The translations under genes were made by a program, and so were the position numbers. Under the pieces are notes generated by a model, which searched no databases, had not been told where the DNA came from, and worked only from the letters and a program-made list of their open reading frames with translations. From IMG/VR virus record IMGVR_UViG_3300018080_000215, positions 1 to 55,777 of that record: a stretch of DNA of 55,777 nt; one strand, written 5' to 3'. Each line of letters opens with the position of its first letter. Position 1 is the first letter of the stretch. The DNA comes from a virus. Positions 1 to 55,777 of this stretch are shown piece after piece.

Positions 1-2848
1 CAAACCCGTCATCAGTAGGTGGCGGCGCGTCTTCCGGCACATAGTCGGCTTCCGCAACAAACTGGTCATCGTTGACCCCGCCGTCCCCATACTGCTGGCG
101 TTTCGCCAGTGCTTCCTGTTCGGAGGCAAGCAACGACTGCTCGTCATAAAGGTTTCTTTGGTCAGTGGGCTGCCGCCTGCTTTGAACGTCGGCCTCCATA
201 GCCCTGCGGTACTGATCGCTAGGCTGGAATACTGTGCCGGATGCCCTCTTTGCTCGGTCAGTGGTTGGCTCAACAGCCTCAAGAATGTTCATCGACGCCT
301 GAACATGAGGCTCCAGCCGCGCCGCCATCCCGGGGTCTGGCAAGTCGAGCAAATCGAGAATGAATCCCGCCACTTCCCTGGCGGTAGGTCGGCGGGTAAC
401 AATCTGCTGGCCTTCGGGGAACTGCATGAATCCCCGCCAGATCGGCATGAGGGAGTCCAGATTGAGCGGAGCGGCCCTGACTTCGGTCAACGACGCCTCT
501 CGCAACAGACGGTCGCCTCCGCTGGCAGCGGCAGATTTTTTTACGTCACCGCTAGAATCGAATGCGTCTGACATAGCCGCTGCTGCGCTGTCCACAGCAT
601 CAACTGTCTGCCCCGGCCCCCCGAGTTCCCCTACGGAAATGCCGCCATTTCCAGAGGTTGCCAGCATATCCGGGTCAACGTATTCGTTGACCATGCGGAA
701 GATTTTCTCCCGCATCTTATCAACGTAAGACTTGCCTTCCCGCAAGGCTAGGTCATCGTCTCGTTTCTTGGATTTAGCGGTTCGGCCCCCTGAACCAGGA
801 AGCAACTCTTCTTTGACTTCTCTGGGGTCATAGAAGTAGTTGGGGTCTTGCGTTAAGTCTTCGACCGGGGCTGCTGGGCCTGGGTTTTTCTGTGTCCGCT
901 CCCGTTCCCTTGCAGCCTTGAATTCTGCGTCGATCTCGGCTGGGTCGCGAGCGAAGCCTGCTGCGGGGCTTTTGTCAGTCAGCCTCGCGGGTTCGTCTGG
1001 GCCGAATGACAGGTTCTCCCTCGCGCCGCCGCTCTTCTTGAATTCCTTCTCGGCGATCTCTGGCGGGGTTGGGAGGACAACTTCCGTTCTGGTTGCGCGC
1101 TCCCGGGGCGGGGCTGCCTTGCCCCGCTTTGTAGCCCTGCGTTGCGCCCGCAGGGAATCTACCGTAATACCGAGTCGGTTGGCTTCCTCAACGTCTTGCA
1201 AAAGAATCCAAGCCAGCCGATTGGGCGCGTCTGGTGGAATGTCTTTGTAGATGCCGGTGCGACGTTCGGACTGTTCGGCCAGCCGATACTTCTGCCGCGT
1301 ATCGCTATCTATGTAGTTCCTTAGACGCATCACCTCGGGGAGAGCGTTGCGTCCTTCGGGAACAAACACATCCCTCGGGGCGGGCATCTGCCGAGAAGAC
1401 AGATCGCGGTTGTCGATAAAGGAATCTATCTCTGGGTGGGCTTCCATCAATGAGCCGAGAGCGGAGGTCATCGCCTCGCCCCGGCGGGTGGTCGGGAAGT
1501 CCGGGTCATATCGCGCTAGTTCGACATAGGAATCAATGATTTCCTGTGCCTGGGCTAACGCTTTTGCCGCAGGCTCGGAGAGTTGCTCTATATCCGATGG
1601 GGCAATTCTCTCAACGACGTTGGCGTCTGCCTCAAACTCTGGCCTGTATCGAGTTATCCTTCTCGTCTCACCAAAGTTTGGATTTGGTTCTACCCCTCCT
1701 TCGGGAGGATCGAAAGTAAACTCATCTAAGCGATCTTCGAGAATCTCAAATCGCCTAACTGGGGCAGTGGGAGCGGCTGTCTCGGAGGGTGCAGTGCTTG
1801 CGGCAGGCTGCCTGTCAAAGGCTGCGAGTAGTTCGTCCTCTCGCCTGTTGACTAAGCCCTTTTTTTCAATGTATTCCCACCAGAGGTCTGTGTTGTCAGC
1901 CTGTTCTGCCAACTCGGCCAGCCGCCTACGGTCTTGTTGAGCCTCGTCAATGATGCTCTGGCGGGCCATGTTGCGAACGCTATCGTCATCAAGTTGCGCT
2001 CGCAGCGTATCGAGAATGGCCTGTTTCTCTTGGATGAGGGCAGGCTTCTCGGCGGCTGGGGCGGCTTCGATGCGGAAGTAATAGTCAGTGTCGGTCGCGC
2101 GAATCGCGCTTTCTATACGACCCCGCATCAACTCGATTTGTTCGCTTACGCGGGGATCGACGGACGAACCCCCGCCTTGTGAGCCGCGCTTAGGGCTGCC
2201 TTCCATCTCCACCACTGAGCGATAGCCGCGCCTGATTTGTTCCTGGCTCCAGCCTTCAGGATCGGTCACTACGGAGGTGTTGTCTGGCGAAGCACCCTCT
2301 AAGTACACCAACTCGGAATCGTCCGGCACTCTCTCTCGGGTCGCCGCAACGTCCACCGACTCAATTGTTTCTAGACCGCCGTCCTCTATTGCTCGCCTCG
2401 CGCGCGAGCGGGCGCGCGCTTCCGATGTAGTGTCGGGCGAGAGTGAGGTCGCATCGCCAAAAACGTCCGCGACGATCTGGGCGTCGGCAGCGTCAAGCGC
2501 ACCGAGCAGGCGACTCTGAACCTCTGGCGAAGCGTTGGAGAAAGCCAGACCATATAGGCGGCTTCCGGCGTCGGGGGCCGCTCGATGCTGCATTGCAGCG
2601 GCGAGCAGCGAATCGGCAATCTGCTGGAGGCTACTTGCTTCCTTCACCTTCATTCGCCGTTCGATGCCTGCCAGCACCGTAGGACGCTCGACGGCAAGAC
2701 GCGACATCTCTGCGTCTAAGGCAGGGGCTTCGGCAGCGACGAGATCGTCCAAAGTCGCAAAAGGGCTACCGGGTGGTTGGTCGCCCACACCACCGCGTAA
2801 GCGGCGCGACTTTTTGCCGGAAGATTTTCTGCGCCTGCCGCGAGCCAT
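1..2848 (-). CDS. Large hypothetical virion protein, partial at left window edge (closes across the ends)
   Basis: The frame opens with ATG at 2848, directly after the TAA of the upstream gene (adjacent stop/start), and stays open to base 1, giving 949 codons. No family is recognised. The protein is charged, rich in Glu/Ala/Arg/Pro and largely of disordered or helical character, with a very basic N-terminus (RGRRRK-type) and no membrane segment. It lies in the late virion module between small acidic and helical genes and, across the ends, another large helical gene. I infer an internal or ejected virion protein. If base 1 is joined to base 55777 the frame continues for three codons (Ala-Ala-Gly) and stops at TAG 55769-55767, giving 952 aa, with the TAG overlapping the next GTG start. 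Confidence is high for coding, low for role. Confidence 0.85.
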   Translation of the reverse strand, partial: MARGRRRKSSGKKSRRLRGGVGDQPPGSPFATLDDLVAAEAPALDAEMSRLAVERPTVLAGIERRMKVKEASSLQQIADSLLAAAMQHRAAPDAGSRLYGLAFSNASPEVQSRLLGALDAADAQIVADVFGDATSLSPDTTSEARARSRARRAIEDGGLETIESVDVAATRERVPDDSELVYLEGASPDNTSVVTDPEGWSQEQIRRGYRSVVEMEGSPKRGSQGGGSSVDPRVSEQIELMRGRIESAIRATDTDYYFRIEAAPAAEKPALIQEKQAILDTLRAQLDDDSVRNMARQSIIDEAQQDRRRLAELAEQADNTDLWWEYIEKKGLVNRREDELLAAFDRQPAASTAPSETAAPTAPVRRFEILEDRLDEFTFDPPEGGVEPNPNFGETRRITRYRPEFEADANVVERIAPSDIEQLSEPAAKALAQAQEIIDSYVELARYDPDFPTTRRGEAMTSALGSLMEAHPEIDSFIDNRDLSSRQMPAPRDVFVPEGRNALPEVMRLRNYIDSDTRQKYRLAEQSERRTGIYKDIPPDAPNRLAWILLQDVEEANRLGITVDSLRAQRRATKRGKAAPPRERATRTEVVLPTPPEIAEKEFKKSGGARENLSFGPDEPARLTDKSPAAGFARDPAEIDAEFKAARERERTQKNPGPAAPVEDLTQDPNYFYDPREVKEELLPGSGGRTAKSKKRDDDLALREGKSYVDKMREKIFRMVNEYVDPDMLATSGNGGISVGELGGPGQTVDAVDSAAAAMSDAFDSSGDVKKSAAASGGDRLLREASLTEVRAAPLNLDSLMPIWRGFMQFPEGQQIVTRRPTAREVAGFILDLLDLPDPGMAARLEPHVQASMNILEAVEPTTDRAKRASGTVFQPSDQYRRAMEADVQSRRQPTDQRNLYDEQSLLASEQEALAKRQQYGDGGVNDDQFVAEADYVPEDAPPPTDDGF

Positions 2849-3169
2849 TTACTCGGCCTTCTTCTTGCGCTTCTTAGGCTCTTTCTCTAGCGGAACCTTG
2901 GACATAGCCTTCCGCATCGACCCCTTTTTGAAGTCCTCTTCGGTGACAGGGATGGGGGCTGGCGATCCTTTGGTTTCGCTATGCAGAGAGGCCAGTTTCT
3001 CGGACTCCGATTCCTCCTCTTCTTCTTCGTCTTCATCGTCCATGTCCTCGGGCATCTTGCCAGGACGCTTGGCGTTGGACTTCATGTCGGCGAACACTGT
3101 TTCCCGCAAGATGCGGTCAACGCAAGAACGCTTGAGGTCACTGAGGTCGATAGGGAACGACATAGCCAT
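2849..3169 (-). CDS. Small acidic/basic hypothetical protein (106 aa)
   Basis: 106-aa protein with an AGGA ribosome site about 8 bases before the ATG. Residues about 40-56 are an almost unbroken Asp/Glu/Ser run (DMDDEDEEEEEE), while the C-terminus is Lys/Arg rich and ends KRKKKAE, so charge is strongly partitioned. Its TAA abuts the ATG of the following gene, which implies translational coupling inside the virion operon. No family recognised. It may be a small virion, scaffold-like or nucleoprotein component; this is inference from position and composition only. Confidence 0.75.
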   Translation of the reverse strand: MAMSFPIDLSDLKRSCVDRILRETVFADMKSNAKRPGKMPEDMDDEDEEEEEESESEKLASLHSETKGSPAPIPVTEEDFKKGSMRKAMSKVPLEKEPKKRKKKAE

Positions 3170-3178
3170 TGGTTTGTC

Positions 3179-3658
3179 CTAACTGAGGATTGATCCGAGA
3201 ACGCCAAAGAAATTGTTGCCGCGAGACATATCGCCCATTCGTCGGTCTGTCTGACGCTGGAGATTGCTGATGAACTCAAAAGCCTTGTCTTTCCGTAGAG
3301 CGTTCTGTGATGTCCGCTCTGTCTGGTCGGTGTCGAGCAACAGCCTCCGCAGCCCATCCTGCTCCTCCGCAATCGCGGATTGGTAATCGAAGAGAGCCTG
3401 CTGATCGTCCATCCGGCGAGCCATTGCTGCGCTGTTCGCACTCGGCGCAGACGCAAACTGCTGTGCAGCCATCATTCCAGAGCGATATGCTTCGCCCGCA
3501 CCACCCGCTCGAATTCCTGCTTGCTGTGGCCGATACGCCCGCTGGTTGCCGACGAAAGCCCTGTTAGCCTCGGCATCGGATTTCTGCTTCCGCAACGATT
3601 CGCCGCTGGCGACTATCGGGCCGGAATACGTTGTGGTGAATGAATCGCGCGCGAACAT
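3179..3658 (-). CDS. Hypothetical structural/ejection protein (159 aa)
   Basis: The start at 3658 is chosen because it overlaps the stop of the upstream gene as TAATG, the arrangement used repeatedly here. A longer upstream frame exists but reads as Arg-rich out-of-frame sequence. The protein begins MFARDSF, is Ala/Gln/Arg rich and predominantly helical in character, with a Gly/Ser-Ile-Leu C-terminus (FFGVLGSILS). No family is recognised. Next to the glycine-zipper protein and large helical proteins, it could be a small internal virion protein of the kind podoviruses eject ahead of DNA. Confidence 0.75.
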   Translation of the reverse strand: MFARDSFTTTYSGPIVASGESLRKQKSDAEANRAFVGNQRAYRPQQAGIRAGGAGEAYRSGMMAAQQFASAPSANSAAMARRMDDQQALFDYQSAIAEEQDGLRRLLLDTDQTERTSQNALRKDKAFEFISNLQRQTDRRMGDMSRGNNFFGVLGSILS

Positions 3659-4383
3659 TATGCGAATAGCCCTGAGAGAAGATTGGCAGTACCGGAGCCA
3701 GCACTGGCTCCGAGAGCGGCACCACCCGGGCCTCCGATCATGCCGCCCAGGAGCGCGCCGATGCCTGCGCCCGCGCCGCCGTATGTGCCTCCTCGACTCA
3801 TTCGGGCGGGATTGCCGAACCAACCGGCTCCGTAGCCGCCCGAACCGTCCGCGCCCCCTCGGTACGCAGTCCAGGCATTCCCCGCCGACGAGAGCAAGCC
3901 GCCACCCGCAAGCAAGTTTGCCATGTTGTGGGTGTACTCCAGGCTGGTGTTGCGGCGTTGTTCATCAAGCCTGTTTCGGATATTGCGAATATCCTCCCGC
4001 TTGGACAGATTGATGCCCCTCAAATCGTTCATGTACGACTCGTCCATGCCGTACCGGCGGGCGGCATCGGCCCGCTGCGAGTAGATGTCGGCACTTCGGG
4101 CCTTCTCTGCCTGCTTCTGGTAACCGCGATTAGCCTGTTCCATTTGCTGGAACCGGGCGTTTCCCCGTTGTTGTGAAAGTGCCTGGGAGTAAGCGTTTTG
4201 GGTTCTTGCGCCAGCACCGCCGCCAAATGCTGCGGGCTGGGATGACCCTCGTCCATACTGACGCTGCTCGGCGGCTCGATATGGGCCTTGCGTTTGAATC
4301 CTCGACGCACCACCAATGGGCGTAGTTCCTCTGCCCAAAGGCCGGATATTGCCCATCCCGGGGACGCTCACTGCTGGCCGCAT
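3658..4383 (-). CDS. Glycine-zipper candidate ejection protein (241 aa)
   Basis: 241-aa protein with AGGTGA just upstream of its ATG. The first ~60 residues are Gly/Arg/Gln rich, and 65-150 are helical and charged with several Tyr-Arg/Gln-Arg repeats. The C-terminal 40 residues form a glycine zipper (GAGIGALLGGMIGGPGG) of the type that inserts into membranes. That architecture, soluble helical body plus Gly/Ala zipper, is what I would expect of an internal virion protein that forms a channel across the host envelope, comparable in logic to T7 gp14. No sequence homology to gp14 can be claimed from reading alone. TAATG overlap couples it to the next gene. Confidence 0.78.
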   Translation of the reverse strand: MRPAVSVPGMGNIRPLGRGTTPIGGASRIQTQGPYRAAEQRQYGRGSSQPAAFGGGAGARTQNAYSQALSQQRGNARFQQMEQANRGYQKQAEKARSADIYSQRADAARRYGMDESYMNDLRGINLSKREDIRNIRNRLDEQRRNTSLEYTHNMANLLAGGGLLSSAGNAWTAYRGGADGSGGYGAGWFGNPARMSRGGTYGGAGAGIGALLGGMIGGPGGAALGASAGSGTANLLSGLFA

Positions 4384-4442
4384 ACCATCACCTATTCCTG
4401 TCCAGATTATGGTGTTACTGCAAGCAAAACCGGCTCGGGTTG

Positions 4443-4805
4443 TTACCCGAAGACGATGACTGAAACTTGCTGCAAGGTGCCCAGATCGCCGTAGATTCGC
4501 ACAACGAACTCATCTATGTTCTTGTCGGGGTGAATTACCGCCGACATCTGCCCAGGTGCTAACACTGTCACAATAGGCATATATTCATTGTCGATGTTGC
4601 AGGGTTGCAGGAATCTGATGCGGTAATCCCCTGGGCCAATCGCCTCGGCTTCGACCGACGCAATGTTGTGGGAGCGAATGATGGAGCCATCTGCCGAGAA
4701 TGCCAACGATGCAATCAGAGAAGGGCAGTTGAGGGAGTCGCGAATCAACGCTTCGCGCTCGTCAATCCTCTGCTTCTCTCCCGGATCGTATGTAATAATG
4801 CTCAT
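4443..4805 (-). CDS. Hypothetical tail/fibre-associated protein (120 aa)
   Basis: 120-aa protein starting MSIITYDPGE, its ATG overlapping the stop of the upstream 82-aa gene as ATGA. The C-terminal half alternates hydrophobic and polar residues (RIRFLQPCNI, MPIVTVL, FVVRIYGDLG), suggesting a small beta domain. No family recognised. Its place after the fibre-like gene suggests an accessory tail component. About 60 bases of non-coding sequence separate it from the next gene. Confidence 0.75.
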   Translation of the reverse strand: MSIITYDPGEKQRIDEREALIRDSLNCPSLIASLAFSADGSIIRSHNIASVEAEAIGPGDYRIRFLQPCNIDNEYMPIVTVLAPGQMSAVIHPDKNIDEFVVRIYGDLGTLQQVSVIVFG

Positions 4806-5050
4806 TTTTGATATGTTTCCGCATACGATTGGGGGGATAATCCGTAACCATCTGGCTCAGAGAAATCGGCCCGCCAAGCATCCCGATACTTCATGTCAGT
4901 CGGAAGTTCGGAGCGGTCGATAATCCGGTACGGCACACCTTCATCGACTACCAGTTGGGCTAATTGATGCTCGTCAGTGATTCCGGCTTGCCCTACTGGC
5001 GTCACTGAAATGCCACCGTTCTGCTGGGGAGCGATTATGCAACGAGGCAT
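4802..5050 (-). CDS. Small conserved-type phage tail-region protein (82 aa)
   Basis: 82 aa. The segment VPYRIIDRSELPTDMKYRDA followed by W is the pattern of a small protein widely seen next to phage tail-fibre genes (val-pro-x-arg ... pro-x-asp ... phe/tyr-arg-asp-ala-trp). Its biochemical role is not established. Immediate neighbours are a fibre-like protein upstream and a 120-aa beta protein downstream, which it overlaps by four bases. Confidence 0.8.
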   Translation of the reverse strand: MPRCIIAPQQNGGISVTPVGQAGITDEHQLAQLVVDEGVPYRIIDRSELPTDMKYRDAWRADFSEPDGYGLSPQSYAETYQK

Positions 5051-5059
5051 GGCAGTGCC

Positions 5060-6049
5060 CTATTGATAGACTGCTAAAGCCACATACAGTGGATTGTAAG
5101 CAGCGTTGATAGCACCCTGGTTGGCATCATGGGCATGGTAACCAAAACCGCCCACAAAGTATGAAGGCGTCATGTTGGTGGCGAACAGGGACATTCCAGT
5201 TCCGAAATTGTTAGGTTGGGCGTAATGCTGATTACAGACAACGCAGTACGCATTATTGGGCAATGCCTGGGCGAATGTGATGCGGAAAGCACCCAAACTC
5301 GCATTGCCTTCGGCAGTGTATACGGCATTGAATGTGCTGATGGATTGTTGTGCAGACATATCAAATGCCGCAAACGCCACAAGGCGGCTGTCTGCTGGGG
5401 CTGGCCCGGGTGATGGCGACCCGTCGAAAAACCCGTACACATCTTGGACGGTGTTGTCGCCTAATCGGATTGTCTTCTTTTGCAGATTCCGCAGATTGAT
5501 TGTGAGTTCGGTGCCTGCGGGAGTCTCGTCTACGGATGCCGACAGAAATCTGGGAGTCTCTGTGCTGGCAAGAATGGGCAACGCTTCTAGCAGGGTTGTG
5601 GAGGGATCAATCCGCAGATGTCGGCCTGTTTGTTTTGAGATGGACAGGTTGATCTTCGATACTGCGGCATTGGACTCGACGTTGTTTTCTACGTCGATAT
5701 ACCTCCCGCTCTGCACCCGAGGCTCGGATAAAGGTGAGTTTGTGGTGACCGGCTGGCTGTCCCGATAAGGGTGATCTCTGCCTTCCCCTGCATATCTGCC
5801 CGGGTTGCTGGATAGTCTCTGCTGGAACGGAACAGTAGGCGAATAGTCCAAATTAGTCAGATCGTATTTCCGGCTGTCTCTGGTAATAAGCCGCAGTTTC
5901 CGGCGAGGGGTGGCGTCGGTTGCGTCCCGCCCCTGCGACAGGGTGGCCGTCGCCGCATTGCCGATTGCGTTGGCAAGCGTCTGCGCGGCATTCGCGGACA
6001 GACCGCCCTCAATGAGAGTCTGGACTAAGTCGCCACTAACTGTTGGCAT
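5060..6049 (-). CDS. Putative tail fibre/minor tail protein (329 aa)
   Basis: 329 aa, overlapping the end of the nozzle-like gene by 14 bases. Residues 1-40 are Ala/Gly/Thr rich and helical; 45-190 are polar with short beta-like segments. The C-terminal ~130 residues (from VAFAAFDMSAQQ) look like a compact beta domain with His/Tyr/Asn-rich loops, ending YNPLYVALAVYQ, a pattern common at phage fibre tips and collagen-like or C1q-like trimerising heads. Function as receptor-binding or adhesin protein is inferred from position after the nozzle gene and from this C-terminus. Confidence 0.7.
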   Translation of the reverse strand: MPTVSGDLVQTLIEGGLSANAAQTLANAIGNAATATLSQGRDATDATPRRKLRLITRDSRKYDLTNLDYSPTVPFQQRLSSNPGRYAGEGRDHPYRDSQPVTTNSPLSEPRVQSGRYIDVENNVESNAAVSKINLSISKQTGRHLRIDPSTTLLEALPILASTETPRFLSASVDETPAGTELTINLRNLQKKTIRLGDNTVQDVYGFFDGSPSPGPAPADSRLVAFAAFDMSAQQSISTFNAVYTAEGNASLGAFRITFAQALPNNAYCVVCNQHYAQPNNFGTGMSLFATNMTPSYFVGGFGYHAHDANQGAINAAYNPLYVALAVYQ

Positions 6050-9000
6050 CGACTCCCTCGACTTCCAATCCGTACAGAACAGTCTTGCTTGGGGCGAGAT
6101 CGTCGGCGTCCGCGCTTCTAGCCTGAGAACTAAGTTCGATGGCGATGTGCCTGTCAGAACTGGACATATCTGTCAGCGAACGTCCCGCAAATCGAGCCAT
6201 CGCAACGCCAGTAGCGGGGCCAAACGGAGTTCTGCTGGAAACCATATCCAGGGTTGTCTGCGACGAATTCGCGTCATGCACAAAGCCGGTGCCCCTATCT
6301 CGCCGCATGGCATTGGGCCTCGGGCTTGTGTCGTTGTTGTAATACTCCCGCAGGATAAGCGTAGTGGAGGTTTCGGTTGGGCGGTAAGCGACTGACACTG
6401 ACCGGTCTTGCTGTGAGTCCCCGCCCCGGGTATTGCCGTCGTTGTTCAACTCCATTGAGCCGGTGCGAAGCGTCCAGGGGACGGTGGCTCGCGAGTAAAC
6501 GACAACTTCTGCGGGAGGATTACCCTGTTGTTCGAGAGTAGAGGGAACCCTGGCGACACTGTAGCCTAGCGCATTATCTGCCGGATTGCCGGTTGGGGAT
6601 GGCTCGATAATCAGCGGTTCGTTCGCGATGAAGACTCCAAAAATGTCAATGCCGCCATAGCCGTAGCCGCCGTCGATAATCTGAATTTGCGTAACCTTGC
6701 CTTTTCTGACAATTGCCTGGAACTTCGCAGTTCCACTACCGTTCAGCGTACTGACCGATACGGCGGGTGGATCGACATAACCACTGCCACCGTACTGGAC
6801 AACAACTTGCACAATGTCCCGAAACGCTGTGTCCCGCAGCCCTTCCAAGCGATGGAGGTGGCCGTCAATCGAGGCGTAGAGGGTCTTATCCGGCTCCAAT
6901 TCGTCCCGAAAGTCAGTAGCGCAAGTGAGCGCAGTGGGGTAAGTTTCTGTCCACCAAACCTTGTTGCGTATGTGGTAGCAAAGGGCGAGGTCGGGGTATT
7001 CGCGGGTAGTGTCATTGGTTACCACAAATACCCGCAGTATTGCAGATTGTGCATCGACCTTCAGGAAGAACGCATCTCTGTATTGGAGTTGCAGAAGGTT
7101 GTCATCGAAGAAGTTGCGGATAGGCTCGCTAAGTGTCTCGATGGCACCGCCCGGGGTCATGCTGTAGACCCCTCGCTCATCAACGGCATAGAGCAAATCG
7201 TCATAGATGTCCCAGGCGTTTTGGGACAACGCACCGCGATGAGCGACGAGATTGATGGTCGCGTCGATTGAGGGGTCAGTGTTATAGGTCAGGCTATAGC
7301 AATGACTGTTCTGCATTGCCAGCAGGAGATGCCCAAACGGAACTAATGCCGTCAAGTAGTCGGTAGCCCGCAAGTTGGTCTGGATGGGCAATTCGTTCAC
7401 ATCTGGGCAAGACTCAAATTCGTCGTATTCAGAGAAAAAGATTGTGTTCGCGTCTTTGCCTGAACTGGAAACTCCGTACCAAAGCCTGTCTTGCCAAGCA
7501 ACGGCCACACCCATATCGGAACGGGGAATTCCAAACCGGAAAGCATTCACCGCACCATTCGGTAGAACTACGGGCAACGCCGCATAGTTAGAGCGATTGG
7601 GGTCAAAAAGTTCTTCGTCAGATAACTCATCTCGTCCACCGTTGCTGATGGTGATGTTGCCATCGTTGATCTCGCCGTACACATCAGTGCGATAGTAGAC
7701 GAGTGATTGGTCTGCGGACGTTCGGAAGAACTCCACATAATCGGCGCGGCTCGGCGGGATAACCCCGTCCAACGTCCAGTTGAGGCGGCTGGCCCTCCCG
7801 CTTCCGTTAGCGTCGGCCTCGACGGAGGCGAACGGCGACAGGTCTGAGTAGGTAACCGGCCTTGTCATATCCCGGATGGTGCATGGCTTATCGGTGCCCG
7901 GTGACAGCAGGGGTCGTTCCAGTGTGAGAATGTTGCCTTGGACGCTCTTGATTCTCGCCATGTGTTCGATATTTTCTGCGTCCGTAATCTGCATTCCCGG
8001 CTTGATGCCGGTTGCGTCAGACACAGTGATTCTTCGCGAATTGTCGAGCGGATTGCTGGTGGTGTAGGTGGGCCTCGATACCACTGTTCTGCTGTAATCA
8101 GCAAACCGATAGGCGCATTCATAAGAACCCTGCATCGTTCCCCGCAGAACAGGGATCAGTTTCGCAGGGGTAACATCGGTGTATAAGACGGTGTCGCTAG
8201 CAAAACCGTCGCCGCCATCCAAGATGGCAACCGAGGTCACCGTCCCACCGCTGACGGTAGCCCCGAGCCGCAGGCCATACCCACTGCCGCCCCTGAACAG
8301 TATTTGAGGCTCGCGGTAGTAATCTCTGCCGCCACTCAAAATCGTCACACTACCGATGCGTTCGCCTGCGACTGACGCTGCCAGTTGCACTGTGGTGAAC
8401 TTCCAAACGTCGCTGTTTGTAAATCCGTTTCCGACTGCGTTTGGGTCAGTAAGGAACGGTGGTGCTTTTTGCCGCAGACGAACGTAGCCGACTTCGTTCG
8501 CGGCAGTCCAACCGCTGCCAGAAATCACCACCTTGGGGGCGTCTTCTGCGGGGCTTGTGATGACAGCACCCGGCATAAGCAGTGAGCCAGCAGTGCCCGC
8601 CGTATCAACCTCTTCCGCTTGCAGATAAAAGTCGGTGTATGAGGCTTCCACATCGGTGCCGCCGCGAACTTCGTTGAACCAGCCAGCCGCATTCCGAAAG
8701 TATTTCCTGCTCCCGGTAACTCCAAATATCCAAGTGGAGTCTAGTCTGCCGCCTCGATCTACAACCGTATAACCCGCAGCATTGAACTGGTAAAAGCGAA
8801 TGGCAAACTTGGCACCTTTTTCGAGGAAACTGCCGGGGTTGATGACTTCAATTGTGCCTGCTGCTATCCCAATAGTGTCGTTGTTCGCAGCATCGCGGAA
8901 ATCAACAATGGGCTGGGCCAAGTTATACCCGTTCGGTTGATCTGTTCCCACATGGCCCTTGCCCCACCATCTGGTGTATGAATCCTGTACGGTTGATGAT

Positions 9001-10772
9001 AGTTGGTAAAGATTGTCTCCATTGTCATTCCTTACAGTATCGGTTGTTAGCAATCTGCGGTCTTGGCCGCTCTGCGGTGTGTATCGGTTGCCCCAAGCAA
9101 TCCCCAGCGTAAGGTCGGGGCGACCGTCCGTATATTTTTCCTCGTCTATTTTGTGACTTCCGAGAGTCCAAGATTCGGGGCAGGGTGCGAGGTAAATGCG
9201 AATGACCGGCAACTGTGATTCCGCCTCTAGGGCATACGCTGAACCGTCAACCTTTCTTGCGGGTTCCATCGTAATGTCGGCGTAAGGGCGATCATTGTCA
9301 TCAAACTGTACTAACGCATTCTTGACTGTCCAGTTAGAAAAATTAGTCAGCCCGTTTTCTGGCCCCGTCAGGGCGTAATAGGAAATGTATGTGTAATCGG
9401 GGAAATAGTAATCCCCAGCGATGCGAATGGCCCGGTTGTTGCCTAGCCAATCATCGGGAGTTACGCCAATAGTTATCTGCTGGCTTTTAGCAAATATGTA
9501 GTTGTATGCCGACGCCCCAAGACCCCAAAACTTGTCGCGATTCGCATACCACATATATGTGAATCGGGTTGGTATGTTGTTGATTGGGGGGGTGTATGTG
9601 TTCTCAAAGTAGTCGTTGCTGGTGTACCAACCCGACCGCTTGTACCCAAACTTCACCGGAGTCGCGGTGTTGATGATGTTCGTAGTGAACACTGAATCAG
9701 TCGCGAAACCGGCGGGGTCTACGTTGCCGGTTTTGTACGATGCCGACAGTGGCGCGAACTTGAACTGCGCGAAGGCGTCTGTCTGCACAACTGCGTTATT
9801 GGCTTCGTAGTGCAGCGGGATAAGGGCAGTGTACACTCCGGTTACGGGCGAAAACGAAACGTCAACGCCAAATGTGGTCAAGCCTTCGCGATATGCGATC
9901 TGCGGGGCTTGGCCTGGGTCATGGAACCCATGTGTACTGCCAGCCGAATAAGAACCATTGAAGTCATTTGAGAGTTGCCCACCGTCGCTTTCGCGAAACC
10001 CATAGACTGCGGGGCTTTGCTCTAAATTTCCAATCGCGGAAAATCCGACGCCCAGTTGTTCGTCGCTGACTGCGATTTCGGGGACTTCGCGGTAGTTGCT
10101 ACCGCCATCGACAATATCAATTGCGACGATAGACCCACCTTGAACGACGGCCTTGAGTTTTGCAGGACGGTCTGGGTCGCCGCCTGACACAGTGATCTTC
10201 GGCGGGGTGTAGTAAGAAGTGCCGCTGTTGACAACATCTACGCGCTCAATGAACCATCCATCCCCACTTGGAGTCACCGTTGGGGCAACCGTAGGGGCAG
10301 CCAGACCCATCGGGACTGCCTGAGCGGTGTTGTCAACTATGGTGATCGGCGGTATGTCGTTTCCGAAAAACACATAGATGCTGCCATGCCGGTCTTCGCA
10401 GAATGAAGGGCGACCTTGGGGCGTTTGCGTTGTGCTGTAAACAGACAAATCGACTGATGATGTTAACGGCCCAGCATCAACGCGGAATCTTCTGAACAGC
10501 CGGTATCCGCTTGCGGTGTCGCCTGACTCGTCCGTAAGGTTTGCTGAAGGCCGGAACGAATAAAGAATGTCGAACTCGTTCGGCCCCCGCGATTGGCGGT
10601 ACACCGCTTCGTATGTTTCGCCGTAAGTGGTGTACTTGGGGGTCAAGCCGGGGCGGGGGGTCAGTTCTCCCAAGTTGCGGATTTGCAGGTTGTTCTGCAC
10701 CCGCATCACACCAGGGGGAAGCGAGAACTGGCTTGCCGCAGTAACAAGACCCTTCCAATCGCTGGTCTTCAT
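6036..10772 (-). CDS. Giant tail nozzle/tail-hub-like protein with GGxGYxxPP repeats (1,578 aa)
   Basis: The largest gene of the genome. The N-terminus (MKTSDWKGLVTAAS...LPPGVMRVQNN...ELTPRPGL) matches the general pattern of podovirus nozzle/tail tubular protein B type proteins, which begin by listing references and parameters of the tail tip. Inserted modules carry the Gly-Gly-x-Tyr-x-x-Pro-Pro type beta repeat: about residues 177-235 (NSGTSYYTPPKITVSGG, DGGSNYREVP), 807-870 (SGGRDYYREPQILFRGG, DGGDGF) and 1327-1380 (YGGSGYVDPPAVSVS, DGGYGYGG). T7 gp12 is about 800 aa, so this is roughly twice that size, the excess being these beta modules and a long C-terminal region. It follows the adaptor gene with a 3-base gap. 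Likely role: tail tip and DNA conduit, possibly with adhesive insertions. Confidence 0.8.
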   Translation of the reverse strand: MKTSDWKGLVTAASQFSLPPGVMRVQNNLQIRNLGELTPRPGLTPKYTTYGETYEAVYRQSRGPNEFDILYSFRPSANLTDESGDTASGYRLFRRFRVDAGPLTSSVDLSVYSTTQTPQGRPSFCEDRHGSIYVFFGNDIPPITIVDNTAQAVPMGLAAPTVAPTVTPSGDGWFIERVDVVNSGTSYYTPPKITVSGGDPDRPAKLKAVVQGGSIVAIDIVDGGSNYREVPEIAVSDEQLGVGFSAIGNLEQSPAVYGFRESDGGQLSNDFNGSYSAGSTHGFHDPGQAPQIAYREGLTTFGVDVSFSPVTGVYTALIPLHYEANNAVVQTDAFAQFKFAPLSASYKTGNVDPAGFATDSVFTTNIINTATPVKFGYKRSGWYTSNDYFENTYTPPINNIPTRFTYMWYANRDKFWGLGASAYNYIFAKSQQITIGVTPDDWLGNNRAIRIAGDYYFPDYTYISYYALTGPENGLTNFSNWTVKNALVQFDDNDRPYADITMEPARKVDGSAYALEAESQLPVIRIYLAPCPESWTLGSHKIDEEKYTDGRPDLTLGIAWGNRYTPQSGQDRRLLTTDTVRNDNGDNLYQLSSTVQDSYTRWWGKGHVGTDQPNGYNLAQPIVDFRDAANNDTIGIAAGTIEVINPGSFLEKGAKFAIRFYQFNAAGYTVVDRGGRLDSTWIFGVTGSRKYFRNAAGWFNEVRGGTDVEASYTDFYLQAEEVDTAGTAGSLLMPGAVITSPAEDAPKVVISGSGWTAANEVGYVRLRQKAPPFLTDPNAVGNGFTNSDVWKFTTVQLAASVAGERIGSVTILSGGRDYYREPQILFRGGSGYGLRLGATVSGGTVTSVAILDGGDGFASDTVLYTDVTPAKLIPVLRGTMQGSYECAYRFADYSRTVVSRPTYTTSNPLDNSRRITVSDATGIKPGMQITDAENIEHMARIKSVQGNILTLERPLLSPGTDKPCTIRDMTRPVTYSDLSPFASVEADANGSGRASRLNWTLDGVIPPSRADYVEFFRTSADQSLVYYRTDVYGEINDGNITISNGGRDELSDEELFDPNRSNYAALPVVLPNGAVNAFRFGIPRSDMGVAVAWQDRLWYGVSSSGKDANTIFFSEYDEFESCPDVNELPIQTNLRATDYLTALVPFGHLLLAMQNSHCYSLTYNTDPSIDATINLVAHRGALSQNAWDIYDDLLYAVDERGVYSMTPGGAIETLSEPIRNFFDDNLLQLQYRDAFFLKVDAQSAILRVFVVTNDTTREYPDLALCYHIRNKVWWTETYPTALTCATDFRDELEPDKTLYASIDGHLHRLEGLRDTAFRDIVQVVVQYGGSGYVDPPAVSVSTLNGSGTAKFQAIVRKGKVTQIQIIDGGYGYGGIDIFGVFIANEPLIIEPSPTGNPADNALGYSVARVPSTLEQQGNPPAEVVVYSRATVPWTLRTGSMELNNDGNTRGGDSQQDRSVSVAYRPTETSTTLILREYYNNDTSPRPNAMRRDRGTGFVHDANSSQTTLDMVSSRTPFGPATGVAMARFAGRSLTDMSSSDRHIAIELSSQARSADADDLAPSKTVLYGLEVEGVDANS

Positions 10773-10775
10773 GGA

Positions 10776-11915
10776 TCACTCTTGGTCGGGCAGTTGAGAC
10801 GAATAGTAGCCCATCGTTCGCGGAGTGGGATAGCCGATGGGGCTTGGCTGTCCGCTCAAGGGGGACACAACGTCCCGCTCCATCGCCAGCCGCAGATCGC
10901 GATTGAACAACTGCACCACATCTGCCCCAGGCTTCCCGGCAAGCCTCGCGTACCACATCTCCGCTGCCGAAAGAACAGCGGTGTACATCTGCGGGCTACA
11001 GTCGATCTTGTCTGTGATGGTGTATTTTAATTGCAAATTGAACCCGTATGTCAGCCCCGGGGGCTTGAAATACAAAGTAGTGGCACTCACAACCTCTGTG
11101 ATCTCCGCTTCGTCTTGAAAGGGGGTTAGTGACCCGAGCGGTTCGGGGTAATCGGTGTCAGTGCCTAATCGAATAATGCTGCCCACCATATCAGGACTCA
11201 TGGCATCTTGGTTGCTGGCACCTTGTAAACCAGAATGTCCGAATAGGGTGGTGGCAAACTGTGGTTCATAGCCGATGTACTTAATCATCTTCGGCTGGTA
11301 ACGGTAGGTGTAGTGAATCACCGTCGAGTTGGTAGGAACTCCAACGAAACGCACTTGGTAGCGGTCAGGGTTCACATCTGACCGCATAATGGTGTAGTAG
11401 AAGGGTTCGCCAGACCCCCGAGTGTTCACCTCAAGACGTTGCCATTCCTGCGGCGTTATGTAGCAGTGCAGCGTACCGACTGTGTCGGTGACTAAGGCGT
11501 CGATGTCTTTGAGGTCGGGCGGCAGATCGTAGTAAGTCTGTACCAATACCGGTACAGTCGAACCGTCTTTTTTGGCGGCAGTATCCAGGGTTATCTGGGT
11601 GCCGTTGATGGAGGTGACGCGAACGGGGTGAGAAAAGTATTCCGGGGAGATTTCCAGCATCCTGCCGACCACAATGCCTGTTGCGTCAGCCACAAAGATG
11701 GTAGCGTTGCCGTTAGTAATGGTGGCGGTGGTGGAAATCTGCTGCGTAACGAATGACCCGGTCTTGGTGTGCCATAGCCAGTTCTTGGCATGGAGAACTT
11801 CCCGCGCCCCATGAATGACTGCTTTGGTGATAGCAGTATGCTGCCCGTCTTGGGCACCGCCGCCAGTAGCCGTAAGCAGATAATCGGCAACGTCTTGAGC
11901 GGTGTGGATAATCAT
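10776..11915 (-). CDS. Head-tail adaptor / tail tubular A-like protein (379 aa)
   Basis: 379 aa. The N-terminal helix-rich part (TAITKAVIHGAREVLHAKNWLWHTKTGSF) resembles podovirus adaptor proteins, where an N-terminal helical bundle docks on the portal and a conserved Trp region follows. Residues ~60-130 look like an inserted beta domain. The C-terminal part (PQMYTAVLSAAEMWYARLAGK, rlamerd) is a helix again typical of these adaptors. The gene sits between the portal cluster and the nozzle gene, the standard podovirus order. ATGA overlap joins it to the 182-aa gene upstream. Assigned by pattern and context, not by alignment. Confidence 0.75.
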   Translation of the reverse strand: MIIHTAQDVADYLLTATGGGAQDGQHTAITKAVIHGAREVLHAKNWLWHTKTGSFVTQQISTTATITNGNATIFVADATGIVVGRMLEISPEYFSHPVRVTSINGTQITLDTAAKKDGSTVPVLVQTYYDLPPDLKDIDALVTDTVGTLHCYITPQEWQRLEVNTRGSGEPFYYTIMRSDVNPDRYQVRFVGVPTNSTVIHYTYRYQPKMIKYIGYEPQFATTLFGHSGLQGASNQDAMSPDMVGSIIRLGTDTDYPEPLGSLTPFQDEAEITEVVSATTLYFKPPGLTYGFNLQLKYTITDKIDCSPQMYTAVLSAAEMWYARLAGKPGADVVQLFNRDLRLAMERDVVSPLSGQPSPIGYPTPRTMGYYSSQLPDQE

Positions 11916-12460
11916 GTTGCCTTGTTTCGCTTGTGGCGGGGCGCATGTTTCTCAACGATCATTTCTCGCAACTCACCTTCTTTCCTTCCCGGGTGTGCCT
12001 TCTTGTATTTCTTCAGGGCTTTCTGCATGAGCCTTTCAGAAAGTGGCACTGGTGGCGGCGGGGGTATTGGCTCGGCAGTGTGTTCGACAATGCCGGTGAC
12101 ATTGAGGTTCCGCTGCTGGGCTACCTTTTTGATGTCGCTGGCCGAGTCAATCCAGGCAGCCGGGTCGGCTGGGCCTCGCTTGTCGGCCAAGCCGGATTGG
12201 TAGTATTTCCCAGAAGTGTTAATGCCAGCCTGCTTGGCGGCATTAAGAATCCTCTTCCTGTTGGCTGGCGATAGTTCGCTCATCCACTCCCCGTTGTACC
12301 GTCCTTGCATTACGGCTCGGTCTGTTCCTCGCACCCCGGGAGGTGCCTGCAAGGCGCACATTTCTGCGAACATCTCGGATTGGCCTTGCTGGATCATCTT
12401 GAGAAAGTGATCGACTGCTGCCTTTCCGGCTTCTCTGACGCTGGTTGGTACTGCTGGCAT
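11912..12460 (-). CDS. Hypothetical phage protein (182 aa)
   Basis: 182 aa, helical and charged, with a Pro-rich linker near residue 135 (PIPPPPPVPLSERL) and a Lys/Arg/His-rich C-terminus (APRHKRNK). The N-terminal sequence (SVREAGKAAVDHFLKMIQQG) reads as a genuine helix from the first Met, so the start at 12460 is preferred even though it overlaps the endonuclease VII frame by 218 bases. No family recognised. Its place between portal and adaptor suggests a minor head-completion or packaging accessory protein. Confidence 0.72.
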   Translation of the reverse strand: MPAVPTSVREAGKAAVDHFLKMIQQGQSEMFAEMCALQAPPGVRGTDRAVMQGRYNGEWMSELSPANRKRILNAAKQAGINTSGKYYQSGLADKRGPADPAAWIDSASDIKKVAQQRNLNVTGIVEHTAEPIPPPPPVPLSERLMQKALKKYKKAHPGRKEGELREMIVEKHAPRHKRNKAT

Positions 12461-12722
12461 GGCGGCTAAGGTATTGCATGGCCCTTCGGGCAGAAGGAAG
12501 CGAATCTCCGATCATCCCCAATCCGGTATTGCATTTCTGACACAGCACCCCGCGTATCAGTCCGGTCTTATGGCAGTGATCCACATGGGTCGCCTGCCTG
12601 GAACGACAGATAGGGCATACACCTTTGGTTTTGCGTTTCAAGCGGTCAAACTGCGAAATCGTCAACCCATATCGTTGCTTCAGATTAGATGCCCGCTTGC
12701 GAAGGCGTTTGTCTGAAGACAT
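12243..12722 (-). CDS. Recombination endonuclease VII-type nuclease (159 aa) with out-of-frame-like tail
   Basis: Residues 15-85 match the endonuclease VII family: LKQRYGLTISQFDRL, then C-PIC, VDHCHKTGLIRGVLC, QKCNTGLG, i.e. two CxxC zinc pairs around the DHCH catalytic beta-beta-alpha-metal core. The family cleaves Holliday junctions and branched DNA during packaging (T4 gp49 type). After about residue 92 the sequence becomes Ser/Arg rich (STNQRQRSRKGSSRS) and overlaps the start of the 182-aa gene in another frame, so the last ~65 residues look like read-through into a neighbour rather than a domain. Either the original stop was lost by a frameshift or the tail is tolerated. It sits between portal and adaptor genes, an odd place for a nuclease, suggesting an inserted free-standing gene. 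Confidence 0.88.
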   Translation of the reverse strand: MSSDKRLRKRASNLKQRYGLTISQFDRLKRKTKGVCPICRSRQATHVDHCHKTGLIRGVLCQKCNTGLGMIGDSLPSARRAMQYLSRHASSTNQRQRSRKGSSRSLSQDDPARPIRDVRRNVRLAGTSRGARNRPSRNARTVQRGVDERTIASQQEEDS

Positions 12723-12731
12723 AGGTGAGTT

Positions 12732-14825
12732 TTATTGAGGGGGCGGCTGCAACTCACTTGGTATCTGGTCTGCGGGCGGCGGCTCCATGCCTTCTGGTAA
12801 AGGCAACTCTTCTAACGGTGGGCCACCCGCCCCCGCCGCCGCCTGCTCTGGCGGGGGGGACAGCCCGGGCGGCGCGGCTGGGGGCGTAGGCGGCGGGAGT
12901 GGTGGAGGAGGCGGCAGCAAGTACGGGGTGGCGTCAATGTCCAACGAGTCAGCCCAATCGTTGATAAGGGCATTCATCGGATCGACGAACCCTGACATAG
13001 CAAGCGGTTGCAGAAGCGGGCCAAGCGTTTGGACGGCCATCTGCATCTGCTCAACGCGAGTAGCCTTGTTTGGCTTGCGGGCAGAACCAGCCTCAACGCG
13101 ATACAAGAAGTCTCTAGTTAGGCTAACAATGTCCATGTTGCCTACGCTCTTATCCCAGGCAGCGGAGGCTAGGGGGCCAAGGACAGGGACAACGTCTTCG
13201 CCCGTCAACAGCCACCGGCAGGCAAGGGCTTCTCGGCGGGCCAGAAGACTCATGCAGTCCTCGACCTCGTTCGCCATGTTGTCGGGCCTAATCGAAATGT
13301 TCTCTTGCTTTATTTGCGCCTCTGCTGCACTTCTGTACTGTGCCCTGGTAAGCCCATAAGCCAGTTCTGACAAGCCGGTGCGTTTGTCGAAAAGGTCGAA
13401 TACGGCTTGGATAATGTCGTAGAGGTCTTTGTTGACCTGGGGCATTTGGAATACAGACAGCACATCTTGGACAGATCGCCCAAGCATTTCACTCAATTCG
13501 ACAATCTTGAACCCACCCTGCGTAGGTGCCAGGATTTGGTCTTTGAGGTCTTGGTCGGCGGCTTTCGATACGCCAACCATCGTTTCGCAAGAAGTGGCAA
13601 CGCGGGTAGCCAGAAACGACATAGCCCAATTCAGAAACCGCAATTCAGGAATCGCGGGGCGTATGTGGCTAATCGGCCAAGCGTAGTTAGGCTTGGTGTG
13701 GAACGACAGCATGGTGAACGGCCAGCCCCTCGGGTCGGCGTAGTAGGGGATGGGCCATGCTGCCCTAACTAGCAGACTGTCGGGGATACCCGATTCTTCG
13801 CCAACTGGTTCATCGAGAACCTCTGGCGGGATATTCAGCGGGTATTCGACGCCTTCGCAGATAACCAGATAGACGTAATCGCCCAACGTATCGAACACAC
13901 CCTTGTTTTCTTTGGGTGCGTCCATGAGCCGGTCGCCAGCCCCGCACTTCGACCACACCTTATAGATTGTGACGAGGTCGTTCGTCTGGCCTTTGTCCCT
14001 TTTGTTGCGGCCCCTGCGCGGCTCGCTGTCGCACTTAATGGTGGTCGAGGAGTTCAGGTGCTTCTTGAGGTCGGCTTCTGGAACACCGTACTCCAGGGCG
14101 ACTTCCCGCAGCGGGCGAACCTGTCGCCGCGCACACCACAACATATCGTCCATGTTGTCAAAATCGGGATCAATCAACAGGTTGTCTACGGTGTCATAGA
14201 AAGACCCGATCATTCTCACTGGAGGGGTGCTGCCGTTACCCGAAGTTTCCAGCGTCAACAACTCTGTCCAGAAGACCCCGGCACCCTTGACCAGTGCTTC
14301 GTTGCAGACCTTGCGGGCCTGCGTCTTCAGGTCTAACTCAACAGGAGTCCAGTTGAGATACGCCTGCATCAATTCGGCAGCAACCCGCCTGTCCATCTTG
14401 GAATCTTGCTGTTGCTGCAATACCGTCATGATCTGCTGCTGCTGGGGCGTAACAGCCTGCGGATTCATGGGGTCGGGAGGCGGCACACCGAGGACTACGG
14501 GGTCAATCTCGGGATGCTCCATCACCGTCACCGTCCTAACGGGATTGCGGTGATAGATTACTGAGCCGAAGATTTCGACTAACTCAAATACCTTATTTAC
14601 TTGCATACGGAAGGCGGGCGGCGAAATGCTCGCGTTGTACCCGCGCTCGCCGCGCGAATACTGATCCTTCCACATGAAGTTGTGTTCACCGTCAAAGAAG
14701 TTTGCGGCTTCTTTGGCGTCTTCCGTAAAAGGCTTTTTGTACTTGATCGCGGCTTCGATCTTCTTGATCCAAGTCGAGACGATCTGCCTTAGCGGATTAC
14801 TTGGCGGCAACTTGCTCGCGGGCAC
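12732..14825 (-). CDS. Portal protein (697 aa)
   Basis: 697 aa, the size of podovirus portals. Characteristic features are an N-terminal stretch ending in FFDGEHNFMWKDQYSRGERG, a long alpha/beta body with SFYDTVDNLLIDPDF and DMLWCARRQVRPLREV, and a C-terminal section with LTRAQYRSAAEAQIKQ followed by helices that would form the stem and crown. The last ~90 residues are extremely proline rich (PPPPPLPPPTPPAAPPG), probably a flexible tail. It forms the dodecameric ring through which DNA is packaged and ejected. It lies directly after the terminase gene pair and overlaps the 111-aa gene by 29 bases. Confidence 0.88.
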   Translation of the reverse strand: MPASKLPPSNPLRQIVSTWIKKIEAAIKYKKPFTEDAKEAANFFDGEHNFMWKDQYSRGERGYNASISPPAFRMQVNKVFELVEIFGSVIYHRNPVRTVTVMEHPEIDPVVLGVPPPDPMNPQAVTPQQQQIMTVLQQQQDSKMDRRVAAELMQAYLNWTPVELDLKTQARKVCNEALVKGAGVFWTELLTLETSGNGSTPPVRMIGSFYDTVDNLLIDPDFDNMDDMLWCARRQVRPLREVALEYGVPEADLKKHLNSSTTIKCDSEPRRGRNKRDKGQTNDLVTIYKVWSKCGAGDRLMDAPKENKGVFDTLGDYVYLVICEGVEYPLNIPPEVLDEPVGEESGIPDSLLVRAAWPIPYYADPRGWPFTMLSFHTKPNYAWPISHIRPAIPELRFLNWAMSFLATRVATSCETMVGVSKAADQDLKDQILAPTQGGFKIVELSEMLGRSVQDVLSVFQMPQVNKDLYDIIQAVFDLFDKRTGLSELAYGLTRAQYRSAAEAQIKQENISIRPDNMANEVEDCMSLLARREALACRWLLTGEDVVPVLGPLASAAWDKSVGNMDIVSLTRDFLYRVEAGSARKPNKATRVEQMQMAVQTLGPLLQPLAMSGFVDPMNALINDWADSLDIDATPYLLPPPPPLPPPTPPAAPPGLSPPPEQAAAGAGGPPLEELPLPEGMEPPPADQIPSELQPPPQ

Positions 14826-15132
14826 TGGCTCTTACCTCCGCAGCCTTCTGCTTTTTCGCCATCGCGTTCTTAGTCGTTTCGGTGAAATCCCATACGCCAA
14901 GTTGATCCCAGCCATTGTCGAGTTTGATGCCTGGGTCATCGCGGTGGTGGACGCTGGGTCGCTCCACCCAGCCCGCAGTGGGAGTAAAAGTAAGAATCTG
15001 GATGGTGCTGTCGCCGGGTTCTTTGATAACCCACCCTATACATGGGCTAGAAAATGTGTGTTGATCCAGGGAAAAGAGGACAACATCGCCCAGATTTGGC
15101 TTGGGCATTCGCCAGTTCGCAGTTTCACTCAT
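14797..15132 (-). CDS. Small hypothetical protein between terminase and portal (111 aa)
   Basis: 111 aa, N-terminal ~75 residues beta-like with several Trp (IGWVIKEPGDSTIQILTF, LDNGWDQLGVWDF), then a basic helical C-terminus (MAKKQKAAEVRASAREQ). It overlaps the terminase stop by 8 bases and the portal start by 29 bases. Small genes at this position are common in podoviruses and generally of unknown function. No family recognised. Confidence 0.78.
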   Translation of the reverse strand: MSETANWRMPKPNLGDVVLFSLDQHTFSSPCIGWVIKEPGDSTIQILTFTPTAGWVERPSVHHRDDPGIKLDNGWDQLGVWDFTETTKNAMAKKQKAAEVRASAREQVAAK

Positions 15133-16819
15133 TGGAAGAGTCTCCTTGTGGGCCTAAGTATATGAACGAATCCTGTTGTAGCCCCATCCGTTTTTTTCGG
15201 TTGGCTCGCCACTTGACCCACCAGGGTTCGTCTTCTACCTGAACAGGGGGTTTGTGATAACGGGGTCTGAAGGCGGCGAGGTACTCCATGCACTGGACAA
15301 GGTGGGTGTCGCCCTTTGTAACAGGCTGGTCGGTGACAATGGCAGTCCCGGCTACGAAGTTGACCCGCTTGCGGTAACGCTTGATTTCCCGCTCTAGGTC
15401 GGGCAGGGAGTGGTAGAGAACCCTGAAGAGCGGGCTGCCGCTGGGTCGGATATGCAGCGAGTTCCGGGTTGCCTCCGTTCTGGCGGGTATGTCATCGCAA
15501 CCGGCTATGAAGGAGTGCCCGGTGGTTTCGCTGCGGATTCCGCGCTTGACCAGTTGCTCTGTGTATTGCTCGACGGGCAGGCGTCCCGAGCCGATGTCCC
15601 GAATCCTGCCGCCATGAGCGTCGATGATGAATGCCTGGAAGGGGTGTTTGACCTTGCCTGCAAACTTCTCTCCGAAAATCTGGGCATTGCAATGCCGTAT
15701 GTAGAGTTGGTCATACAGCAAGACGAATTCTTCAGACGGCGGTACTGCGGCGAACAGCACTGCGGTAACTGAATGCCCGGGGTCGATTACCGCATAGCGG
15801 CACCAATCGTTGGGGATTTGGCCGTCTGGCAGTTCTGTACGCTCCATCCCATGCACCCGCATATCGAAGTTGGGGTACATGAGGATGCTGTCGGTGATGA
15901 AATCACCCTCAGATCGCATCCGCAGAATATCTTCGCCGCTGGCTGCCCACCGCTCGATGGACTTCCGTTTTTCATCTTCATCTAGGTGCGGGTTGTCGAG
16001 CATCCGCAGTTTGAACTGGACGATGTCCGGGTTTTCTGGATTAGCCTCCAGTACCGCATCTGCCCGCTCTTTCAGATTCAAAAGCGCATTATTCGTTGAA
16101 TGGGGCATGGCTGACCAGCAAAGCACCCCTTTGCGGTCAACGAGCCTCGCCTGCATTTCGGGAACCCAGGACTCAGAATTCAAGTCTTCGTCGAAATGGC
16201 ACCTGTCGCAAGAAAATCCTTGCGGGGGTTCCCCTTCAGAACTAAAGAAATAGATTTGCCACCCGTTGTGCATAATGCAGTGCTGTATGTACTTGGCAGA
16301 CTTCAGCACCCAAGATCGCTTAGAGACGAGTCGGGCAGGGATGAGGGGCGGGGCAGGGCGGCACTGATCCTTGCGGTCGGCATCTGTGTTCGGATTGTAT
16401 GCCCGCCATTCCTTCGTCTCTAAGTCTTTGATGATCTTGTAAGCCCCCTTTTCAAATAGTAGGGGGTATACGGTTAGACCAATATGCCGCCAATCTTTCC
16501 CGATAATCACAAGTACCCCGTTTTCCTTCGGGTACTTGTTGTAGGGGTCTTGCCCAGTAACAGCCCTGGCGTCTTCCACAAACGTACACAGGGATTTGCC
16601 TGACCGATTGCCGCCGATCACCAAGATTTCATGGGCGCGGCATTCATGAATCTTCTGCTGGGTCGGGGTCGGCTGGTATAGCCTCAGACCCTCCAGCCTT
16701 CTTTCCCTCAGTTCGGACTGAATCGACTTGATCTCGTCCTTCTGAAATTCGGTCAGGGAGGGCGGGGATGGAATGATCGGTGGTGTCGGAATCTGGGGAT
16801 GGCGGGAGGGCTTTGGCAT
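15125..16819 (-). CDS. terL: Terminase large subunit
   Basis: 564 aa, normal for TerL. The ATPase domain holds the Walker A GGNRSGKS at residues 69-76, preceded by the adenine-binding-like YQPTPTQQKIHE, and the Walker B with catalytic acid CHFDED at 207-212. The RNase H-like nuclease begins with YAVIDPGHS (Asp346) followed by VLFAAV. It cuts concatemers or circles and translocates DNA into the prohead through the portal. The N-terminal coding sequence must begin well before residue 40, so the gene truly overlaps the upstream zinc-ribbon gene by up to 176 bases. The ATG at 16819 is the first available Met. Confidence 0.95.
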   Translation of the reverse strand: MPKPSRHPQIPTPPIIPSPPSLTEFQKDEIKSIQSELRERRLEGLRLYQPTPTQQKIHECRAHEILVIGGNRSGKSLCTFVEDARAVTGQDPYNKYPKENGVLVIIGKDWRHIGLTVYPLLFEKGAYKIIKDLETKEWRAYNPNTDADRKDQCRPAPPLIPARLVSKRSWVLKSAKYIQHCIMHNGWQIYFFSSEGEPPQGFSCDRCHFDEDLNSESWVPEMQARLVDRKGVLCWSAMPHSTNNALLNLKERADAVLEANPENPDIVQFKLRMLDNPHLDEDEKRKSIERWAASGEDILRMRSEGDFITDSILMYPNFDMRVHGMERTELPDGQIPNDWCRYAVIDPGHSVTAVLFAAVPPSEEFVLLYDQLYIRHCNAQIFGEKFAGKVKHPFQAFIIDAHGGRIRDIGSGRLPVEQYTEQLVKRGIRSETTGHSFIAGCDDIPARTEATRNSLHIRPSGSPLFRVLYHSLPDLEREIKRYRKRVNFVAGTAIVTDQPVTKGDTHLVQCMEYLAAFRPRYHKPPVQVEDEPWWVKWRANRKKRMGLQQDSFIYLGPQGDSSNE

Positions 16820-17309
16820 CTAGGGTAATCCCCTTATATGTCTGGATGGCTTGCTGGAACCGGGCATCCAACTCCGCTTCGAGTTCTTCTTCAGTCCAGA
16901 GGCTAAGAGGCTTCTTGGCACCGCCAACCTCTACGTTCTTGGAAACCAGCCTTGTAATAGTCTCGATCAGTTTGTTTCTAGCAGACGATCCTGGCGGCGA
17001 ATCATAGTATTGTTTGACCAGAATTGAGGCGAATCCAGAGACACCACCGAAATACTGGAAGACCCTTTCCAGCACTTCGGCAGAGTGCGGGATATTGCTG
17101 CCGCCATTGGTGGCAATTTCGGCGAACAGATCGACGCCAGCGGACTCAATCTTGGCAAGTCTCTTCGCCCGCCGAGCCTGCTTTCGTTCAGCCTGTTTCT
17201 TCTGTTGCTGTAAAAGACAGAGTTTGCAAGTAGACGGTGCCTTTTTGCTCCAGTTTTCGGGAGCATCGTCATACTCGTTGGCACAAACGCCGCAAGTCTT
17301 TTTGCCCAT
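16644..17309 (-). CDS. Putative terminase small subunit with N-terminal zinc ribbon (221 aa)
   Basis: 221 aa immediately upstream of terL. Cys6/Cys9 and Cys28/Cys31 form two CxxC pairs consistent with a zinc ribbon, followed by a basic helix (QQQKKQAERKQARRAKRLAK). A helical middle follows (EVLERVFQYFGGVSGFASILVKQYYD), then an acidic/Pro-rich C-terminus. DNA-binding N-terminus plus position make small terminase or packaging-site recognition the best inference, but the usual HTH is not evident. The last ~58 residues share DNA with the terL start in another frame. A 31-base GC hairpin lies just before its start. Confidence 0.68.
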   Translation of the reverse strand: MGKKTCGVCANEYDDAPENWSKKAPSTCKLCLLQQQKKQAERKQARRAKRLAKIESAGVDLFAEIATNGGSNIPHSAEVLERVFQYFGGVSGFASILVKQYYDSPPGSSARNKLIETITRLVSKNVEVGGAKKPLSLWTEEELEAELDARFQQAIQTYKGITLDAKALPPSPDSDTTDHSIPALPDRISEGRDQVDSVRTEGKKAGGSEAIPADPDPAEDS

Positions 17310-17320
17310 GCCGATAGCAT

Positions 17321-17351
17321 AACACCCCCCCGGGGCAACCGGAGGGGTGTT
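17321..17351 (-). terminator. GC hairpin between decoration and small-terminase genes
   Basis: A 13-bp stem (17321-17333 with 17339-17351, AACACCCC arms and a GC centre) contains one G-T pair and a 5-base loop. There is no T run after it on the minus strand. It lies 12 bases before the zinc-ribbon gene start and 30 bases after the decoration-gene stop. It could attenuate transcription between capsid and terminase genes, protect mRNA or be a processing site. Confidence 0.6.
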
Positions 17352-17381
17352 AGCGGACGTTACAGAGAAGCGTTGTGGTGG

Positions 17382-18077
17382 TCAGGCCCAGCCAACCCCG
17401 TTGGTAAAGACCCGCACCGTAGCACCGGCAGAAGCAGCGGTGCCGCCGAGAGTCTGGTCGTAGGTGGCCGGATCAATCGTCCCGAACGCCTGACCAATCA
17501 CCACACTTTCAGCATTACCGGTGGCAACCGGGAGAATGTTGGTGGCAGCAGTCACCTTTCCGGGGTCTGCGCCAGCCGGGGAAACCCGAACTGCCGCACC
17601 GGGGTTGATCGCTCCACCGACAATCTTCTTCAGGTTGGCTGGCCCCTTAAAGACCAACCAGACGATGTCGTTAGCCCGCACAGTGCCGGTCAGGTACTCG
17701 TCAAGGAACGCGACCCGCTTGCCGGTCACAACGTCGGCACTGGTAGCCTTCGCGGTGAACTCGGCAGTGCCGGTCATTCCAGACGCAGCCTTGAGGACGT
17801 AAGCCTGACCGGAATCCGCACCGTCGCGGTTGGCATTCAGGACGGTACTTTCGTTAGCGGGCTTGAACCGAGCCGCTACGCAGTACACCAGTTCGTTGGA
17901 CAGGCGAGTCTTGGCAACAGGGTGAATGTCCTGAAACGCCTTGACCTGACCGACGATCTCGCTGCCAGCGGCAGGAACCCCATTGGCGTAGGAGTCACCG
18001 CTGGAATACTCAATGGCTTCCCCATTGAGAAGAGTGGTGCCGCGAGTGAAAGGGGGGTCGCTAAAAAGCGATGACAT
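17382..18077 (-). CDS. Putative capsid decoration/head fibre protein (231 aa)
   Basis: 231 aa, Ala/Gly/Thr/Val rich, no Cys-rich or membrane segments. The C-terminal half (LKKIVGGAINPGAAVRVSPAG, VIGQAFGTIDPATYDQ) reads as a small beta domain similar in style to head decoration proteins, where alternating Ala/Gly/Val strands bind the capsid surface. It lies 12 bases downstream of the capsid gene, the expected place for decoration or head fibre genes. Function inferred from context and composition. Confidence 0.7.
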   Translation of the reverse strand: MSSLFSDPPFTRGTTLLNGEAIEYSSGDSYANGVPAAGSEIVGQVKAFQDIHPVAKTRLSNELVYCVAARFKPANESTVLNANRDGADSGQAYVLKAASGMTGTAEFTAKATSADVVTGKRVAFLDEYLTGTVRANDIVWLVFKGPANLKKIVGGAINPGAAVRVSPAGADPGKVTAATNILPVATGNAESVVIGQAFGTIDPATYDQTLGGTAASAGATVRVFTNGVGWA

Positions 18078-18089
18078 TTGGTGTACCTC

Positions 18090-19235
18090 TTATTGGTCGG
18101 GGCCGTCAGTGAGAAGGAAGAAGTTCCGAGGACTACGAAAACGCAGGTTCCCGAGGACGCTACAGGAATACCTATATGACTGTAGTTCCTCGTTAAAGAA
18201 CGGCCCCTCCGCAGTAAACAACTGCGACTCAAGGCAGTGCATCTCCATGTTTCCGATGGAGATTCCGTAGCCCTGGCCTGCCGGAACCGAATACTCCGAC
18301 GCAATTTCGACCCCGTCCTGCTCGAAGACATCAGTAAACCCGTATGCCCGTAGGCCGGTCGAGCGGGTCACAATCGCCCGTTCGCTGCTGCTAAGGCGAT
18401 TGAGGTACTGAATGTAGAGGTTGCGGTCGAGAATCACCATGTCAATGGCCGATTCCCTGGTGTCATTGCGCTTGGTCTGGAAAATTCCTTCGCGAGTAGC
18501 CTCGACGCAGTTCTCTTTCCAGGAGTTGCCGTTCGGAACTCCGAAGCCAGTGCTGTTGTAATTGATGAGGATCGGCGAGTAAAAGTCCGCTTCTGGATCA
18601 ACAGGGCAAACCGGCCAAGTGCTGGTGCCACTCAGCCGCCCGCCACCGTAGTAGCCGAGGTTCGTCCGCAGGCCCGCGTAAGTATCGTCGGGCAGGAGGA
18701 ACTTATCATCGACATTGGCATTCCGGGCCTTGAACGGGTCGGTGGTCTGGCTGGTGTCGATGGACTGATTGGAGTGCCCGGTGAAACTACCAAGCCCATG
18801 AAAGTCATTTTCATGGCCCGGGGCATTCCCATCCGCGTAGACCTGAAAAGCAAGATGCTGTTCGAGGGACTCCTGCAACCGGGTAGCCATACCGGAGGCG
18901 ACGTTAACCAAAGCCTCCTGGTTCCGGTTCTCCAACATCTCCCTACGATAAATACTGTCTGTGGTTACGAAGCCGCGCCAAGGGAGTTCCGCTCGCTTCC
19001 AGAGCGACTGTCGAGAAAAGGTTCTAGGAGTATCGCCCGTATTACCGGAAACAGGGGTATTGCGATAACGGACATTCCAGTCCATCCCGCGCCCCGATTG
19101 ATTCATCATGACGTTGCCGCTGGCTTCCAGGGCGGCAAACACCTTGAACTTACGGAAAGTAGCCAGTTCCTCTTCCCGCAGGTGATTTACGATAGTCGTT
19201 CCGATAACCCGCGACCAATCGGTAGGAGAAGCCAT
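18090..19235 (-). CDS. Major capsid protein (381 aa)
   Basis: 381 aa. The order is helix-rich N-arm (WSRVIGTTIVNHLREEELATFRKFKVFAALEASG), E-loop-like strand (MDWNVRYRNTPVSG), a spine helix (NRNQEALVNVASGMATRLQESL), a glycine-rich loop and a C-terminal beta region (YSCSVLGNLRFRSPRNFFLL). This is the layout of HK97-fold major capsid proteins. It is flanked by a Gln-rich scaffold-type gene upstream and a decoration candidate downstream. No protease gene was recognised between portal and capsid, so maturation cleavage is not implied. Confidence rests on context and fold pattern. Confidence 0.85.
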   Translation of the reverse strand: MASPTDWSRVIGTTIVNHLREEELATFRKFKVFAALEASGNVMMNQSGRGMDWNVRYRNTPVSGNTGDTPRTFSRQSLWKRAELPWRGFVTTDSIYRREMLENRNQEALVNVASGMATRLQESLEQHLAFQVYADGNAPGHENDFHGLGSFTGHSNQSIDTSQTTDPFKARNANVDDKFLLPDDTYAGLRTNLGYYGGGRLSGTSTWPVCPVDPEADFYSPILINYNSTGFGVPNGNSWKENCVEATREGIFQTKRNDTRESAIDMVILDRNLYIQYLNRLSSSERAIVTRSTGLRAYGFTDVFEQDGVEIASEYSVPAGQGYGISIGNMEMHCLESQLFTAEGPFFNEELQSYRYSCSVLGNLRFRSPRNFFLLTDGPDQ

Positions 19236-19254
19236 GTCTTTCTGTACCTTTCCG

Positions 19255-20334
19255 CTATTCCAAGTTGGAAATGCCTTGCGCTCTTAGGTCAGCCTTCAAG
19301 CGTTCGGCGAAAGTGAGGGGGCGTTGGGGAACTCTGGAGTCGGTGGTTGCTGCGGAGTTGCGAGGAGCGGTGCGTTTCGCTTGCGTCCTCAGAAACTCCA
19401 TATTGCGTTGAGCCTGCTGCTGCTGCTGATTTTGCTGCGGTGCGGGCTGCGGTGCGGGTGCTGCTTGCTGTGGGGCTGGTGCTTGCTGCTGAAACTGCTG
19501 AACTACTTGCAATGCCAAGTCTCGTTCAAGTTTGGCGACTGCGTAGTCCCATCGAGCCTCGGGATCGGAAATGCCCATTCCCTTAGCGTCTTCAATGTAT
19601 TTCTGGACTATGACCCCTTCGCGAGATGCAATCTTTTTTTCAGGGTCTTGGTATAGCCACTCAGCATTTTCTTGCTCGATCTGCTGGACGAAATTCTCCT
19701 GACGCTGGCGGGTGATCTGCTGACTCACCATCTGCTCTGCCCGTTGGGTGGCAATTTGCTCCACCATCGGGCCTAACGCCTGCTCGGGATTGTCGAGGAA
19801 TTTGCGGGCGAAATCGGCCCGGTAGTTCATCCATTCCGTAAGTTGGGCCTTTGCCTCAAGCGGCGCATGTTCTGCGATGGTTTCGCGGCCTTCAGCATCG
19901 CGGACGAGGTATTGCTTGTAGGAGTCTTTGAGTTGCGGAGGCGACCACCAACTGGGCTTTTCCGGTTCCGGCTGCGGCGCAGCCTGCTGCTGTGCCGGTG
20001 CCTGCTGTGCTTCCCGCCACTTCTGGAACGCTTCCCGCTGCGGGAGATACTCGGAAACCACCGGGACGAGTTGCTGATACTGCTGGAGTGCCCGGGTCGC
20101 GGCCTGCTCCCGCTGCATGGTTTCGTACAAGTTTTGGGCAATTTGCCGATCATCCATCCCCTGGAACTGCGGCAAGTCCCGGAAGCCAGCGTAGTAATCT
20201 TCGGGTGCTTGCTGCGTAGCGGCACCCTGCTCGGCAGATGCTTCGGGTGATTCGTAGCCGGAATCCTCACTGCCCGCTTCTGCGGACACATCGGCAACTT
20301 CCTCGACCTCTGCTTCCATCGTTTCTTCAGACAT
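19255..20334 (-). CDS. Scaffolding protein (359 aa)
   Basis: The start at 20334 (MSEETMEAEVEEVADV) is preferred because AGGTGA sits 5-7 bases before it and it begins 4 bases after the upstream stop. A longer frame exists 78 bases further up. Residues 1-60 are acidic, the middle is charged coiled-coil-like with Gln/Ala repeats (QYQQLVPVVSEYL, QQAPAQQQAAPQPEPEKP), and the C-terminus is basic. Acidic helical body plus basic C-terminal capsid-binding end, directly upstream of the capsid gene, is the classic scaffold arrangement. Confidence 0.85.
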   Translation of the reverse strand: MSEETMEAEVEEVADVSAEAGSEDSGYESPEASAEQGAATQQAPEDYYAGFRDLPQFQGMDDRQIAQNLYETMQREQAATRALQQYQQLVPVVSEYLPQREAFQKWREAQQAPAQQQAAPQPEPEKPSWWSPPQLKDSYKQYLVRDAEGRETIAEHAPLEAKAQLTEWMNYRADFARKFLDNPEQALGPMVEQIATQRAEQMVSQQITRQRQENFVQQIEQENAEWLYQDPEKKIASREGVIVQKYIEDAKGMGISDPEARWDYAVAKLERDLALQVVQQFQQQAPAPQQAAPAPQPAPQQNQQQQQAQRNMEFLRTQAKRTAPRNSAATTDSRVPQRPLTFAERLKADLRAQGISNLE

Positions 20335-20338
20335 TGTC

Positions 20339-22090
20339 TCACCTGTTTCTCGGTAGGGTGCGAACGCGACCTGTTGGTATTTTGCGTTTCGGATTGCGTT
20401 TGCGGAAGTCACTTATATCAGTGACGGTGTCTTGCCTATCAGAAGACCAATCTTCAAACAACGAACGGTATCTTGGACTGTCGGCTTGAGGCGTCTGGCC
20501 GTACTCGTCGCGAATAGGGTTGTTCGGGTCTGGGTCTGATAGGTAACCCTGCATTGTTTGCGGGGTCATCGACAACGAAATGCCGGTGTTGTAGCCCATT
20601 TCCCCCTTTACATCACCAAATTCTGCCTTGGCGGCTGCCCTTCCAGAACGCGCTAGGTTTTGGAGAATTGGCACACGCGCCCGCGCGTTCAGGCCAAGGC
20701 TGCCAACGCCGGTCAAGGCAGCCACACCCGCATTAATAGGGTCGCCCGCGATGCCCGGGACAACCATCAGTGCGTCATTGAATGCTGCCGTTGAGTGAAA
20801 CGGCACAATCGGGCCGTCTGCCCCGGGGTCAGAACTCGGCTCGGGAGCGTTTTCTGGCCGATCTGTCGGGCCAAACCAGGGATTGGCGGGGTCGTTGCTG
20901 GTCGTATCTCCTGCCCAGACCTGCGCGTTAGTCGGGATTTCTTGCAGACCTTGATTCAAATACCTTATCCACATAGGCAGTCTGGCCGACACTTGCCGCC
21001 AGTCATCGCCCTCTAGTTTCGCTCCCCTCACCCGAAGGTCGTTGATTTCGTCCGCAGTACCTTCTGGCCGGATAGGAGTCAACCGGTCAATGTCGTTTAG
21101 GACATCGACGAATGCCCCCCGCTCATCTCGGTTGAAGTTGTTCATCATGACAGGGGTGGTCAAGTACCGCGTTGCCCTGCCGTACATTGTGTTTCCGCTT
21201 TCCGACTTCTGGCCTAATCCAGAAGCGGTCATGGCACTGAACTGGGGCAGGTAACTGCCGGATGCCCAATCGTTGAAGAACCTGGGGTCTTGGCGTTGCG
21301 CGTACCGCATCACCTCCATGGTGTAATCGAGGGCACTGCCGGGGTCGGGCGACATTATGAAGCCCGCCTGCTTGCGGGCGATCTGGTCGCCAGGAAGTGA
21401 GTCAGGGCGAGTTGAACTCAAGGATGTGAATGGAAGATTTTCATACGCGACACCCAAGCCCGCACCAATGAGATTGATGGCGGCACCCTGGAGCGGCTCG
21501 GGGCTATGCAACCCTGTCTGGAAGGTGGCGAAAAGGTTGTAATCCAGCAGTTTCTTGGCGGCGTCTACCCCTGTGTCGGTAAGCCGCCAATCCGCGTTCG
21601 CCCGGTTGCGGAAACTGGGGTCTTGCCGGAAGGACTCTGCCTCCTCTGGTGTTACCCCGGTATCGGGACGGTCATCCCCGATGATTGATGTGTCCCGCAT
21701 CCAAGACAGGAAGTCGTTGACCATCGTCTGGGCAAGTTGCTCGCCCTCGGGGGATACGTTGATCGGGGGTTTGATGCCAAGAATCTTGGCTCGGAACAGC
21801 GGAGCGACTTCTTTGATGCTCGCCCGCATACGCGCGCGGGCCTCTTCAGAGCGGCTTGCCAGCCAGGGGGCTAGGTAAGCGTCCAGTTTGGGGCCAGCCA
21901 TGCCCAAAAAATCCATGTGCTTGGCGTACTCTGGTGTGCCGTAGAGCGAACTACGCTCATACCACTCTTCCCAATTGCGGTCAGAGTAGCGACCACCAGA
22001 GTCGGATTTGTACAGGTCTGGCGAAAAGTAATCGACGGCGGGCTGGACTACGTTGTTCGCTATTCCAAGTACAAAGTCTTCGTAGTTCAT
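20339..22090 (-). CDS. Hypothetical virion-associated protein (583 aa)
   Basis: 583 aa with no recognised family. N-terminal part carries aromatic-rich segments (DRNWEEWYERSSLYGTPEYAK) and helices with many Arg/Glu. One moderately hydrophobic stretch (NDALMVVPGIAGDPINAGVAAL) lies near residue 450. The C-terminus is basic (RKRNPKRKIPTGRVRTL). TGATG overlap couples it to the upstream gene. Placed ahead of the scaffold gene it is probably a head or internal protein, but nothing in the sequence fixes the role. Confidence 0.72.
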   Translation of the reverse strand: MNYEDFVLGIANNVVQPAVDYFSPDLYKSDSGGRYSDRNWEEWYERSSLYGTPEYAKHMDFLGMAGPKLDAYLAPWLASRSEEARARMRASIKEVAPLFRAKILGIKPPINVSPEGEQLAQTMVNDFLSWMRDTSIIGDDRPDTGVTPEEAESFRQDPSFRNRANADWRLTDTGVDAAKKLLDYNLFATFQTGLHSPEPLQGAAINLIGAGLGVAYENLPFTSLSSTRPDSLPGDQIARKQAGFIMSPDPGSALDYTMEVMRYAQRQDPRFFNDWASGSYLPQFSAMTASGLGQKSESGNTMYGRATRYLTTPVMMNNFNRDERGAFVDVLNDIDRLTPIRPEGTADEINDLRVRGAKLEGDDWRQVSARLPMWIRYLNQGLQEIPTNAQVWAGDTTSNDPANPWFGPTDRPENAPEPSSDPGADGPIVPFHSTAAFNDALMVVPGIAGDPINAGVAALTGVGSLGLNARARVPILQNLARSGRAAAKAEFGDVKGEMGYNTGISLSMTPQTMQGYLSDPDPNNPIRDEYGQTPQADSPRYRSLFEDWSSDRQDTVTDISDFRKRNPKRKIPTGRVRTLPRNR

Positions 22091-23052
22091 CAGTTCATCA
22101 AGCCAGACAGCGGGCCTGCTGGGTTCTGCGATGTGTTGCGGCTACCCTCGTCTCCAGGGCTTGTGTCAGACAGAAGCCCGGTGGTGATGCCGCCCAGGGT
22201 CAGAATCTCCCGGAGCCGTTGCGGCAACATTGCCTGCACTTGCGGCGGTAAAGACAGGAGCATCCGCAGGTCGCGAAGCCGCAGGCCGGTGGGCTGGTCG
22301 ATCTCGTAGTCGGGCGAATCCATGTTGTTGCGGAGCCGATCCATATTGCGTTCCAGAACGCCTTCGGCGTCCTCAACGCCCAGGTAAGACCGGCCATCTT
22401 TACGCCGCATCTCGGCCAGCACCCGATCTACCTCCATTGCGTCGTACATCTGGGTGTCGCCCTCGCGTCCGACGTAATCAGTCATAGCCCGCTCAAAGCC
22501 CTCGGCCCGCTGGCGAGCATCAATGGCTTTTTGCTTCATATCATCGACGTAGTCCCGAGTCATCCCGGCATCCCCCATGATCTCTCCTGGGATCGGGATT
22601 ACGACTTGCCGGTCATCGAACTCGGTATCCCCCATTGCAGCAACGGGGAGATCGTCCATCTCATCGGGGATGGGGTCACTGACGGCAAAGTCGCCGTCGG
22701 GGAAGCGACTGTCAGTTACAACGCGACTTTCATACTCCCGGTCAGGCTCATCCGGCATAGACAGACGCCCTTCTTCTGGGAAGTCGGGGTCTTCAGTGCG
22801 GATTAGGCCGATGTCATCGTCGTAGCGGTCATAGTCGATCTCGGGGAAGTATTTCCGGTAGTCAGGCTCGTTGATGACGCTCAACTGCTGGCCGAGTTCC
22901 CGGGCATTCTCAATCGCCTGCTCAAGGTTCGCCATACCGCCGTAGTACGGGGCGATCTGCTCACCAGTGCTGATGACCCTGCCTGTGCGGAGAGGGATTT
23001 CCTTCTTGTTGTAGACCTGGGGGCGCGGTCTTCCTCGTCCTCTTCCCATCAT
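22090..23052 (-). CDS. Acidic hypothetical protein (320 aa)
   Basis: The start at 23052 is chosen because ATG overlaps the upstream TAA as TAATG; the protein then begins MMGRGRGRPRPQ, an AT-hook-like Gly-Arg-Pro motif that could contact DNA minor groove. Residues 60-170 are very acidic (PEIDYDRYDDDIG, DPIPDEMDDL). A C-terminal helix (DLRMLLSLPPQVQAMLPQRL) is amphipathic. No family recognised. It may be an early-assembling virion or packaging accessory protein. Confidence 0.72.
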   Translation of the reverse strand: MMGRGRGRPRPQVYNKKEIPLRTGRVISTGEQIAPYYGGMANLEQAIENARELGQQLSVINEPDYRKYFPEIDYDRYDDDIGLIRTEDPDFPEEGRLSMPDEPDREYESRVVTDSRFPDGDFAVSDPIPDEMDDLPVAAMGDTEFDDRQVVIPIPGEIMGDAGMTRDYVDDMKQKAIDARQRAEGFERAMTDYVGREGDTQMYDAMEVDRVLAEMRRKDGRSYLGVEDAEGVLERNMDRLRNNMDSPDYEIDQPTGLRLRDLRMLLSLPPQVQAMLPQRLREILTLGGITTGLLSDTSPGDEGSRNTSQNPAGPLSGLMN

Positions 23053-23465
23053 TAACCCTTTCCGTAACGCCACTGCCTTCGCCATTTCCGAAGGCTTTTA
23101 GCGGCTGAGAGATCACTTCGATACCACCGCAAAGTTATCCACACTGACTGCCAGATGATCTGGGAGAGTGCTTCCTGCCACTTATCGTATTCGGGTTCCC
23201 CGTACACAAACGCAAGATGCCTCTTGCAAGAAGCAACTGTCTGCTTGAGTGCCTTGACCTCCAGAGTCTCTCCTGACTTGCTGTTGTCGATAGCGTCACA
23301 GGGAAATTCCTGTATCAGCACCGAAGCAACGTCAAAACACTTATGGTGCCCAAGGAGATATTTCCGCAATGGAAGTCTCCCCCAGACATACTTCTGGAAG
23401 CCGATGATTTCCGTTTTGAACTTGCCCACATTTTTCTTACGGCTTTTTCGTCCCACAACTGGCAC
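23052..23465 (-). CDS. Hypothetical protein (137 aa), GTG start
   Basis: 137 aa, starting at GTG 23465 and overlapping the 3' end of the 44-aa gene by 29 bases. Strongly basic and aromatic (RKSRKKNVGKFKTEIIG, WQSVWITLRWYR), with three Cys. No family recognised and no membrane segment beyond a short hydrophobic patch. It is the third gene of the late operon and could act in regulation or DNA handling as well as structure. Confidence 0.65.
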   Translation of the reverse strand: MPVVGRKSRKKNVGKFKTEIIGFQKYVWGRLPLRKYLLGHHKCFDVASVLIQEFPCDAIDNSKSGETLEVKALKQTVASCKRHLAFVYGEPEYDKWQEALSQIIWQSVWITLRWYRSDLSAAKSLRKWRRQWRYGKG

Positions 23466-23571
23466 CCTTCGCCATCTTCTTGTTGAGTCTGCGGTTCTGC
23501 ATCTCTCCGTAGGCGGCGGTCAGTTTATCCTTCAAGGACATCTTCTTCGGTGTCTTTTTCCCGGCAGGCAA
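23437..23571 (-). CDS. 44-aa basic protein with TTG start
   Basis: A short frame starts at TTG 23571, preceded at 6 bases by a perfect GGAGG; an in-frame stop lies just upstream. An internal ATG at 23541 would give 34 aa with no comparable ribosome site. The product (MPAGKKTPKKMSLKDKLTAA...) is Lys rich with a central helix and C-terminal GASCGTKKP. It overlaps the next GTG-started gene by 29 bases, consistent with coupling. No family recognised. Small Lys-rich proteins of this kind occur in many phage virion operons. Confidence 0.65.
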   Translation of the reverse strand: MPAGKKTPKKMSLKDKLTAAYGEMQNRRLNKKMAKGASCGTKKP

Positions 23572-23639
23572 AGATCACCTCCCTTCATTCGGATGCGTCG
23601 GTTTCCCGACTAAGGACGTTGCTCTCTTTGTATATGGGC

Positions 23640-23699
23640 GCAAAGCACCGCCCCGGGTTACTCGCGACAGGGGCGAAGCGAGGCCCGGGGCCAGTGCCG
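23640..23699 (-). other. Nested GC hairpin in a short gene-free stretch
   Basis: Bases 23572-23699 carry no gene. On the minus strand GCCCCGGG (23694-23687) pairs with CCCGGGGC (about 23661-23654) around an inner CTCGC/GCGAG stem. No T run follows. Possible mRNA processing or attenuation hairpin ahead of the 44-aa gene. Confidence 0.45.
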
Positions 23700-23906
23700 T
23701 CAATCAAACAAGTGCGGATGGTGTTTCTCGACAGCCTCAATCGTCGCCAGTAGCCCCTCTACGCTTTTTCGCAATTGGACTATTTCTTCAGCCGCTACCC
23801 AATCCAAATGCTCACTAACCGGGATAGGCTCGCCAGCAGTTTCTATCTTCGCCCGCGCTCGCAGCAGGAAGACCAAGTCATCTAGGTCTGGCGTTTTTTT
23901 CGTCAT
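23700..23906 (-). CDS. Small hypothetical protein (68 aa)
   Basis: 68 aa, acidic/helical (DLDDLVFLLRARAKIET, AEEIVQLRKSVEGLLATIEAVE), probably a short coiled-coil. ATG overlaps the stop of the upstream 74-aa gene by four bases. Downstream lies about 130 non-coding bases containing a nested GC hairpin. No function assigned. Confidence 0.72.
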   Translation of the reverse strand: MTKKTPDLDDLVFLLRARAKIETAGEPIPVSEHLDWVAAEEIVQLRKSVEGLLATIEAVEKHHPHLFD

Positions 23907-24127
23907 TTATGCCGGATAGGGGCTTTGGGGTGCGGTATGTCCCACATGGGATTCCCCATTACCCGAATCTCGCAGGAGTCGATATGCACAACCCGGCCAT
24001 CGGAGAAGGTGTGTACTAACCACACTGTATTGATAGATGGGCCGTAATCTATCAAAAACAGCGCATGGCCTTCCCCCAGTGGGGTTTGCACCCACAGCGG
24101 AGGCTCGATCCGGTGGATTTGCGTCAT
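23903..24127 (-). CDS. Small hypothetical protein (74 aa), SH3-like composition
   Basis: 74 aa. The segment PLGEGHALFLIDYGPSINTV then WLVHTFSDGRVVHIDSCEIR has the strand-turn-strand pattern of small beta-barrel proteins (gly-x-ala/leu-phe ... trp-val ... gly-arg-val) that phages encode in number, possibly a nucleic-acid or protein adaptor. Overlaps neighbours by four bases on each side. Function unknown. Confidence 0.72.
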   Translation of the reverse strand: MTQIHRIEPPLWVQTPLGEGHALFLIDYGPSINTVWLVHTFSDGRVVHIDSCEIRVMGNPMWDIPHPKAPIRHK

Positions 24128-24432
24128 CGCTTCCTGGCCTCCAGGGACTTCAACTTGGCTTTGAGGGCGACAATCTGATCTTGGTAGTCCTGCACCACTG
24201 CCTTGAGCCGCTCTACCTCCAGCCCATTTCCGATAGCCTCGGCAGCCAAATCCCGCCGCACCTCCTGAAACGCATCCCGAAACTGGCTTAGTCGCCGAAT
24301 GCAGTTCGCCGCCCGAGCCAGCGTATCCGCATCCTCCTGCAACACAGGGCAGAGAGCCTCCAGCCGCCGGATGACCTCTTCATCCGACATAGCCCCATCC
24401 TTGTCGGCCTTCTTCTTTCGTCTGACAATCAT
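24124..24432 (-). CDS. Coiled-coil hypothetical protein, first gene of the late minus operon (102 aa)
   Basis: The start is taken as ATG 24432, seven bases after GAGGGA; an adjacent TTG at 24435 is possible. The product begins with a basic patch (IVRRKKKADKD) and is then helical, ending in a heptad-like coiled coil (LEVERLKAVVQDYQDQIVAL). It is the first gene downstream of the long non-coding region and of the TTGACA/inverted-repeat candidate control site, so its leader may control the whole late operon. No family recognised. Confidence 0.72.
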   Translation of the reverse strand: MIVRRKKKADKDGAMSDEEVIRRLEALCPVLQEDADTLARAANCIRRLSQFRDAFQEVRRDLAAEAIGNGLEVERLKAVVQDYQDQIVALKAKLKSLEARKR

Positions 24433-24451
24433 CAAATATCCCTCTTTGATT

Positions 24452-24504
24452 AGGTGTCCTGCCGTCGAGTTAGGTAGACACCTTCAGTACAACCCCGATG
24501 TCAA
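24452..24504 (-). promoter_or_regulatory. Candidate late promoter/operator: TTGACA plus inverted repeat
   Basis: On the minus strand a consensus -35 hexamer TTGACA (24504-24499) is followed by a perfect 7-bp inverted repeat AGGTGTC/GACACCT (24483-24477 and 24458-24452) with an 18-base spacer. No convincing -10 hexamer is visible at 16-18 bases (best is TGTCTA). The repeat may be an operator, an RNA hairpin in the leader, or chance. It is the only good promoter-like candidate just ahead of the late operon. Confidence 0.35.
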
Positions 24505-24702
24505 GACCGGCCCTTGACCAAAGTTGTCCAGAGAGAAGCCCAAACTCGGCGAAAACGTCAGACAGAAGGGAGATAAGGTTCGGCTAACCTACGTTCGTTA
24601 CTCAGCAGGGGGTGTTAGGGCAGGGGTCTGCAAAACTGGAAAAAATCCAGGAGGGGAACGTCATATATGTTGCGACCGACTCGGGGGCCGGGAGGGGCTT
24701 GC

Positions 24703-24951
24703 CGCGCATCCCCTGGCTATGCTAGGGGTTCGGAGTATGCCGATGGTTCCCTCCGCCTCCGGCGGCTCGCGCAGCCGCCCGACCGAGTGCCGTTCCCCCC
24801 CTCCCCCCACAGAATCCATTCTCCCGGGGCTTTGCCCCGTCCGGAGTATCCCGATACCCCCCCGGGGCTTTGCCCCGCAGAACGGCTCTCCGGGGCTTTG
24901 CCCCGATTGCCCGATTCTGGCATCATCCCCCCTCGCGGGGCTTCGCCCCGC
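24703..24951. repeat. Cluster of GC-rich palindromes in the 590-bp gene-free region
   Basis: Three identical 15-mers CGGGGCTTTGCCCCG (24825-24839, 24863-24877, 24891-24905) and a variant GCGGGGCTTCGCCCCGC (24935-24951) form 6-7 bp stems with 3-base loops. A related stem (CCCCTGGC/GCTAGGGG) lies at about 24704-24723. Two copies of CGGAGTAT-G/C-CCGAT (24731, 24842) accompany them. No reading frame through the region looks coding. Bases 24505-24702 hold nothing else I recognise. Possible roles: REP-like elements, packaging/replication site, or acquired host intergenic repeats. Confidence 0.7.
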
Positions 24952-24958
24952 GCGCGCA

Positions 24959-24994
24959 TAAAAAAACCCCCGGAGTCCGAAGACTCCGGGGGTT
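24959..24994 (-). terminator. Strong intrinsic terminator
   Basis: Perfect 13-bp stem (24965-24977 with 24982-24994) closing a CGAA/TTCG tetraloop. Read on the minus strand it is followed by a run of seven T, so it should end transcription of the 25.0-27.1 kb operon before the late region. On the plus strand the T run is only four bases, so it may work weakly both ways. Confidence 0.92.
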
Positions 24995-25022
24995 TTCGCG
25001 TTACCGGGAACCGGGCGTAGAC

Positions 25023-25412
25023 TCAGGATTCCTGAGTCCACTCGCTGTTCCCGGGCTTTCCGGCCTTGGCCGGAGGCTCCATAACCATGCCATTCTCGGC
25101 GGCATGGCGAAGATCATCGGCATGATCGGCAGACTGACGGTATTCGAGAATACCGGCCCAACGATTGCCGTATTCACCGTTGCCGTCCCTTCGATTCTTC
25201 GAAGGGATGAAGTTGGTTTTCTCAATGAGAAAACCCGCCTGGGTAACGGTGTAGTCGATGTACTGTCCATCGGCCAGAACCCGGCGGAAGTGATAGCCGT
25301 ACTGATCCCGCTTGATGTACCGTCCCGGGGCGAGATCGGAGGAACCGATCTTCGCAACGGACTGCGACTTGAAGCGGTTTGCAGGAACGGCGGTAGTCTT
25401 CGACTTTGCCAT
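25023..25412 (-). CDS. Hypothetical protein (129 aa), last gene of left small-gene operon
   Basis: Start at ATG 25412 chosen for AAAGGA about 10 bases upstream. Basic N-terminus (MAKSKTTAVPANRFKSQSV), then a compact alpha/beta-looking part with aromatic residues (GRYIKRDQYGYHFRRVLADG, YIDYTVTQAGFLIEK). It ends just before the strong terminator and is preceded by a two-hairpin element. No family recognised. Probably an early host-interaction or regulatory protein by position. Confidence 0.75.
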   Translation of the reverse strand: MAKSKTTAVPANRFKSQSVAKIGSSDLAPGRYIKRDQYGYHFRRVLADGQYIDYTVTQAGFLIEKTNFIPSKNRRDGNGEYGNRWAGILEYRQSADHADDLRHAAENGMVMEPPAKAGKPGNSEWTQES

Positions 25413-25457
25413 GATGAAAAAGTCCTTTCGCCCTATGGGCAAACGGGGAAGTGTGAT

Positions 25458-25520
25458 GCGGTCGGCGACGTTGCCGAACCGCTCCGAAAGGCCATCGCTG
25501 CTGGCCCCCTTCGGGGGCTA
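25458..25520 (-). promoter_or_regulatory. Two-hairpin AGCGATGG element, copy E1
   Basis: Minus-strand order: hairpin 1 GCCCCC-GAA-GGGGGC (25518-25504) starting at the stop codon of the upstream gene, linker, invariant AGCGATGGC (25499-25491), hairpin 2 (25482-25458, GCGGT/ACCGC outer and CGGC/GCCG inner pairs). The core ATG opens a leader frame starting Met-Ala-Phe-Arg, which stops about 20 codons later, before the ribosome site of the 129-aa gene. Confidence 0.8.
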
Positions 25521-25754
25521 ACGCGAAGTACGCGGTGATTCGGTAGTCTCACCGGGTTGGGACGGGGTTTCGACCGTATCGGGCCGAAAGACGAAATGGG
25601 GCATCATCGAGAGATAGCCCAGTGAGACTATGTCAGAAGTCTTCAAGTCTGCGATGAACTGGAGCAACTCCGTATCCTTCACAGTCTCCTGCTGGAGATG
25701 GTCGGACTCACCATCATTGGTGACATAGTTCACATTCCAATACTTCACAATCAT
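25518..25754 (-). CDS. Small hypothetical protein (78 aa)
   Basis: ATG 25754 is preferred; AGGGG lies 9 bases upstream, whereas an alternative TTG six bases earlier is too close. Product begins MIVKYWNVNYVTNDGE, then is acidic and Thr/Ser rich. It looks like a small alpha/beta domain. Its stop codon overlaps the first stem of element E1. Function unknown; one of a set of individually regulated small genes. Confidence 0.75.
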   Translation of the reverse strand: MIVKYWNVNYVTNDGESDHLQQETVKDTELLQFIADLKTSDIVSLGYLSMMPHFVFRPDTVETPSQPGETTESPRTSR

Positions 25755-25775
25755 CTGCAAATACCCCTTTCTGGG

Positions 25776-25991
25776 TTAGAAGTGCTTGTTGATTCGGGTC
25801 ATGATTGCCAGGACTCTCTCGCAAATATCCCGGTGATTGCGAGCCTTATCGAAGTCTTGAGCATCGCAGGCTTCGCTCGCAAGGTTCTGCTGATGGTCGA
25901 TATACATGAGCAGAGCAGCGGAGACTTCGACAGCCTCCTTGAGCATGAGGGGGATATTCGCAGTACGGGTGACATATGGTTTCGGAGTCAT
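25776..25991 (-). CDS. Small helical hypothetical protein (71 aa)
   Basis: 71 aa, AAAGGG 6-10 bases upstream of ATG 25991. The sequence is helical (PLMLKEAVEVSAALLMYIDH, ARNHRDICERVLAIMTRI) and may dimerise. It is preceded by element E2, whose leader frame ends in a TGA overlapping this ATG as ATGA, so translation of the leader could feed this gene. No family recognised. Confidence 0.75.
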   Translation of the reverse strand: MTPKPYVTRTANIPLMLKEAVEVSAALLMYIDHQQNLASEACDAQDFDKARNHRDICERVLAIMTRINKHF

Positions 25992-26024
25992 GGAAGTACC
26001 CTTTCTGGGTTACGGGGAGTGATT

Positions 26025-26073
26025 GCCGAAGCGGCTCGAAAGGCCATCGCTGCTGGCCCTCCTACGGAGGGCT
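26025..26073 (-). promoter_or_regulatory. Two-hairpin AGCGATGG element, copy E2
   Basis: Hairpin 1 GCCCTCC-GTA-GGAGGGC (26072-26056), core AGCGATGGC (26051-26043), hairpin 2 GCCG-CTT-CGGC (26035-26025). The stem sequence differs from E1 at several positions with pairing kept. The core ATG opens a 19-codon leader (Met-Ala-Phe-Arg...) whose TGA overlaps the ATG of the 71-aa gene. Confidence 0.8.
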
Positions 26074-26084
26074 AAAGAATCAAC

Positions 26085-26118
26085 AATCCCCGGGGAGTTG
26101 CGATACTCCCCGGGGATT
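26085..26118. terminator. Perfect 14-bp inverted repeat downstream of the 79-aa gene
   Basis: Arms 26085-26098 and 26105-26118 pair perfectly over 14 bp (AATCCCCGGGGAGT and its complement) with a 6-base loop. It lies 7 bases after a stop codon and 12 bases before element E2. No T run follows on the minus strand, so it may be a factor-assisted terminator, an attenuator or an RNA-stability/processing hairpin. Confidence 0.65.
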
Positions 26119-26124
26119 GGAGGG

Positions 26125-26364
26125 TTACGACACTGTGGTGTTCTGACGAGCCGCAATGAGGTTCGCCAGTTGCCGAAGTTCTTGGTCAGTCAGAACCCGG
26201 GGTGAAATATCCCGGAAAGACTTGACCCGACCCTTGGAGAATCGGCGTTGCCGCTTGTTGAGTTGACTGATGAGTTGGTCAACTTCGACAGGTGACAGGA
26301 AGTTCTCTGGCCGAATAGGGGTATTCGGCTTGGAAACGACGGACTCGGAGAAACTATGAGCCAT
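26125..26364 (-). CDS. Small hypothetical protein (79 aa)
   Basis: Start ATG 26364 has AAAGG 8 bases upstream; the longer upstream frame is not supported. Product MAHSFSESVVSKPNTPIRPE..., then a basic helical C-terminal half (ISQLNKRQRRFSKGRVKSF, LTDQELRQLANLIAAR). It may be a small DNA- or RNA-binding protein. Unlike its neighbours it is not directly preceded by an AGCGATGG element (31 bases separate it from the gene before). Its stop overlaps a GGGTTACGA sequence repeated elsewhere in this region. Confidence 0.72.
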   Translation of the reverse strand: MAHSFSESVVSKPNTPIRPENFLSPVEVDQLISQLNKRQRRFSKGRVKSFRDISPRVLTDQELRQLANLIAARQNTTVS

Positions 26365-26395
26365 TGGAAAGACCTTTCTTGATTGGGAGGTTGTG

Positions 26396-26617
26396 TCAGT
26401 CGGTGAAAGCATCGTCGGGAATCGAATCATCGGGATAACCCTCGGGATACTCGTCGATGGGGTCATAGTTGTCCTCATCGGCGGCATCATCGAGAGCCTC
26501 GGCAGCCTCGGCATACCAATCCTCCCGCTCCTCATCAGTCATCCCCAACTCATCGACTTCGCAGCAGTCATCGTCGAAGTCTCGGAACTCATCGTCACTC
26601 ATCGAATGAATGCTCAT
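26396..26617 (-). CDS. Highly acidic small protein (73 aa)
   Basis: ATG 26617 follows GGAG by 7 bases. The product (MSIHSMSDDEFRDFDDDCCE...) has roughly two fifths Asp/Glu and almost no Lys, ending DDSIPDDAFTD. Such composition in a small early-type phage protein is typical of DNA mimics that block restriction or nucleoid proteins, but also of many unrelated proteins. It follows element E3. Confidence 0.75.
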   Translation of the reverse strand: MSIHSMSDDEFRDFDDDCCEVDELGMTDEEREDWYAEAAEALDDAADEDNYDPIDEYPEGYPDDSIPDDAFTD

Positions 26618-26643
26618 TGCATTACTCCGCAACAAAGGAAAAT

Positions 26644-26707
26644 GCCATTTCGCTACTGGGAAACGGCTGTCCAAAGAGCCATCGCTGCTGCCGCCCCTTC
26701 GGGGCGG
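26644..26707 (-). promoter_or_regulatory. Two-hairpin AGCGATGG element, copy E3
   Basis: Hairpin 1 CCGCCCC-GAA-GGGGCGG (26707-26691), core AGCGATGGC (26686-26678), hairpin 2 GCCGTTTC/GAAATGGC with one G-T pair and an 8-base loop (26667-26644). Leader frame from the core ATG: Met-Ala-Leu-Trp..., stopping after 9 codons. Downstream gene starts at 26617. Confidence 0.8.
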
Positions 26708-26760
26708 TCGCGCGATGTATGAAAGAGACTGAGAAACCCAGCGGTTACGACGGGTTCCGA

Positions 26761-27111
26761 TCAGTACCCCCAAGAACAACCCAGTACGACAGGCTTGTTA
26801 GCCCGACGAGCCTGTCGCAACATGGATTCAGTACCGCGACCACCGGGAAACAACACAACGAAATCGCAATACTCGGCCATTTTGCGATTACGAATCGGGC
26901 CAGCGGCGCGGCCATGAGTCTTCCAATCGGCAGGGAATACGGTGATTGGCAGACCCATAGACTTGGCGAAGTCTTCGCCGCCTTTGTCAGCACCGGTAGC
27001 CCCGCCAGACACAATCTCGGTGACTTCGCGAGACAGGCACAACTGTCGAAGAAAACGGCGGTCTGCATCGGTTAGCGAGTAATGGCGACCACCGGCAATA
27101 ACGAGTTTCAT
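26761..27111 (-). CDS. DUF2493/SLOG-type nucleotide-binding protein (116 aa)
   Basis: ATG 27111 follows TGAGG by 5 bases. The sequence begins MKLVIAGGRHYSLTDA and contains VSGGATGADKGGEDFAK, FPADWKTHGRAAGPIRN and VVLFPGGRGTESM. This is the complete DUF2493 signature: a Rossmann-like SLOG domain with GGxxGAD and GGxGT nucleotide-binding motifs. Family members are thought to bind or process nucleotide-derived ligands and are common in phages without a proven role. First gene of the left operon, preceded by element E4, so probably expressed early. Confidence 0.92.
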   Translation of the reverse strand: MKLVIAGGRHYSLTDADRRFLRQLCLSREVTEIVSGGATGADKGGEDFAKSMGLPITVFPADWKTHGRAAGPIRNRKMAEYCDFVVLFPGGRGTESMLRQARRANKPVVLGCSWGY

Positions 27112-27138
27112 GACAACCTCAAAAGGGTAAGTGGGTAT

Positions 27139-27196
27139 GGCAACCCGAAAATGGGTCTGCCAACAAGCCATCGCTCCTGCCGCCCCTTCGGGGCGG
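27139..27196 (-). promoter_or_regulatory. Two-hairpin AGCGATGG element, copy E4
   Basis: Hairpin 1 CCGCCCC-GAA-GGGGCGG (27196-27180), core AGCGATGGC (27175-27167), hairpin 2 GGCA-ACCC/GGGTTGCC with one bulged G (27161-27139). The leader frame Met-Ala-Cys-Trp... runs without stop into the SLOG gene in the same frame. Leftward copy nearest the divergent control region. Confidence 0.8.
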
Positions 27197-27335
27197 TAAA
27201 AGACTAGAAGACTTGAGTCTCCAATCCCCGTAATGCCGCAGGGTTACGACATCAACGACTACTGCTGTGCAATATCTGTGTTTCGATAAAACGCAGAGTT
27301 TCGATGGGTTACGAGAGACTTAGAAGACTTCTTGA
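27197..27335. promoter_or_regulatory. Divergent control region between the two element-bearing operons
   Basis: This 139-bp non-coding stretch separates leftward and rightward operons and must contain both promoters. It holds a direct repeat GTTTCGAT (27280-27287 and 27298-27305, 18 bp apart), two copies of GGGTTACGA (27241-27249, 27306-27314), and related sequences AGACTAGAAGACTTGAG (27201) and AGACTTAGAAGACTTCTTGAG at 27316 (21 bases with one insertion). No clear sigma70 -35/-10 pair is visible in either direction. The direct repeats on one helix face suggest a regulator-binding site. Confidence 0.6.
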
Positions 27336-27385
27336 GCCGCCGAAGGCGGCTTTGCAGCGATGGGCTTCTGGCGGCGACCGCTGCC
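27336..27385 (+). promoter_or_regulatory. Two-hairpin AGCGATGG element, copy E5
   Basis: Plus-strand copy: hairpin 1 GCCGCC-GAA-GGCGGC (27336-27350), core AGCGATGGG (27356-27364), hairpin 2 GGCGGC-GACC-GCTGCC with one G-T pair (27370-27385). Leader frame Met-Gly-Phe-Trp... is open and in frame with the 145-aa gene starting at 27420, which has its own GGAG site. Confidence 0.78.
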
Positions 27386-27419
27386 CTTCGTTCCCCGTCC
27401 ATTTCCCCAGGAGAATCCC

Positions 27420-27857
27420 ATGAGTCAGTTCGCAACAACGACTACCGGCAACAAGCCTGTTGTCTACGGGTTTGATGCGAGATTGCAGCAGTATTTCCTC
27501 GACATTGATATGTGTCCCCTAGTCGGGCCGTTGGCAGATACTTACGGGTCTGCTGCTAACTTCATCAAGAAGTGCATGATGTTCGCCGTGATGCTGCCCA
27601 ATCGGCATATCAGCGAAGTCTCTGGCGACCTTGTCTTCAGTCGCCTAACTGAAGAGGAGGCTGCCGATAAGCACCACATTGTCCCGACTGATCCGGCAGT
27701 CAAAGTGGTTGATATGGATTCAGGCCAGACTGCCTACCCGAGTCACACCGAGTTGCTAGAGAAGGCTGTTGAACTGTCCCCTAATGCCACCATTCGGCAA
27801 GACGGCGACGGTCAAATCGTCATCTACACCAACCTTGCTTATTACGAGGGGGACTGA
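27420..27857 (+). CDS. Hypothetical protein (145 aa), first gene of right operon
   Basis: ATG 27420 with AGGAG 7 bases upstream; the in-frame extension to the E5 core is treated as leader. Product MSQFATTTTGNKPVVYGFD is followed by an alpha/beta body with two Cys and an Asp/Ile-rich end (GDGQIVIYTNLAYYEGD). No family recognised. First gene of the rightward operon and overlapping the next start as TGATG. Confidence 0.78.
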   Translation: MSQFATTTTGNKPVVYGFDARLQQYFLDIDMCPLVGPLADTYGSAANFIKKCMMFAVMLPNRHISEVSGDLVFSRLTEEEAADKHHIVPTDPAVKVVDMDSGQTAYPSHTELLEKAVELSPNATIRQDGDGQIVIYTNLAYYEGD

Positions 27858-28081
27858 TGGCAGGACTAATCAACTCTTTCAACTATCGAGACGGTATGTC
27901 TCAACAGTGCAGTGAGGCTATTCGCCTGCTTCGCCGTGAAGGCTGGGCAGTTGCAGTAGTCAGGCCCGAGGTTGTCGGTACTCCCCACAATCGCGGTCGA
28001 ATCGAGAAAAGCATGGTTATGGAGGGTGTTCGCCGAGCATCCGAACTGAAACACATGAACTACGGAGGTTTGCGACAGTGA
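27857..28081 (+). CDS. Small basic hypothetical protein (74 aa)
   Basis: 74 aa, beginning MAGLINSFNYRDGMS, helical, with CSEAIRLLRREGWAVAVVRPE, a pattern like a small alpha-beta-alpha unit. TGATG overlap with the upstream gene and GTGA overlap with the next gene show tight coupling. Function unknown. Confidence 0.72.
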   Translation: MAGLINSFNYRDGMSQQCSEAIRLLRREGWAVAVVRPEVVGTPHNRGRIEKSMVMEGVRRASELKHMNYGGLRQ

Positions 28082-28290
28082 CGAAATACCGAGTCATGCG
28101 AAAGCGGGCTTACTGGGTCAAAGAGATTGTGGAGATCGACGCTGACTCATTCGAGCAAGCAGAAGAACTGTTTTTTGACAACTTCGATCCTGAACTGGTG
28201 ATCGAGGGAGTATTCGATTTTCATGGACAAAGGTTTGAGACACCTATGGAAGTAAAGGTCATATCAACCAAAGAAGGAGGTGAGTCATGA
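28078..28290 (+). CDS. Small hypothetical protein (70 aa), GTG start
   Basis: GTG 28078 overlaps the upstream TGA and is preceded by GGAGG at about 10 bases. Product MTKYRVMRKRAYWVKEIVEI then DADSFEQAEELFF, a beta-alpha-beta pattern typical of small phage proteins of DUF-type families where a strand pair is followed by an 'A-x-S-x-E-E-A' helix. C-terminus contains a second strand pair. Function unknown. Confidence 0.72.
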   Translation: MTKYRVMRKRAYWVKEIVEIDADSFEQAEELFFDNFDPELVIEGVFDFHGQRFETPMEVKVISTKEGGES

Positions 28291-28598
28291 CACATACCCC
28301 TGGCCCCTGGCATCAACATACCCAACACCCAGAGCGAATCATTCTCAATGGTTCCGCTGGATATGAGGTTCATCATGCTTGGGATGAGAACCTCGGCCCT
28401 AACCCCGCTGATGTCCGACTGATGGCAGCAGCACCGGAGTTACTGGCTGCCCTGAAGGCACTCGTCAATCACTGCGTCAGAAACATCAATGTCGATGTGC
28501 GGACTTATGCAAGTATCCTCGCTGCTGCTGACCGGGCGATCTACCAAGCAGAATGGGGTAGTCCGCAAAAAGAACCAGCAGAAGGAGGTGAGTCATGA
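28287..28598 (+). CDS. HTPGPW-type small phage protein, copy 1 (103 aa)
   Basis: Begins MTHTPGPWHQHTQHPERIIL and contains ADVRLMAAAPELLAALKALV, the widespread 'TPGPW ... NARLIAAAPELL' pattern of uncharacterised phage proteins. ATGA overlap and a strong GGAGGTGA site. The DNA from about 28271 to 28311 is nearly identical to 28577-28619 at the start of the next gene, showing tandem duplication. Function unknown although the family is very common in phages. Confidence 0.85.
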   Translation: MTHTPGPWHQHTQHPERIILNGSAGYEVHHAWDENLGPNPADVRLMAAAPELLAALKALVNHCVRNINVDVRTYASILAAADRAIYQAEWGSPQKEPAEGGES

Positions 28599-28993
28599 CA
28601 CATACTCCTGGCCCCTGGTTTGTTGCCAGCAATCATGACGATGGTGGAGTCTTGTCTGACTTCGGTCGAATGAGGGATTCCCAAAACGACGAAGCAGAGT
28701 GCATTCTTGGTGGTGGTGACGATTATCAATCGCCATGCAAGAACACCCCTCCCGGGCCTCGGGTTATCTGTTGGACACAGATGAACGAGACTCCAGAGGG
28801 TGGTGACGCGATCACTGATGAGGATAGGGCGAATGCCAATCTGATTGCGGCAGCACCGGAGTTACTGGCTGCATCTAAGTGCGCACTGGCTGACTTGATG
28901 GGGATGTCGGACTTAGTAGAAGAAGGTCATCCTTGCTTTGCGACTATCGAAGAACTCCAAGCCGCCATAGTCAAGGCAGAAGGGAGGGAGTGA
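28595..28993 (+). CDS. HTPGPW-type small phage protein, copy 2 (132 aa)
   Basis: Paralog of the preceding gene: MTHTPGPWFVASNHDDGG at the N-terminus and NANLIAAAPELLAASKCALA toward the C-terminus. It carries a longer, Gly/Asp/Cys-containing middle (ILGGGDDYQSPCKNTPPGP) that copy 1 lacks. Ribosome site GGAGGTGA and first seven codons are shared with copy 1. The stop overlaps the next start as TGATG. Confidence 0.85.
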   Translation: MTHTPGPWFVASNHDDGGVLSDFGRMRDSQNDEAECILGGGDDYQSPCKNTPPGPRVICWTQMNETPEGGDAITDEDRANANLIAAAPELLAASKCALADLMGMSDLVEEGHPCFATIEELQAAIVKAEGRE

Positions 28994-29244
28994 TGATAAA
29001 GCCTTTTACTTACACTTGCATTCGGATTGCAGACTTTTGTGAACACAACGGACTCGACCTTGACGAGGTACTGTGGGAGATTTCGGAGTGTGATGTGGCG
29101 TCGTTTGGCGACAACTACGACACCCTAATCACAATACCCCAGTTAGAGAGTGTGCTTCAGGATATTCTCGACGAGGATGGCCTCAAGGCTCTCGACTACG
29201 GAGTCAAGGACATCCTGACTACTCGCATTAGTCTGGGGTCTTGA
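28993..29244 (+). CDS. Acidic helical hypothetical protein (83 aa)
   Basis: ATG 28993 overlaps the upstream TGA (TGATG) with GGGAGGGAG just before it. Product MIKPFTYTCIRIADFCEHNG then acidic helices (DLDEVLWEISECDVASFGD, QLESVLQDILDEDG). No family recognised. Likely a small protein-protein interaction module. Confidence 0.75.
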   Translation: MIKPFTYTCIRIADFCEHNGLDLDEVLWEISECDVASFGDNYDTLITIPQLESVLQDILDEDGLKALDYGVKDILTTRISLGS

Positions 29245-29245
29245 T

Positions 29246-29500
29246 ATGAGTTGGGCTGACCAATGCAAGTATTCCAAGCCGTTAGTGGAACACCTCTGTA
29301 TGTATTGCAAGTCTGAGATGGACTTCGACAGAGTGATGTTTCTACAGGAGACAGGCAGACCTTGTGTGTGTCTGTCATGCTCCGAAGAATCACCCAAGTT
29401 GACCCTCATGGAATATGGTCACAAGACTGCCGGGTATCTGGTGGTTGTTGGCAAGGGTGATGAGGATAAGGCGATTCGTTGTTATCGCCGAAGTAGATGA
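29246..29500 (+). CDS. Small zinc-finger-type protein (84 aa)
   Basis: ATG 29246 lies one base after the previous stop. Two CxxC pairs (CMYC about residue 18 and CLSC about residue 42) suggest one zinc-binding knuckle. The C-terminal part contains YLVVVGKGDEDKAIRCYRR. Such small zinc proteins may bind nucleic acid or host proteins. No named family recognised. Last gene before element E6. Confidence 0.75.
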   Translation: MSWADQCKYSKPLVEHLCMYCKSEMDFDRVMFLQETGRPCVCLSCSEESPKLTLMEYGHKTAGYLVVVGKGDEDKAIRCYRRSR

Positions 29501-29509
29501 GTCTGGCTA

Positions 29510-29563
29510 ACGCCCCGAAGGGGCGTCTGTAGCGATGGCTTTTTGCAGCGGCTTCGACGCCGC
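29510..29563 (+). promoter_or_regulatory. Two-hairpin AGCGATGG element, copy E6
   Basis: Hairpin 1 ACGCCCC-GAA-GGGGCGT (29510-29526), core AGCGATGGC (29531-29539) followed by TTTTT, hairpin 2 GCGGC-TTCGAC-GCCGC (29548-29563). Leader frame Met-Ala-Phe-Cys... runs out of frame into the acidic protein gene that starts at 29603. Hairpin 1 plus the T run could also act as a terminator if the core is transcribed. Confidence 0.82.
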
Positions 29564-29602
29564 AGTTTTCTGTTTTTCCCCTTTTGAAAGAGAGGTTTGT
29601 CG

Positions 29603-30034
29603 ATGGCTAAGAGTCGTGCCGAAGTGTTGGAGAGTCTGAAAGGCATCTTCAGTGGTAAGGAAAGCCCCAAGAAGGGAGGTCAACGTCCCGCTAAGGATGC
29701 GTTTCCTCGGCCCAAGTCTTCTGTTGTCGCTGTTGATGACGAGGAAGAGGAGGACGAAGACGAGTTGGAGGAGTCCGAAGTCGAAGATGAAGAGGAGGAA
29801 GCCGAGGATTCGGAAGACACCGAAGCCGAAGCCGAGGACTACGAGTCTGATGATGATGACTCCGACGATCTCGATGATGACCAGTACGAGGAGGAGGAAG
29901 AGGACGAGGAGGAAGAGGACGTTGATACGTCACCTGTCGAAGACCTTCTCGACCGCGTCGAGTCTCTTCTGGACTTTGTTGCGGAGCATCATGCCGCACT
30001 GAAGTCCTACCTCGATCATCTCAAGGTGAGTTGA
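29603..30034 (+). CDS. Extremely acidic protein (143 aa)
   Basis: ATG 29603 has GAGAGAGG upstream; a Met two codons earlier is possible. Residues 1-40 are basic (AKSRAEVLESLKGIFSGKES), 47-112 are about three quarters Asp/Glu (for example EEEEEDEEEED), and 115-143 form a helix (VEDLLDRVESLLDFVAEHHA). The acidic block resembles DNA-mimic or histone-chaperone-like tails; a similar acidic linker occurs inside the VWA protein encoded three genes later. The gene is element-controlled and ends at a strong terminator hairpin. I infer a role with the MoxR/VWA module or as an anti-host DNA mimic. Confidence 0.82.
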   Translation: MAKSRAEVLESLKGIFSGKESPKKGGQRPAKDAFPRPKSSVVAVDDEEEEDEDELEESEVEDEEEEAEDSEDTEAEAEDYESDDDDSDDLDDDQYEEEEEDEEEEDVDTSPVEDLLDRVESLLDFVAEHHAALKSYLDHLKVS

Positions 30035-30051
30035 TCGACAATCGTTCAGTA

Positions 30052-30096
30052 GCCCCCCCGATTGCCCTTGTTTTCAAGGCTTTCGGGGGGGCTTTT
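30052..30096 (+). terminator. Terminator/attenuator hairpin
   Basis: Stem GCCCCCCCGA (30052-30061) pairs with TCGGGGGGGC (30083-30092), with an inner CTTG/CAAG hairpin, followed by TTTT at 30093. It lies 17 bases after the stop codon of the acidic gene. It is a good intrinsic terminator candidate and also occupies the hairpin-1 position of diverged element E8. Confidence 0.85.
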
Positions 30097-30144
30097 CTAT
30101 TGCTGCTCTTGACATGGGGTTCACCTTGAAGGGTGAGCCTTTTT
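30097..30144 (+). promoter_or_regulatory. Diverged two-hairpin element, copy E8
   Basis: After the 30052-30096 hairpin comes GACATGGGG instead of AGCGATGG, then hairpin 2 GGTTCACC-TTGAA-GGGTGAGCC (30118-30139) and TTTTT. The ATG at 30114 opens a leader beginning Met-Gly-Phe whose TGA overlaps the ATG of the 302-aa gene at 30179. A TTGACA at 30108-30113 might be a promoter -35. Architecture matches the other copies although the core is diverged. Confidence 0.55.
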
Positions 30145-30178
30145 CTTTGCCCATTCACCCCGTTTATGAGGTTTCCAA

Positions 30179-31087
30179 ATGATTCGTAAGACGATTACCG
30201 ATGACGGTGTTCAGGTCTATTGGGACTCTGCGAAGGCTCCCAGGTCTGTCGTTCGTAAGTCATTCCGGGCCGCTGGCTTCGACAGCCTTGTCCCCCTCTT
30301 CGATCCTGTCGAGTGTCTCAAGCGAGTCGCTCATGACATTGTCGAGGTTGCTGGACTGAAGGTTCGCGGCCAGCCTATCGAGCCGAAGCAGTTGCGCCGC
30401 GATGTTGTCGGTGTTACTGCTGTTCGGGAGATCAAGGGAGCGAAGCGTAACGACTATCGCAACCTGTTCTCTATCGGCTGCACTGGCACCAACGCCGAGG
30501 ACTTCGAGGTTCGGTTCTTCGACGTTGACCCCGTCGAGGCTCCCGATATTGCCAAGAACTTGCAGGCTACCGAGCAGGCTGCCAAGTCTTTGTGGTCTGG
30601 GCACAAGGATTGGATGCCTGCCCAGGACATCACCTCTGCTATCCGAGGACTGTTGTTTCGACTGCATGGCACCATGCTGAAGAAGTCCGGTGGTGTTTAC
30701 TTCCTGCCGGAAGAACATCTCCAGACTTTCGAGAAGGTTGTCAGTCCTATCGAACAGTCTGAGTCCGAGTTGTGTGTGACCACTTGTTCGTTCGACATTC
30801 AGGCCAATCAGCGCATGTTCGACCGACTGCTGGCTGCCCTGGAAGCGGAAATCTTGGAGCAGACTTCCAAGATGAACGAGGACATTGCGAATATGTCCGA
30901 CAAGTCGAAGAAGATGCGGCGTAACGGCATCGAACGGCGGCTCTCTGACATCTGCCGCTGGACTGACAAGGTCGAGTATTACGAGAAGTTGATGGGTACA
31001 ACGATGCCCAAACTTCGCGAGGCGATTGACACTGCCCAGTATGCCATCGGTGTGCATGGTCTTGTCTCAATGGGGGCTAACTCTTGA
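30179..31087 (+). CDS. 302-aa hypothetical protein linked to MoxR/VWA pair
   Basis: ATG 30179 with TGAGG 8-12 bases upstream. The product is alpha/beta (TVQVYWDSAKAP-type start: MIRKTITDDGVQVYWDSAKA) with an N-terminal Arg/Lys-rich stretch, a central EIKGAKRNDYRNLF segment, GGVYFLPEEHLQTFEKVV, and a C-terminal helical region (LLAALEAEILEQTSKMNEDI). I do not recognise a named family with confidence. Its gene is followed directly by element E7 and the MoxR-type ATPase, and preceded by the acidic protein, so I infer it is a substrate, adaptor or regulator of that ATPase system. Confidence 0.8.
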   Translation: MIRKTITDDGVQVYWDSAKAPRSVVRKSFRAAGFDSLVPLFDPVECLKRVAHDIVEVAGLKVRGQPIEPKQLRRDVVGVTAVREIKGAKRNDYRNLFSIGCTGTNAEDFEVRFFDVDPVEAPDIAKNLQATEQAAKSLWSGHKDWMPAQDITSAIRGLLFRLHGTMLKKSGGVYFLPEEHLQTFEKVVSPIEQSESELCVTTCSFDIQANQRMFDRLLAALEAEILEQTSKMNEDIANMSDKSKKMRRNGIERRLSDICRWTDKVEYYEKLMGTTMPKLREAIDTAQYAIGVHGLVSMGANS

Positions 31088-31095
31088 GTCTCCCA

Positions 31096-31158
31096 ACCGT
31101 CCTTACGGACGGTCAGAAGCGATGGCTTTTTGCCAGCCGACCGGCGAACCGGTACGGC
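31096..31158 (+). promoter_or_regulatory. Two-hairpin AGCGATGG element, copy E7
   Basis: Hairpin 1 ACCGTCC-TTAC-GGACGGT (31096-31113), core AGCGATGGC (31118-31126) followed by TTTTT, hairpin 2 GCCG/CGGC around CCGG-CGAA-CCGG (31136-31158). Stem 1 shares no sequence with the CGAAGG versions yet is fully paired, the clearest covariation of the set. Leader frame Met-Ala-Phe-Cys... is open and in frame with the ATPase gene at 31191. Confidence 0.82.
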
Positions 31159-31190
31159 ATTTCATTCCTACAACAAAGCGAGGTTCACAA

Positions 31191-32333
31191 ATGGTTACGA
31201 CTGCTGCCCCCCGAAACATTCGGGGTGGCGAAGTTCTCATCCCCAACATGGCATATCACATTGCCATTCAAACCCGAGTCCCGGCCTTGGCCTGGGGTGG
31301 TACTGGTGTTGTCAAGACTCAAGGCAATGCCGCTCTGGCTAAGGCATTGGGGTTCAAGTTCTATCCTCTCATCGGTAGTTGCCATGCCCCCGAAGACTTC
31401 GGCGGTATCCCGTTCCCGGTGTTCAACGAGGGTCACACCGAACTGCTGCCAATGAAGTGGGTTCGCAAGACCCGCGATCCGTATTGGTTCATCTTCATGG
31501 ACGAGGTAACGACCATTCCGATTCAGGTTCGCCCACCGGCTCTTTCAATGTTGAGCGAACGCCGCATTGGTGAGTGTGTTATGCACCCCACCACTATCAT
31601 TTGTGGTGCCACCAATCCCCCGGAGTTGGCTCCCAACGCCGCTCCACTGGAGAAGTCTTTGCTCAATCGCTTCTATCACCACAAGTGGGAGTTCCCTCTT
31701 GCTGAATGGGTGAAGGGTATGCGACAGGGGCAGAACTTCGACGAGCCGAAAGTGACTATCCTCCCCGACAACTGGGAGACTTACATCGGCAAGTGGTCAA
31801 GCCTCGTTGGCAACTTCATTATGTCTCGTCCTGAAATGGCCGAGGAAGATCATTCCAAGTGCGACGATGACCGACTGTCATTCGCATCACCCCGGGCTTG
31901 GTCAAAGGCTGCCCTGTTACTGGCTGGTGCCGAGGCTTGCGATGCTCCGGTCGAAGTCTATGTGCAGTTGTTGTCTGGCATGATTGGTGAGGCGAACGGC
32001 AGTGAGTTCGTTGCTCATCTCCATGCTACTGAACTGTACAGTCCTGACGAGATTCTGAACGGCGACGTTACTGTCGATTGGCAGAAGAGTCGCTTCGATG
32101 TTCTGGCCTGTTTGCCCAGTGCTATCGTCGGGGCAATCAAGAGCGAGAACAGCGACAAGCGTTTCAGTAATGCCGTCAAGTTCTTCGTCGAACTGTGTGA
32201 GCATGAGGCCGACCTTGCACTCTATCCGCTACTGGAACTGATGCCACTGATGCCCGATGGACACCGTCTTGACCAAGATGCTGCGGTCAAGTTCTCCGGT
32301 GTCGTTCGTCAAATGGAACAGGGGGTGAACTGA
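31191..32333 (+). CDS. MoxR-type AAA+ ATPase (380 aa) with atypical Walker A
   Basis: ATG 31191 with GAGG 8 bases upstream. AAA+ features: Walker A-like GGTGVVKT at residues 36-43, where the usual Gly before Lys is Val; Walker B WFIFMDE at 99-105; sensor-1 region IICGATNPPE; and arginine-finger-type LLNRFYHHKWEF. MoxR ATPases are chaperones that work with VWA proteins on metal insertion or complex assembly, in the manner of CobS/CobT or RavA/ViaA. TGATG coupling to the zincin/VWA gene fits that partnership. The Val substitution may reduce turnover or mark a non-canonical P-loop. C-terminal half is a family-specific helical domain. Confidence 0.85.
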   Translation: MVTTAAPRNIRGGEVLIPNMAYHIAIQTRVPALAWGGTGVVKTQGNAALAKALGFKFYPLIGSCHAPEDFGGIPFPVFNEGHTELLPMKWVRKTRDPYWFIFMDEVTTIPIQVRPPALSMLSERRIGECVMHPTTIICGATNPPELAPNAAPLEKSLLNRFYHHKWEFPLAEWVKGMRQGQNFDEPKVTILPDNWETYIGKWSSLVGNFIMSRPEMAEEDHSKCDDDRLSFASPRAWSKAALLLAGAEACDAPVEVYVQLLSGMIGEANGSEFVAHLHATELYSPDEILNGDVTVDWQKSRFDVLACLPSAIVGAIKSENSDKRFSNAVKFFVELCEHEADLALYPLLELMPLMPDGHRLDQDAAVKFSGVVRQMEQGVN

Positions 32334-33856
32334 TGGAGAAGATGACAAGAGATCGTCTGATTATCGCCAAGGCTAAGGAGCGATGCCGCCAGTGGATGCC
32401 CTACTTGCGGCGTTTGTTCCTGCCGATGCGTTGTATTGCCAAAGACAACATCCCTACTGCGGCAGTCGATAAGTATTGCCGTATGTATTACAACCCGGGA
32501 TTCGTCAGCAAACTGACTGTCCCGCAGATGGCTTACGTCATTCTGCATGAGGTTCTTCATGTGGTGCTATCACACCACAAGAGAACGGCCAGGATGGCCC
32601 CCAATGCTGACAAGCAAACCCTGTTCCTTGCCAACATCGCTCAAGACCTGTGTATTCAGCAGGCTTTGCAGTCTGACGTTGGCTGCCATGAACCGGAAGA
32701 CATCGTTCGCATTGACCAGTGGACTCATATCGACGGCATCGAGCCGGGTATGACCAGTGAGCAATACTTCTACGCTCTCCGCGAATGGTACGAGAATCGG
32801 GAGGACGGGGAGCCAACAGAAGGCGAAGACGAGTCACCCTCGGAAGACTCCGAAGAAGGCTTAGGTTCTCCCCAAGACTCCGAGTCAGACGGCGATTCGG
32901 AAAATGATTCCGATGGCGATGAAGACTCCGATGGGGATGGTGAGTCATCGGCAGATGACGGTGATGAAGAGTCTGACGAAGACGGCAGCGATGGCGGGCA
33001 GTCTTCGGAAGACGATGATTCCGATAGCGATGCGGAATCGGAGGCGACCGGCAGCGGTCAAGGTGAGTCAGATTCCCAATCGGAAGTAGACACTTCGGGT
33101 ATGCCAGCGATGGGGGATATTTGTAATCCTGCCCATGCTGGTTCCAACTCTGACGGTGAAGAAAAGCCTTGGGAAGACCCGCCGACTCTCGCTGATGTTG
33201 CCAACCAAGAGCGGGCTTTGAGGGAAGTCGAGAAAGACATCGACGAATGTCAGAGTCTCGGGGCTGGTGGCGGCGGGATTCGTCAGTCACTCAAGGCTCG
33301 GCTGCATCCTCTGCCAGACCCGTTCGACGAACTCCGTACTGCTGTTGGTCGGACGCTGGTGGCGGCTGCTGGCGATCCCCGGAAGACCTACCGCAAGTAT
33401 CCCCGTCGCACTCTTCCCGGTGATGGAAGGCTCATGGGCACTGAGCATATCCAGCCGGAAGCGGTGATCTTGCTAGACACCAGTGGTTCTATGGAGTCTA
33501 GCGCAATCAAGGATCGAGCCTTGACGATTGTCGCCAAGGGTATCTCGCGATTGCAGAATCCCCGTATCGTTTGTTGCGACGGGGTGGTGCAGTCTGAGAA
33601 CCGGGTGGCGAATATGTCCCGGTTTACCTGGGACGGCGGTGGCGGCACTGATATGACAGCCGGTCTTCTCTACGTCCAAGAGAAGTACAACCCCGACGCT
33701 ATCGTCATCATCACTGACGGTATCACCCACTGGCCGACCGAAAAGTTACGGGCCAAGGTTATCTGTGCTTTGTGTTGTGGTGCTTGGGCAGAACGAGTGC
33801 CGAAGTGGCTCAAGACTGTGCATCTATATCGGGAGCAACACAAATATGCTCTCTGA
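32333..33856 (+). CDS. DUF2201-type protein: zincin-like domain, acidic linker, VWA domain (507 aa)
   Basis: N-terminal domain carries HEVLH at 72-76 followed by SHHKR, an HExxH-type zinc site of the DUF2201 N-terminal putative metallopeptidase. Residues ~153-265 are an Asp/Glu/Ser linker (DGDSENDSDGDEDSDGDGE). The C-terminal VWA-like domain has the MIDAS DTSGSME at 382-388, GGGTDM at about 438 and IIITDG-type strand near 460. This is a paired partner for the upstream MoxR ATPase. Known VWA/MoxR pairs remodel or load metal into target complexes; here the target is unknown. The gene stops eight bases after the start of a small membrane peptide gene. Confidence 0.88.
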   Translation: MEKMTRDRLIIAKAKERCRQWMPYLRRLFLPMRCIAKDNIPTAAVDKYCRMYYNPGFVSKLTVPQMAYVILHEVLHVVLSHHKRTARMAPNADKQTLFLANIAQDLCIQQALQSDVGCHEPEDIVRIDQWTHIDGIEPGMTSEQYFYALREWYENREDGEPTEGEDESPSEDSEEGLGSPQDSESDGDSENDSDGDEDSDGDGESSADDGDEESDEDGSDGGQSSEDDDSDSDAESEATGSGQGESDSQSEVDTSGMPAMGDICNPAHAGSNSDGEEKPWEDPPTLADVANQERALREVEKDIDECQSLGAGGGGIRQSLKARLHPLPDPFDELRTAVGRTLVAAAGDPRKTYRKYPRRTLPGDGRLMGTEHIQPEAVILLDTSGSMESSAIKDRALTIVAKGISRLQNPRIVCCDGVVQSENRVANMSRFTWDGGGGTDMTAGLLYVQEKYNPDAIVIITDGITHWPTEKLRAKVICALCCGAWAERVPKWLKTVHLYREQHKYAL

Positions 33857-33923
33857 AATAATCACTGTCGCTGTACTCATTTACGTCTTTTCAATCTTAC
33901 TCTCTAACGAAACGGGACTATGA
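33846..33923 (+). CDS. 25-aa single-span membrane peptide
   Basis: ATG 33846 lies 10 bases after GGGAG; the frame encodes MLSEIITVAVLIYVFSILLS followed by NETGL. The first residues plus a ~17-residue hydrophobic helix would span the membrane. It overlaps the VWA gene end by 11 bases and its TGA overlaps the next ATG (ATGA), so it is embedded in a coupled gene series. Too short for most gene finders. Possible roles: anchoring or regulating the MoxR/VWA system, superinfection exclusion, or a small toxin. Coding is inferred from coupling and composition. Confidence 0.6.
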   Translation: MLSEIITVAVLIYVFSILLSNETGL

Positions 33924-34993
33924 ACAATCTGTGCAATATGGAATCTTACTACCAACAGTATTGGCGGTGGGGCGATGAAAAGAATTTTCGGCGTTCCCTA
34001 GATAATGCCCATAAAGTGCGGCCTCGATGCGATCTGAATGATTGGACGCTGGCCGATGCTGCTAGGTTTTGGATTGGCAATAACGATGGCCTGTTGGAAT
34101 CTATGGAGACGTTCGACATACCCGATGGGTTTGTTGTTGTTCTTGCTGCCACCATGATTATGCGGAGTTGCGCAGCAGAGCATCATCGCCGTTATGTGGA
34201 TAACGGGGTTCAACACATGTCCTTGGGGAGGCCGCTAGCCAACAATGCGTACTTCCCAGTGTACTGTGAGCGACTTCAACAGGATGCCATTTTATCTGAC
34301 CCGATTTGTAGGAGTCCTGAAGACAACAAGGTGACGCAATCTCACTTTTGCAGGAGTTTGTTTCGGGCTATTACAGAACATGATACTTGTACCCATTTCT
34401 TCTCGATGGATATTCCTACTGCCCGGGAGTATTGCGCAAGAACGCACTGCACTGCCAATGACAGTTCTATGCCCCAATGCGTACCCCAGGTTATGTGGGA
34501 AAAACACCCCGAGTTCTTCACCAGTGAGCGGCTGAACTACCAAGGTGTGTATCACCTCTGGCCCGCATTTCGGTCTGCACTCACCAGCGAACCTCCAACA
34601 ATTTCTATCAAGCGGCAGCGCAGTCACAAACTGGTTCCTGTGGTTCCGAGAATGACTGTCGAAATTCTTGAGTCCTTTCGGATGAACTGTCTTTCCTATG
34701 TCAAGGAAGCCGGGGAGAGATACTTTTTTCGCGAACAGTTGAAAGAGATTATCGGAGCCGTAGGCCAATGTAGGTTGCAGTACCGTTTCATACTGAGTGC
34801 TACTGGCAAGGATGTGCAGATGTACTTGCGTAAATTCGACCTGACTTTCCTGCGTTTGTTGTGTTGGAAGTGGAAAGTAATGAACCCGCTCTGTGATAAC
34901 AACAGCCTTCATTACTGGGGACTTGAGCAAGATCAGTGGTCATCTCTCGCGAAAGACGTTTATTTGTGGGACTCTGAACCCCTTACTTACTGA
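33920..34993 (+). CDS. Hypothetical Cys-rich protein (357 aa)
   Basis: ATG 33920 overlaps the membrane-peptide stop (ATGA). 357 aa with about 15 Cys and many Trp, Tyr and His (MESYYQQYWRWGDEKNF, TAREYCARTHCTANDSS). Helical overall with a hydrophobic patch (GFVVVLAATMIMRS). No family is recognised. Its position directly after the MoxR/VWA/peptide series suggests it could be a substrate or component of that system. The G+C usage looks slightly lower than neighbours. Confidence 0.75.
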   Translation: MNNLCNMESYYQQYWRWGDEKNFRRSLDNAHKVRPRCDLNDWTLADAARFWIGNNDGLLESMETFDIPDGFVVVLAATMIMRSCAAEHHRRYVDNGVQHMSLGRPLANNAYFPVYCERLQQDAILSDPICRSPEDNKVTQSHFCRSLFRAITEHDTCTHFFSMDIPTAREYCARTHCTANDSSMPQCVPQVMWEKHPEFFTSERLNYQGVYHLWPAFRSALTSEPPTISIKRQRSHKLVPVVPRMTVEILESFRMNCLSYVKEAGERYFFREQLKEIIGAVGQCRLQYRFILSATGKDVQMYLRKFDLTFLRLLCWKWKVMNPLCDNNSLHYWGLEQDQWSSLAKDVYLWDSEPLTY

Positions 34994-35007
34994 AGAAAGG
35001 ATATGCC

Positions 35008-35304
35008 ATGTCAGGCAAGAAACTGCCGATGATTCGTCTTACCCGTCTCTTCCCTCTAACTGACCCCAATGTTCCCAAACTGGTTGCAGACTTGGGCTTT
35101 GAGGTCGCTCTTGTCGAACCGCCAAAGACTCGCCCCGAGAAAAAGAAAAAGGCTAGTCGCCGTAGACCGCCGGTCGCCCTGACTAAGGAGCGGCTGGCCG
35201 AGTTTCGTAGGGCTAGGAACGGTGGCAAAACTTACGGGCAGATCGCCAAAATCTTTGGCGTTACTCCTGCCCGCGCTTGGCAGATTGTGAACAAGGGGAA
35301 ATGA
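35008..35304 (+). CDS. Small HTH DNA-binding protein (98 aa)
   Basis: ATG 35008 follows GAAAGGA by 7-10 bases. Basic middle (RPEKKKKASRRRPPVAL) followed by a C-terminal helix-turn-helix: ERLAEFRRARNGGKTYGQIA then KIFGVTPARAWQIVNKGK, the pattern of Xre/sigma-like short HTHs. Likely a small DNA-binding regulator. Overlaps the next gene region as ATGA at an upstream candidate start. Confidence 0.8.
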   Translation: MSGKKLPMIRLTRLFPLTDPNVPKLVADLGFEVALVEPPKTRPEKKKKASRRRPPVALTKERLAEFRRARNGGKTYGQIAKIFGVTPARAWQIVNKGK

Positions 35305-35306
35305 AC

Positions 35307-36275
35307 ATGAACTTCTTCATCCCCCGCACAACCTTTCAGATTGCCAAGTCTGATGGTGCTGATGCCAAGTCACATAGGGAGTTTGCATCAGTGATGATAG
35401 CGGCAATGGAGGCCGCTTGCGACCATTATGGTGGCAGTCTGAGGGAGATTGACCCGTTCACCCCAACGCTCTTGATGATGGAGGCTGAGTGGGCTGAGTT
35501 GCGTATGCCCTACTACAACCTCTGGCCCTCTATCATTCCTGCCCTAACTAAGTTGCGGCTGGACGTTGATGCTAGTCACTTCAAGTTACCAGTATCACCC
35601 TTACTGATTAGGTTTCCATCGACTGTCCCGCACCCGTTGCGGTGGAGTTACGATGGGCAAGAGTGGGTTGTTCAAACCTTATTGGTTGATGACCAACCTG
35701 TCCGTATGTGCGAGAAACTTCGGCATCGGCATCCCGATCTGCCGAACGGCTCCGATGTACCGGCACTGTCTTTTTTCGTAGACATTGACGAGCCGGTTGA
35801 AGGCAATGAGATGTTTCGACAGAAACTCTACAAGCATTGTCTCACCCTCCCGGGCTGGAGTATTGAGCGTAGTTTCTCGGAGATACCAGGGCACTCCTCT
35901 GCTGATAGTGGTGTTCAGTATCCAGACCATATCGTTCAAGACTTGGCGAGGATCGTCTGCACCCTCTGTCTCATGGCAGATGACCCACAACTGGTAGTGC
36001 CAGATGTTCTATCCAAGGACAAGCAGAAGTTCGCCGAGAGTCGCGACAGCAGGCTGGTAGCCAAAGCCCACAATCGGGGCAAGGTGGGCTGGAACGTAGG
36101 GGCAGACATCGAAGTCTCGCCACACTACAGAAACGCCAGCCCAGCGGCTCTCTACTGGACGGGACAGGGGAGGAAGGTGCCTCGCATCCGGTTCCGCAAA
36201 GGTTGTTTCGTACACCGGCAGCGTATGTCAAGTGTTCCGACAGGATACCTCTTACCGCAAGGAGAAAAGCGTTGA
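35307..36275 (+). CDS. Hypothetical protein with SPHxR-type C-terminal motif (322 aa)
   Basis: Start ATG 35307 (MNFFIPRTTFQIAK) has AGGGG 8 bases upstream; an ATG six bases earlier overlaps the previous stop but is too close to the site. The C-terminal ~50 residues contain VSPHYRNASPAALYWTGQGR and FRKGCFVHRQRM, resembling the 'S-P-H-x-R-x-x-H ... G-x-G-R ... F' tail common in uncharacterised mobile-element proteins. The N-terminal part is alpha/beta without recognised motifs. Function unknown. Confidence 0.75.
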   Translation: MNFFIPRTTFQIAKSDGADAKSHREFASVMIAAMEAACDHYGGSLREIDPFTPTLLMMEAEWAELRMPYYNLWPSIIPALTKLRLDVDASHFKLPVSPLLIRFPSTVPHPLRWSYDGQEWVVQTLLVDDQPVRMCEKLRHRHPDLPNGSDVPALSFFVDIDEPVEGNEMFRQKLYKHCLTLPGWSIERSFSEIPGHSSADSGVQYPDHIVQDLARIVCTLCLMADDPQLVVPDVLSKDKQKFAESRDSRLVAKAHNRGKVGWNVGADIEVSPHYRNASPAALYWTGQGRKVPRIRFRKGCFVHRQRMSSVPTGYLLPQGEKR

Positions 36276-36685
36276 TCTATGACAACAAGGTTTATGCCCC
36301 ACACTTCGGGGTTTGGAATCTGGTGGAGCGACACCTACCCAAGATGGGCGAGGTAGTTCTTGGAATGGCCTGTCACAAGAAGGGTGGCCCGCAGGTTTTC
36401 CTTTGCGAATGGCGAATCGTTGAGGAACCTTCCGACTACAACTCCGAGCATCTATTCGCTGTAGGCGACCGGGATGCGGAGGAAGATGTAAGCATTGCCG
36501 ATCTGCACATGGCGGCATGGTTCCTGAGTTTCTACGAAACGGAATCAAGCGGCCAGTTGACGCTCCCCAATGTTTTGTTCTGGGCAGAAGCCCGCTTCCT
36601 TATTCAAACACCGCTGTCTGTGTGTGAGGAATGTGATGCACTCCACTGTGACTTCGGTGACTGCGATGAGGAGGATGAGGAATGA
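36272..36685 (+). CDS. Hypothetical protein (137 aa), TTG start
   Basis: TTG 36272 overlaps the previous TGA (TTGA) and follows AAGGAG by 7 bases, so it is preferred over the distant upstream Met. Product MIYDNKVYAPHFGVWNLVER..., Trp/Tyr/Leu rich, ending in a Cys/Asp/Glu tail (CEECDALHCDFGDCDEEDEE) that might bind metal. No family recognised. ATGA overlap with next gene. Confidence 0.72.
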   Translation: MIYDNKVYAPHFGVWNLVERHLPKMGEVVLGMACHKKGGPQVFLCEWRIVEEPSDYNSEHLFAVGDRDAEEDVSIADLHMAAWFLSFYETESSGQLTLPNVLFWAEARFLIQTPLSVCEECDALHCDFGDCDEEDEE

Positions 36686-36939
36686 AACCCACAATCAAGT
36701 CTGCGGTTGACATAGCAAACGCCGCCAAGCAAGCCCGCAATGCCCTTCCCGTTCGGGATGACTTGTTCGCCAAGGCATGGCGGCGAGTTCAAGCATCGCC
36801 TTGCCTGCTGCAATACGAAGAAGAACTCCTGGCTGACCCCGGCGATGACGATAATCTGCGGTGGTTGGTCAGTGCAAAGGTTAGCGACCTTGTTTACTGG
36901 GCAGAACTGATGCGGAGGGATAGCAATGAAGAGATATGA
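36682..36939 (+). CDS. Small helical hypothetical protein (85 aa)
   Basis: 85 aa starting MKPTIKSAVDIANAAKQARN, helical and moderately acidic at the C-terminus. ATGA overlap upstream; 14-base overlap with the following gene. No recognised family; likely a small interaction protein. Confidence 0.7.
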   Translation: MKPTIKSAVDIANAAKQARNALPVRDDLFAKAWRRVQASPCLLQYEEELLADPGDDDNLRWLVSAKVSDLVYWAELMRRDSNEEI

Positions 36940-37321
36940 ACGTCAGTACGAAGACTTGCAGTCTTATGCGTATCGCAAGGCTGGCTGGAAGAAGCATCTT
37001 GTCGGCAAGAAGATGGTGAGAGCCATCGTCGCCTCTGCTTTGTACAACTGGCCTATCGTCGCACTCAAGGATAGGTCGCTGAACTCGGAAGTATCCGACA
37101 AGTTGCAGAAGGAAATCTTCTATCAACTATCTATTGCCCAGTACAAGCGCAACAGAAAGCCGTTTGGTTCTGTGTGGATCATCATCTTGTCGGCAGTGAT
37201 AGGGCAGATCGTTCGGGCTATGATCGAATGGTATTGGAACAGGGATAGCGGGAGGGCTGGGTTTGTGTTTGCCAATCTGAGGAACAGTGACTTGGTACAT
37301 GGGGAATTGAGATATGAGTAG
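36926..37321 (+). CDS. Hypothetical protein with one membrane segment (131 aa)
   Basis: 131 aa. Basic N-terminal part (KAGWKKHLVGKKMVRAIVAS) and a hydrophobic segment around residues 82-100 (GSVWIIILSAVIGQIVRAMI), followed by WYWNRDSGRAG. Probably a single-pass membrane or membrane-associated protein. Function unknown. Overlaps neighbours by 14 and 8 bases. Confidence 0.7.
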   Translation: MKRYERQYEDLQSYAYRKAGWKKHLVGKKMVRAIVASALYNWPIVALKDRSLNSEVSDKLQKEIFYQLSIAQYKRNRKPFGSVWIIILSAVIGQIVRAMIEWYWNRDSGRAGFVFANLRNSDLVHGELRYE

Positions 37322-37670
37322 GAAGCAAGAGATTCGAGCCGCTGGGAAGCGGGAAAAGCAGATTGGGATTCTGACAATGATTGCCAATCACATTTGGAAT
37401 TACGGCTATCAACCTACGTTACGGGAGATTGCCGCAGAGTTGGGCTGGGAAAGCCCGGGGTATGTTCAGACACTTTTACAACACTGGTTTGAGGAGACAG
37501 GAGATGGCAGAGTCACAATGCGTAGTCGAGCAATCGACTTCAATTGGAGAGAGTACGTTACCGTCGCTCATGTATCATGGGACATCGAGCGACCGGCTCG
37601 GAACAATACTTCCCGCCGGTCTAAGGCCAAGAGGGCGAAGAAAAAGCCGGTGGGAGCAGTATCCAAGTAG
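37314..37670 (+). CDS. Winged-helix LexA-N-like DNA-binding protein (118 aa)
   Basis: Residues ~18-75 have the LexA N-terminal winged-helix pattern: IANHIWNYGYQPTLREIAAE followed by LGWESPGYVQTLLQHW and a wing GRVTMRSRAIDFNW. No catalytic domain follows, so it would act as a stand-alone repressor or regulator. The basic C-terminal ~35 residues (RRSKAKRAKKKP) share DNA with the ART-like gene in another frame (167-base overlap). A candidate for binding repeats in the control region. Confidence 0.8.
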   Translation: MSRKQEIRAAGKREKQIGILTMIANHIWNYGYQPTLREIAAELGWESPGYVQTLLQHWFEETGDGRVTMRSRAIDFNWREYVTVAHVSWDIERPARNNTSRRSKAKRAKKKPVGAVSK

Positions 37671-38226
37671 ACCGGATATGGTCTATCTGACAACGGCATA
37701 CGCTACTTACTACGGTTCGGCCCGCTGCCCGGTCGATGCTTTGCAAGTCATCGTCGAAGTTGACACAACGCAACTCGACGCAACCAAGTTCTTTCCTGAC
37801 GAAGACTTCGTTGCCCAAGCCCTAGCACACCAGACCGGTAGGGCACTTGCAGATGTGCATGAAGAAGTGCGGGCAGATTTGGATGGCTACCGCCACCACT
37901 ATGCTGATAGTGTGAAAAGTCTGGGGAATCTGGCTTACCGAGGGGTCATTCCACCGGAGGCGATTAGCCGTTATGCCATCTTGCCTGACCCAGTAGCGGG
38001 AAGGCTGGCGTTGATTGTTGATCCCATAATTTCCCCGGTCAACTACAAGTTGTGTGGCGAGTATTACCGTCAGGTGACTGCTTGGTTGTTTGGTGACCTA
38101 GAGAACTTCCCATTGCAATGGCCTGTGTCTTCGCTGCCGGATGATATTGCATCTGAATGGGTTCGAGGTCGCGTAGAAATGAACGAACTCCGCAAGACCA
38201 TCCTACTTGTGAAGAGAGGTGCCTAA
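37504..38226 (+). CDS. ADP-ribosyltransferase-like protein (240 aa)
   Basis: ATG 37504 is preceded by GAGGAG at 7 bases. The core begins with LMYHGTSSDRLGTILPAGLR, then VYLTTAYATYYG, VIVEVDTTQLD and FFPDEDF. This 'YHGTS ... GL ... VYLT ... A' pattern is the His/Tyr-containing NAD-binding scaffold shared by ART-superfamily enzymes and RNA 2'-phosphotransferases. Phages use such enzymes to modify host RNA polymerase, ribosomes or defence proteins, as with T4 Alt/Mod. A specific substrate cannot be read. It overlaps the winged-helix gene by 167 bases. The catalytic acidic residue is uncertain. Confidence 0.7.
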   Translation: MAESQCVVEQSTSIGESTLPSLMYHGTSSDRLGTILPAGLRPRGRRKSRWEQYPSRPDMVYLTTAYATYYGSARCPVDALQVIVEVDTTQLDATKFFPDEDFVAQALAHQTGRALADVHEEVRADLDGYRHHYADSVKSLGNLAYRGVIPPEAISRYAILPDPVAGRLALIVDPIISPVNYKLCGEYYRQVTAWLFGDLENFPLQWPVSSLPDDIASEWVRGRVEMNELRKTILLVKRGA

Positions 38227-38582
38227 TGAGAGACCCGGGTAACCAACAGTTTCTTACAAGAATACTGAACCTAGAGAAGCAGATACACCAGTGCGTCGAG
38301 AGGCGAGCCGAGGAGGCGGGGTACGCGATTATCGGCGGCGAGATTCCTCGCTACATCGGCGACGGGATAGAGATGAACGGACAGAAGTATGCCCTGGCTG
38401 CACTATGTTTAGCCATTACTTCCCAGTTCGCTCAGGAAACTACCACCGTCTCAGAGACGCTGGAGACGATGAAGTTCCTGCTAGACATAGGGTGCCTGCG
38501 AGACAGGGAGTTTGAGTCTCTTCGTACTGTCCTGAATCAATTGCTATCTATCCAAGTCCCTGGTCTGGAGGAAGACGAATGA
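38226..38582 (+). CDS. Hypothetical protein (118 aa)
   Basis: ATG 38226 overlaps the preceding TAA (TAATG) with AGAGG upstream. 118 aa, helical, MRDPGNQQFLTRILNLEKQI then a hydrophobic core (YALAALCLAITSQFAQE). No family recognised. ATGA overlap with the next gene. Likely part of the same unit as the ART-like gene. Confidence 0.72.
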   Translation: MRDPGNQQFLTRILNLEKQIHQCVERRAEEAGYAIIGGEIPRYIGDGIEMNGQKYALAALCLAITSQFAQETTTVSETLETMKFLLDIGCLRDREFESLRTVLNQLLSIQVPGLEEDE

Positions 38583-38869
38583 GTGTGCCTTCAATTCTTA
38601 ACCAAGCAGAGATGATGGTGATTGCCTTGAGTGCATACCAAATGTTGTACCGGGGCAGCGAGGACAGGATCGTTGTTGGGCTAACACCGCAGCATTGCAG
38701 CGCAATACGGGCAATGCTTCAGGACGATAACTTCAAGGCAGTCGCACTCGATGCTTGGAATGAAGTATTCGTTGAGAGAGAAGGTGAGTTGTATGACGCT
38801 GTTCGGGCTGCGATGCAGGAGTGCGGTGTTTGGGACTCGTTTCGCGAAGTCTGTGGAGACAAGCGGTGA
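38579..38869 (+). CDS. Small hypothetical protein (96 aa)
   Basis: 96 aa, MSVPSILNQAEMMVIALSAY..., helical with a Cys-containing C-terminus (CGVWDSFREVCGDKR). GTGA overlap with the serine recombinase gene. No family recognised. May regulate or accompany the recombinase. Confidence 0.7.
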   Translation: MSVPSILNQAEMMVIALSAYQMLYRGSEDRIVVGLTPQHCSAIRAMLQDDNFKAVALDAWNEVFVEREGELYDAVRAAMQECGVWDSFREVCGDKR

Positions 38870-39660
38870 AGAAGCAGCGACCTGGGCTGGTCTATGGTTA
38901 CGGGCGGCACTCCACCCACAAGCAAGACTTGACCCAAGATGTTCAGAAACAGCGGTGTTACGAATACTTCCAACGGAGCCTGTTGGGAGACGGGTGTATT
39001 TGGCAAGGGTTCTATTACGATACCGCTGTATCTGCTGGGAGAACTTCGTTTGCTGAAAGACCGCAAGGAAAGATGGTCTTCCATTCCCTCCAGCCTGGGG
39101 ATCACCTAGTCTTATCCAGGCTCGACCGATGCTTCCGTTCTGTTCTGGACGGGGTCAATGTGATGGAGATGCTTGAGAAGAGGGGAGTGTATTTTCATTC
39201 GCTCGACCTGAGTATCGACACTAGAACCCCGCTCGGTAGGTACGTCCGCAACATCTTGCTGGCTGGCGCAGAGTTGGAACGCGATTTAGCCAGGGAGAGA
39301 GCCAACGAAACAATTGCATACTTGCAATCACAAGACCTCCCTTACACTAGGGTTGCTCCGATTGGCTGGAAGATCGTTCGGAGAAACAAGCGTCGGGAGT
39401 ATCGGGTAGACCAAGAGGAAAGGGATTTCGTAGAACTGCTGCGGGAGGGCAGGGATGCCGGTGCTTCGGTCTACGATCTTGCCAACTACTGCTGGAATAC
39501 CCAGGAACGGTTTGGGACGAGCCGGAACTTTGGGAACCTGTCTGCCATCAAGTGGGCTTTGCAAGCCCATGCACTTGGCTTCCCCAAGGTTGTTGGTCGA
39601 AGAAGGATAAACAAACTGTGGCGGGAACAGCATGATGCTGGCCTGCTTCCCCAGTTCTAA
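38866..39660 (+). CDS. Serine recombinase/resolvase (264 aa)
   Basis: GTG 38866 overlaps the previous TGA. The catalytic serine is S16 in YGYGRHSTHKQDLTQDV; further hallmarks are LSRLDRCFRSVLDGVNVME (Arg-containing D helix), the SIDTRTPLGRYVRNILLAGA motif and ELERDLARERANETI, followed by a C-terminal helical DNA-binding part. Length is intermediate between small resolvases (~190 aa) and large integrases (~450 aa). It may invert a segment, resolve multimers or mediate alternative integration. Its stop overlaps the convergent sigma-like gene by four bases. No crossover site was identified. Confidence 0.9.
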   Translation: MKKQRPGLVYGYGRHSTHKQDLTQDVQKQRCYEYFQRSLLGDGCIWQGFYYDTAVSAGRTSFAERPQGKMVFHSLQPGDHLVLSRLDRCFRSVLDGVNVMEMLEKRGVYFHSLDLSIDTRTPLGRYVRNILLAGAELERDLARERANETIAYLQSQDLPYTRVAPIGWKIVRRNKRREYRVDQEERDFVELLREGRDAGASVYDLANYCWNTQERFGTSRNFGNLSAIKWALQAHALGFPKVVGRRRINKLWREQHDAGLLPQF

Positions 39661-40184
39661 GGCAGATCGCTCTCTGCCTGACGCAGCGACTTGATCGCTG
39701 CTTGTACCCTCCGCTGAATAGTGCGGGGGTCACACTGCTGCTCGTATCCCAGTTGCTCTAGGGTGACTTGCTCTATGAGCCGATCTTCGAGAAGCACTCT
39801 GTCTTCCGCAGACAGCAGCCTCAATGCCCGCAGTGCCCGCATTTCCTGGCGGGTTCTGTGGGTGTTGGGGGTGGGGTCTAGGATTCTTTCTGTCGGGATA
39901 TATCTGCCGTCCTGCCTCTGTTGCTTCAGGACTTCCCGATATAGGGCATGGCGAATAGCCGAAGAGAAGTATGTGCTGACTTGGCTCTTCTCTGGACTGT
40001 AGGTAAATGCCGCGAGACAGATCGCATGATTGGCAACACTGTACAGATCGACCCTCTTGATCCAGGGGCGCAGGTCTGGATTGCGCTTGATGAATGTCCG
40101 CACCGCTGGCTGCACTACTTCGGCAGCCTCTTCTACATAGCGGCGTTGCTTGTTATTCAGTCGGCGGGGCTTGCTCTGGCGCAT
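39657..40184 (-). CDS. Sigma-factor-like protein (175 aa)
   Basis: Residues ~44-95 (VDLYSVANHAICLAAFTYSP then STYFSSAIRHALYREVLKQ) match sigma70 region 2, the core-binding and -10-melting helix. Residues ~120-170 (LSAEDRVLLEDRLIEQVTLE then QQCDPRTIQRRVQAAIKSLR) match region 4 HTH. No region 3 is seen, so it is a group-4/phage-type sigma. It is the last gene of the minus recombination operon and could direct host RNA polymerase to late promoters, a common phage strategy. Converges with the recombinase gene with a four-base stop overlap. Confidence 0.85.
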   Translation of the reverse strand: MRQSKPRRLNNKQRRYVEEAAEVVQPAVRTFIKRNPDLRPWIKRVDLYSVANHAICLAAFTYSPEKSQVSTYFSSAIRHALYREVLKQQRQDGRYIPTERILDPTPNTHRTRQEMRALRALRLLSAEDRVLLEDRLIEQVTLEQLGYEQQCDPRTIQRRVQAAIKSLRQAESDLP

Positions 40185-40467
40185 CGGAATGTACTCGGAT
40201 AAGTGTGTCGAGTTTCGCGCCGATCAATTCCAGCCTTTCTGTATGTCTTTTTTGCCCGTCTACTATCTGCTCCACCACCTCAAAATGTGCGTCCAACAAC
40301 GGTTGGACGATGTCTGTCTTGAGCCAGTAGCCCACAATGAGCAGAAGTAGGGTGGGTACACCGAACCGCTCTGCTACCCGGAGTCCGAACTCGGCGTAAG
40401 GACTGAGGTGGTGGTGGCTTGTGGACTGCGAGGGGCGAGATTCAACTCGCACTGCTGCGTCTGACAT
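40153..40467 (-). CDS. Membrane-anchored coiled-coil protein, i-spanin-like (104 aa)
   Basis: Start ATG 40467 chosen because it lies inside the 60-aa secreted-protein gene in another frame. One hydrophobic segment (RFGVPTLLLLIVGYWL, about residues 34-49) is followed by an acidic/charged coiled-coil region (HFEVVEQIVDGQKRHTERLE) and a Pro-rich tail. N-in/C-out topology with coiled coil resembles inner-membrane spanin subunits (Rz), and the overlap with a small secreted gene resembles Rz/Rz1. Pattern-based; a holin accessory role is also possible. Confidence 0.6.
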   Translation of the reverse strand: MSDAAVRVESRPSQSTSHHHLSPYAEFGLRVAERFGVPTLLLLIVGYWLKTDIVQPLLDAHFEVVEQIVDGQKRHTERLELIGAKLDTLIRVHSDAPEQAPPTE

Positions 40468-40556
40468 TTCTGCTGAACCTGGGTGGGGGGGTGGCTGACG
40501 GGGGGTTCCACAGTAGCGATTCCAAATGCCACTGCTGCTGCTACTAGGACGTTCAT
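40374..40556 (-). CDS. Small secreted Pro-rich protein, Rz1-like candidate (60 aa)
   Basis: ATG 40556 overlaps the peptidase stop (ATGA). N-terminal MNVLVAAAVAFGIATVEPPV is a plausible signal peptide, followed by a Pro/Gln/Ser-rich chain with two Cys (VQQKCQTQQCELN). It lacks a clear lipobox Cys at the cleavage region, so it is not a textbook o-spanin lipoprotein. It overlaps the spanin-like gene by 94 bases. Assigned from overlap architecture; modest confidence. Confidence 0.5.
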   Translation of the reverse strand: MNVLVAAAVAFGIATVEPPVSHPPTQVQQKCQTQQCELNLAPRSPQATTTSVLTPSSDSG

Positions 40557-41572
40557 ACAATCCCCCCCAGCCCCCAGTTGGGCATGATCCTGGCGGGCCA
40601 GCCCGCACTGGCCCCCATCGCTACTGCGTAACGATTGTCTAGGTCTGTCCACTTCGCCCAGAAAGAACCATGCGGAATCTCTATGTCTGTTCCTGGAATA
40701 CCCCTCTCACCTGAAATCCAATTGTTTCCCCAAGAATTGATAACCAAAATCAGACCACAACCCTCTCGTTCTATCGTCTCTGGCCGGTCATCAACCGCAC
40801 CATAGGCCATAGCATGATGCCAAGTCTGCCTGCTTCTGCTAGCAACACCGTACTTGTTCCGCGTCTTCTCGAATGCCTCTGATCCGCATGAGGAGATGGC
40901 ATTTCCGGTAGCCAGCATATCTCGCACCGACTCATAGGTGCGGCAGACCGTTGTGTTCTGGCAAAGATTCTCTTGCCCCTTGGTAACTATCTCTGCTGGC
41001 GGGCTGAGTCTCCCCCATTTCCCTGCAACCTGGGGAGAGTATTTCGTTAGGTCGAACCCCAGTTCTGGGTAGTCTCGGCGAATCCACATCGCGCTTTTTG
41101 TCAGTGCTATCTCTGCTGCCTCGGCGCACTGCCAACCCTCCCCAGAATGACCGCGATACCAGTATAGGGCTTCGCTACTAATGCAGCCTGACCGAACTGC
41201 CTCGTCTGACAATTCTGGGATACTGTGCTTGTCTGGGTTAGACCCATACTGGAGTTCGTACATATAAGAAATCCAGATCGCAGTCCGCGTCGAGAAACTG
41301 ACGCAGTCGCCTCGCTCCTGGGCGCGACCGGGAATAGCCTCTGGGTATCTGTCGCTCACCGCTCGGTATGGCAAACTGAGTTTCCCTTCGCCTGCACCAT
41401 AGATTCCATACTGGGAACAGGCATCCTCCGCGTATCGGTTTTGCCCTCTGTCCTCAATGGTCTTGAGGAGATGCTCGGCCCCGGCGGCATCCCAGTACGC
41501 TCCTTCAAGGCCGCGCTCATACGCCTCCTCGATCAGCAGCGGGTCGCTGGCTATCAATTCGCGGTCGCGCAC
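40553..41572 (-). CDS. Papain-like cysteine peptidase (339 aa)
   Basis: Hallmarks of the C1A fold: oxyanion Gln85 in RAQERGDCVSFS with nucleophile Cys90, His252/253 in QTWHHAMAYGAVDD, and Asn279 in LVINSWGNNW. The INSWG motif is the signature of papain-like enzymes. Located between membrane-protein genes and the spanin-like pair, it is a candidate lysis endopeptidase or a virion/host-protein protease. No transmembrane or signal sequence is seen, so release would need a holin or a structural route. Such peptidases are uncommon in phages. Confidence 0.9.
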   Translation of the reverse strand: MRDRELIASDPLLIEEAYERGLEGAYWDAAGAEHLLKTIEDRGQNRYAEDACSQYGIYGAGEGKLSLPYRAVSDRYPEAIPGRAQERGDCVSFSTRTAIWISYMYELQYGSNPDKHSIPELSDEAVRSGCISSEALYWYRGHSGEGWQCAEAAEIALTKSAMWIRRDYPELGFDLTKYSPQVAGKWGRLSPPAEIVTKGQENLCQNTTVCRTYESVRDMLATGNAISSCGSEAFEKTRNKYGVASRSRQTWHHAMAYGAVDDRPETIEREGCGLILVINSWGNNWISGERGIPGTDIEIPHGSFWAKWTDLDNRYAVAMGASAGWPARIMPNWGLGGIV

Positions 41573-42060
41573 AGTTCTGCCATCCGCGAGAGGGTTGATG
41601 CGATTTCGCTACGCAAAGAGGGATTCATCAGCACCTCCTCCTTGCCGACGCCAACGTCCAGCATTCGCTCTATGGCGGCAGACAGTCCGGTAGTAGGCTG
41701 GTTGTCTCCGATGCCTCGCCAGACAACGAGCAGCCCCGCCCGATGCCCCCTGCGGAATGCCTGGGTATCGACAAGGGTGGGTTCCGATAGTTCGCCGTCC
41801 GCAACCACCGCGCGGGCGAGCGCACCATAGAACTCGCCGAGCAGCGTCCTGTCCGCTGGCTTGAGTGAACTAGCCTGTTCCCAGAAGTCCCGCTCTGCGT
41901 CAGTTAGATGCTCGGGAACTACGACCGGATTGTCCGGGACAAGCGGGCCTAGCGGCAAACCGTTAGGCAGCCTGTGTCCGACGAAGACGGCCAAAGCGGC
42001 CAGCACAAAAAAAATTTGTGTTGAACCCAAAAATTTTTGGGAGGCACTATTTGGTGGCAT
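41554..42060 (-). CDS. N-terminally anchored hypothetical protein (168 aa)
   Basis: 168 aa; residues ~15-29 (IFFVLAALAVFVGHRL) form a single membrane anchor, followed by a hydrophilic, mostly helical domain (LTDAERDFWEQASSLKP, EIASTLSRMAELCATAN). It overlaps the peptidase start by 19 bases and the next membrane-protein gene by 14 bases. An A/T run lies under the membrane segment. Probably part of the lysis or envelope module. No family recognised. Confidence 0.7.
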   Translation of the reverse strand: MPPNSASQKFLGSTQIFFVLAALAVFVGHRLPNGLPLGPLVPDNPVVVPEHLTDAERDFWEQASSLKPADRTLLGEFYGALARAVVADGELSEPTLVDTQAFRRGHRAGLLVVWRGIGDNQPTTGLSAAIERMLDVGVGKEEVLMNPSLRSEIASTLSRMAELCATAN

Positions 42061-42376
42061 TTGTTTTGACTGCTTTTTCGGGCGTTTTTATCGCGATGTC
42101 TGTACGCAAAACATTGTTCGGCTCGCCGCCAAGCAGCCGCCAAATCAGTTCGCGCGCGAGCGGGACACACTTATCTGAATCTTGGGTGCCCTTGGCCTCG
42201 TCCGAAAAACGCATGAGCGTTGTTACCCACTCCTCATGCCAGCCCAGCGGGACGGCAGGATCGCTAGGCTTGCCCGGTGCCAAGATTCCTAGCAAGGCAG
42301 CCCTATTGCTGTAGCCGTACCATAGGATGGCGGCGGCAGCGATGGCGATGTAGCCAAGATATTCAGTCGGTTGCAT
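42047..42376 (-). CDS. Small membrane protein (109 aa)
   Basis: 109 aa; residues ~7-24 (LGYIAIAAAAILWYGY) form an N-terminal membrane segment, followed by a charged cytoplasmic or periplasmic tail rich in Lys at the end (TPEKAVKTNATK). Possible holin-like or anchoring component of the lysis cluster by position. Overlaps both neighbours by about 14 bases. No family recognised. Confidence 0.68.
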   Translation of the reverse strand: MQPTEYLGYIAIAAAAILWYGYSNRAALLGILAPGKPSDPAVPLGWHEEWVTTLMRFSDEAKGTQDSDKCVPLARELIWRLLGGEPNNVLRTDIAIKTPEKAVKTNATK

Positions 42377-42626
42377 TCACCCTCTCCATCAGCAGGCAAA
42401 TTTGGTCGCACAGATAATCTACCAAAGCCTTGCCCTCTGGTGTGACAACGATGTCTTCGATCAGTCCGACAATGCGGTCATCATGTTCAAATGGGGTTTG
42501 TTTGGCAACCCATTCGATGATGTCGATAACTGCGAGAACCCGCTTCACACCGGGGGGTGAGTCGGGCAGAGAGGTAATCATTTGCAGCAGCGGGAGCAGT
42601 TGCAAAAGCAATTTGAGATTGGGCAT
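42363..42626 (-). CDS. Small hypothetical protein (87 aa)
   Basis: 87 aa; the N-terminus (NLKLLLQLLPLLQMITSLPD) is a Leu-rich helix that may associate with membrane, and the rest is acidic and helical (IIEWVAKQTPFEHDDRIVGL). Directly precedes the membrane-protein genes. Function unknown. It is separated from the next upstream gene by about 50 bases. Confidence 0.68.
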   Translation of the reverse strand: MPNLKLLLQLLPLLQMITSLPDSPPGVKRVLAVIDIIEWVAKQTPFEHDDRIVGLIEDIVVTPEGKALVDYLCDQICLLMERVNATD

Positions 42627-42676
42627 CTCGCACCTGTAGAAGGGGAATTCCGTAAGCCCTCTGTATATGGTGCTAA

Positions 42677-42961
42677 TTATTTCAAATCGGCAGTGGGTGA
42701 GAACGCCGAATTTGAGCGTTGTGCGAGGCTATTCAGATACCATTTTTTGTCTATGCCACAGGCTTCGCAGGCTTCCGAGAATGTGATTAGCCCTTTGTCC
42801 TGGCATAGCCAATCTCGTATCGTCCTTCGGCCCCGAATGCGCTCCTTGTTGTGGGTGCGATGCACCAACTCCTGTGCTGATCGCAGCAGCATCGCAGCGC
42901 AAAGCGACCGCCACCCCCCAAGCAACTCATCGTCACTGAGCCTCTGATCCTCTGCATCCAT
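42677..42961 (-). CDS. Hypothetical protein (94 aa)
   Basis: ATG 42961 is preferred over a Met 21 bases upstream because GGAGG lies 6 bases before it. Product MDAEDQRLSDDELLGGWRSL, then a basic middle (RTHNKERIRGRRTIRDWL) and a C-terminal ACEACGIDKKW stretch. Helical; possibly nucleic-acid binding. Overlaps the DUF3310-type gene by 29 bases. No family recognised. Confidence 0.7.
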   Translation of the reverse strand: MDAEDQRLSDDELLGGWRSLCAAMLLRSAQELVHRTHNKERIRGRRTIRDWLCQDKGLITFSEACEACGIDKKWYLNSLAQRSNSAFSPTADLK

Positions 42962-43166
42962 GCCGTGCCTCCAGTGTTGCAATCTCCCTCTCTAAATACC
43001 ACCGGGCCTTCTTCAGGTCTTCCAGTTCGCTCGTTTGGCTCTTGCGTCCAGCCCTGGCGACATACTTGATGACGTTGCCTCGGCAGAAGTTCATTGTTTC
43101 AGTAAGGGTGATGACGCTTGCCCCGTTCGGCATATCGTAGTAGTCCCGGTCTTCCTCGCTCGTCAT
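42933..43166 (-). CDS. DUF3310-type protein (77 aa)
   Basis: ATG 43166 follows GGGGGAGA and overlaps the previous TGA. The sequence TETMNFCRGNVIKYVARAGR, then SELEDLKKARWYLEREIA, is the DUF3310 pattern (NFxxGNVxKYxxRxGxK ... dLxKAxwYl), a small domain common in phages and often fused to or near nucleotide kinases. Its role is not established; nucleotide metabolism has been suggested for the family. Confident family match. Confidence 0.88.
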   Translation of the reverse strand: MTSEEDRDYYDMPNGASVITLTETMNFCRGNVIKYVARAGRKSQTSELEDLKKARWYLEREIATLEARHGCRGSEAQ

Positions 43167-43468
43167 TCTCCCCCCCGGTAGTGAATAGTGATTGCCCCGT
43201 AAATGGCCCAAAAGATGCTGTCATGCTCGGTATGGATGGGAACGCACACCTCATGGCGAATGGCATGGGCGTACTCCTCTATAAGCGTATCTGCCATTAC
43301 CTCGTCACTGGCCTGGGCTATGCGAATCCTAACCCGATCACCCTCGCATTCCATCTCGCCATGCAGTCCCGGCAGGCTGGACGGCGGCAGCACCCTGACT
43401 GTCGTTTTACGTCTCAGCGGATAATGCCGACGTAGCCATCTGCACAGTCTCCGCATTCTCATAGGCAT
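43163..43468 (-). CDS. Putative small zincin-like protein (101 aa)
   Basis: 101 aa with a basic N-terminus. The segment DTLIEEYAHAIRHE followed by HTEHDSIFWAIYG has the layout of small phage SprT-like metalloproteins (hydrophobic-(H/E)-E-x-x-H ... H-x-x-F-W), though the first His of HExxH is Glu here. It may be a degenerate metallopeptidase or DNA-protein crosslink-type protein. Several in-frame starts exist near the upstream gene; 43468 overlaps that gene by 62 bases and a later start is possible. Confidence 0.62.
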   Translation of the reverse strand: MPMRMRRLCRWLRRHYPLRRKTTVRVLPPSSLPGLHGEMECEGDRVRIRIAQASDEVMADTLIEEYAHAIRHEVCVPIHTEHDSIFWAIYGAITIHYRGGE

Positions 43469-43778
43469 GGCATAACACCGGTAGGTCAGTCACCCTAATA
43501 GTCAGCAGCCATTCGGAGCGAGAACGACGATGCATGAGGACGGGAGTCCTTCTGCCACTTTGAGATATGGCTATCTCCATAGCCTTAGTCACATTCAATC
43601 GCTCATTTCGCTTGACTTCCCACCACAATTGCGGAGTCTGCTCCACCCGTAGATCGGCAGAATCGGCAGTCCCGCAGTGCTGTTGTGTCCTGCCGCACAC
43701 CCAACCGAATAGATCGCGCAGAAACTTCGCGGCTTCCAGTTCTCCGTTCTTCCCTTTTCGCCGAGAATTCAAGGCCAT
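43407..43778 (-). CDS. Holliday-junction-resolvase-like PD-(D/E)XK nuclease (123 aa)
   Basis: Motifs in order: KGKNGELEAAKFLRDLFGW (conserved Glu), DSADLRV (catalytic Asp) and WWEVKRNERLN (E-x-K), then PVLMHRRSRSEWLLTI. This is the arrangement of phage-type archaeal-like Holliday junction resolvases and VRR-NUC relatives. It would resolve branched DNA from ERF/RecE recombination before packaging. Overlaps its neighbours by 10 and 62 bases in the recombination operon. Confidence 0.82.
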   Translation of the reverse strand: MALNSRRKGKNGELEAAKFLRDLFGWVCGRTQQHCGTADSADLRVEQTPQLWWEVKRNERLNVTKAMEIAISQSGRRTPVLMHRRSRSEWLLTIRVTDLPVLCHAYENAETVQMATSALSAET

Positions 43779-44152
43779 GCTTTCCCCCCTCCATACCTTT
43801 CGGCTAGGTACTCCTCTGGTATCTCTTCAGGCTCATACGGCAGATTTGCCCACCGACGCAGTTTCGCCAAGACTTTAGTATCGAACTCGCCGTCTTCCTC
43901 AAACTTGGCCGTCAGGATAGCACCGGGCCTTAGTGCGGGGTAGTCGGCCAGATTGTCATGGACTGCCCGATGGCAGCGATTGCAAAGCAAACACCAGTTT
44001 TCTGGTATGTCCTTGCGACCCGGCCCCCCGACAATGTGGTGAACTTCCAGCCAACGTCCCCTCTCGTCTATCTGCCAGTGGCAGACCGCGCATCTCCCCC
44101 GCAGCATCACATAGTCATTCTTGTCCAAGTCCTTCGGGAGCCTTATTGTCAT
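43769..44152 (-). CDS. HNH endonuclease (127 aa)
   Basis: CAVC at residues ~21-24, EVHHIVGGPG near 36-45, and CLLCNRCHRAVHDN near 55-68 form a zinc-supported HNH fold. The acidic C-terminal part (PEEIPEEYLAERYG) is typical of phage HNH proteins near terminase or recombination genes. It may nick DNA during packaging or recombination. Overlaps the GNAT gene end by 38 bases. Confidence 0.9.
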   Translation of the reverse strand: MTIRLPKDLDKNDYVMLRGRCAVCHWQIDERGRWLEVHHIVGGPGRKDIPENWCLLCNRCHRAVHDNLADYPALRPGAILTAKFEEDGEFDTKVLAKLRRWANLPYEPEEIPEEYLAERYGGGKAWP

Positions 44153-44615
44153 TAGGGTGTTTCCTTATCCATCCATCTGCGACCTTGGCATATTGACGTA
44201 TGTCAACGAATGACAGGTCTTTGGCAATCTTGAGAAATGAATCTGCAAATACTGCGACGGGAACCTCTTGGTTCAGCACACCGTCAACGAGCAGGATGGA
44301 CACCAACGCATGGGCTAGACCTCGATTGCGGAAATCGGGATCGACAAACCCTTGTAGCGATAGTGCCCTGTCCCATTGAGTGACGCTGACCCATCCGAGG
44401 CAATGCAGTGAATCGGTATATGGGTCAGACCAAAGGCAGATCGACATTGGGAAATCTGCTGACTCTGGGCTGTCGCTAGAACCTGCGCTCGACTCTGAGT
44501 ATTCGACGAAGAATCGGTGCATCTCTGAGCCGGGGTTCGACAGTTTTCTGGCAATTTCGCTGGCTACCCAATCTGGCAATGCGCTACTGCGGGTAGTCTG
44601 TATTGTTACACTCAT
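44115..44615 (-). CDS. GNAT-family acetyltransferase-like protein (166 aa)
   Basis: The segment LQGFVDPDFRNRGLAHALVS is a GNAT motif A (V-x-P-x-x-R-x-x-G-h-g), preceded by strands LGWVSVTQWDRALS. The N-terminal part carries SSALPDWVASEIARKLSN. Phage GNATs modify host proteins, tRNAs or small molecules; substrate unknown. Four bases separate it from the nuclease gene upstream. The second Gly of the canonical RxxGxG/A loop is relaxed. Confidence 0.72.
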   Translation of the reverse strand: MSVTIQTTRSSALPDWVASEIARKLSNPGSEMHRFFVEYSESSAGSSDSPESADFPMSICLWSDPYTDSLHCLGWVSVTQWDRALSLQGFVDPDFRNRGLAHALVSILLVDGVLNQEVPVAVFADSFLKIAKDLSFVDIRQYAKVADGWIRKHPNDNKAPEGLGQE

Positions 44616-44618
44616 TTC

Positions 44619-45170
44619 TTAAATCCAATCTAGGATGCTTTCCCATTCGGCGACCGGCATAAACAGAACCTTGTTCAATTGACAGGCCCAACTGAAACTC
44701 TTGCGGTCATCAAGTTTCAGTGATTTCTCCTCCAGCGTCCAGTAGGGTTTGGTTGCGGGGATAATCACACCCATGTGCGTCATCGCTCTATTGGCAGTTA
44801 GGTAACACAGGAACGGTGTGGTGTATCGCCTTCGTTCTGTTACTCCCATGTTGTAATACTGGTGTGCCGGGATGCTCCGATCCCGCATCTTGTATTCTTC
44901 ATTAATGTAAAAGGTGGGGTACGGGTAATCGTCCTTGTTGGTGAAGTCGAACTTCCGACGCTTCGCCTCAATGGGGAATCCGTTTAGTGCCATATCGGGG
45001 TCAGGATCGGGAGTGTGAGAGATCACCTGTTCGGCTGGCTTTGGTGCGCGCAGCCCAGAGAACCGCTGCCTGAGCAAGCGGTAGACCTTGAACTCCCACT
45101 CCTTGCCGTAGTGGATGAACCGCTCAAATTCTGCGTCTGTTCGTCCCATCTCCATGTATATGGACTCCAT
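44619..45170 (-). CDS. PD-(D/E)XK nuclease-like protein (183 aa)
   Basis: Start ATG 45170 has GGGGG upstream; later Mets at residues 6 and 8 are alternatives. Core motif DMALNGFPIEAKRRKFDF gives Asp ... E-x-K, followed by YPYPTFYINEEYKM, the pattern of short PD-(D/E)XK nucleases or restriction-type folds. The rest contains AMTHMGVIIPATKPYW and SWACQLNKVLFMPV. In this operon it probably assists recombination or defence against host/competing DNA. The 240-bp leader upstream contains an 11-bp inverted repeat. Confidence 0.72.
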   Translation of the reverse strand: MESIYMEMGRTDAEFERFIHYGKEWEFKVYRLLRQRFSGLRAPKPAEQVISHTPDPDPDMALNGFPIEAKRRKFDFTNKDDYPYPTFYINEEYKMRDRSIPAHQYYNMGVTERRRYTTPFLCYLTANRAMTHMGVIIPATKPYWTLEEKSLKLDDRKSFSWACQLNKVLFMPVAEWESILDWI

Positions 45171-45187
45171 CTGCGCAAACCCCCGTT

Positions 45188-45342
45188 CTGCATAGAGGGG
45201 GGTGTTCCTTATGCTGGGGCGATACCCAAGCCGCAGGGGACGCCTTATTGGGGGGCTTCCTCTATGCAGTTGCCAGACCCGGGGGGGAGGTGCTGGACTT
45301 CGCGCGACCCTGTGGTTGTCCGTCCGATCAAGTTCAGGACGG
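45188..45342. other. Gene-free leader with inverted repeats
   Basis: Between the helicase and nuclease genes, bases 45171-45412 carry no convincing gene. A perfect 11-bp inverted repeat CTGCATAGAGG/CCTCTATGCAG (45188-45198, 45259-45269) is separated by 60 bases, and a 6-bp stem CCGTCC/GGACGG (45320-45342) is followed on the plus strand by TTTTGTTT. They may be regulatory or recombination sites. Confidence 0.45.
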
Positions 45343-45412
45343 TTTTGTTTATGCTGGCGACTTTTGATTTCGGGGCGGTGGTGTCGGCCAGTACATGAAC
45401 ACCGCTATATCG

Positions 45413-46993
45413 TCAGTTGTTTCTGTTTCTGATCTCCCGCTGGATGGCGGCTCGCAAGGGTTCTTTGATCCCGCGCGCCTTGAGTAGCCAGTGCAGCAAA
45501 CCCGTATCCACCTCTCTGATTAAGCGGCCTCGCTCCTTGCCGAACGGAACTCTCCAGCCTCGCTGGCTTGGGCGGCTCTCGGCCCGCAGGAAGGCCGGTC
45601 GCTCGTAGTTGCCGAACTCGACCCCTGCCAGCCAAGCGGCCCTCTGACGCTCTGTGAGAGCCTCCTGGGCAGCCCTCTGTCTGGCCTCCTGTGCGGCCTC
45701 CTCTGCCATGAGTTCCCGCTCGACGGCAAGCAGGCGATCCAAGTCTGTTGGCGACATTGGGGTGTCCGGCTTGCGCTTGCCCTTGGCTCTCTTGAGAAGG
45801 TCGATTTCTTCCTTGCCTCTGAGTGCGTCCACTGAGGTGATGAGGTCGTTGTGTCTAGATGCGTCCACCAGATCGAAGATTTCAAAGAACGGCTTCTGGG
45901 ATGCTGCGATAGCGGCTCGACGCTCCTCGGGGGTCGCCAGCCCGACCAGCATGGAGGCGGGCCAGGGTCGAGTTCCGCGTCCAACCATCTGCTGATAGAG
46001 CGACCTACTCTTCGTCGGCTTGCAGCAAAATAGTTTTTTGACCATCGGGCAATTCCAACCGGTGGTCAGGCAGCCGACATTGAGGATGACATTCAGTTCG
46101 CCAGCCTCAAACATTCCTAGATGCCTGAATCTCTCGTCGCGATCCATCCTGCTGTGGACGATTGCCGCCTCTAGCCCGCCGCGAGCGAGAACAGTCCGCA
46201 CCCTCTCTGCCTGGAATACCCCTTGGCAATAGACAACGCTCGGCTCTCCCTCATGGTGTTGAAGGACAAGGTTGGCTACGGTCTGGACGAGACTGTCGCG
46301 AGACATCTCCTTGGCTAGACGCTCGGCAGAGTAATCGCCGAAGCCAGAGTCGAACCGGCTAAGGTCTAGGTCGCTGGCAACAGACAGCCAGATGCGGGGC
46401 GGTACGAGCCAGCCATCCTCGATGGCCTGCTGCAACTCATAGAAGTACGCGCAGTCGCCGTAGAACTCTGTAAGCGGATCGCCTTTGAGCCGGTCTGGCG
46501 ATGCAGTCAAGCCGATGATTTTGGAGCCGCACTCTCGGAAGACCGAGAGTATGTCCATCGCTCTCTTGCTGTAGTTGAGATGTGACTCATCTACCAGCAC
46601 AACAGAGACGTTGTGCGTATACGCTTGGTATCGCTCTCGCGATATGAGGGACTTATAACTGGCGACAGTGATCCGCTGATCGCTGATCTGCCTGCCCTGC
46701 TCGATGCCACAGGGTAGCCCCCTCGACCGTAGTCGCTCGGCAGTCTGAGCAACCAGAGGGTCAAGGGGGCTAACCACCAGCCCCCGCGACTCGCCAGTAG
46801 CGAGGGCTTGCAGTAACATCACTATTATCTCGGTCTTGCCAGTGCCACATGGCAATACCAACAAGCCCCCCGACTTTGTCTCCAGGTGCTTGAGGCACTT
46901 GTCAACTGCGGCGATCTGGTAATCCCGCCAACGCACTGACCCCTGGGGTGCAGGAATCGCATGGGTTGGGAATAGTGATAGATTCTGCGGCAT
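45413..46993 (-). CDS. DEAD/DEAH superfamily 2 helicase (526 aa)
   Basis: SF2 motifs in order: Walker A LPCGTGKTE (residues 48-55), DESH Walker B (in VVLVDESHLNYS), LTASPDR (motif III), then C-terminal LNVGCLTTGWNCP (motif V) and QMVGRGTRPW (motif VI). The C-terminal ~130 residues are charged and coiled-coil-like (MAEEAAQEARQRAAQEALTE), a DNA-binding or oligomerisation tail. Resembles phage helicases of the UvsW/RadD type that unwind recombination or replication intermediates. In an operon with ERF, RecE and resolvases, it probably serves recombination-dependent replication. Confidence 0.93.
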   Translation of the reverse strand: MPQNLSLFPTHAIPAPQGSVRWRDYQIAAVDKCLKHLETKSGGLLVLPCGTGKTEIIVMLLQALATGESRGLVVSPLDPLVAQTAERLRSRGLPCGIEQGRQISDQRITVASYKSLISRERYQAYTHNVSVVLVDESHLNYSKRAMDILSVFRECGSKIIGLTASPDRLKGDPLTEFYGDCAYFYELQQAIEDGWLVPPRIWLSVASDLDLSRFDSGFGDYSAERLAKEMSRDSLVQTVANLVLQHHEGEPSVVYCQGVFQAERVRTVLARGGLEAAIVHSRMDRDERFRHLGMFEAGELNVILNVGCLTTGWNCPMVKKLFCCKPTKSRSLYQQMVGRGTRPWPASMLVGLATPEERRAAIAASQKPFFEIFDLVDASRHNDLITSVDALRGKEEIDLLKRAKGKRKPDTPMSPTDLDRLLAVERELMAEEAAQEARQRAAQEALTERQRAAWLAGVEFGNYERPAFLRAESRPSQRGWRVPFGKERGRLIREVDTGLLHWLLKARGIKEPLRAAIQREIRNRNN

Positions 46994-47028
46994 CCCTGTC
47001 GGACTCCCTTCCTGCGGGCATCCCTGCC

Positions 47029-47313
47029 CTACTCAATCCCTGCTACCCTCCGTATCGCTCTCGCTCCGACCCAGCGACGTTTAGCCTGCTCCTCCGTCCA
47101 TCGACTCTGTAGCGACTTCGCTATCCGGCGAATCTCCGCTGGACTTGGCGCGCTTGGCTCGCTTACGCCGAGTCCGCTTTGCTGGAACAGGCTCACTAGC
47201 CGCTGTTGGGTCATCCCGTTTCTCCTCGCTACCGCTGCCACTCCCTCCGTCCTCGACTGCTGGTACATCGTCTCCAGTGTTACTTTCGCTCCTGTCATCA
47301 CTGCTGATGGCAT
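47029..47313 (-). CDS. Small regulator-like protein encoded in alternate frame (94 aa)
   Basis: ATG 47313 follows AGGGGGA by 8 bases. Product contains EGVAAVARRNGMTQQRLVSL, which looks like an HTH, and EIRRIAKSLQSRWTEEQAKR, the 'eixxxxxxIxxxWs-x-e-x-x-x-R' pattern common in phage regulators. It overlaps the 158-aa gene by 233 bases in another frame, so a long stretch of DNA encodes two plausible proteins. Either both are made or one frame is spurious; motif content favours this one being real. Confidence 0.7.
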   Translation of the reverse strand: MPSAVMTGAKVTLETMYQQSRTEGVAAVARRNGMTQQRLVSLFQQSGLGVSEPSAPSPAEIRRIAKSLQSRWTEEQAKRRWVGARAIRRVAGIE

Positions 47314-47557
47314 CTGACAATCCCCCTTTCATTAAGAACTCATCTACCCTGTCTGCGAACATCGCCCGCAGAGTGTCCAATTCCGAGAACAGCGAGAGAA
47401 CGTCACCCCGAAGGGAGACAAAGGCGAGTTGAACCCGCCAATACTGTTCTTCGTCGTAACGCACCAATTCCTCGTTACTGTCAACGAGATTCCGCGCTGC
47501 CTCGGCGGCAGTCAGTAACCTCTCCTTGATCTCCAGAAGTTGTGATCCGCTAATCAT
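47081..47557 (-). CDS. Hypothetical protein with charged C-terminal tail (158 aa)
   Basis: ATG 47557 overlaps the ERF stop (ATGA). Residues 1-80 are helical and acidic (LLTAAEAARNLVDSNEELVR, LSLFSELDTLRAMFADRVDE); 85-158 are disordered with alternating acidic, Ser and Lys/Arg blocks (PAKRTRRKRAKRAK). The disordered part overlaps the 94-aa gene, so its codons are constrained by two frames. May be an ERF-associated or ssDNA-handling accessory protein by position. Confidence 0.75.
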   Translation of the reverse strand: MISGSQLLEIKERLLTAAEAARNLVDSNEELVRYDEEQYWRVQLAFVSLRGDVLSLFSELDTLRAMFADRVDEFLMKGGLSDAISSDDRSESNTGDDVPAVEDGGSGSGSEEKRDDPTAASEPVPAKRTRRKRAKRAKSSGDSPDSEVATESMDGGAG

Positions 47558-48195
47558 TTCTGCTCCTTCCTGCTAAGGGCTTGCTTGCGGAAACCTGCCC
47601 GCTTGCGTATCTCGTTCATCTCTGCTGCACTGATCTCCTCACTGGCGAGACGCTCTTCAGCCCGCGACAGCAGCGCATCTATGTCTTCGACGGTTGATGC
47701 TGCTGCGAGTTTTTTCGCGGCTAGGTCGAGGAGTCGCGTCTTGGAATCCTGGGCGGCAGCGTCGGCGGCAGACTCGCCGTCATCGTCATCCTCTGACGAA
47801 AGGCCCAGCATCGAGGCGTAGGCCATGCGCCTCATATATGTGCAGTAGGCAGAGGTGTGCTGTGGGTTCTGCGAAACCTTGATAGGCACCTGACTGCTGA
47901 CGTATTGGCCCGTTTTGTGTAGCAGCGTTGTGTTGAGGATCAGATCGTCGCCCGCCGGGTGGAACGTCTGGAGGACTGCTAGACCGTTCTCGGCGAGTGG
48001 CCCCCGAGCCGCCCGCCGCAAGGCACTGAGGTCGGCGTATTCGCCGTACTGGCCTTTCCGGTTTTTCTTCGGTTCGTCCATTAGCCCCATCGCAAGAACG
48101 AGGCTCTCCGACAACTCCTTCAGGTCTTTGCTGCGTTCGACATAGACAAACACCCCATCCGACACATGGCTCTCAAGAGTCCTAATCGCTGGCAT
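47554..48195 (-). CDS. ERF-family single-strand annealing protein (213 aa)
   Basis: Start ATG 48195 with AGGGGGG 5 bases upstream (an upstream TTG is less likely). Conserved ERF core: KNRKGQYGEYADLSALRRAA, PLAENGLAVLQTFHP, NTTLLHKTGQYVSS, AYCTYMRRMAYASMLGLSSE and an acidic C-terminal region. ERF proteins anneal complementary single strands in phage recombination and circularisation. Partner to the upstream RecE-like exonuclease, giving a two-component recombination system. Confidence 0.93.
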   Translation of the reverse strand: MPAIRTLESHVSDGVFVYVERSKDLKELSESLVLAMGLMDEPKKNRKGQYGEYADLSALRRAARGPLAENGLAVLQTFHPAGDDLILNTTLLHKTGQYVSSQVPIKVSQNPQHTSAYCTYMRRMAYASMLGLSSEDDDDGESAADAAAQDSKTRLLDLAAKKLAAASTVEDIDALLSRAEERLASEEISAAEMNEIRKRAGFRKQALSRKEQK

Positions 48196-48209
48196 CTCAG
48201 CCCCCCTTT

Positions 48210-49100
48210 TCAATAACGGCTCGGATACATTTCCAACTCAGTCATCTGCCCGTAGTCTTCGGGCAGCCAGTGATCCCATTCAGTCCGGTCGCGCATCTCG
48301 TCGAGATACCGCAAGACCCTGTCCCTGGCTCGGCGCACAACGGCTGCCGGAAGAGTCACCACATGGCAGTGGTGGGGAAACAGGGTGCTGATGACAACGA
48401 AGACCAACCGGTGATCCGGCCAGCCTGCGGCTACAGCAGCGTCCTCATAGACTGCGGACTGAAGGTCGTAGCCCCACTGCTGAACGCTTGAGCGAAATTG
48501 CTTTAGCGGGTAGAGATCGCGAGTGGTCTTGAGGTCGTACCAGAACTCCTCTGTCGCCCCATCGCAGCGGCAACGCATTTGGTGACCGTTCAGCGTCCAA
48601 CGGATGTTGAACTCGGCGTCGATGCGCTTCTCGAATATCTCTGCTGCGGCAGCGTTGCGAAGGATGCCCTGCCATTGGGCCTCAACCTGCTCTAACTCGG
48701 CGGGCGTTACGCCAACCCTGTCGGGCGGCAAGCCATCGAGCCACTCCTGCCCCTTCTTGCTCAACGCTCCAGTGGCGGTGATCGCAGACTCGGGGGCCAT
48801 CTCCAGCGAGTCATGCCACTGCTCGTCGCCTAACTCATGGCGAAGATGGAGAAGTGTCCCAGCGCGGAGGGCCGGGGAATTTTTCGGCGGGGCAGTTCCC
48901 GCGATATGCCGCAGGTAGTAGCCCAGCGGCGAATTCGCAAATTCTTTGAGTTGGGAACAGGAGATGCCAGCCGAGCGGTGGTACTCCTCGGCTGGCTGCC
49001 TATCTATGGTGACTAGCGGCGACCGGACTTGAACCGGTGACACCCGGCTTATGAATTCGGTGCCACCAGCACCACCCTCAAAAACTGAGGGAGCATCCAT
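48210..49100 (-). CDS. RecE-like PD-(D/E)XK exonuclease (296 aa)
   Basis: Motifs: HRSAGISCSQLKEFANSPLG, ALRAGTLLHLRHEL, FWYDLKTTRDLY (catalytic D-x-K) and QQWGYDLQSAVY (QxxxY motif). This is the RecE/exonuclease VIII arrangement that makes 3' tails for ERF. The start is uncertain: ATG 49100 avoids overlapping the divergent integrase start; ATG 49181 would overlap it by 50 bp; a GTG at about 49039 lies inside the tRNA-like segment. If the upstream starts are used, the attP core is translated as part of this protein, so integration would change its N-terminus. Confidence 0.88.
   Translation of the reverse strand: MDAPSVFEGGAGGTEFISRVSPVQVRSPLVTIDRQPAEEYHRSAGISCSQLKEFANSPLGYYLRHIAGTAPPKNSPALRAGTLLHLRHELGDEQWHDSLEMAPESAITATGALSKKGQEWLDGLPPDRVGVTPAELEQVEAQWQGILRNAAAAEIFEKRIDAEFNIRWTLNGHQMRCRCDGATEEFWYDLKTTRDLYPLKQFRSSVQQWGYDLQSAVYEDAAVAAGWPDHRLVFVVISTLFPHHCHVVTLPAAVVRRARDRVLRYLDEMRDRTEWDHWLPEDYGQMTELEMYPSRY
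49014..49055 (-). other. Probable attP: 3' half of a CAT-anticodon tRNA
   Basis: Read on the minus strand, the 42 bases carry a 7-base anticodon loop TTCATAA, the 3' arm GCCGG, a 5-base variable loop, a perfect T-arm ACCGG-TTCAAGT-CCGGT and the acceptor 3' strand CGCCGCT plus discriminator A. The 5' half of a tRNA, including the complement AGCGGCG, is absent, so it is not a functional tRNA gene. Identity to the last ~42 bases of a host tRNA is the normal design of a phage attachment site. It lies 77 bp from the start of a tyrosine integrase. Confidence 0.85.
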
Positions 49101-49131
49101 CCCCTGGAGAGGGCACCCCCGGGAGGGCGAT

Positions 49132-50010
49132 ATGTCCCTTACACTTTCGTCAGTATCAAAAGGCTTGCCTTCATCGCCCATGACTCTAGCGTCCCTGGTT
49201 GCTGAGTATGTCGAGCAGAGGGGGGCTGGTGACCGCTACAAAGAATCCCTGCGGCGCACCGTTCGGAAACTGACAGGGTATGGAATGATCCGCGTCTGTC
49301 AACTCCGGTCGAGTGCGGTCAATGATTTTCTTTCCAGCCTCGCCCTGTCGGCCACTACCCGAGCGAACATTCGCCGCGAAATCCTGACCCTCTGGCGATA
49401 CGCATTTGAACAAGCGTACACTGACGAGGCACCGATTCGCGTCAGGCGTATCCGAGTTTGCCGAGAGCCACCGCAGTGCTGGAGCCTAGACACAATTCGC
49501 AGGATGCTGTGTCTGGCAGAACGCGATGAGTCGCCAGTTGTCAGACGAGTCCCAGGTCTACAGTGGCGAGATGTGATGCCCTGCTGGATCGCAATTGGCT
49601 ATGACACTGCACTCCGGTTTTCTGATCTGCTGCATCTCCACCAGCGAAACTACAACAATGGGGCAATCCGCGTAGTCGCCAGGAAGACGGGCAAGCCGAC
49701 CGTTCGCAAACTAAGCCAATACGCTATCTCGGTTACGGACAGCCTGTTGTCGAAAAGCACAACAGGGGAGTTGTTCTTGTGGTGCGTCACCCGCAGAAGA
49801 ATGCTGCTGAAGTGGAAGAATTTCCTAACCCAACATGGGATACCGGGATCGAGCCGGTGGTTGCGTCGGTCAGCAGCCACTTATGTCGAGCGAATCTCAC
49901 CGGGCGCAGCCCCCCGATTCCTGTCGCACAGCAATCCTGACTTAGCCAAGTTTCACTATATTGATGAAACTCTTCTGGCTCCGGTAGCGCAGCCGCCAGC
50001 ATTACGCTAA
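49132..50010 (+). CDS. int: Tyrosine recombinase (phage integrase, 292 aa)
   Basis: ATG 49132 follows GGGAGGG at 6 bases. N-terminal SAM-like core-binding region (TLASLVAEYVEQRGAGDRYK) and C-terminal catalytic domain: Arg162 in DTALRFSDLLHLH, Lys185/188 in ARKTGKPT, the HxxR motif replaced by RWLRR (R242-W-L-R245), His266 in FLSHSNPDLAKFHYID and nucleophile Tyr276. Length is normal for short phage integrases. Lies next to the tRNA-like attP and converges on the 95-aa gene with a one-base gap. It would insert the phage into a host tRNA gene. Confidence 0.92.
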   Translation: MSLTLSSVSKGLPSSPMTLASLVAEYVEQRGAGDRYKESLRRTVRKLTGYGMIRVCQLRSSAVNDFLSSLALSATTRANIRREILTLWRYAFEQAYTDEAPIRVRRIRVCREPPQCWSLDTIRRMLCLAERDESPVVRRVPGLQWRDVMPCWIAIGYDTALRFSDLLHLHQRNYNNGAIRVVARKTGKPTVRKLSQYAISVTDSLLSKSTTGELFLWCVTRRRMLLKWKNFLTQHGIPGSSRWLRRSAATYVERISPGAAPRFLSHSNPDLAKFHYIDETLLAPVAQPPALR

Positions 50011-50011
50011 A

Positions 50012-50299
50012 TCACCAACTGTAGTTGCAAGACCAATAGCCCGGCTTGGTCTTGTCCTTCTTCTCCGAACAGTTGTGTCGAGATTTGAAGTTGGCTCGTC
50101 TGCCAGCATCACCATGCCCCTTTCCCTTGCTGGAGCCTTCCTTGAAGTGGCCCATGCTGGCATCGCCGAACCTGACCAGTTTCTCGACGTTGTTGACGCA
50201 GGCTTTGACCACAAATTTCTTGCCGCCAGAAGTCTGTTTCTTTGGCTGGTTGCATTTCAGGGAGTCTTTGAGCGACTTGACGCTATTTCTTTTTGTCAC
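50012..50299 (-). CDS. Small conserved-type phage protein (95 aa)
   Basis: GTG 50299 overlaps the 54-aa gene by 17 bases. The sequence KFVVKACVNNVEKLVRFGDA, then FKSRHNCSEKKDKTKPGYWS-CNYSW, is a pattern seen in many phage small proteins ('FGD ... RxxFxxRHxC ... KTxxxYWSCxxW') that pair with the 'LWANI-x-AKRKR' gene just upstream. Role not established; virion or packaging function is often assumed. Stop lies two bases from the convergent integrase stop. Confidence 0.85.
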   Translation of the reverse strand: MTKRNSVKSLKDSLKCNQPKKQTSGGKKFVVKACVNNVEKLVRFGDASMGHFKEGSSKGKGHGDAGRRANFKSRHNCSEKKDKTKPGYWSCNYSW

Positions 50300-50447
50300 T
50301 TCGGCTATCCCTCAATGCCTTTTCGGTAGGTGCCCCCGGCGAACCGGGCTTTCGCATCCTCTCTCCGCTGCCAGCGGCGATTCGCTTCCGCTTGGCATGG
50401 ATGTTTGCCCAAAGACCCTTCAGTTTCTTGACATTGTTCTTTGCCAT
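50283..50447 (-). CDS. LWANIxAKRKR-type small phage protein (54 aa)
   Basis: ATG 50447 overlaps the stop of the 1,133-aa gene as TAATG. Product MAKNNVKKLKGLWANIHAKR, then KRIAAGSGERMRKPGSPGAP and TEKALRDSRSDKKK. The core 'LWANI(H/R)AKRKRI ... GERMRKPG' with the 'KALRxS' end is a widely occurring short phage protein, usually next to the gene encoding the 95-aa partner. Function unknown, highly basic. Confidence 0.88.
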   Translation of the reverse strand: MAKNNVKKLKGLWANIHAKRKRIAAGSGERMRKPGSPGAPTEKALRDSRSDKKK

Positions 50448-53400
50448 TATCGGCTCCCGGCATACTTGCGCTCGTAAAACTCTCTCAACTGCCTACTCAA
50501 GTCGCGGCCCAGTGCGTCGAGCCGCTGGGTTTCGATTGGCAGCGTAGGCAGAAGTTCCTTCGGAATGTTGCTAATAGTGAAATCCTGGGCATACGGAGCA
50601 TTCTGCTGCCGGATTTTCTCTAAGGCATCGAGAGCCTCATATTCCGCATCGACGTTCTGAATCTTTACCCCTGTGAACGTATTGGTCAGTGCCTTCAGCA
50701 GACGGTAATTGACATCTGGGATTGACGGGTCAACGAGGTTCGCGGCAAGACTCGCCCCGCGACTACCCATTGGCACAACAGACGCAGCATTGGAGATGAC
50801 TGACCGCAGTAGCGGGTTGATTCGGGCATACCTGTTTCCAGTAGCCGCCCTATAAATTTTGTCGTAGGGGGTGACTGCCTGTTCCAACGGTCGCTTGCTG
50901 AAGAAGTCTCGCCCAGTTGCGAGTTCTGCCACTGAGCGAATGAGGGGATTAGCCTGCTGAAATACCTCGCCAATGGTTTCTTGGCCTGTCCGCAAGGCAG
51001 ACCCGAGCATATCTGGGGCATATCCCAGTTTGATTAGATTGAGAGTATCAATTCCGGGAAGGTCAATGTCGGTGAGGTACGTTTGGAGTTGATCCTGCCA
51101 CCCCGGCATACGGACAGCGAACCGCTGTCGCAACGCTGTCGGGATATACGTTTCGTCAGTAGTGGCCTGGGCATCGTTGATTGCCCGAATGGTCTGGGCG
51201 TATCTACCGCCAGGATTTCGCAACAGCGACTCGACTGCATACTTACCAATCCTGCTGGTGTAGGCCCACCAGGGAAACAGCGTTCTCCGCATAAAATTTC
51301 GCTCGAACTTTGTCAGAGAGCCGTAGTCCACCAGGGCACTCTTCATGCGACGGGATGCCTCGTCAATCGAAACACCCTTGCGTAGCAGTGCTAAGAACCC
51401 GCCGACTCGGCCCATCGAGTCGATGCTGTCGCCGAGCATATTGCTGGCGTTGTAGAGGGCATTGCGAGTTTCGTATGTGTTGTTGACCCCCCGAACAGTG
51501 GCGAAGTCGCTGAGTTGTTGCGACAAATTGCGGCTGCCGTCAGGCACTAACTGCTTCAGTGCCCGCGAAATGGAGATTGGCGTTGACCCGGGAACGAACT
51601 GACTGATGTCGCCCCTGCGGTTAGCGGACAACAGGTCGCTGGTGGCAAGCCCCTGGAGTGTGCCGGTCGAGCCGATGTCGTTTTGGACTTGGGCGATTAG
51701 GTTTTTTCCTTTAAGCCCAAGAGCCTTGTAACGAGGGATAGATTCTAGGTAATCGGCAATCTCATCCCATTTCCCGTTGATGAGTTTCGATCCTGCCCGA
51801 ACCCCCCGCAGTGTTTCCGCTACATCTCCTGTCTCTAGCCAGACAGAGAACAAGTTGCTATAGGCGTCTCTCGCGAAGCGACTCGGCCATGTCAGGACAC
51901 TGCTCTTAAATAGAGTGGTGAACTTGTCGAACAGGCTGGCGACCTCTTTCTGAGCGTCGGGAGTGTTGTAGAAGGCATCCATCCGCAGGATGCGGTTAAC
52001 CATCTCGCGGGGGACAGAAATGCTCTTGAGCCGTATTCTTCGCGCCTGAGTGCCGGGTGCAAACTGGGCAGCCGCGAGTCGATCCCTAATGTACTGGCTG
52101 GCCTTGCGGCTATTAGGGTCAATCCCGATGGCATCTCCAATTTGTTTCAACGCATCAGATAGCCGTAGGTATTTCCCGCCTGGGATATTCTCCCGACGAG
52201 CGATCACTGCGGAATCTACCAGTGCCTCAAATGCACTTTCCGCATTGTTCCTGCGAACCTCTTCGTTGATGATGTAAGACATCTGTTCAACGATGGGATG
52301 CGTCCCAAACACCGGGATATTGTCGGGAATGTCTTTACCAAGTGCCCGATAGATTTTTGCTATCTCGGTGCCCTGCCGCTCGGTAACGAGCGGGTTGCCA
52401 ATGAGTTGGGCTATGTATGCCCCAATCTCTGCTTCTGTCTCCTGTGATGCCCCTTTCATGAAAGCGCGGACGCGAGGGTCGAGACTGATTTGCTGAAGTT
52501 GGTATGTGCCGCCCGGAACAAACAGGTCTGGGTTACGGGCAATCTGGTTAGCGATCTTGGCCGAGTACGATGCGGCGTAGCCAGGGGCGTTGACCGCCCC
52601 GTCCGTAAAGTCCAGTTCTGGCGTCGATCTTGGGCTGAAGTAGGTGCCGAATGGGTCGCGTAACTCATTGGCTTTCAGTCCAAGGGCTTTGGCCTCGGCC
52701 AGTTTTGAGTCAGCGATCTGCCGCCAGCCGACGATCCAATCGTCGAGTTCTGGCATATCCCGCAATAGATCGAGGTCAGTACCAATAGGCTTTCCTTCGA
52801 TCAGTCGCAGGAGCGTATCTGCCCCCTCGGGACTGAAGAAACTGGTGATTCCAGTTTTCTGGGTGACCGACGCGGGAATGGCGATTTGTTGCAGTCGAGT
52901 AGCATGGGCAGTCGCCTCTGACCGGCCAGCCCGCAAAGCCTGTTCCTGGCCTTGATACCGACGCATAGCCATGATTTGGTCGCCCACCTTGGTGGTGTCG
53001 CCAACCGCTTTGGAGAAGAACGACGAGGCCAAACGCGACGGGTAACTCCATCGAATGCCAGCCCCTAGCCTGTCGAGGGCATCGGCAGCACCCTCGGCAA
53101 ACCCCAGTTTGCTCAAGTCATCTGTGCGGCCAGCATTCAGAGCGGCGTTGATGACAGACGATTCGCCGCTAAACGGATTCCAAATTCCCGCTACGCCACC
53201 TAGCCGCTGATTGCGGACTTCTGCGTAGGGTGTGTTGCCTAGAGCATTTTGAACGTCTTTGAATGCCTGGAGCGGGTCAGGGGCAGCCTTAACGACTTCG
53301 TCCAACGTCGTTGTCATCTGGGCAAGACGCTGTCCCACTAATGGTCTGGTCTGCAAGACAGACGTAGTCGGCTTGAGTCCAGCCTTGCCGATCTCCCGCA

Positions 53401-53848
53401 GTGTGTATTTTCCTGTGCGGGTAGCGTCCGAGCCTTTCTTCAGTGTTGCGATGAAAGGGGCGTATTTAGTTAGGCCAGCCTTGGCGGCGGCACTACCGGC
53501 CTTGGAGTAGGCCGATAATGGCAGCATGGTGAATGCCAGTGGATCGAGGGCCACTTCGGCAGCGAAGCCCGCTGGCGTTGACAGGTAAGGGTTGTCTGGT
53601 TTTAGGCCATACGCATCCAGCAACTCCTCTCCCGTAACGCGGCTGTCCCGGTCAAAAGAGAACCCACTGAGGGGGTCACCGGCCAGGATGCCGCGAGTGA
53701 TCGCACCGGGGGTATCTAGCAGTAACCCCAGTGCCTCAATCGCCTGACCGCTGCGTTGCCCCAGCATCGCCATGTAGGAAGATTTCTCTTCCGGCGTAAC
53801 GTACTGAGTCCGCTGCTGGTTATTGCCGCGATTGGCATAGATGCCCAC
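50447..53848 (-). CDS. Large internal virion/ejection-type protein (1,133 aa)
   Basis: 1,133 aa, helical, with no recognised enzymatic domain. Features include an N-terminal GAITRGILAGDPLSGFSFDR, a basic/amphipathic segment LTKFERNFMRRTLFPWWAYT about residue 855, and many Ala/Leu/Arg helices. Its size and composition match podovirus internal or ejected virion proteins such as T7 gp16, though the gp16 transglycosylase signature is not evident. The 'tkfERxxxRRxxxPxxxW' pattern resembles membrane-interacting segments in other phage virion proteins. TAATG overlaps at both ends. Confidence 0.75.
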   Translation of the reverse strand: MGIYANRGNNQQRTQYVTPEEKSSYMAMLGQRSGQAIEALGLLLDTPGAITRGILAGDPLSGFSFDRDSRVTGEELLDAYGLKPDNPYLSTPAGFAAEVALDPLAFTMLPLSAYSKAGSAAAKAGLTKYAPFIATLKKGSDATRTGKYTLREIGKAGLKPTTSVLQTRPLVGQRLAQMTTTLDEVVKAAPDPLQAFKDVQNALGNTPYAEVRNQRLGGVAGIWNPFSGESSVINAALNAGRTDDLSKLGFAEGAADALDRLGAGIRWSYPSRLASSFFSKAVGDTTKVGDQIMAMRRYQGQEQALRAGRSEATAHATRLQQIAIPASVTQKTGITSFFSPEGADTLLRLIEGKPIGTDLDLLRDMPELDDWIVGWRQIADSKLAEAKALGLKANELRDPFGTYFSPRSTPELDFTDGAVNAPGYAASYSAKIANQIARNPDLFVPGGTYQLQQISLDPRVRAFMKGASQETEAEIGAYIAQLIGNPLVTERQGTEIAKIYRALGKDIPDNIPVFGTHPIVEQMSYIINEEVRRNNAESAFEALVDSAVIARRENIPGGKYLRLSDALKQIGDAIGIDPNSRKASQYIRDRLAAAQFAPGTQARRIRLKSISVPREMVNRILRMDAFYNTPDAQKEVASLFDKFTTLFKSSVLTWPSRFARDAYSNLFSVWLETGDVAETLRGVRAGSKLINGKWDEIADYLESIPRYKALGLKGKNLIAQVQNDIGSTGTLQGLATSDLLSANRRGDISQFVPGSTPISISRALKQLVPDGSRNLSQQLSDFATVRGVNNTYETRNALYNASNMLGDSIDSMGRVGGFLALLRKGVSIDEASRRMKSALVDYGSLTKFERNFMRRTLFPWWAYTSRIGKYAVESLLRNPGGRYAQTIRAINDAQATTDETYIPTALRQRFAVRMPGWQDQLQTYLTDIDLPGIDTLNLIKLGYAPDMLGSALRTGQETIGEVFQQANPLIRSVAELATGRDFFSKRPLEQAVTPYDKIYRAATGNRYARINPLLRSVISNAASVVPMGSRGASLAANLVDPSIPDVNYRLLKALTNTFTGVKIQNVDAEYEALDALEKIRQQNAPYAQDFTISNIPKELLPTLPIETQRLDALGRDLSRQLREFYERKYAGSR

Positions 53849-54501
53849 TACAAGACCTCATAGCGGCGCGACGGCATGAGGGGCTGGTACACCGCTGGGG
53901 CGATATATTCAGGCGCATCGACGCCCAGCATTGCGTTCTGTGGGACAAGCACTTCGGGCTGCGGGAACCCTGGAGCGGCAATCTGGCTGGGGTCGAACTC
54001 GGCCACTGCCGGTGGGGCAATCTCCATAGGTTCGGCATTTAGTTGCGAAGCAACGCCCATATTCGGATCGTCTAGCAGTCCTGCCGTAATAGGCATCTGC
54101 ATCTCAAACCCCATGTTGATCCGGTTGGGTTCAGGCAGTGGATTAGGATATTCAATGGGTTCGTACTCTGGAGTCCTCCAGAGTTGTTGTGGCGACAGCA
54201 CTGCCGGGGGAGTGCTTTTCGCGTAGGTGTTCCTGGCGGGCTGGGACAGAAGTTGCTGGCGCGAAGGAGTTGACTGCACTGGCTGCGACAAGGGCTGCGA
54301 CAAGAGTTGTTGACGCGACGGGGTGGACTGAATCGGCTGGTACTGGGCAGCAGAAGGCGTTTGGAAATCTGGCGAACTAGACTGCATTCGCGGGGTGGAC
54401 GGCGACATAAGCCCGCTGAACAGGGGCGAAGGCATACTGTCCGGTCGCAGTGAACTGAAGTTGGGGCTAAGTCGATTGTCGAGCGATTTCTTGAAAGCCA
54501 T
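53848..54501 (-). CDS. Disordered Pro/Gln/Ser-rich virion-region protein (217 aa)
   Basis: ATG 54501 with GGAAGG 8 bases upstream (GTG 54510 overlaps the previous stop). Two repeats of QSTPSRQQLLSQP at about residues 59-90, and long Pro-rich stretches (YEPIEYPNPLPEPNRI, PPAVAEFDPSQIAAPGFP). Probably unstructured, perhaps a packaging-compatible internal protein or linker between virion proteins. TAATG overlap with the large protein gene. No family recognised. Confidence 0.7.
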   Translation of the reverse strand: MAFKKSLDNRLSPNFSSLRPDSMPSPLFSGLMSPSTPRMQSSSPDFQTPSAAQYQPIQSTPSRQQLLSQPLSQPVQSTPSRQQLLSQPARNTYAKSTPPAVLSPQQLWRTPEYEPIEYPNPLPEPNRINMGFEMQMPITAGLLDDPNMGVASQLNAEPMEIAPPAVAEFDPSQIAAPGFPQPEVLVPQNAMLGVDAPEYIAPAVYQPLMPSRRYEVL

Positions 54502-54506
54502 CGGAG

Positions 54507-54716
54507 TCACCTTCCAAACATAGCCCTGCCGTAATCGCCGGGTTTGTACTCGGGAATGTCATCTAGCAATTGTTTCCGCAGATTCAGGGATCGCAGATGT
54601 TCGGTGTTTCGCTTTTCCTGCTGACGTTCTCGTTCCCGTTGGAGGTACGCTGTTCGGTCTTGGTTGTACCTTTTGTTGCGAGAATAGATGTTCAGGAATG
54701 TTGGAATAATGCCCAT
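54507..54716 (-). CDS. Small basic coiled-coil protein (69 aa)
   Basis: 69 aa, MGIIPTFLNIYSRNKRYNQD then a charged helix (TAYLQRERERQQEKRNTEHL) and an acidic/Gly end (DDIPEYKPGDYGRAMFGR). Its N-terminus resembles a short amphipathic membrane-associating segment. Located among candidate ejection proteins; four bases from the upstream gene. Function unknown. Confidence 0.72.
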   Translation of the reverse strand: MGIIPTFLNIYSRNKRYNQDRTAYLQRERERQQEKRNTEHLRSLNLRKQLLDDIPEYKPGDYGRAMFGR

Positions 54717-54720
54717 CGGG

Positions 54721-55767
54721 TTACTCGCTCATTTGCTGCATACGAATGATGTTGTATTCCACGGCGCGCACCAACAGGCTTCCCAACTGCATGGCTTGGT
54801 CAGTGCGCAGTCCAGCCATCTGCTGAACCTGACCCACAACCTGGGCAATCTTCTGCTGTCGGGCGGCGCGGTCAGCCTTGGAGTCGCCGGTGCTGGACTG
54901 CGCCAGAATGCTCGACAACTCCAAGATTGCCGGATCGCTTATGCTGGGAGCCTGCCGACTATTGACCCTATCGGCAAACACCACTGCCGCTGCCTGCAAA
55001 GCGTTATTAGCGTAACGCTGTTGATACATAGGCTGGGTAGGATCGGGGGTTACTTGTGCTGCGATGAACTGTGCATCCGTTGCCGCTGATGCAGCCCCAG
55101 CAATGCCCATAGTCCTAGCAGTCTGGGCGAATGACTGCGCGTCGGTGTAGATCGAGTCTGGCGGCTTTTGGAGTCTCGCGGCAGCCAACGCATTCTCGCG
55201 CTCGAACTGGGCCTGCTGGCTTGCATACTGCTGGTTGCTGTAGTCCTGCATCAGAGCGTCAGCCCTAACAGACTCCTGGGCTGCCAAGCCCTGTTCTGTC
55301 ATCAGTAGTCGCTCTAGTTGGTTGTATTGGTCGCTGCCAGCCGAGACGCTGTCCATCTGCGATTGAAGAGATTGCATCCGCGCCGCCCGCTGTTGGGCCG
55401 ATTGCCGCAATGCCTGAGATTGCGTAATTCGCCAATCTGGCGGCGGGGCGTCTGTCTCATCGACCGGGACTTGCATCGCAAACCCGGCAAACTGTTTGTC
55501 CTTCGGGGGTTCAGCGGGAGCCTGCTGAAAGCCCTCCATTTGCTTAGTCTTGGCCTGCCGTCTTTCCGAGTCCATCATTCGGGCAGTGCTGACGGCCCGG
55601 GCCTCGGGATTCTGCGTAATCGGCAGGCTGGTTGTCCCTGTCGAATAAGCGTTTGTCTTGGGTGGCGGCTGCGAGATGCGGCGAGTCGGGCCTACCGACA
55701 AATCTGTGTTGTCGCCCCGCATCATGCTGTCCATACCAAAAGACCCGTATTTTGGTGGCAGTCCCAC
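54721..55767 (-). CDS. Helical virion-region protein (348 aa), GTG start
   Basis: GTG 55767 gives MGLPPKYGSFGMDSMMRGDN...; the N-terminal 100 residues are Pro/Gln/Ser rich and the rest helical with Gln/Ala repeats (QALRQSAQQRAARMQSLQSQ, QIAQVVGQVQQMAGLR). It is upstream of other internal-virion candidates. The frame remains open to the right window edge, but joining the ends places the TAG of the 952-aa gene on this GTG, which fixes the start. Likely an internal or scaffold-type virion protein. Confidence 0.78.
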   Translation of the reverse strand: MGLPPKYGSFGMDSMMRGDNTDLSVGPTRRISQPPPKTNAYSTGTTSLPITQNPEARAVSTARMMDSERRQAKTKQMEGFQQAPAEPPKDKQFAGFAMQVPVDETDAPPPDWRITQSQALRQSAQQRAARMQSLQSQMDSVSAGSDQYNQLERLLMTEQGLAAQESVRADALMQDYSNQQYASQQAQFERENALAAARLQKPPDSIYTDAQSFAQTARTMGIAGAASAATDAQFIAAQVTPDPTQPMYQQRYANNALQAAAVVFADRVNSRQAPSISDPAILELSSILAQSSTGDSKADRAARQQKIAQVVGQVQQMAGLRTDQAMQLGSLLVRAVEYNIIRMQQMSE

Positions 55768-55777
55768 TAGCCTGCGG

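Follow-up and report, generated by a model that had tools for sequence, protein, structure and literature searches.

The window analysed here is the whole 55,777-bp stretch of viral DNA in IMG/VR record IMGVR_UViG_3300018080_000215, and it contains a tyrosine integrase gene transcribed divergently from an exonuclease gene, the latter being the first member of an exonuclease-ERF-helicase cluster. A segment resembling half of a tRNA lies between the integrase and the nuclease domain. The features of the locus are as follows.

45413-46993, minus strand: superfamily 2 helicase of the same cluster (synteny with relatives)
47554-48213, minus strand: ERF single-strand annealing protein, the next gene after the exonuclease (synteny with relatives)
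48210-49100, minus strand: DUF3799 / PD-(D/E)XK exonuclease reading through the predicted attP; it begins at ATG 49100 or at ATG 49181, in a frame that stays open up to 49235
48210-49013, minus strand: nuclease-domain part, which would move behind the host tRNA-Met on integration (real example in prophage L251)
49014-49055, minus strand: predicted attP core, comprising the host tRNA-Met(CAT) 3' half and 14 codons of the exonuclease frame (FISRVSPVQVRSPL)
49014, minus strand: A73, preceded by the acceptor CGCCGCT; CCA is not encoded
49038-49022, minus strand: T arm, ACCGG-TTCAAGT-CCGGT
Minus strand, 3' of the anticodon loop: 3' anticodon stem GCCGG, then variable GTGTC
49055-49049, minus strand: anticodon loop TTCATAA, predicted 7-bp overlap region
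49056-49063, minus strand: 5' continuation of the core on the 5' anticodon stem side, 6 of 8 positions identical to the host
49064-49100, minus strand: exonuclease 5' codons upstream of attP, which would stay at the integrase end on integration
49132-50010, plus strand: tyrosine integrase; start at 49132 or 49180, conserved region from 49180

Alignment of 11 integrases shows that R146, K169, R230 and Y260 are invariant and H250 nearly so; we take these to be the catalytic residues of a tyrosine integrase, and their retention agrees with the earlier note, which had placed an attP beside such a gene. At 49179-49182 the integrase ATG and an ATG of the exonuclease frame overlap as CATG on opposite strands, an arrangement also present in L003, L004, L010, L012, L013 and L015, and in several such relatives the Shine-Dalgarno-like sequence of each gene would fall within the other gene. 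A scan of the divergent region for sigma-70 promoters returned none. A small hairpin followed by a T run (49088-49105, minus strand), between the presumed exonuclease start and attP, is terminator-like and might attenuate a leader.

Elsewhere in the window, an ATPase (phrog_1297) followed by a DUF2201 putative metallopeptidase/VWA protein (31026-33856, plus strand) resembles a MoxR-VWA chaperone pair, and a serine resolvase domain protein (PF00239) adjoining a weak sigma-70 region 2 protein (38821-40184) is present besides the tyrosine integrase. Searches against named phages gave 0 matches with the 40-55.8 kb region (megablast) and 0 with the integrase (tblastn). The portal protein has 86 further relatives in IMG/VR versus one weak named-phage match (28% identity, Microcystis phage), and that of the 25.9-kb contig L016 (IMGVR_UViG_3300017991_001369) is 100% identical to it.

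The half-tRNA segment and its relatives

Read on the minus strand, the 42-bp segment from 49055 to 49014 (TTCATAAGCCGGGTGTCACCGGTTCAAGTCCGGTCGCCGCTA) is the 3' half of a CAT-anticodon tRNA, extending from the anticodon loop to A73. The earlier note had located this segment and reported that its 5' half is missing, and both points stand: the 42-mer is present once only in the window and is absent from shuffled windows even at 3 mismatches, ARAGORN finds no complete tRNA gene in the window, and a scan of the window for the 5' or D-arm half (TAGCTCAGTTGGTTAGAGC) is empty at up to 3 mismatches. The 42-bp limits proposed there are too narrow, as identity to the host tRNA picks up again 5' of 49055 with GCACCG (49063-49058), past mismatches at 49057 and 49056, so that alignment with attB, attL and attR gives a tRNA-homologous core of ~50 bp reaching 49063. 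Because bases 49056-49057 would disrupt the anticodon stem, strand exchange probably occurs 3' of them, and the 7-nt anticodon loop, which is flanked by imperfect inverted repeats and is the same in every aligned attP, attL, attR and attB, is the natural candidate for the overlap region.

The same half-tRNA is found in 14 other viral contigs, recovered by a degenerate DNA pattern without reference to any protein, and all 14 carry a homologue of the window integrase (about 31-48% identity) on one side and an exonuclease homologue on the other; in many of them ERF and helicase genes are next, where the contig reaches. These contigs and the full-length tRNA-Met genes of Planctomycetota that contain this half (see below) show that the resemblance is not due to chance. 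More members with a half-tRNA came from exonuclease searches and from searches with the 11-sequence integrase alignment, which did find members of the group; a single-sequence integrase search of viral contigs had confirmed nothing. In L114, L115 and L142 the half-tRNA derives from tRNA-Gly(CCC) instead of tRNA-Met. Integrases among L132-L190 without an exonuclease were left out, since they have a different neighbourhood and a tRNA half was recognised in L187 only.

Could the segment be the remnant of a phage-encoded tRNA gene, or a tRNA-like RNA of the phage, and not an attachment site? Rfam searches over 49014-49076 do give weak matches to tRNA (19.6 bits, under the cut-off, and the sole Rfam tRNA match) and to mascRNA, with a fold z-score of -2.6. 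We nevertheless regard this as very improbable, because the half in relatives always begins at the anticodon arm and always lies between integrase and exonuclease, the sequence 5' of it is unrelated from phage to phage, and both a host tRNA and prophage junctions match it.

Several relatives vary the arrangement. The attP of L127 (about 2700-2992) contains a tRNA-Gly 5' half (GCGGGCGTAACTCAGTTGGTAGAGTGCTAGCTTCCCAAGCTA), likewise open in the exonuclease frame, so that on insertion the phage would supply the 5' side of the restored tRNA. Six integrase-exonuclease pairs (L164, L167, L169, L180, L185 and L189) have no tRNA half and still have a long exonuclease 5' extension; in several of these, the sequence CCTACA-7 nt-TGTACG upstream of int may be a non-tRNA core site within the gene. 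An exception is L293 (2700-3060), with an integrase of this family, no recognisable half-tRNA, and an exonuclease with its own nearby ATG.

Host tRNA and prophage junctions

The exact 42-mer has 0 matches in 84,980 species genomes and in other viral contigs, so a degenerate pattern was used in which the T-stem end pair and two variable-loop bases were left free. It identifies 15 genome loci, all in planctomycetes (Planctomycetales, Planctomycetaceae, Pirellulales and Planctomycetota) and including two MAGs labelled Candidatus Kuenenia, also a planctomycete; the whole tRNA gene (GGCGGCGTAGCTCAGTTGGTTAGAGCACCGGC joined to TTCATAAGCCGGGTGTCGCCGGTTCAAGTCCGGCCGCCGCTA) or a near copy is present at 13 of the 15. 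In this genome search, Planctomycetota alone have complete tRNA-Met genes that end in this 3' half. The host tRNA is identical to the window core at 40 or 41 of 42 positions, and the two-base difference is compensatory: where most hosts have G and C at the two positions of a single T-stem pair, the window carries A and T (A49-U65 in the tRNA), which leaves the pairing intact. Genomes L257-L259 and L263 have A-U at that pair and a single mismatch to the window. The bacterial CAT-anticodon tRNA anticipated by the earlier note thus exists, with two compensatory differences in most hosts and one in the nearest. As to its identity, for which tRNA-Met or tRNA-Ile2 had been proposed, ARAGORN says Met, a label covering elongator Met or Ile2, and its anticodon stem differs from that of an initiator tRNA.

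Joined in silico, the host 5' half and the window 3' half form a perfect 74-nt tRNA-Met, as expected if the tRNA is restored after insertion. A matching full tRNA-Met is present in 46 of the 72 genomes in the GTDB family that contains both prophage-bearing genomes described below. These comparisons support Planctomycetota, order Pirellulales, as the probable host group. The suggested route from the segment to the name of the host therefore leads to Pirellulales and stops short of a species, the exact 42-mer being unmatched.

Prophage boundaries do lie at such tRNA genes, and the two junctions come from two genomes and two relatives of the window phage, not from one prophage. At the attL of L251 (G195:C271), an intact tRNA-Met (c7007-7082) is followed by the exonuclease nuclease domain (51-55% identity) and ERF with no integrase between, and the other side is chromosomal, with MutS, RpoN and a molybdopterin oxidoreductase. 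At the attR of L250 (G021:C205), a whole integrase (50% identity) is followed by the displaced 3' half and then by host flank that is 94% identical over 193 nt to the region directly downstream of the intact L104 tRNA-Met. L250 has two family integrases in tandem (1648-3666) beside its one displaced tRNA half.

The same tRNA-Met is also occupied by an 8.9-kb island (L272, G039:C1 97.3-106.3 kb) with an unrelated 582-aa integrase, a DnaB-like helicase and a methylase-Mrr fusion, whose own 3' half has the A-U T-stem pair and whose displaced host copy has G-C. Truncated copies of the segment in genomes at L098, L106 and L270 have no integrase of this family nearby, probably belong to other elements, and were set aside.

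A probable attachment site within the exonuclease reading frame

Taken alone, a half-tRNA attP is ordinary, and the tRNA 3'-end sites of temperate phages are usually intergenic. The site in the window resembles these in having a half-tRNA core beside a tyrosine integrase with predicted restoration of the tRNA, and differs in that the half-tRNA is read in frame as protein; the earlier note, although correct in reading the site as an attP, missed this placement inside the exonuclease frame.

The frame is open across the half-tRNA in the window and in 19 relatives, three of them with tRNA-Gly(CCC). Two of the three half-tRNA frames are stop-free and both occur, FISRVSPVQVRSPL being the reading of the window and LHKPGVAGSSPAAA that of most relatives; the third is blocked by a TAA in the anticodon loop. 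This openness could in principle be coincidental, with an ordinary attP at the edge of the gene, the nuclease starting downstream of it (perhaps at a rare start codon), and only the promoter changed by integration; a half-tRNA is stop-free in two of three frames anyway, homologues usually start about where the attP ends, and in three of 19 phages a TTG follows att ahead of the nuclease domain. However, in all 20 distinct phages the frame reaches a start upstream of attP or the integrase start, compared with 12.3 expected from shuffling (tail 5e-5, ignoring shared ancestry), and in 13 of the 20 it is open to the integrase start (5.3 expected, tail 2e-4, again ignoring shared ancestry); of the two control frames, one reaches an upstream start in 8/19 phages and the other in 1/19. 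Shine-Dalgarno sequences accompany the starts upstream of att in L005 (AGGGAGG), L007 (AAGGAG) and L002 (GAAGGA), with good ones also in L113 (with L007) and L117 (with L002). Moreover, ATG, GTG and TTG are all absent between attP and the conserved YH motif in 16 of 19 phages, and the window has none until codon 95 of its computed attL frame save a GTG within the core. We therefore consider an edge-of-gene site unlikely.

Exonuclease homologues without an integrase or att have an ordinary ATG just ahead of the domain, as in L277 (MDPFSISHEPAHEYHGWPETSASQL), and in its close relative L273 the same motif stands behind the tRNA-encoded peptide. An N-terminal 'SP' motif recurring in the exonuclease extensions was dropped as evidence, because it is complementary to the integrase Shine-Dalgarno sequence. 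The location of attP within the nuclease reading frame is thus well supported by comparison of these sequences, and we found no description of an attP inside an exonuclease gene in the open-licence literature.

Integration and the nuclease gene

In the L251 prophage the exonuclease frame opens after a TAG formed by tRNA nucleotides 8-10 and has no start codon before 6564, the first in-frame start leaving 140 of 309 codons; the frame is otherwise undamaged, as expected of an element still able to excise. In computed fusions of six phages with the host 5' half, the first starts are about 37-156 codons past the start of the core. The computed attL of the window has an in-frame TAG four codons ahead of the anticodon loop, and the GTG within the core is the sole early start, lacks a clear ribosome-binding site, and is followed by no other before codon 95. 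This GTG survives integration in the window, unlike in most relatives, and is a possible but poorly placed start. With the frame closed by the TAG of the tRNA and the start left upstream, integration is predicted to behead the nuclease gene, and excision would restore it. As such, the nuclease is probably silenced in the lysogen, and the split may be used as a regulatory switch.

We consider it probable, with good confidence in the reading as a whole, that a temperate phage infecting Planctomycetota of the Pirellulales type uses the segment as its attP core, and that this core lies inside the phage's own nuclease gene, which integration splits, with lysogeny likely switching the nuclease off. 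The core, the host tRNA and both junction types (in relatives) are identified by sequence, and we infer the exact positions of exchange; the prophage gene arrangement is seen in one real prophage and computed for the window. The integrase would join attP to the tRNA-Met gene of the host, the likeliest crossover being an exchange of 7 bp that spans the anticodon loop. The phage 3' half would take the place of the host's, giving a complete tRNA-Met at one end, and the displaced host 3' half would come to lie next to the integrase at the other. In the free phage genome the frame would run from a start upstream of attP, across the tRNA half, and into the nuclease, whereas after integration the integrase end would keep the start codon with any sequence ahead of it, leaving the nuclease domain behind the tRNA-Met, with its in-frame TAG and no proper start. 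Lysogeny would likely shut off the nuclease mechanically, and perhaps also the genes behind it, with excision turning it on again.

The split might alternatively be a tolerated by-product of a site that entered a gene in a crowded region, the loss of the nuclease having no regulatory role since the early region would be repressed anyway. The tight, divergent packing of integrase and exonuclease in the relatives fits this, and a repressor could sit among the unannotated genes; yet the arrangement is kept over integrases only about 30-48% identical and over two tRNA targets, and no repressor domain was recognised among the early-region proteins scanned, which were part of the set. We view a by-product as plausible, if on the doubtful side.

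A split of the nuclease gene on integration has parallels, of which the first two given here are the nearest. In integration-dependent immunity of mycobacteriophages (e.g. BPs; Clusters G, N and P) and M. abscessus prophages, the repressor gene contains, in its 3' portion, an attP with a tRNA 3'-end core, and once the phage integrates the repressor loses a degradation tag and becomes active (PMC9262239, PMC8092301). Shared with these are a tyrosine integrase, a tRNA 3'-end core inside a phage gene, restoration of the tRNA, alteration of the gene, a stop codon at attL, and core mismatches that preserve tRNA pairing. Here, in contrast, attP sits toward the 5' end of a gene for a recombination nuclease, whose start integration would take away; the gene encodes a PD-(D/E)XK nuclease divergent from int and not a repressor cotranscribed with it, and given the 5' position integration could not remove an ssrA-like C-terminal tag from the product. 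Archaeal suicidal (SSV-type) integrases have the target within their own gene, which integration splits (PMC8371274); the window likewise has its target inside an element gene divided into N- and C-terminal parts, but it is the nuclease that is split, the integrase remaining whole (conserved from 49180, with the core ending at 49063). In ICEKp1, a tRNA-integrated ICE, integration supplies the integrase gene with the promoter of the tRNA (PMC13023037). The window phage shares with it an insertion next to a tRNA gene that would alter what stands upstream of an element gene, and hence expression, although here the gene behind the tRNA would lose its translation start. The general way of working is the same as in all three systems, and the defining features of the first two (gene identity, 3' position, split integrase) are absent.

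These results link a group of uncultured phages to Pirellulales as its host group, and describe a type of gene splitting, controlled by integration, that falls on a recombination nuclease and not on a repressor or an integrase. The half-tRNA variant (the CGCCGCTA or CGCTGCTA acceptor, and the T-stem pair) may serve as a host tag. Since the split follows from sequence, the state of lysogeny could be read from metagenomes, with attP reads carrying an intact nuclease gene and attL reads a beheaded one. We give about an even chance to the broader proposal that in this planctomycete phage lineage integration is a hard genetic switch on the lytic recombination genes, such that the prophage is unable to make the nuclease and excision reassembles its gene, whichever tRNA is targeted; the rest of the cluster may then be read only from the host tRNA-Met promoter.
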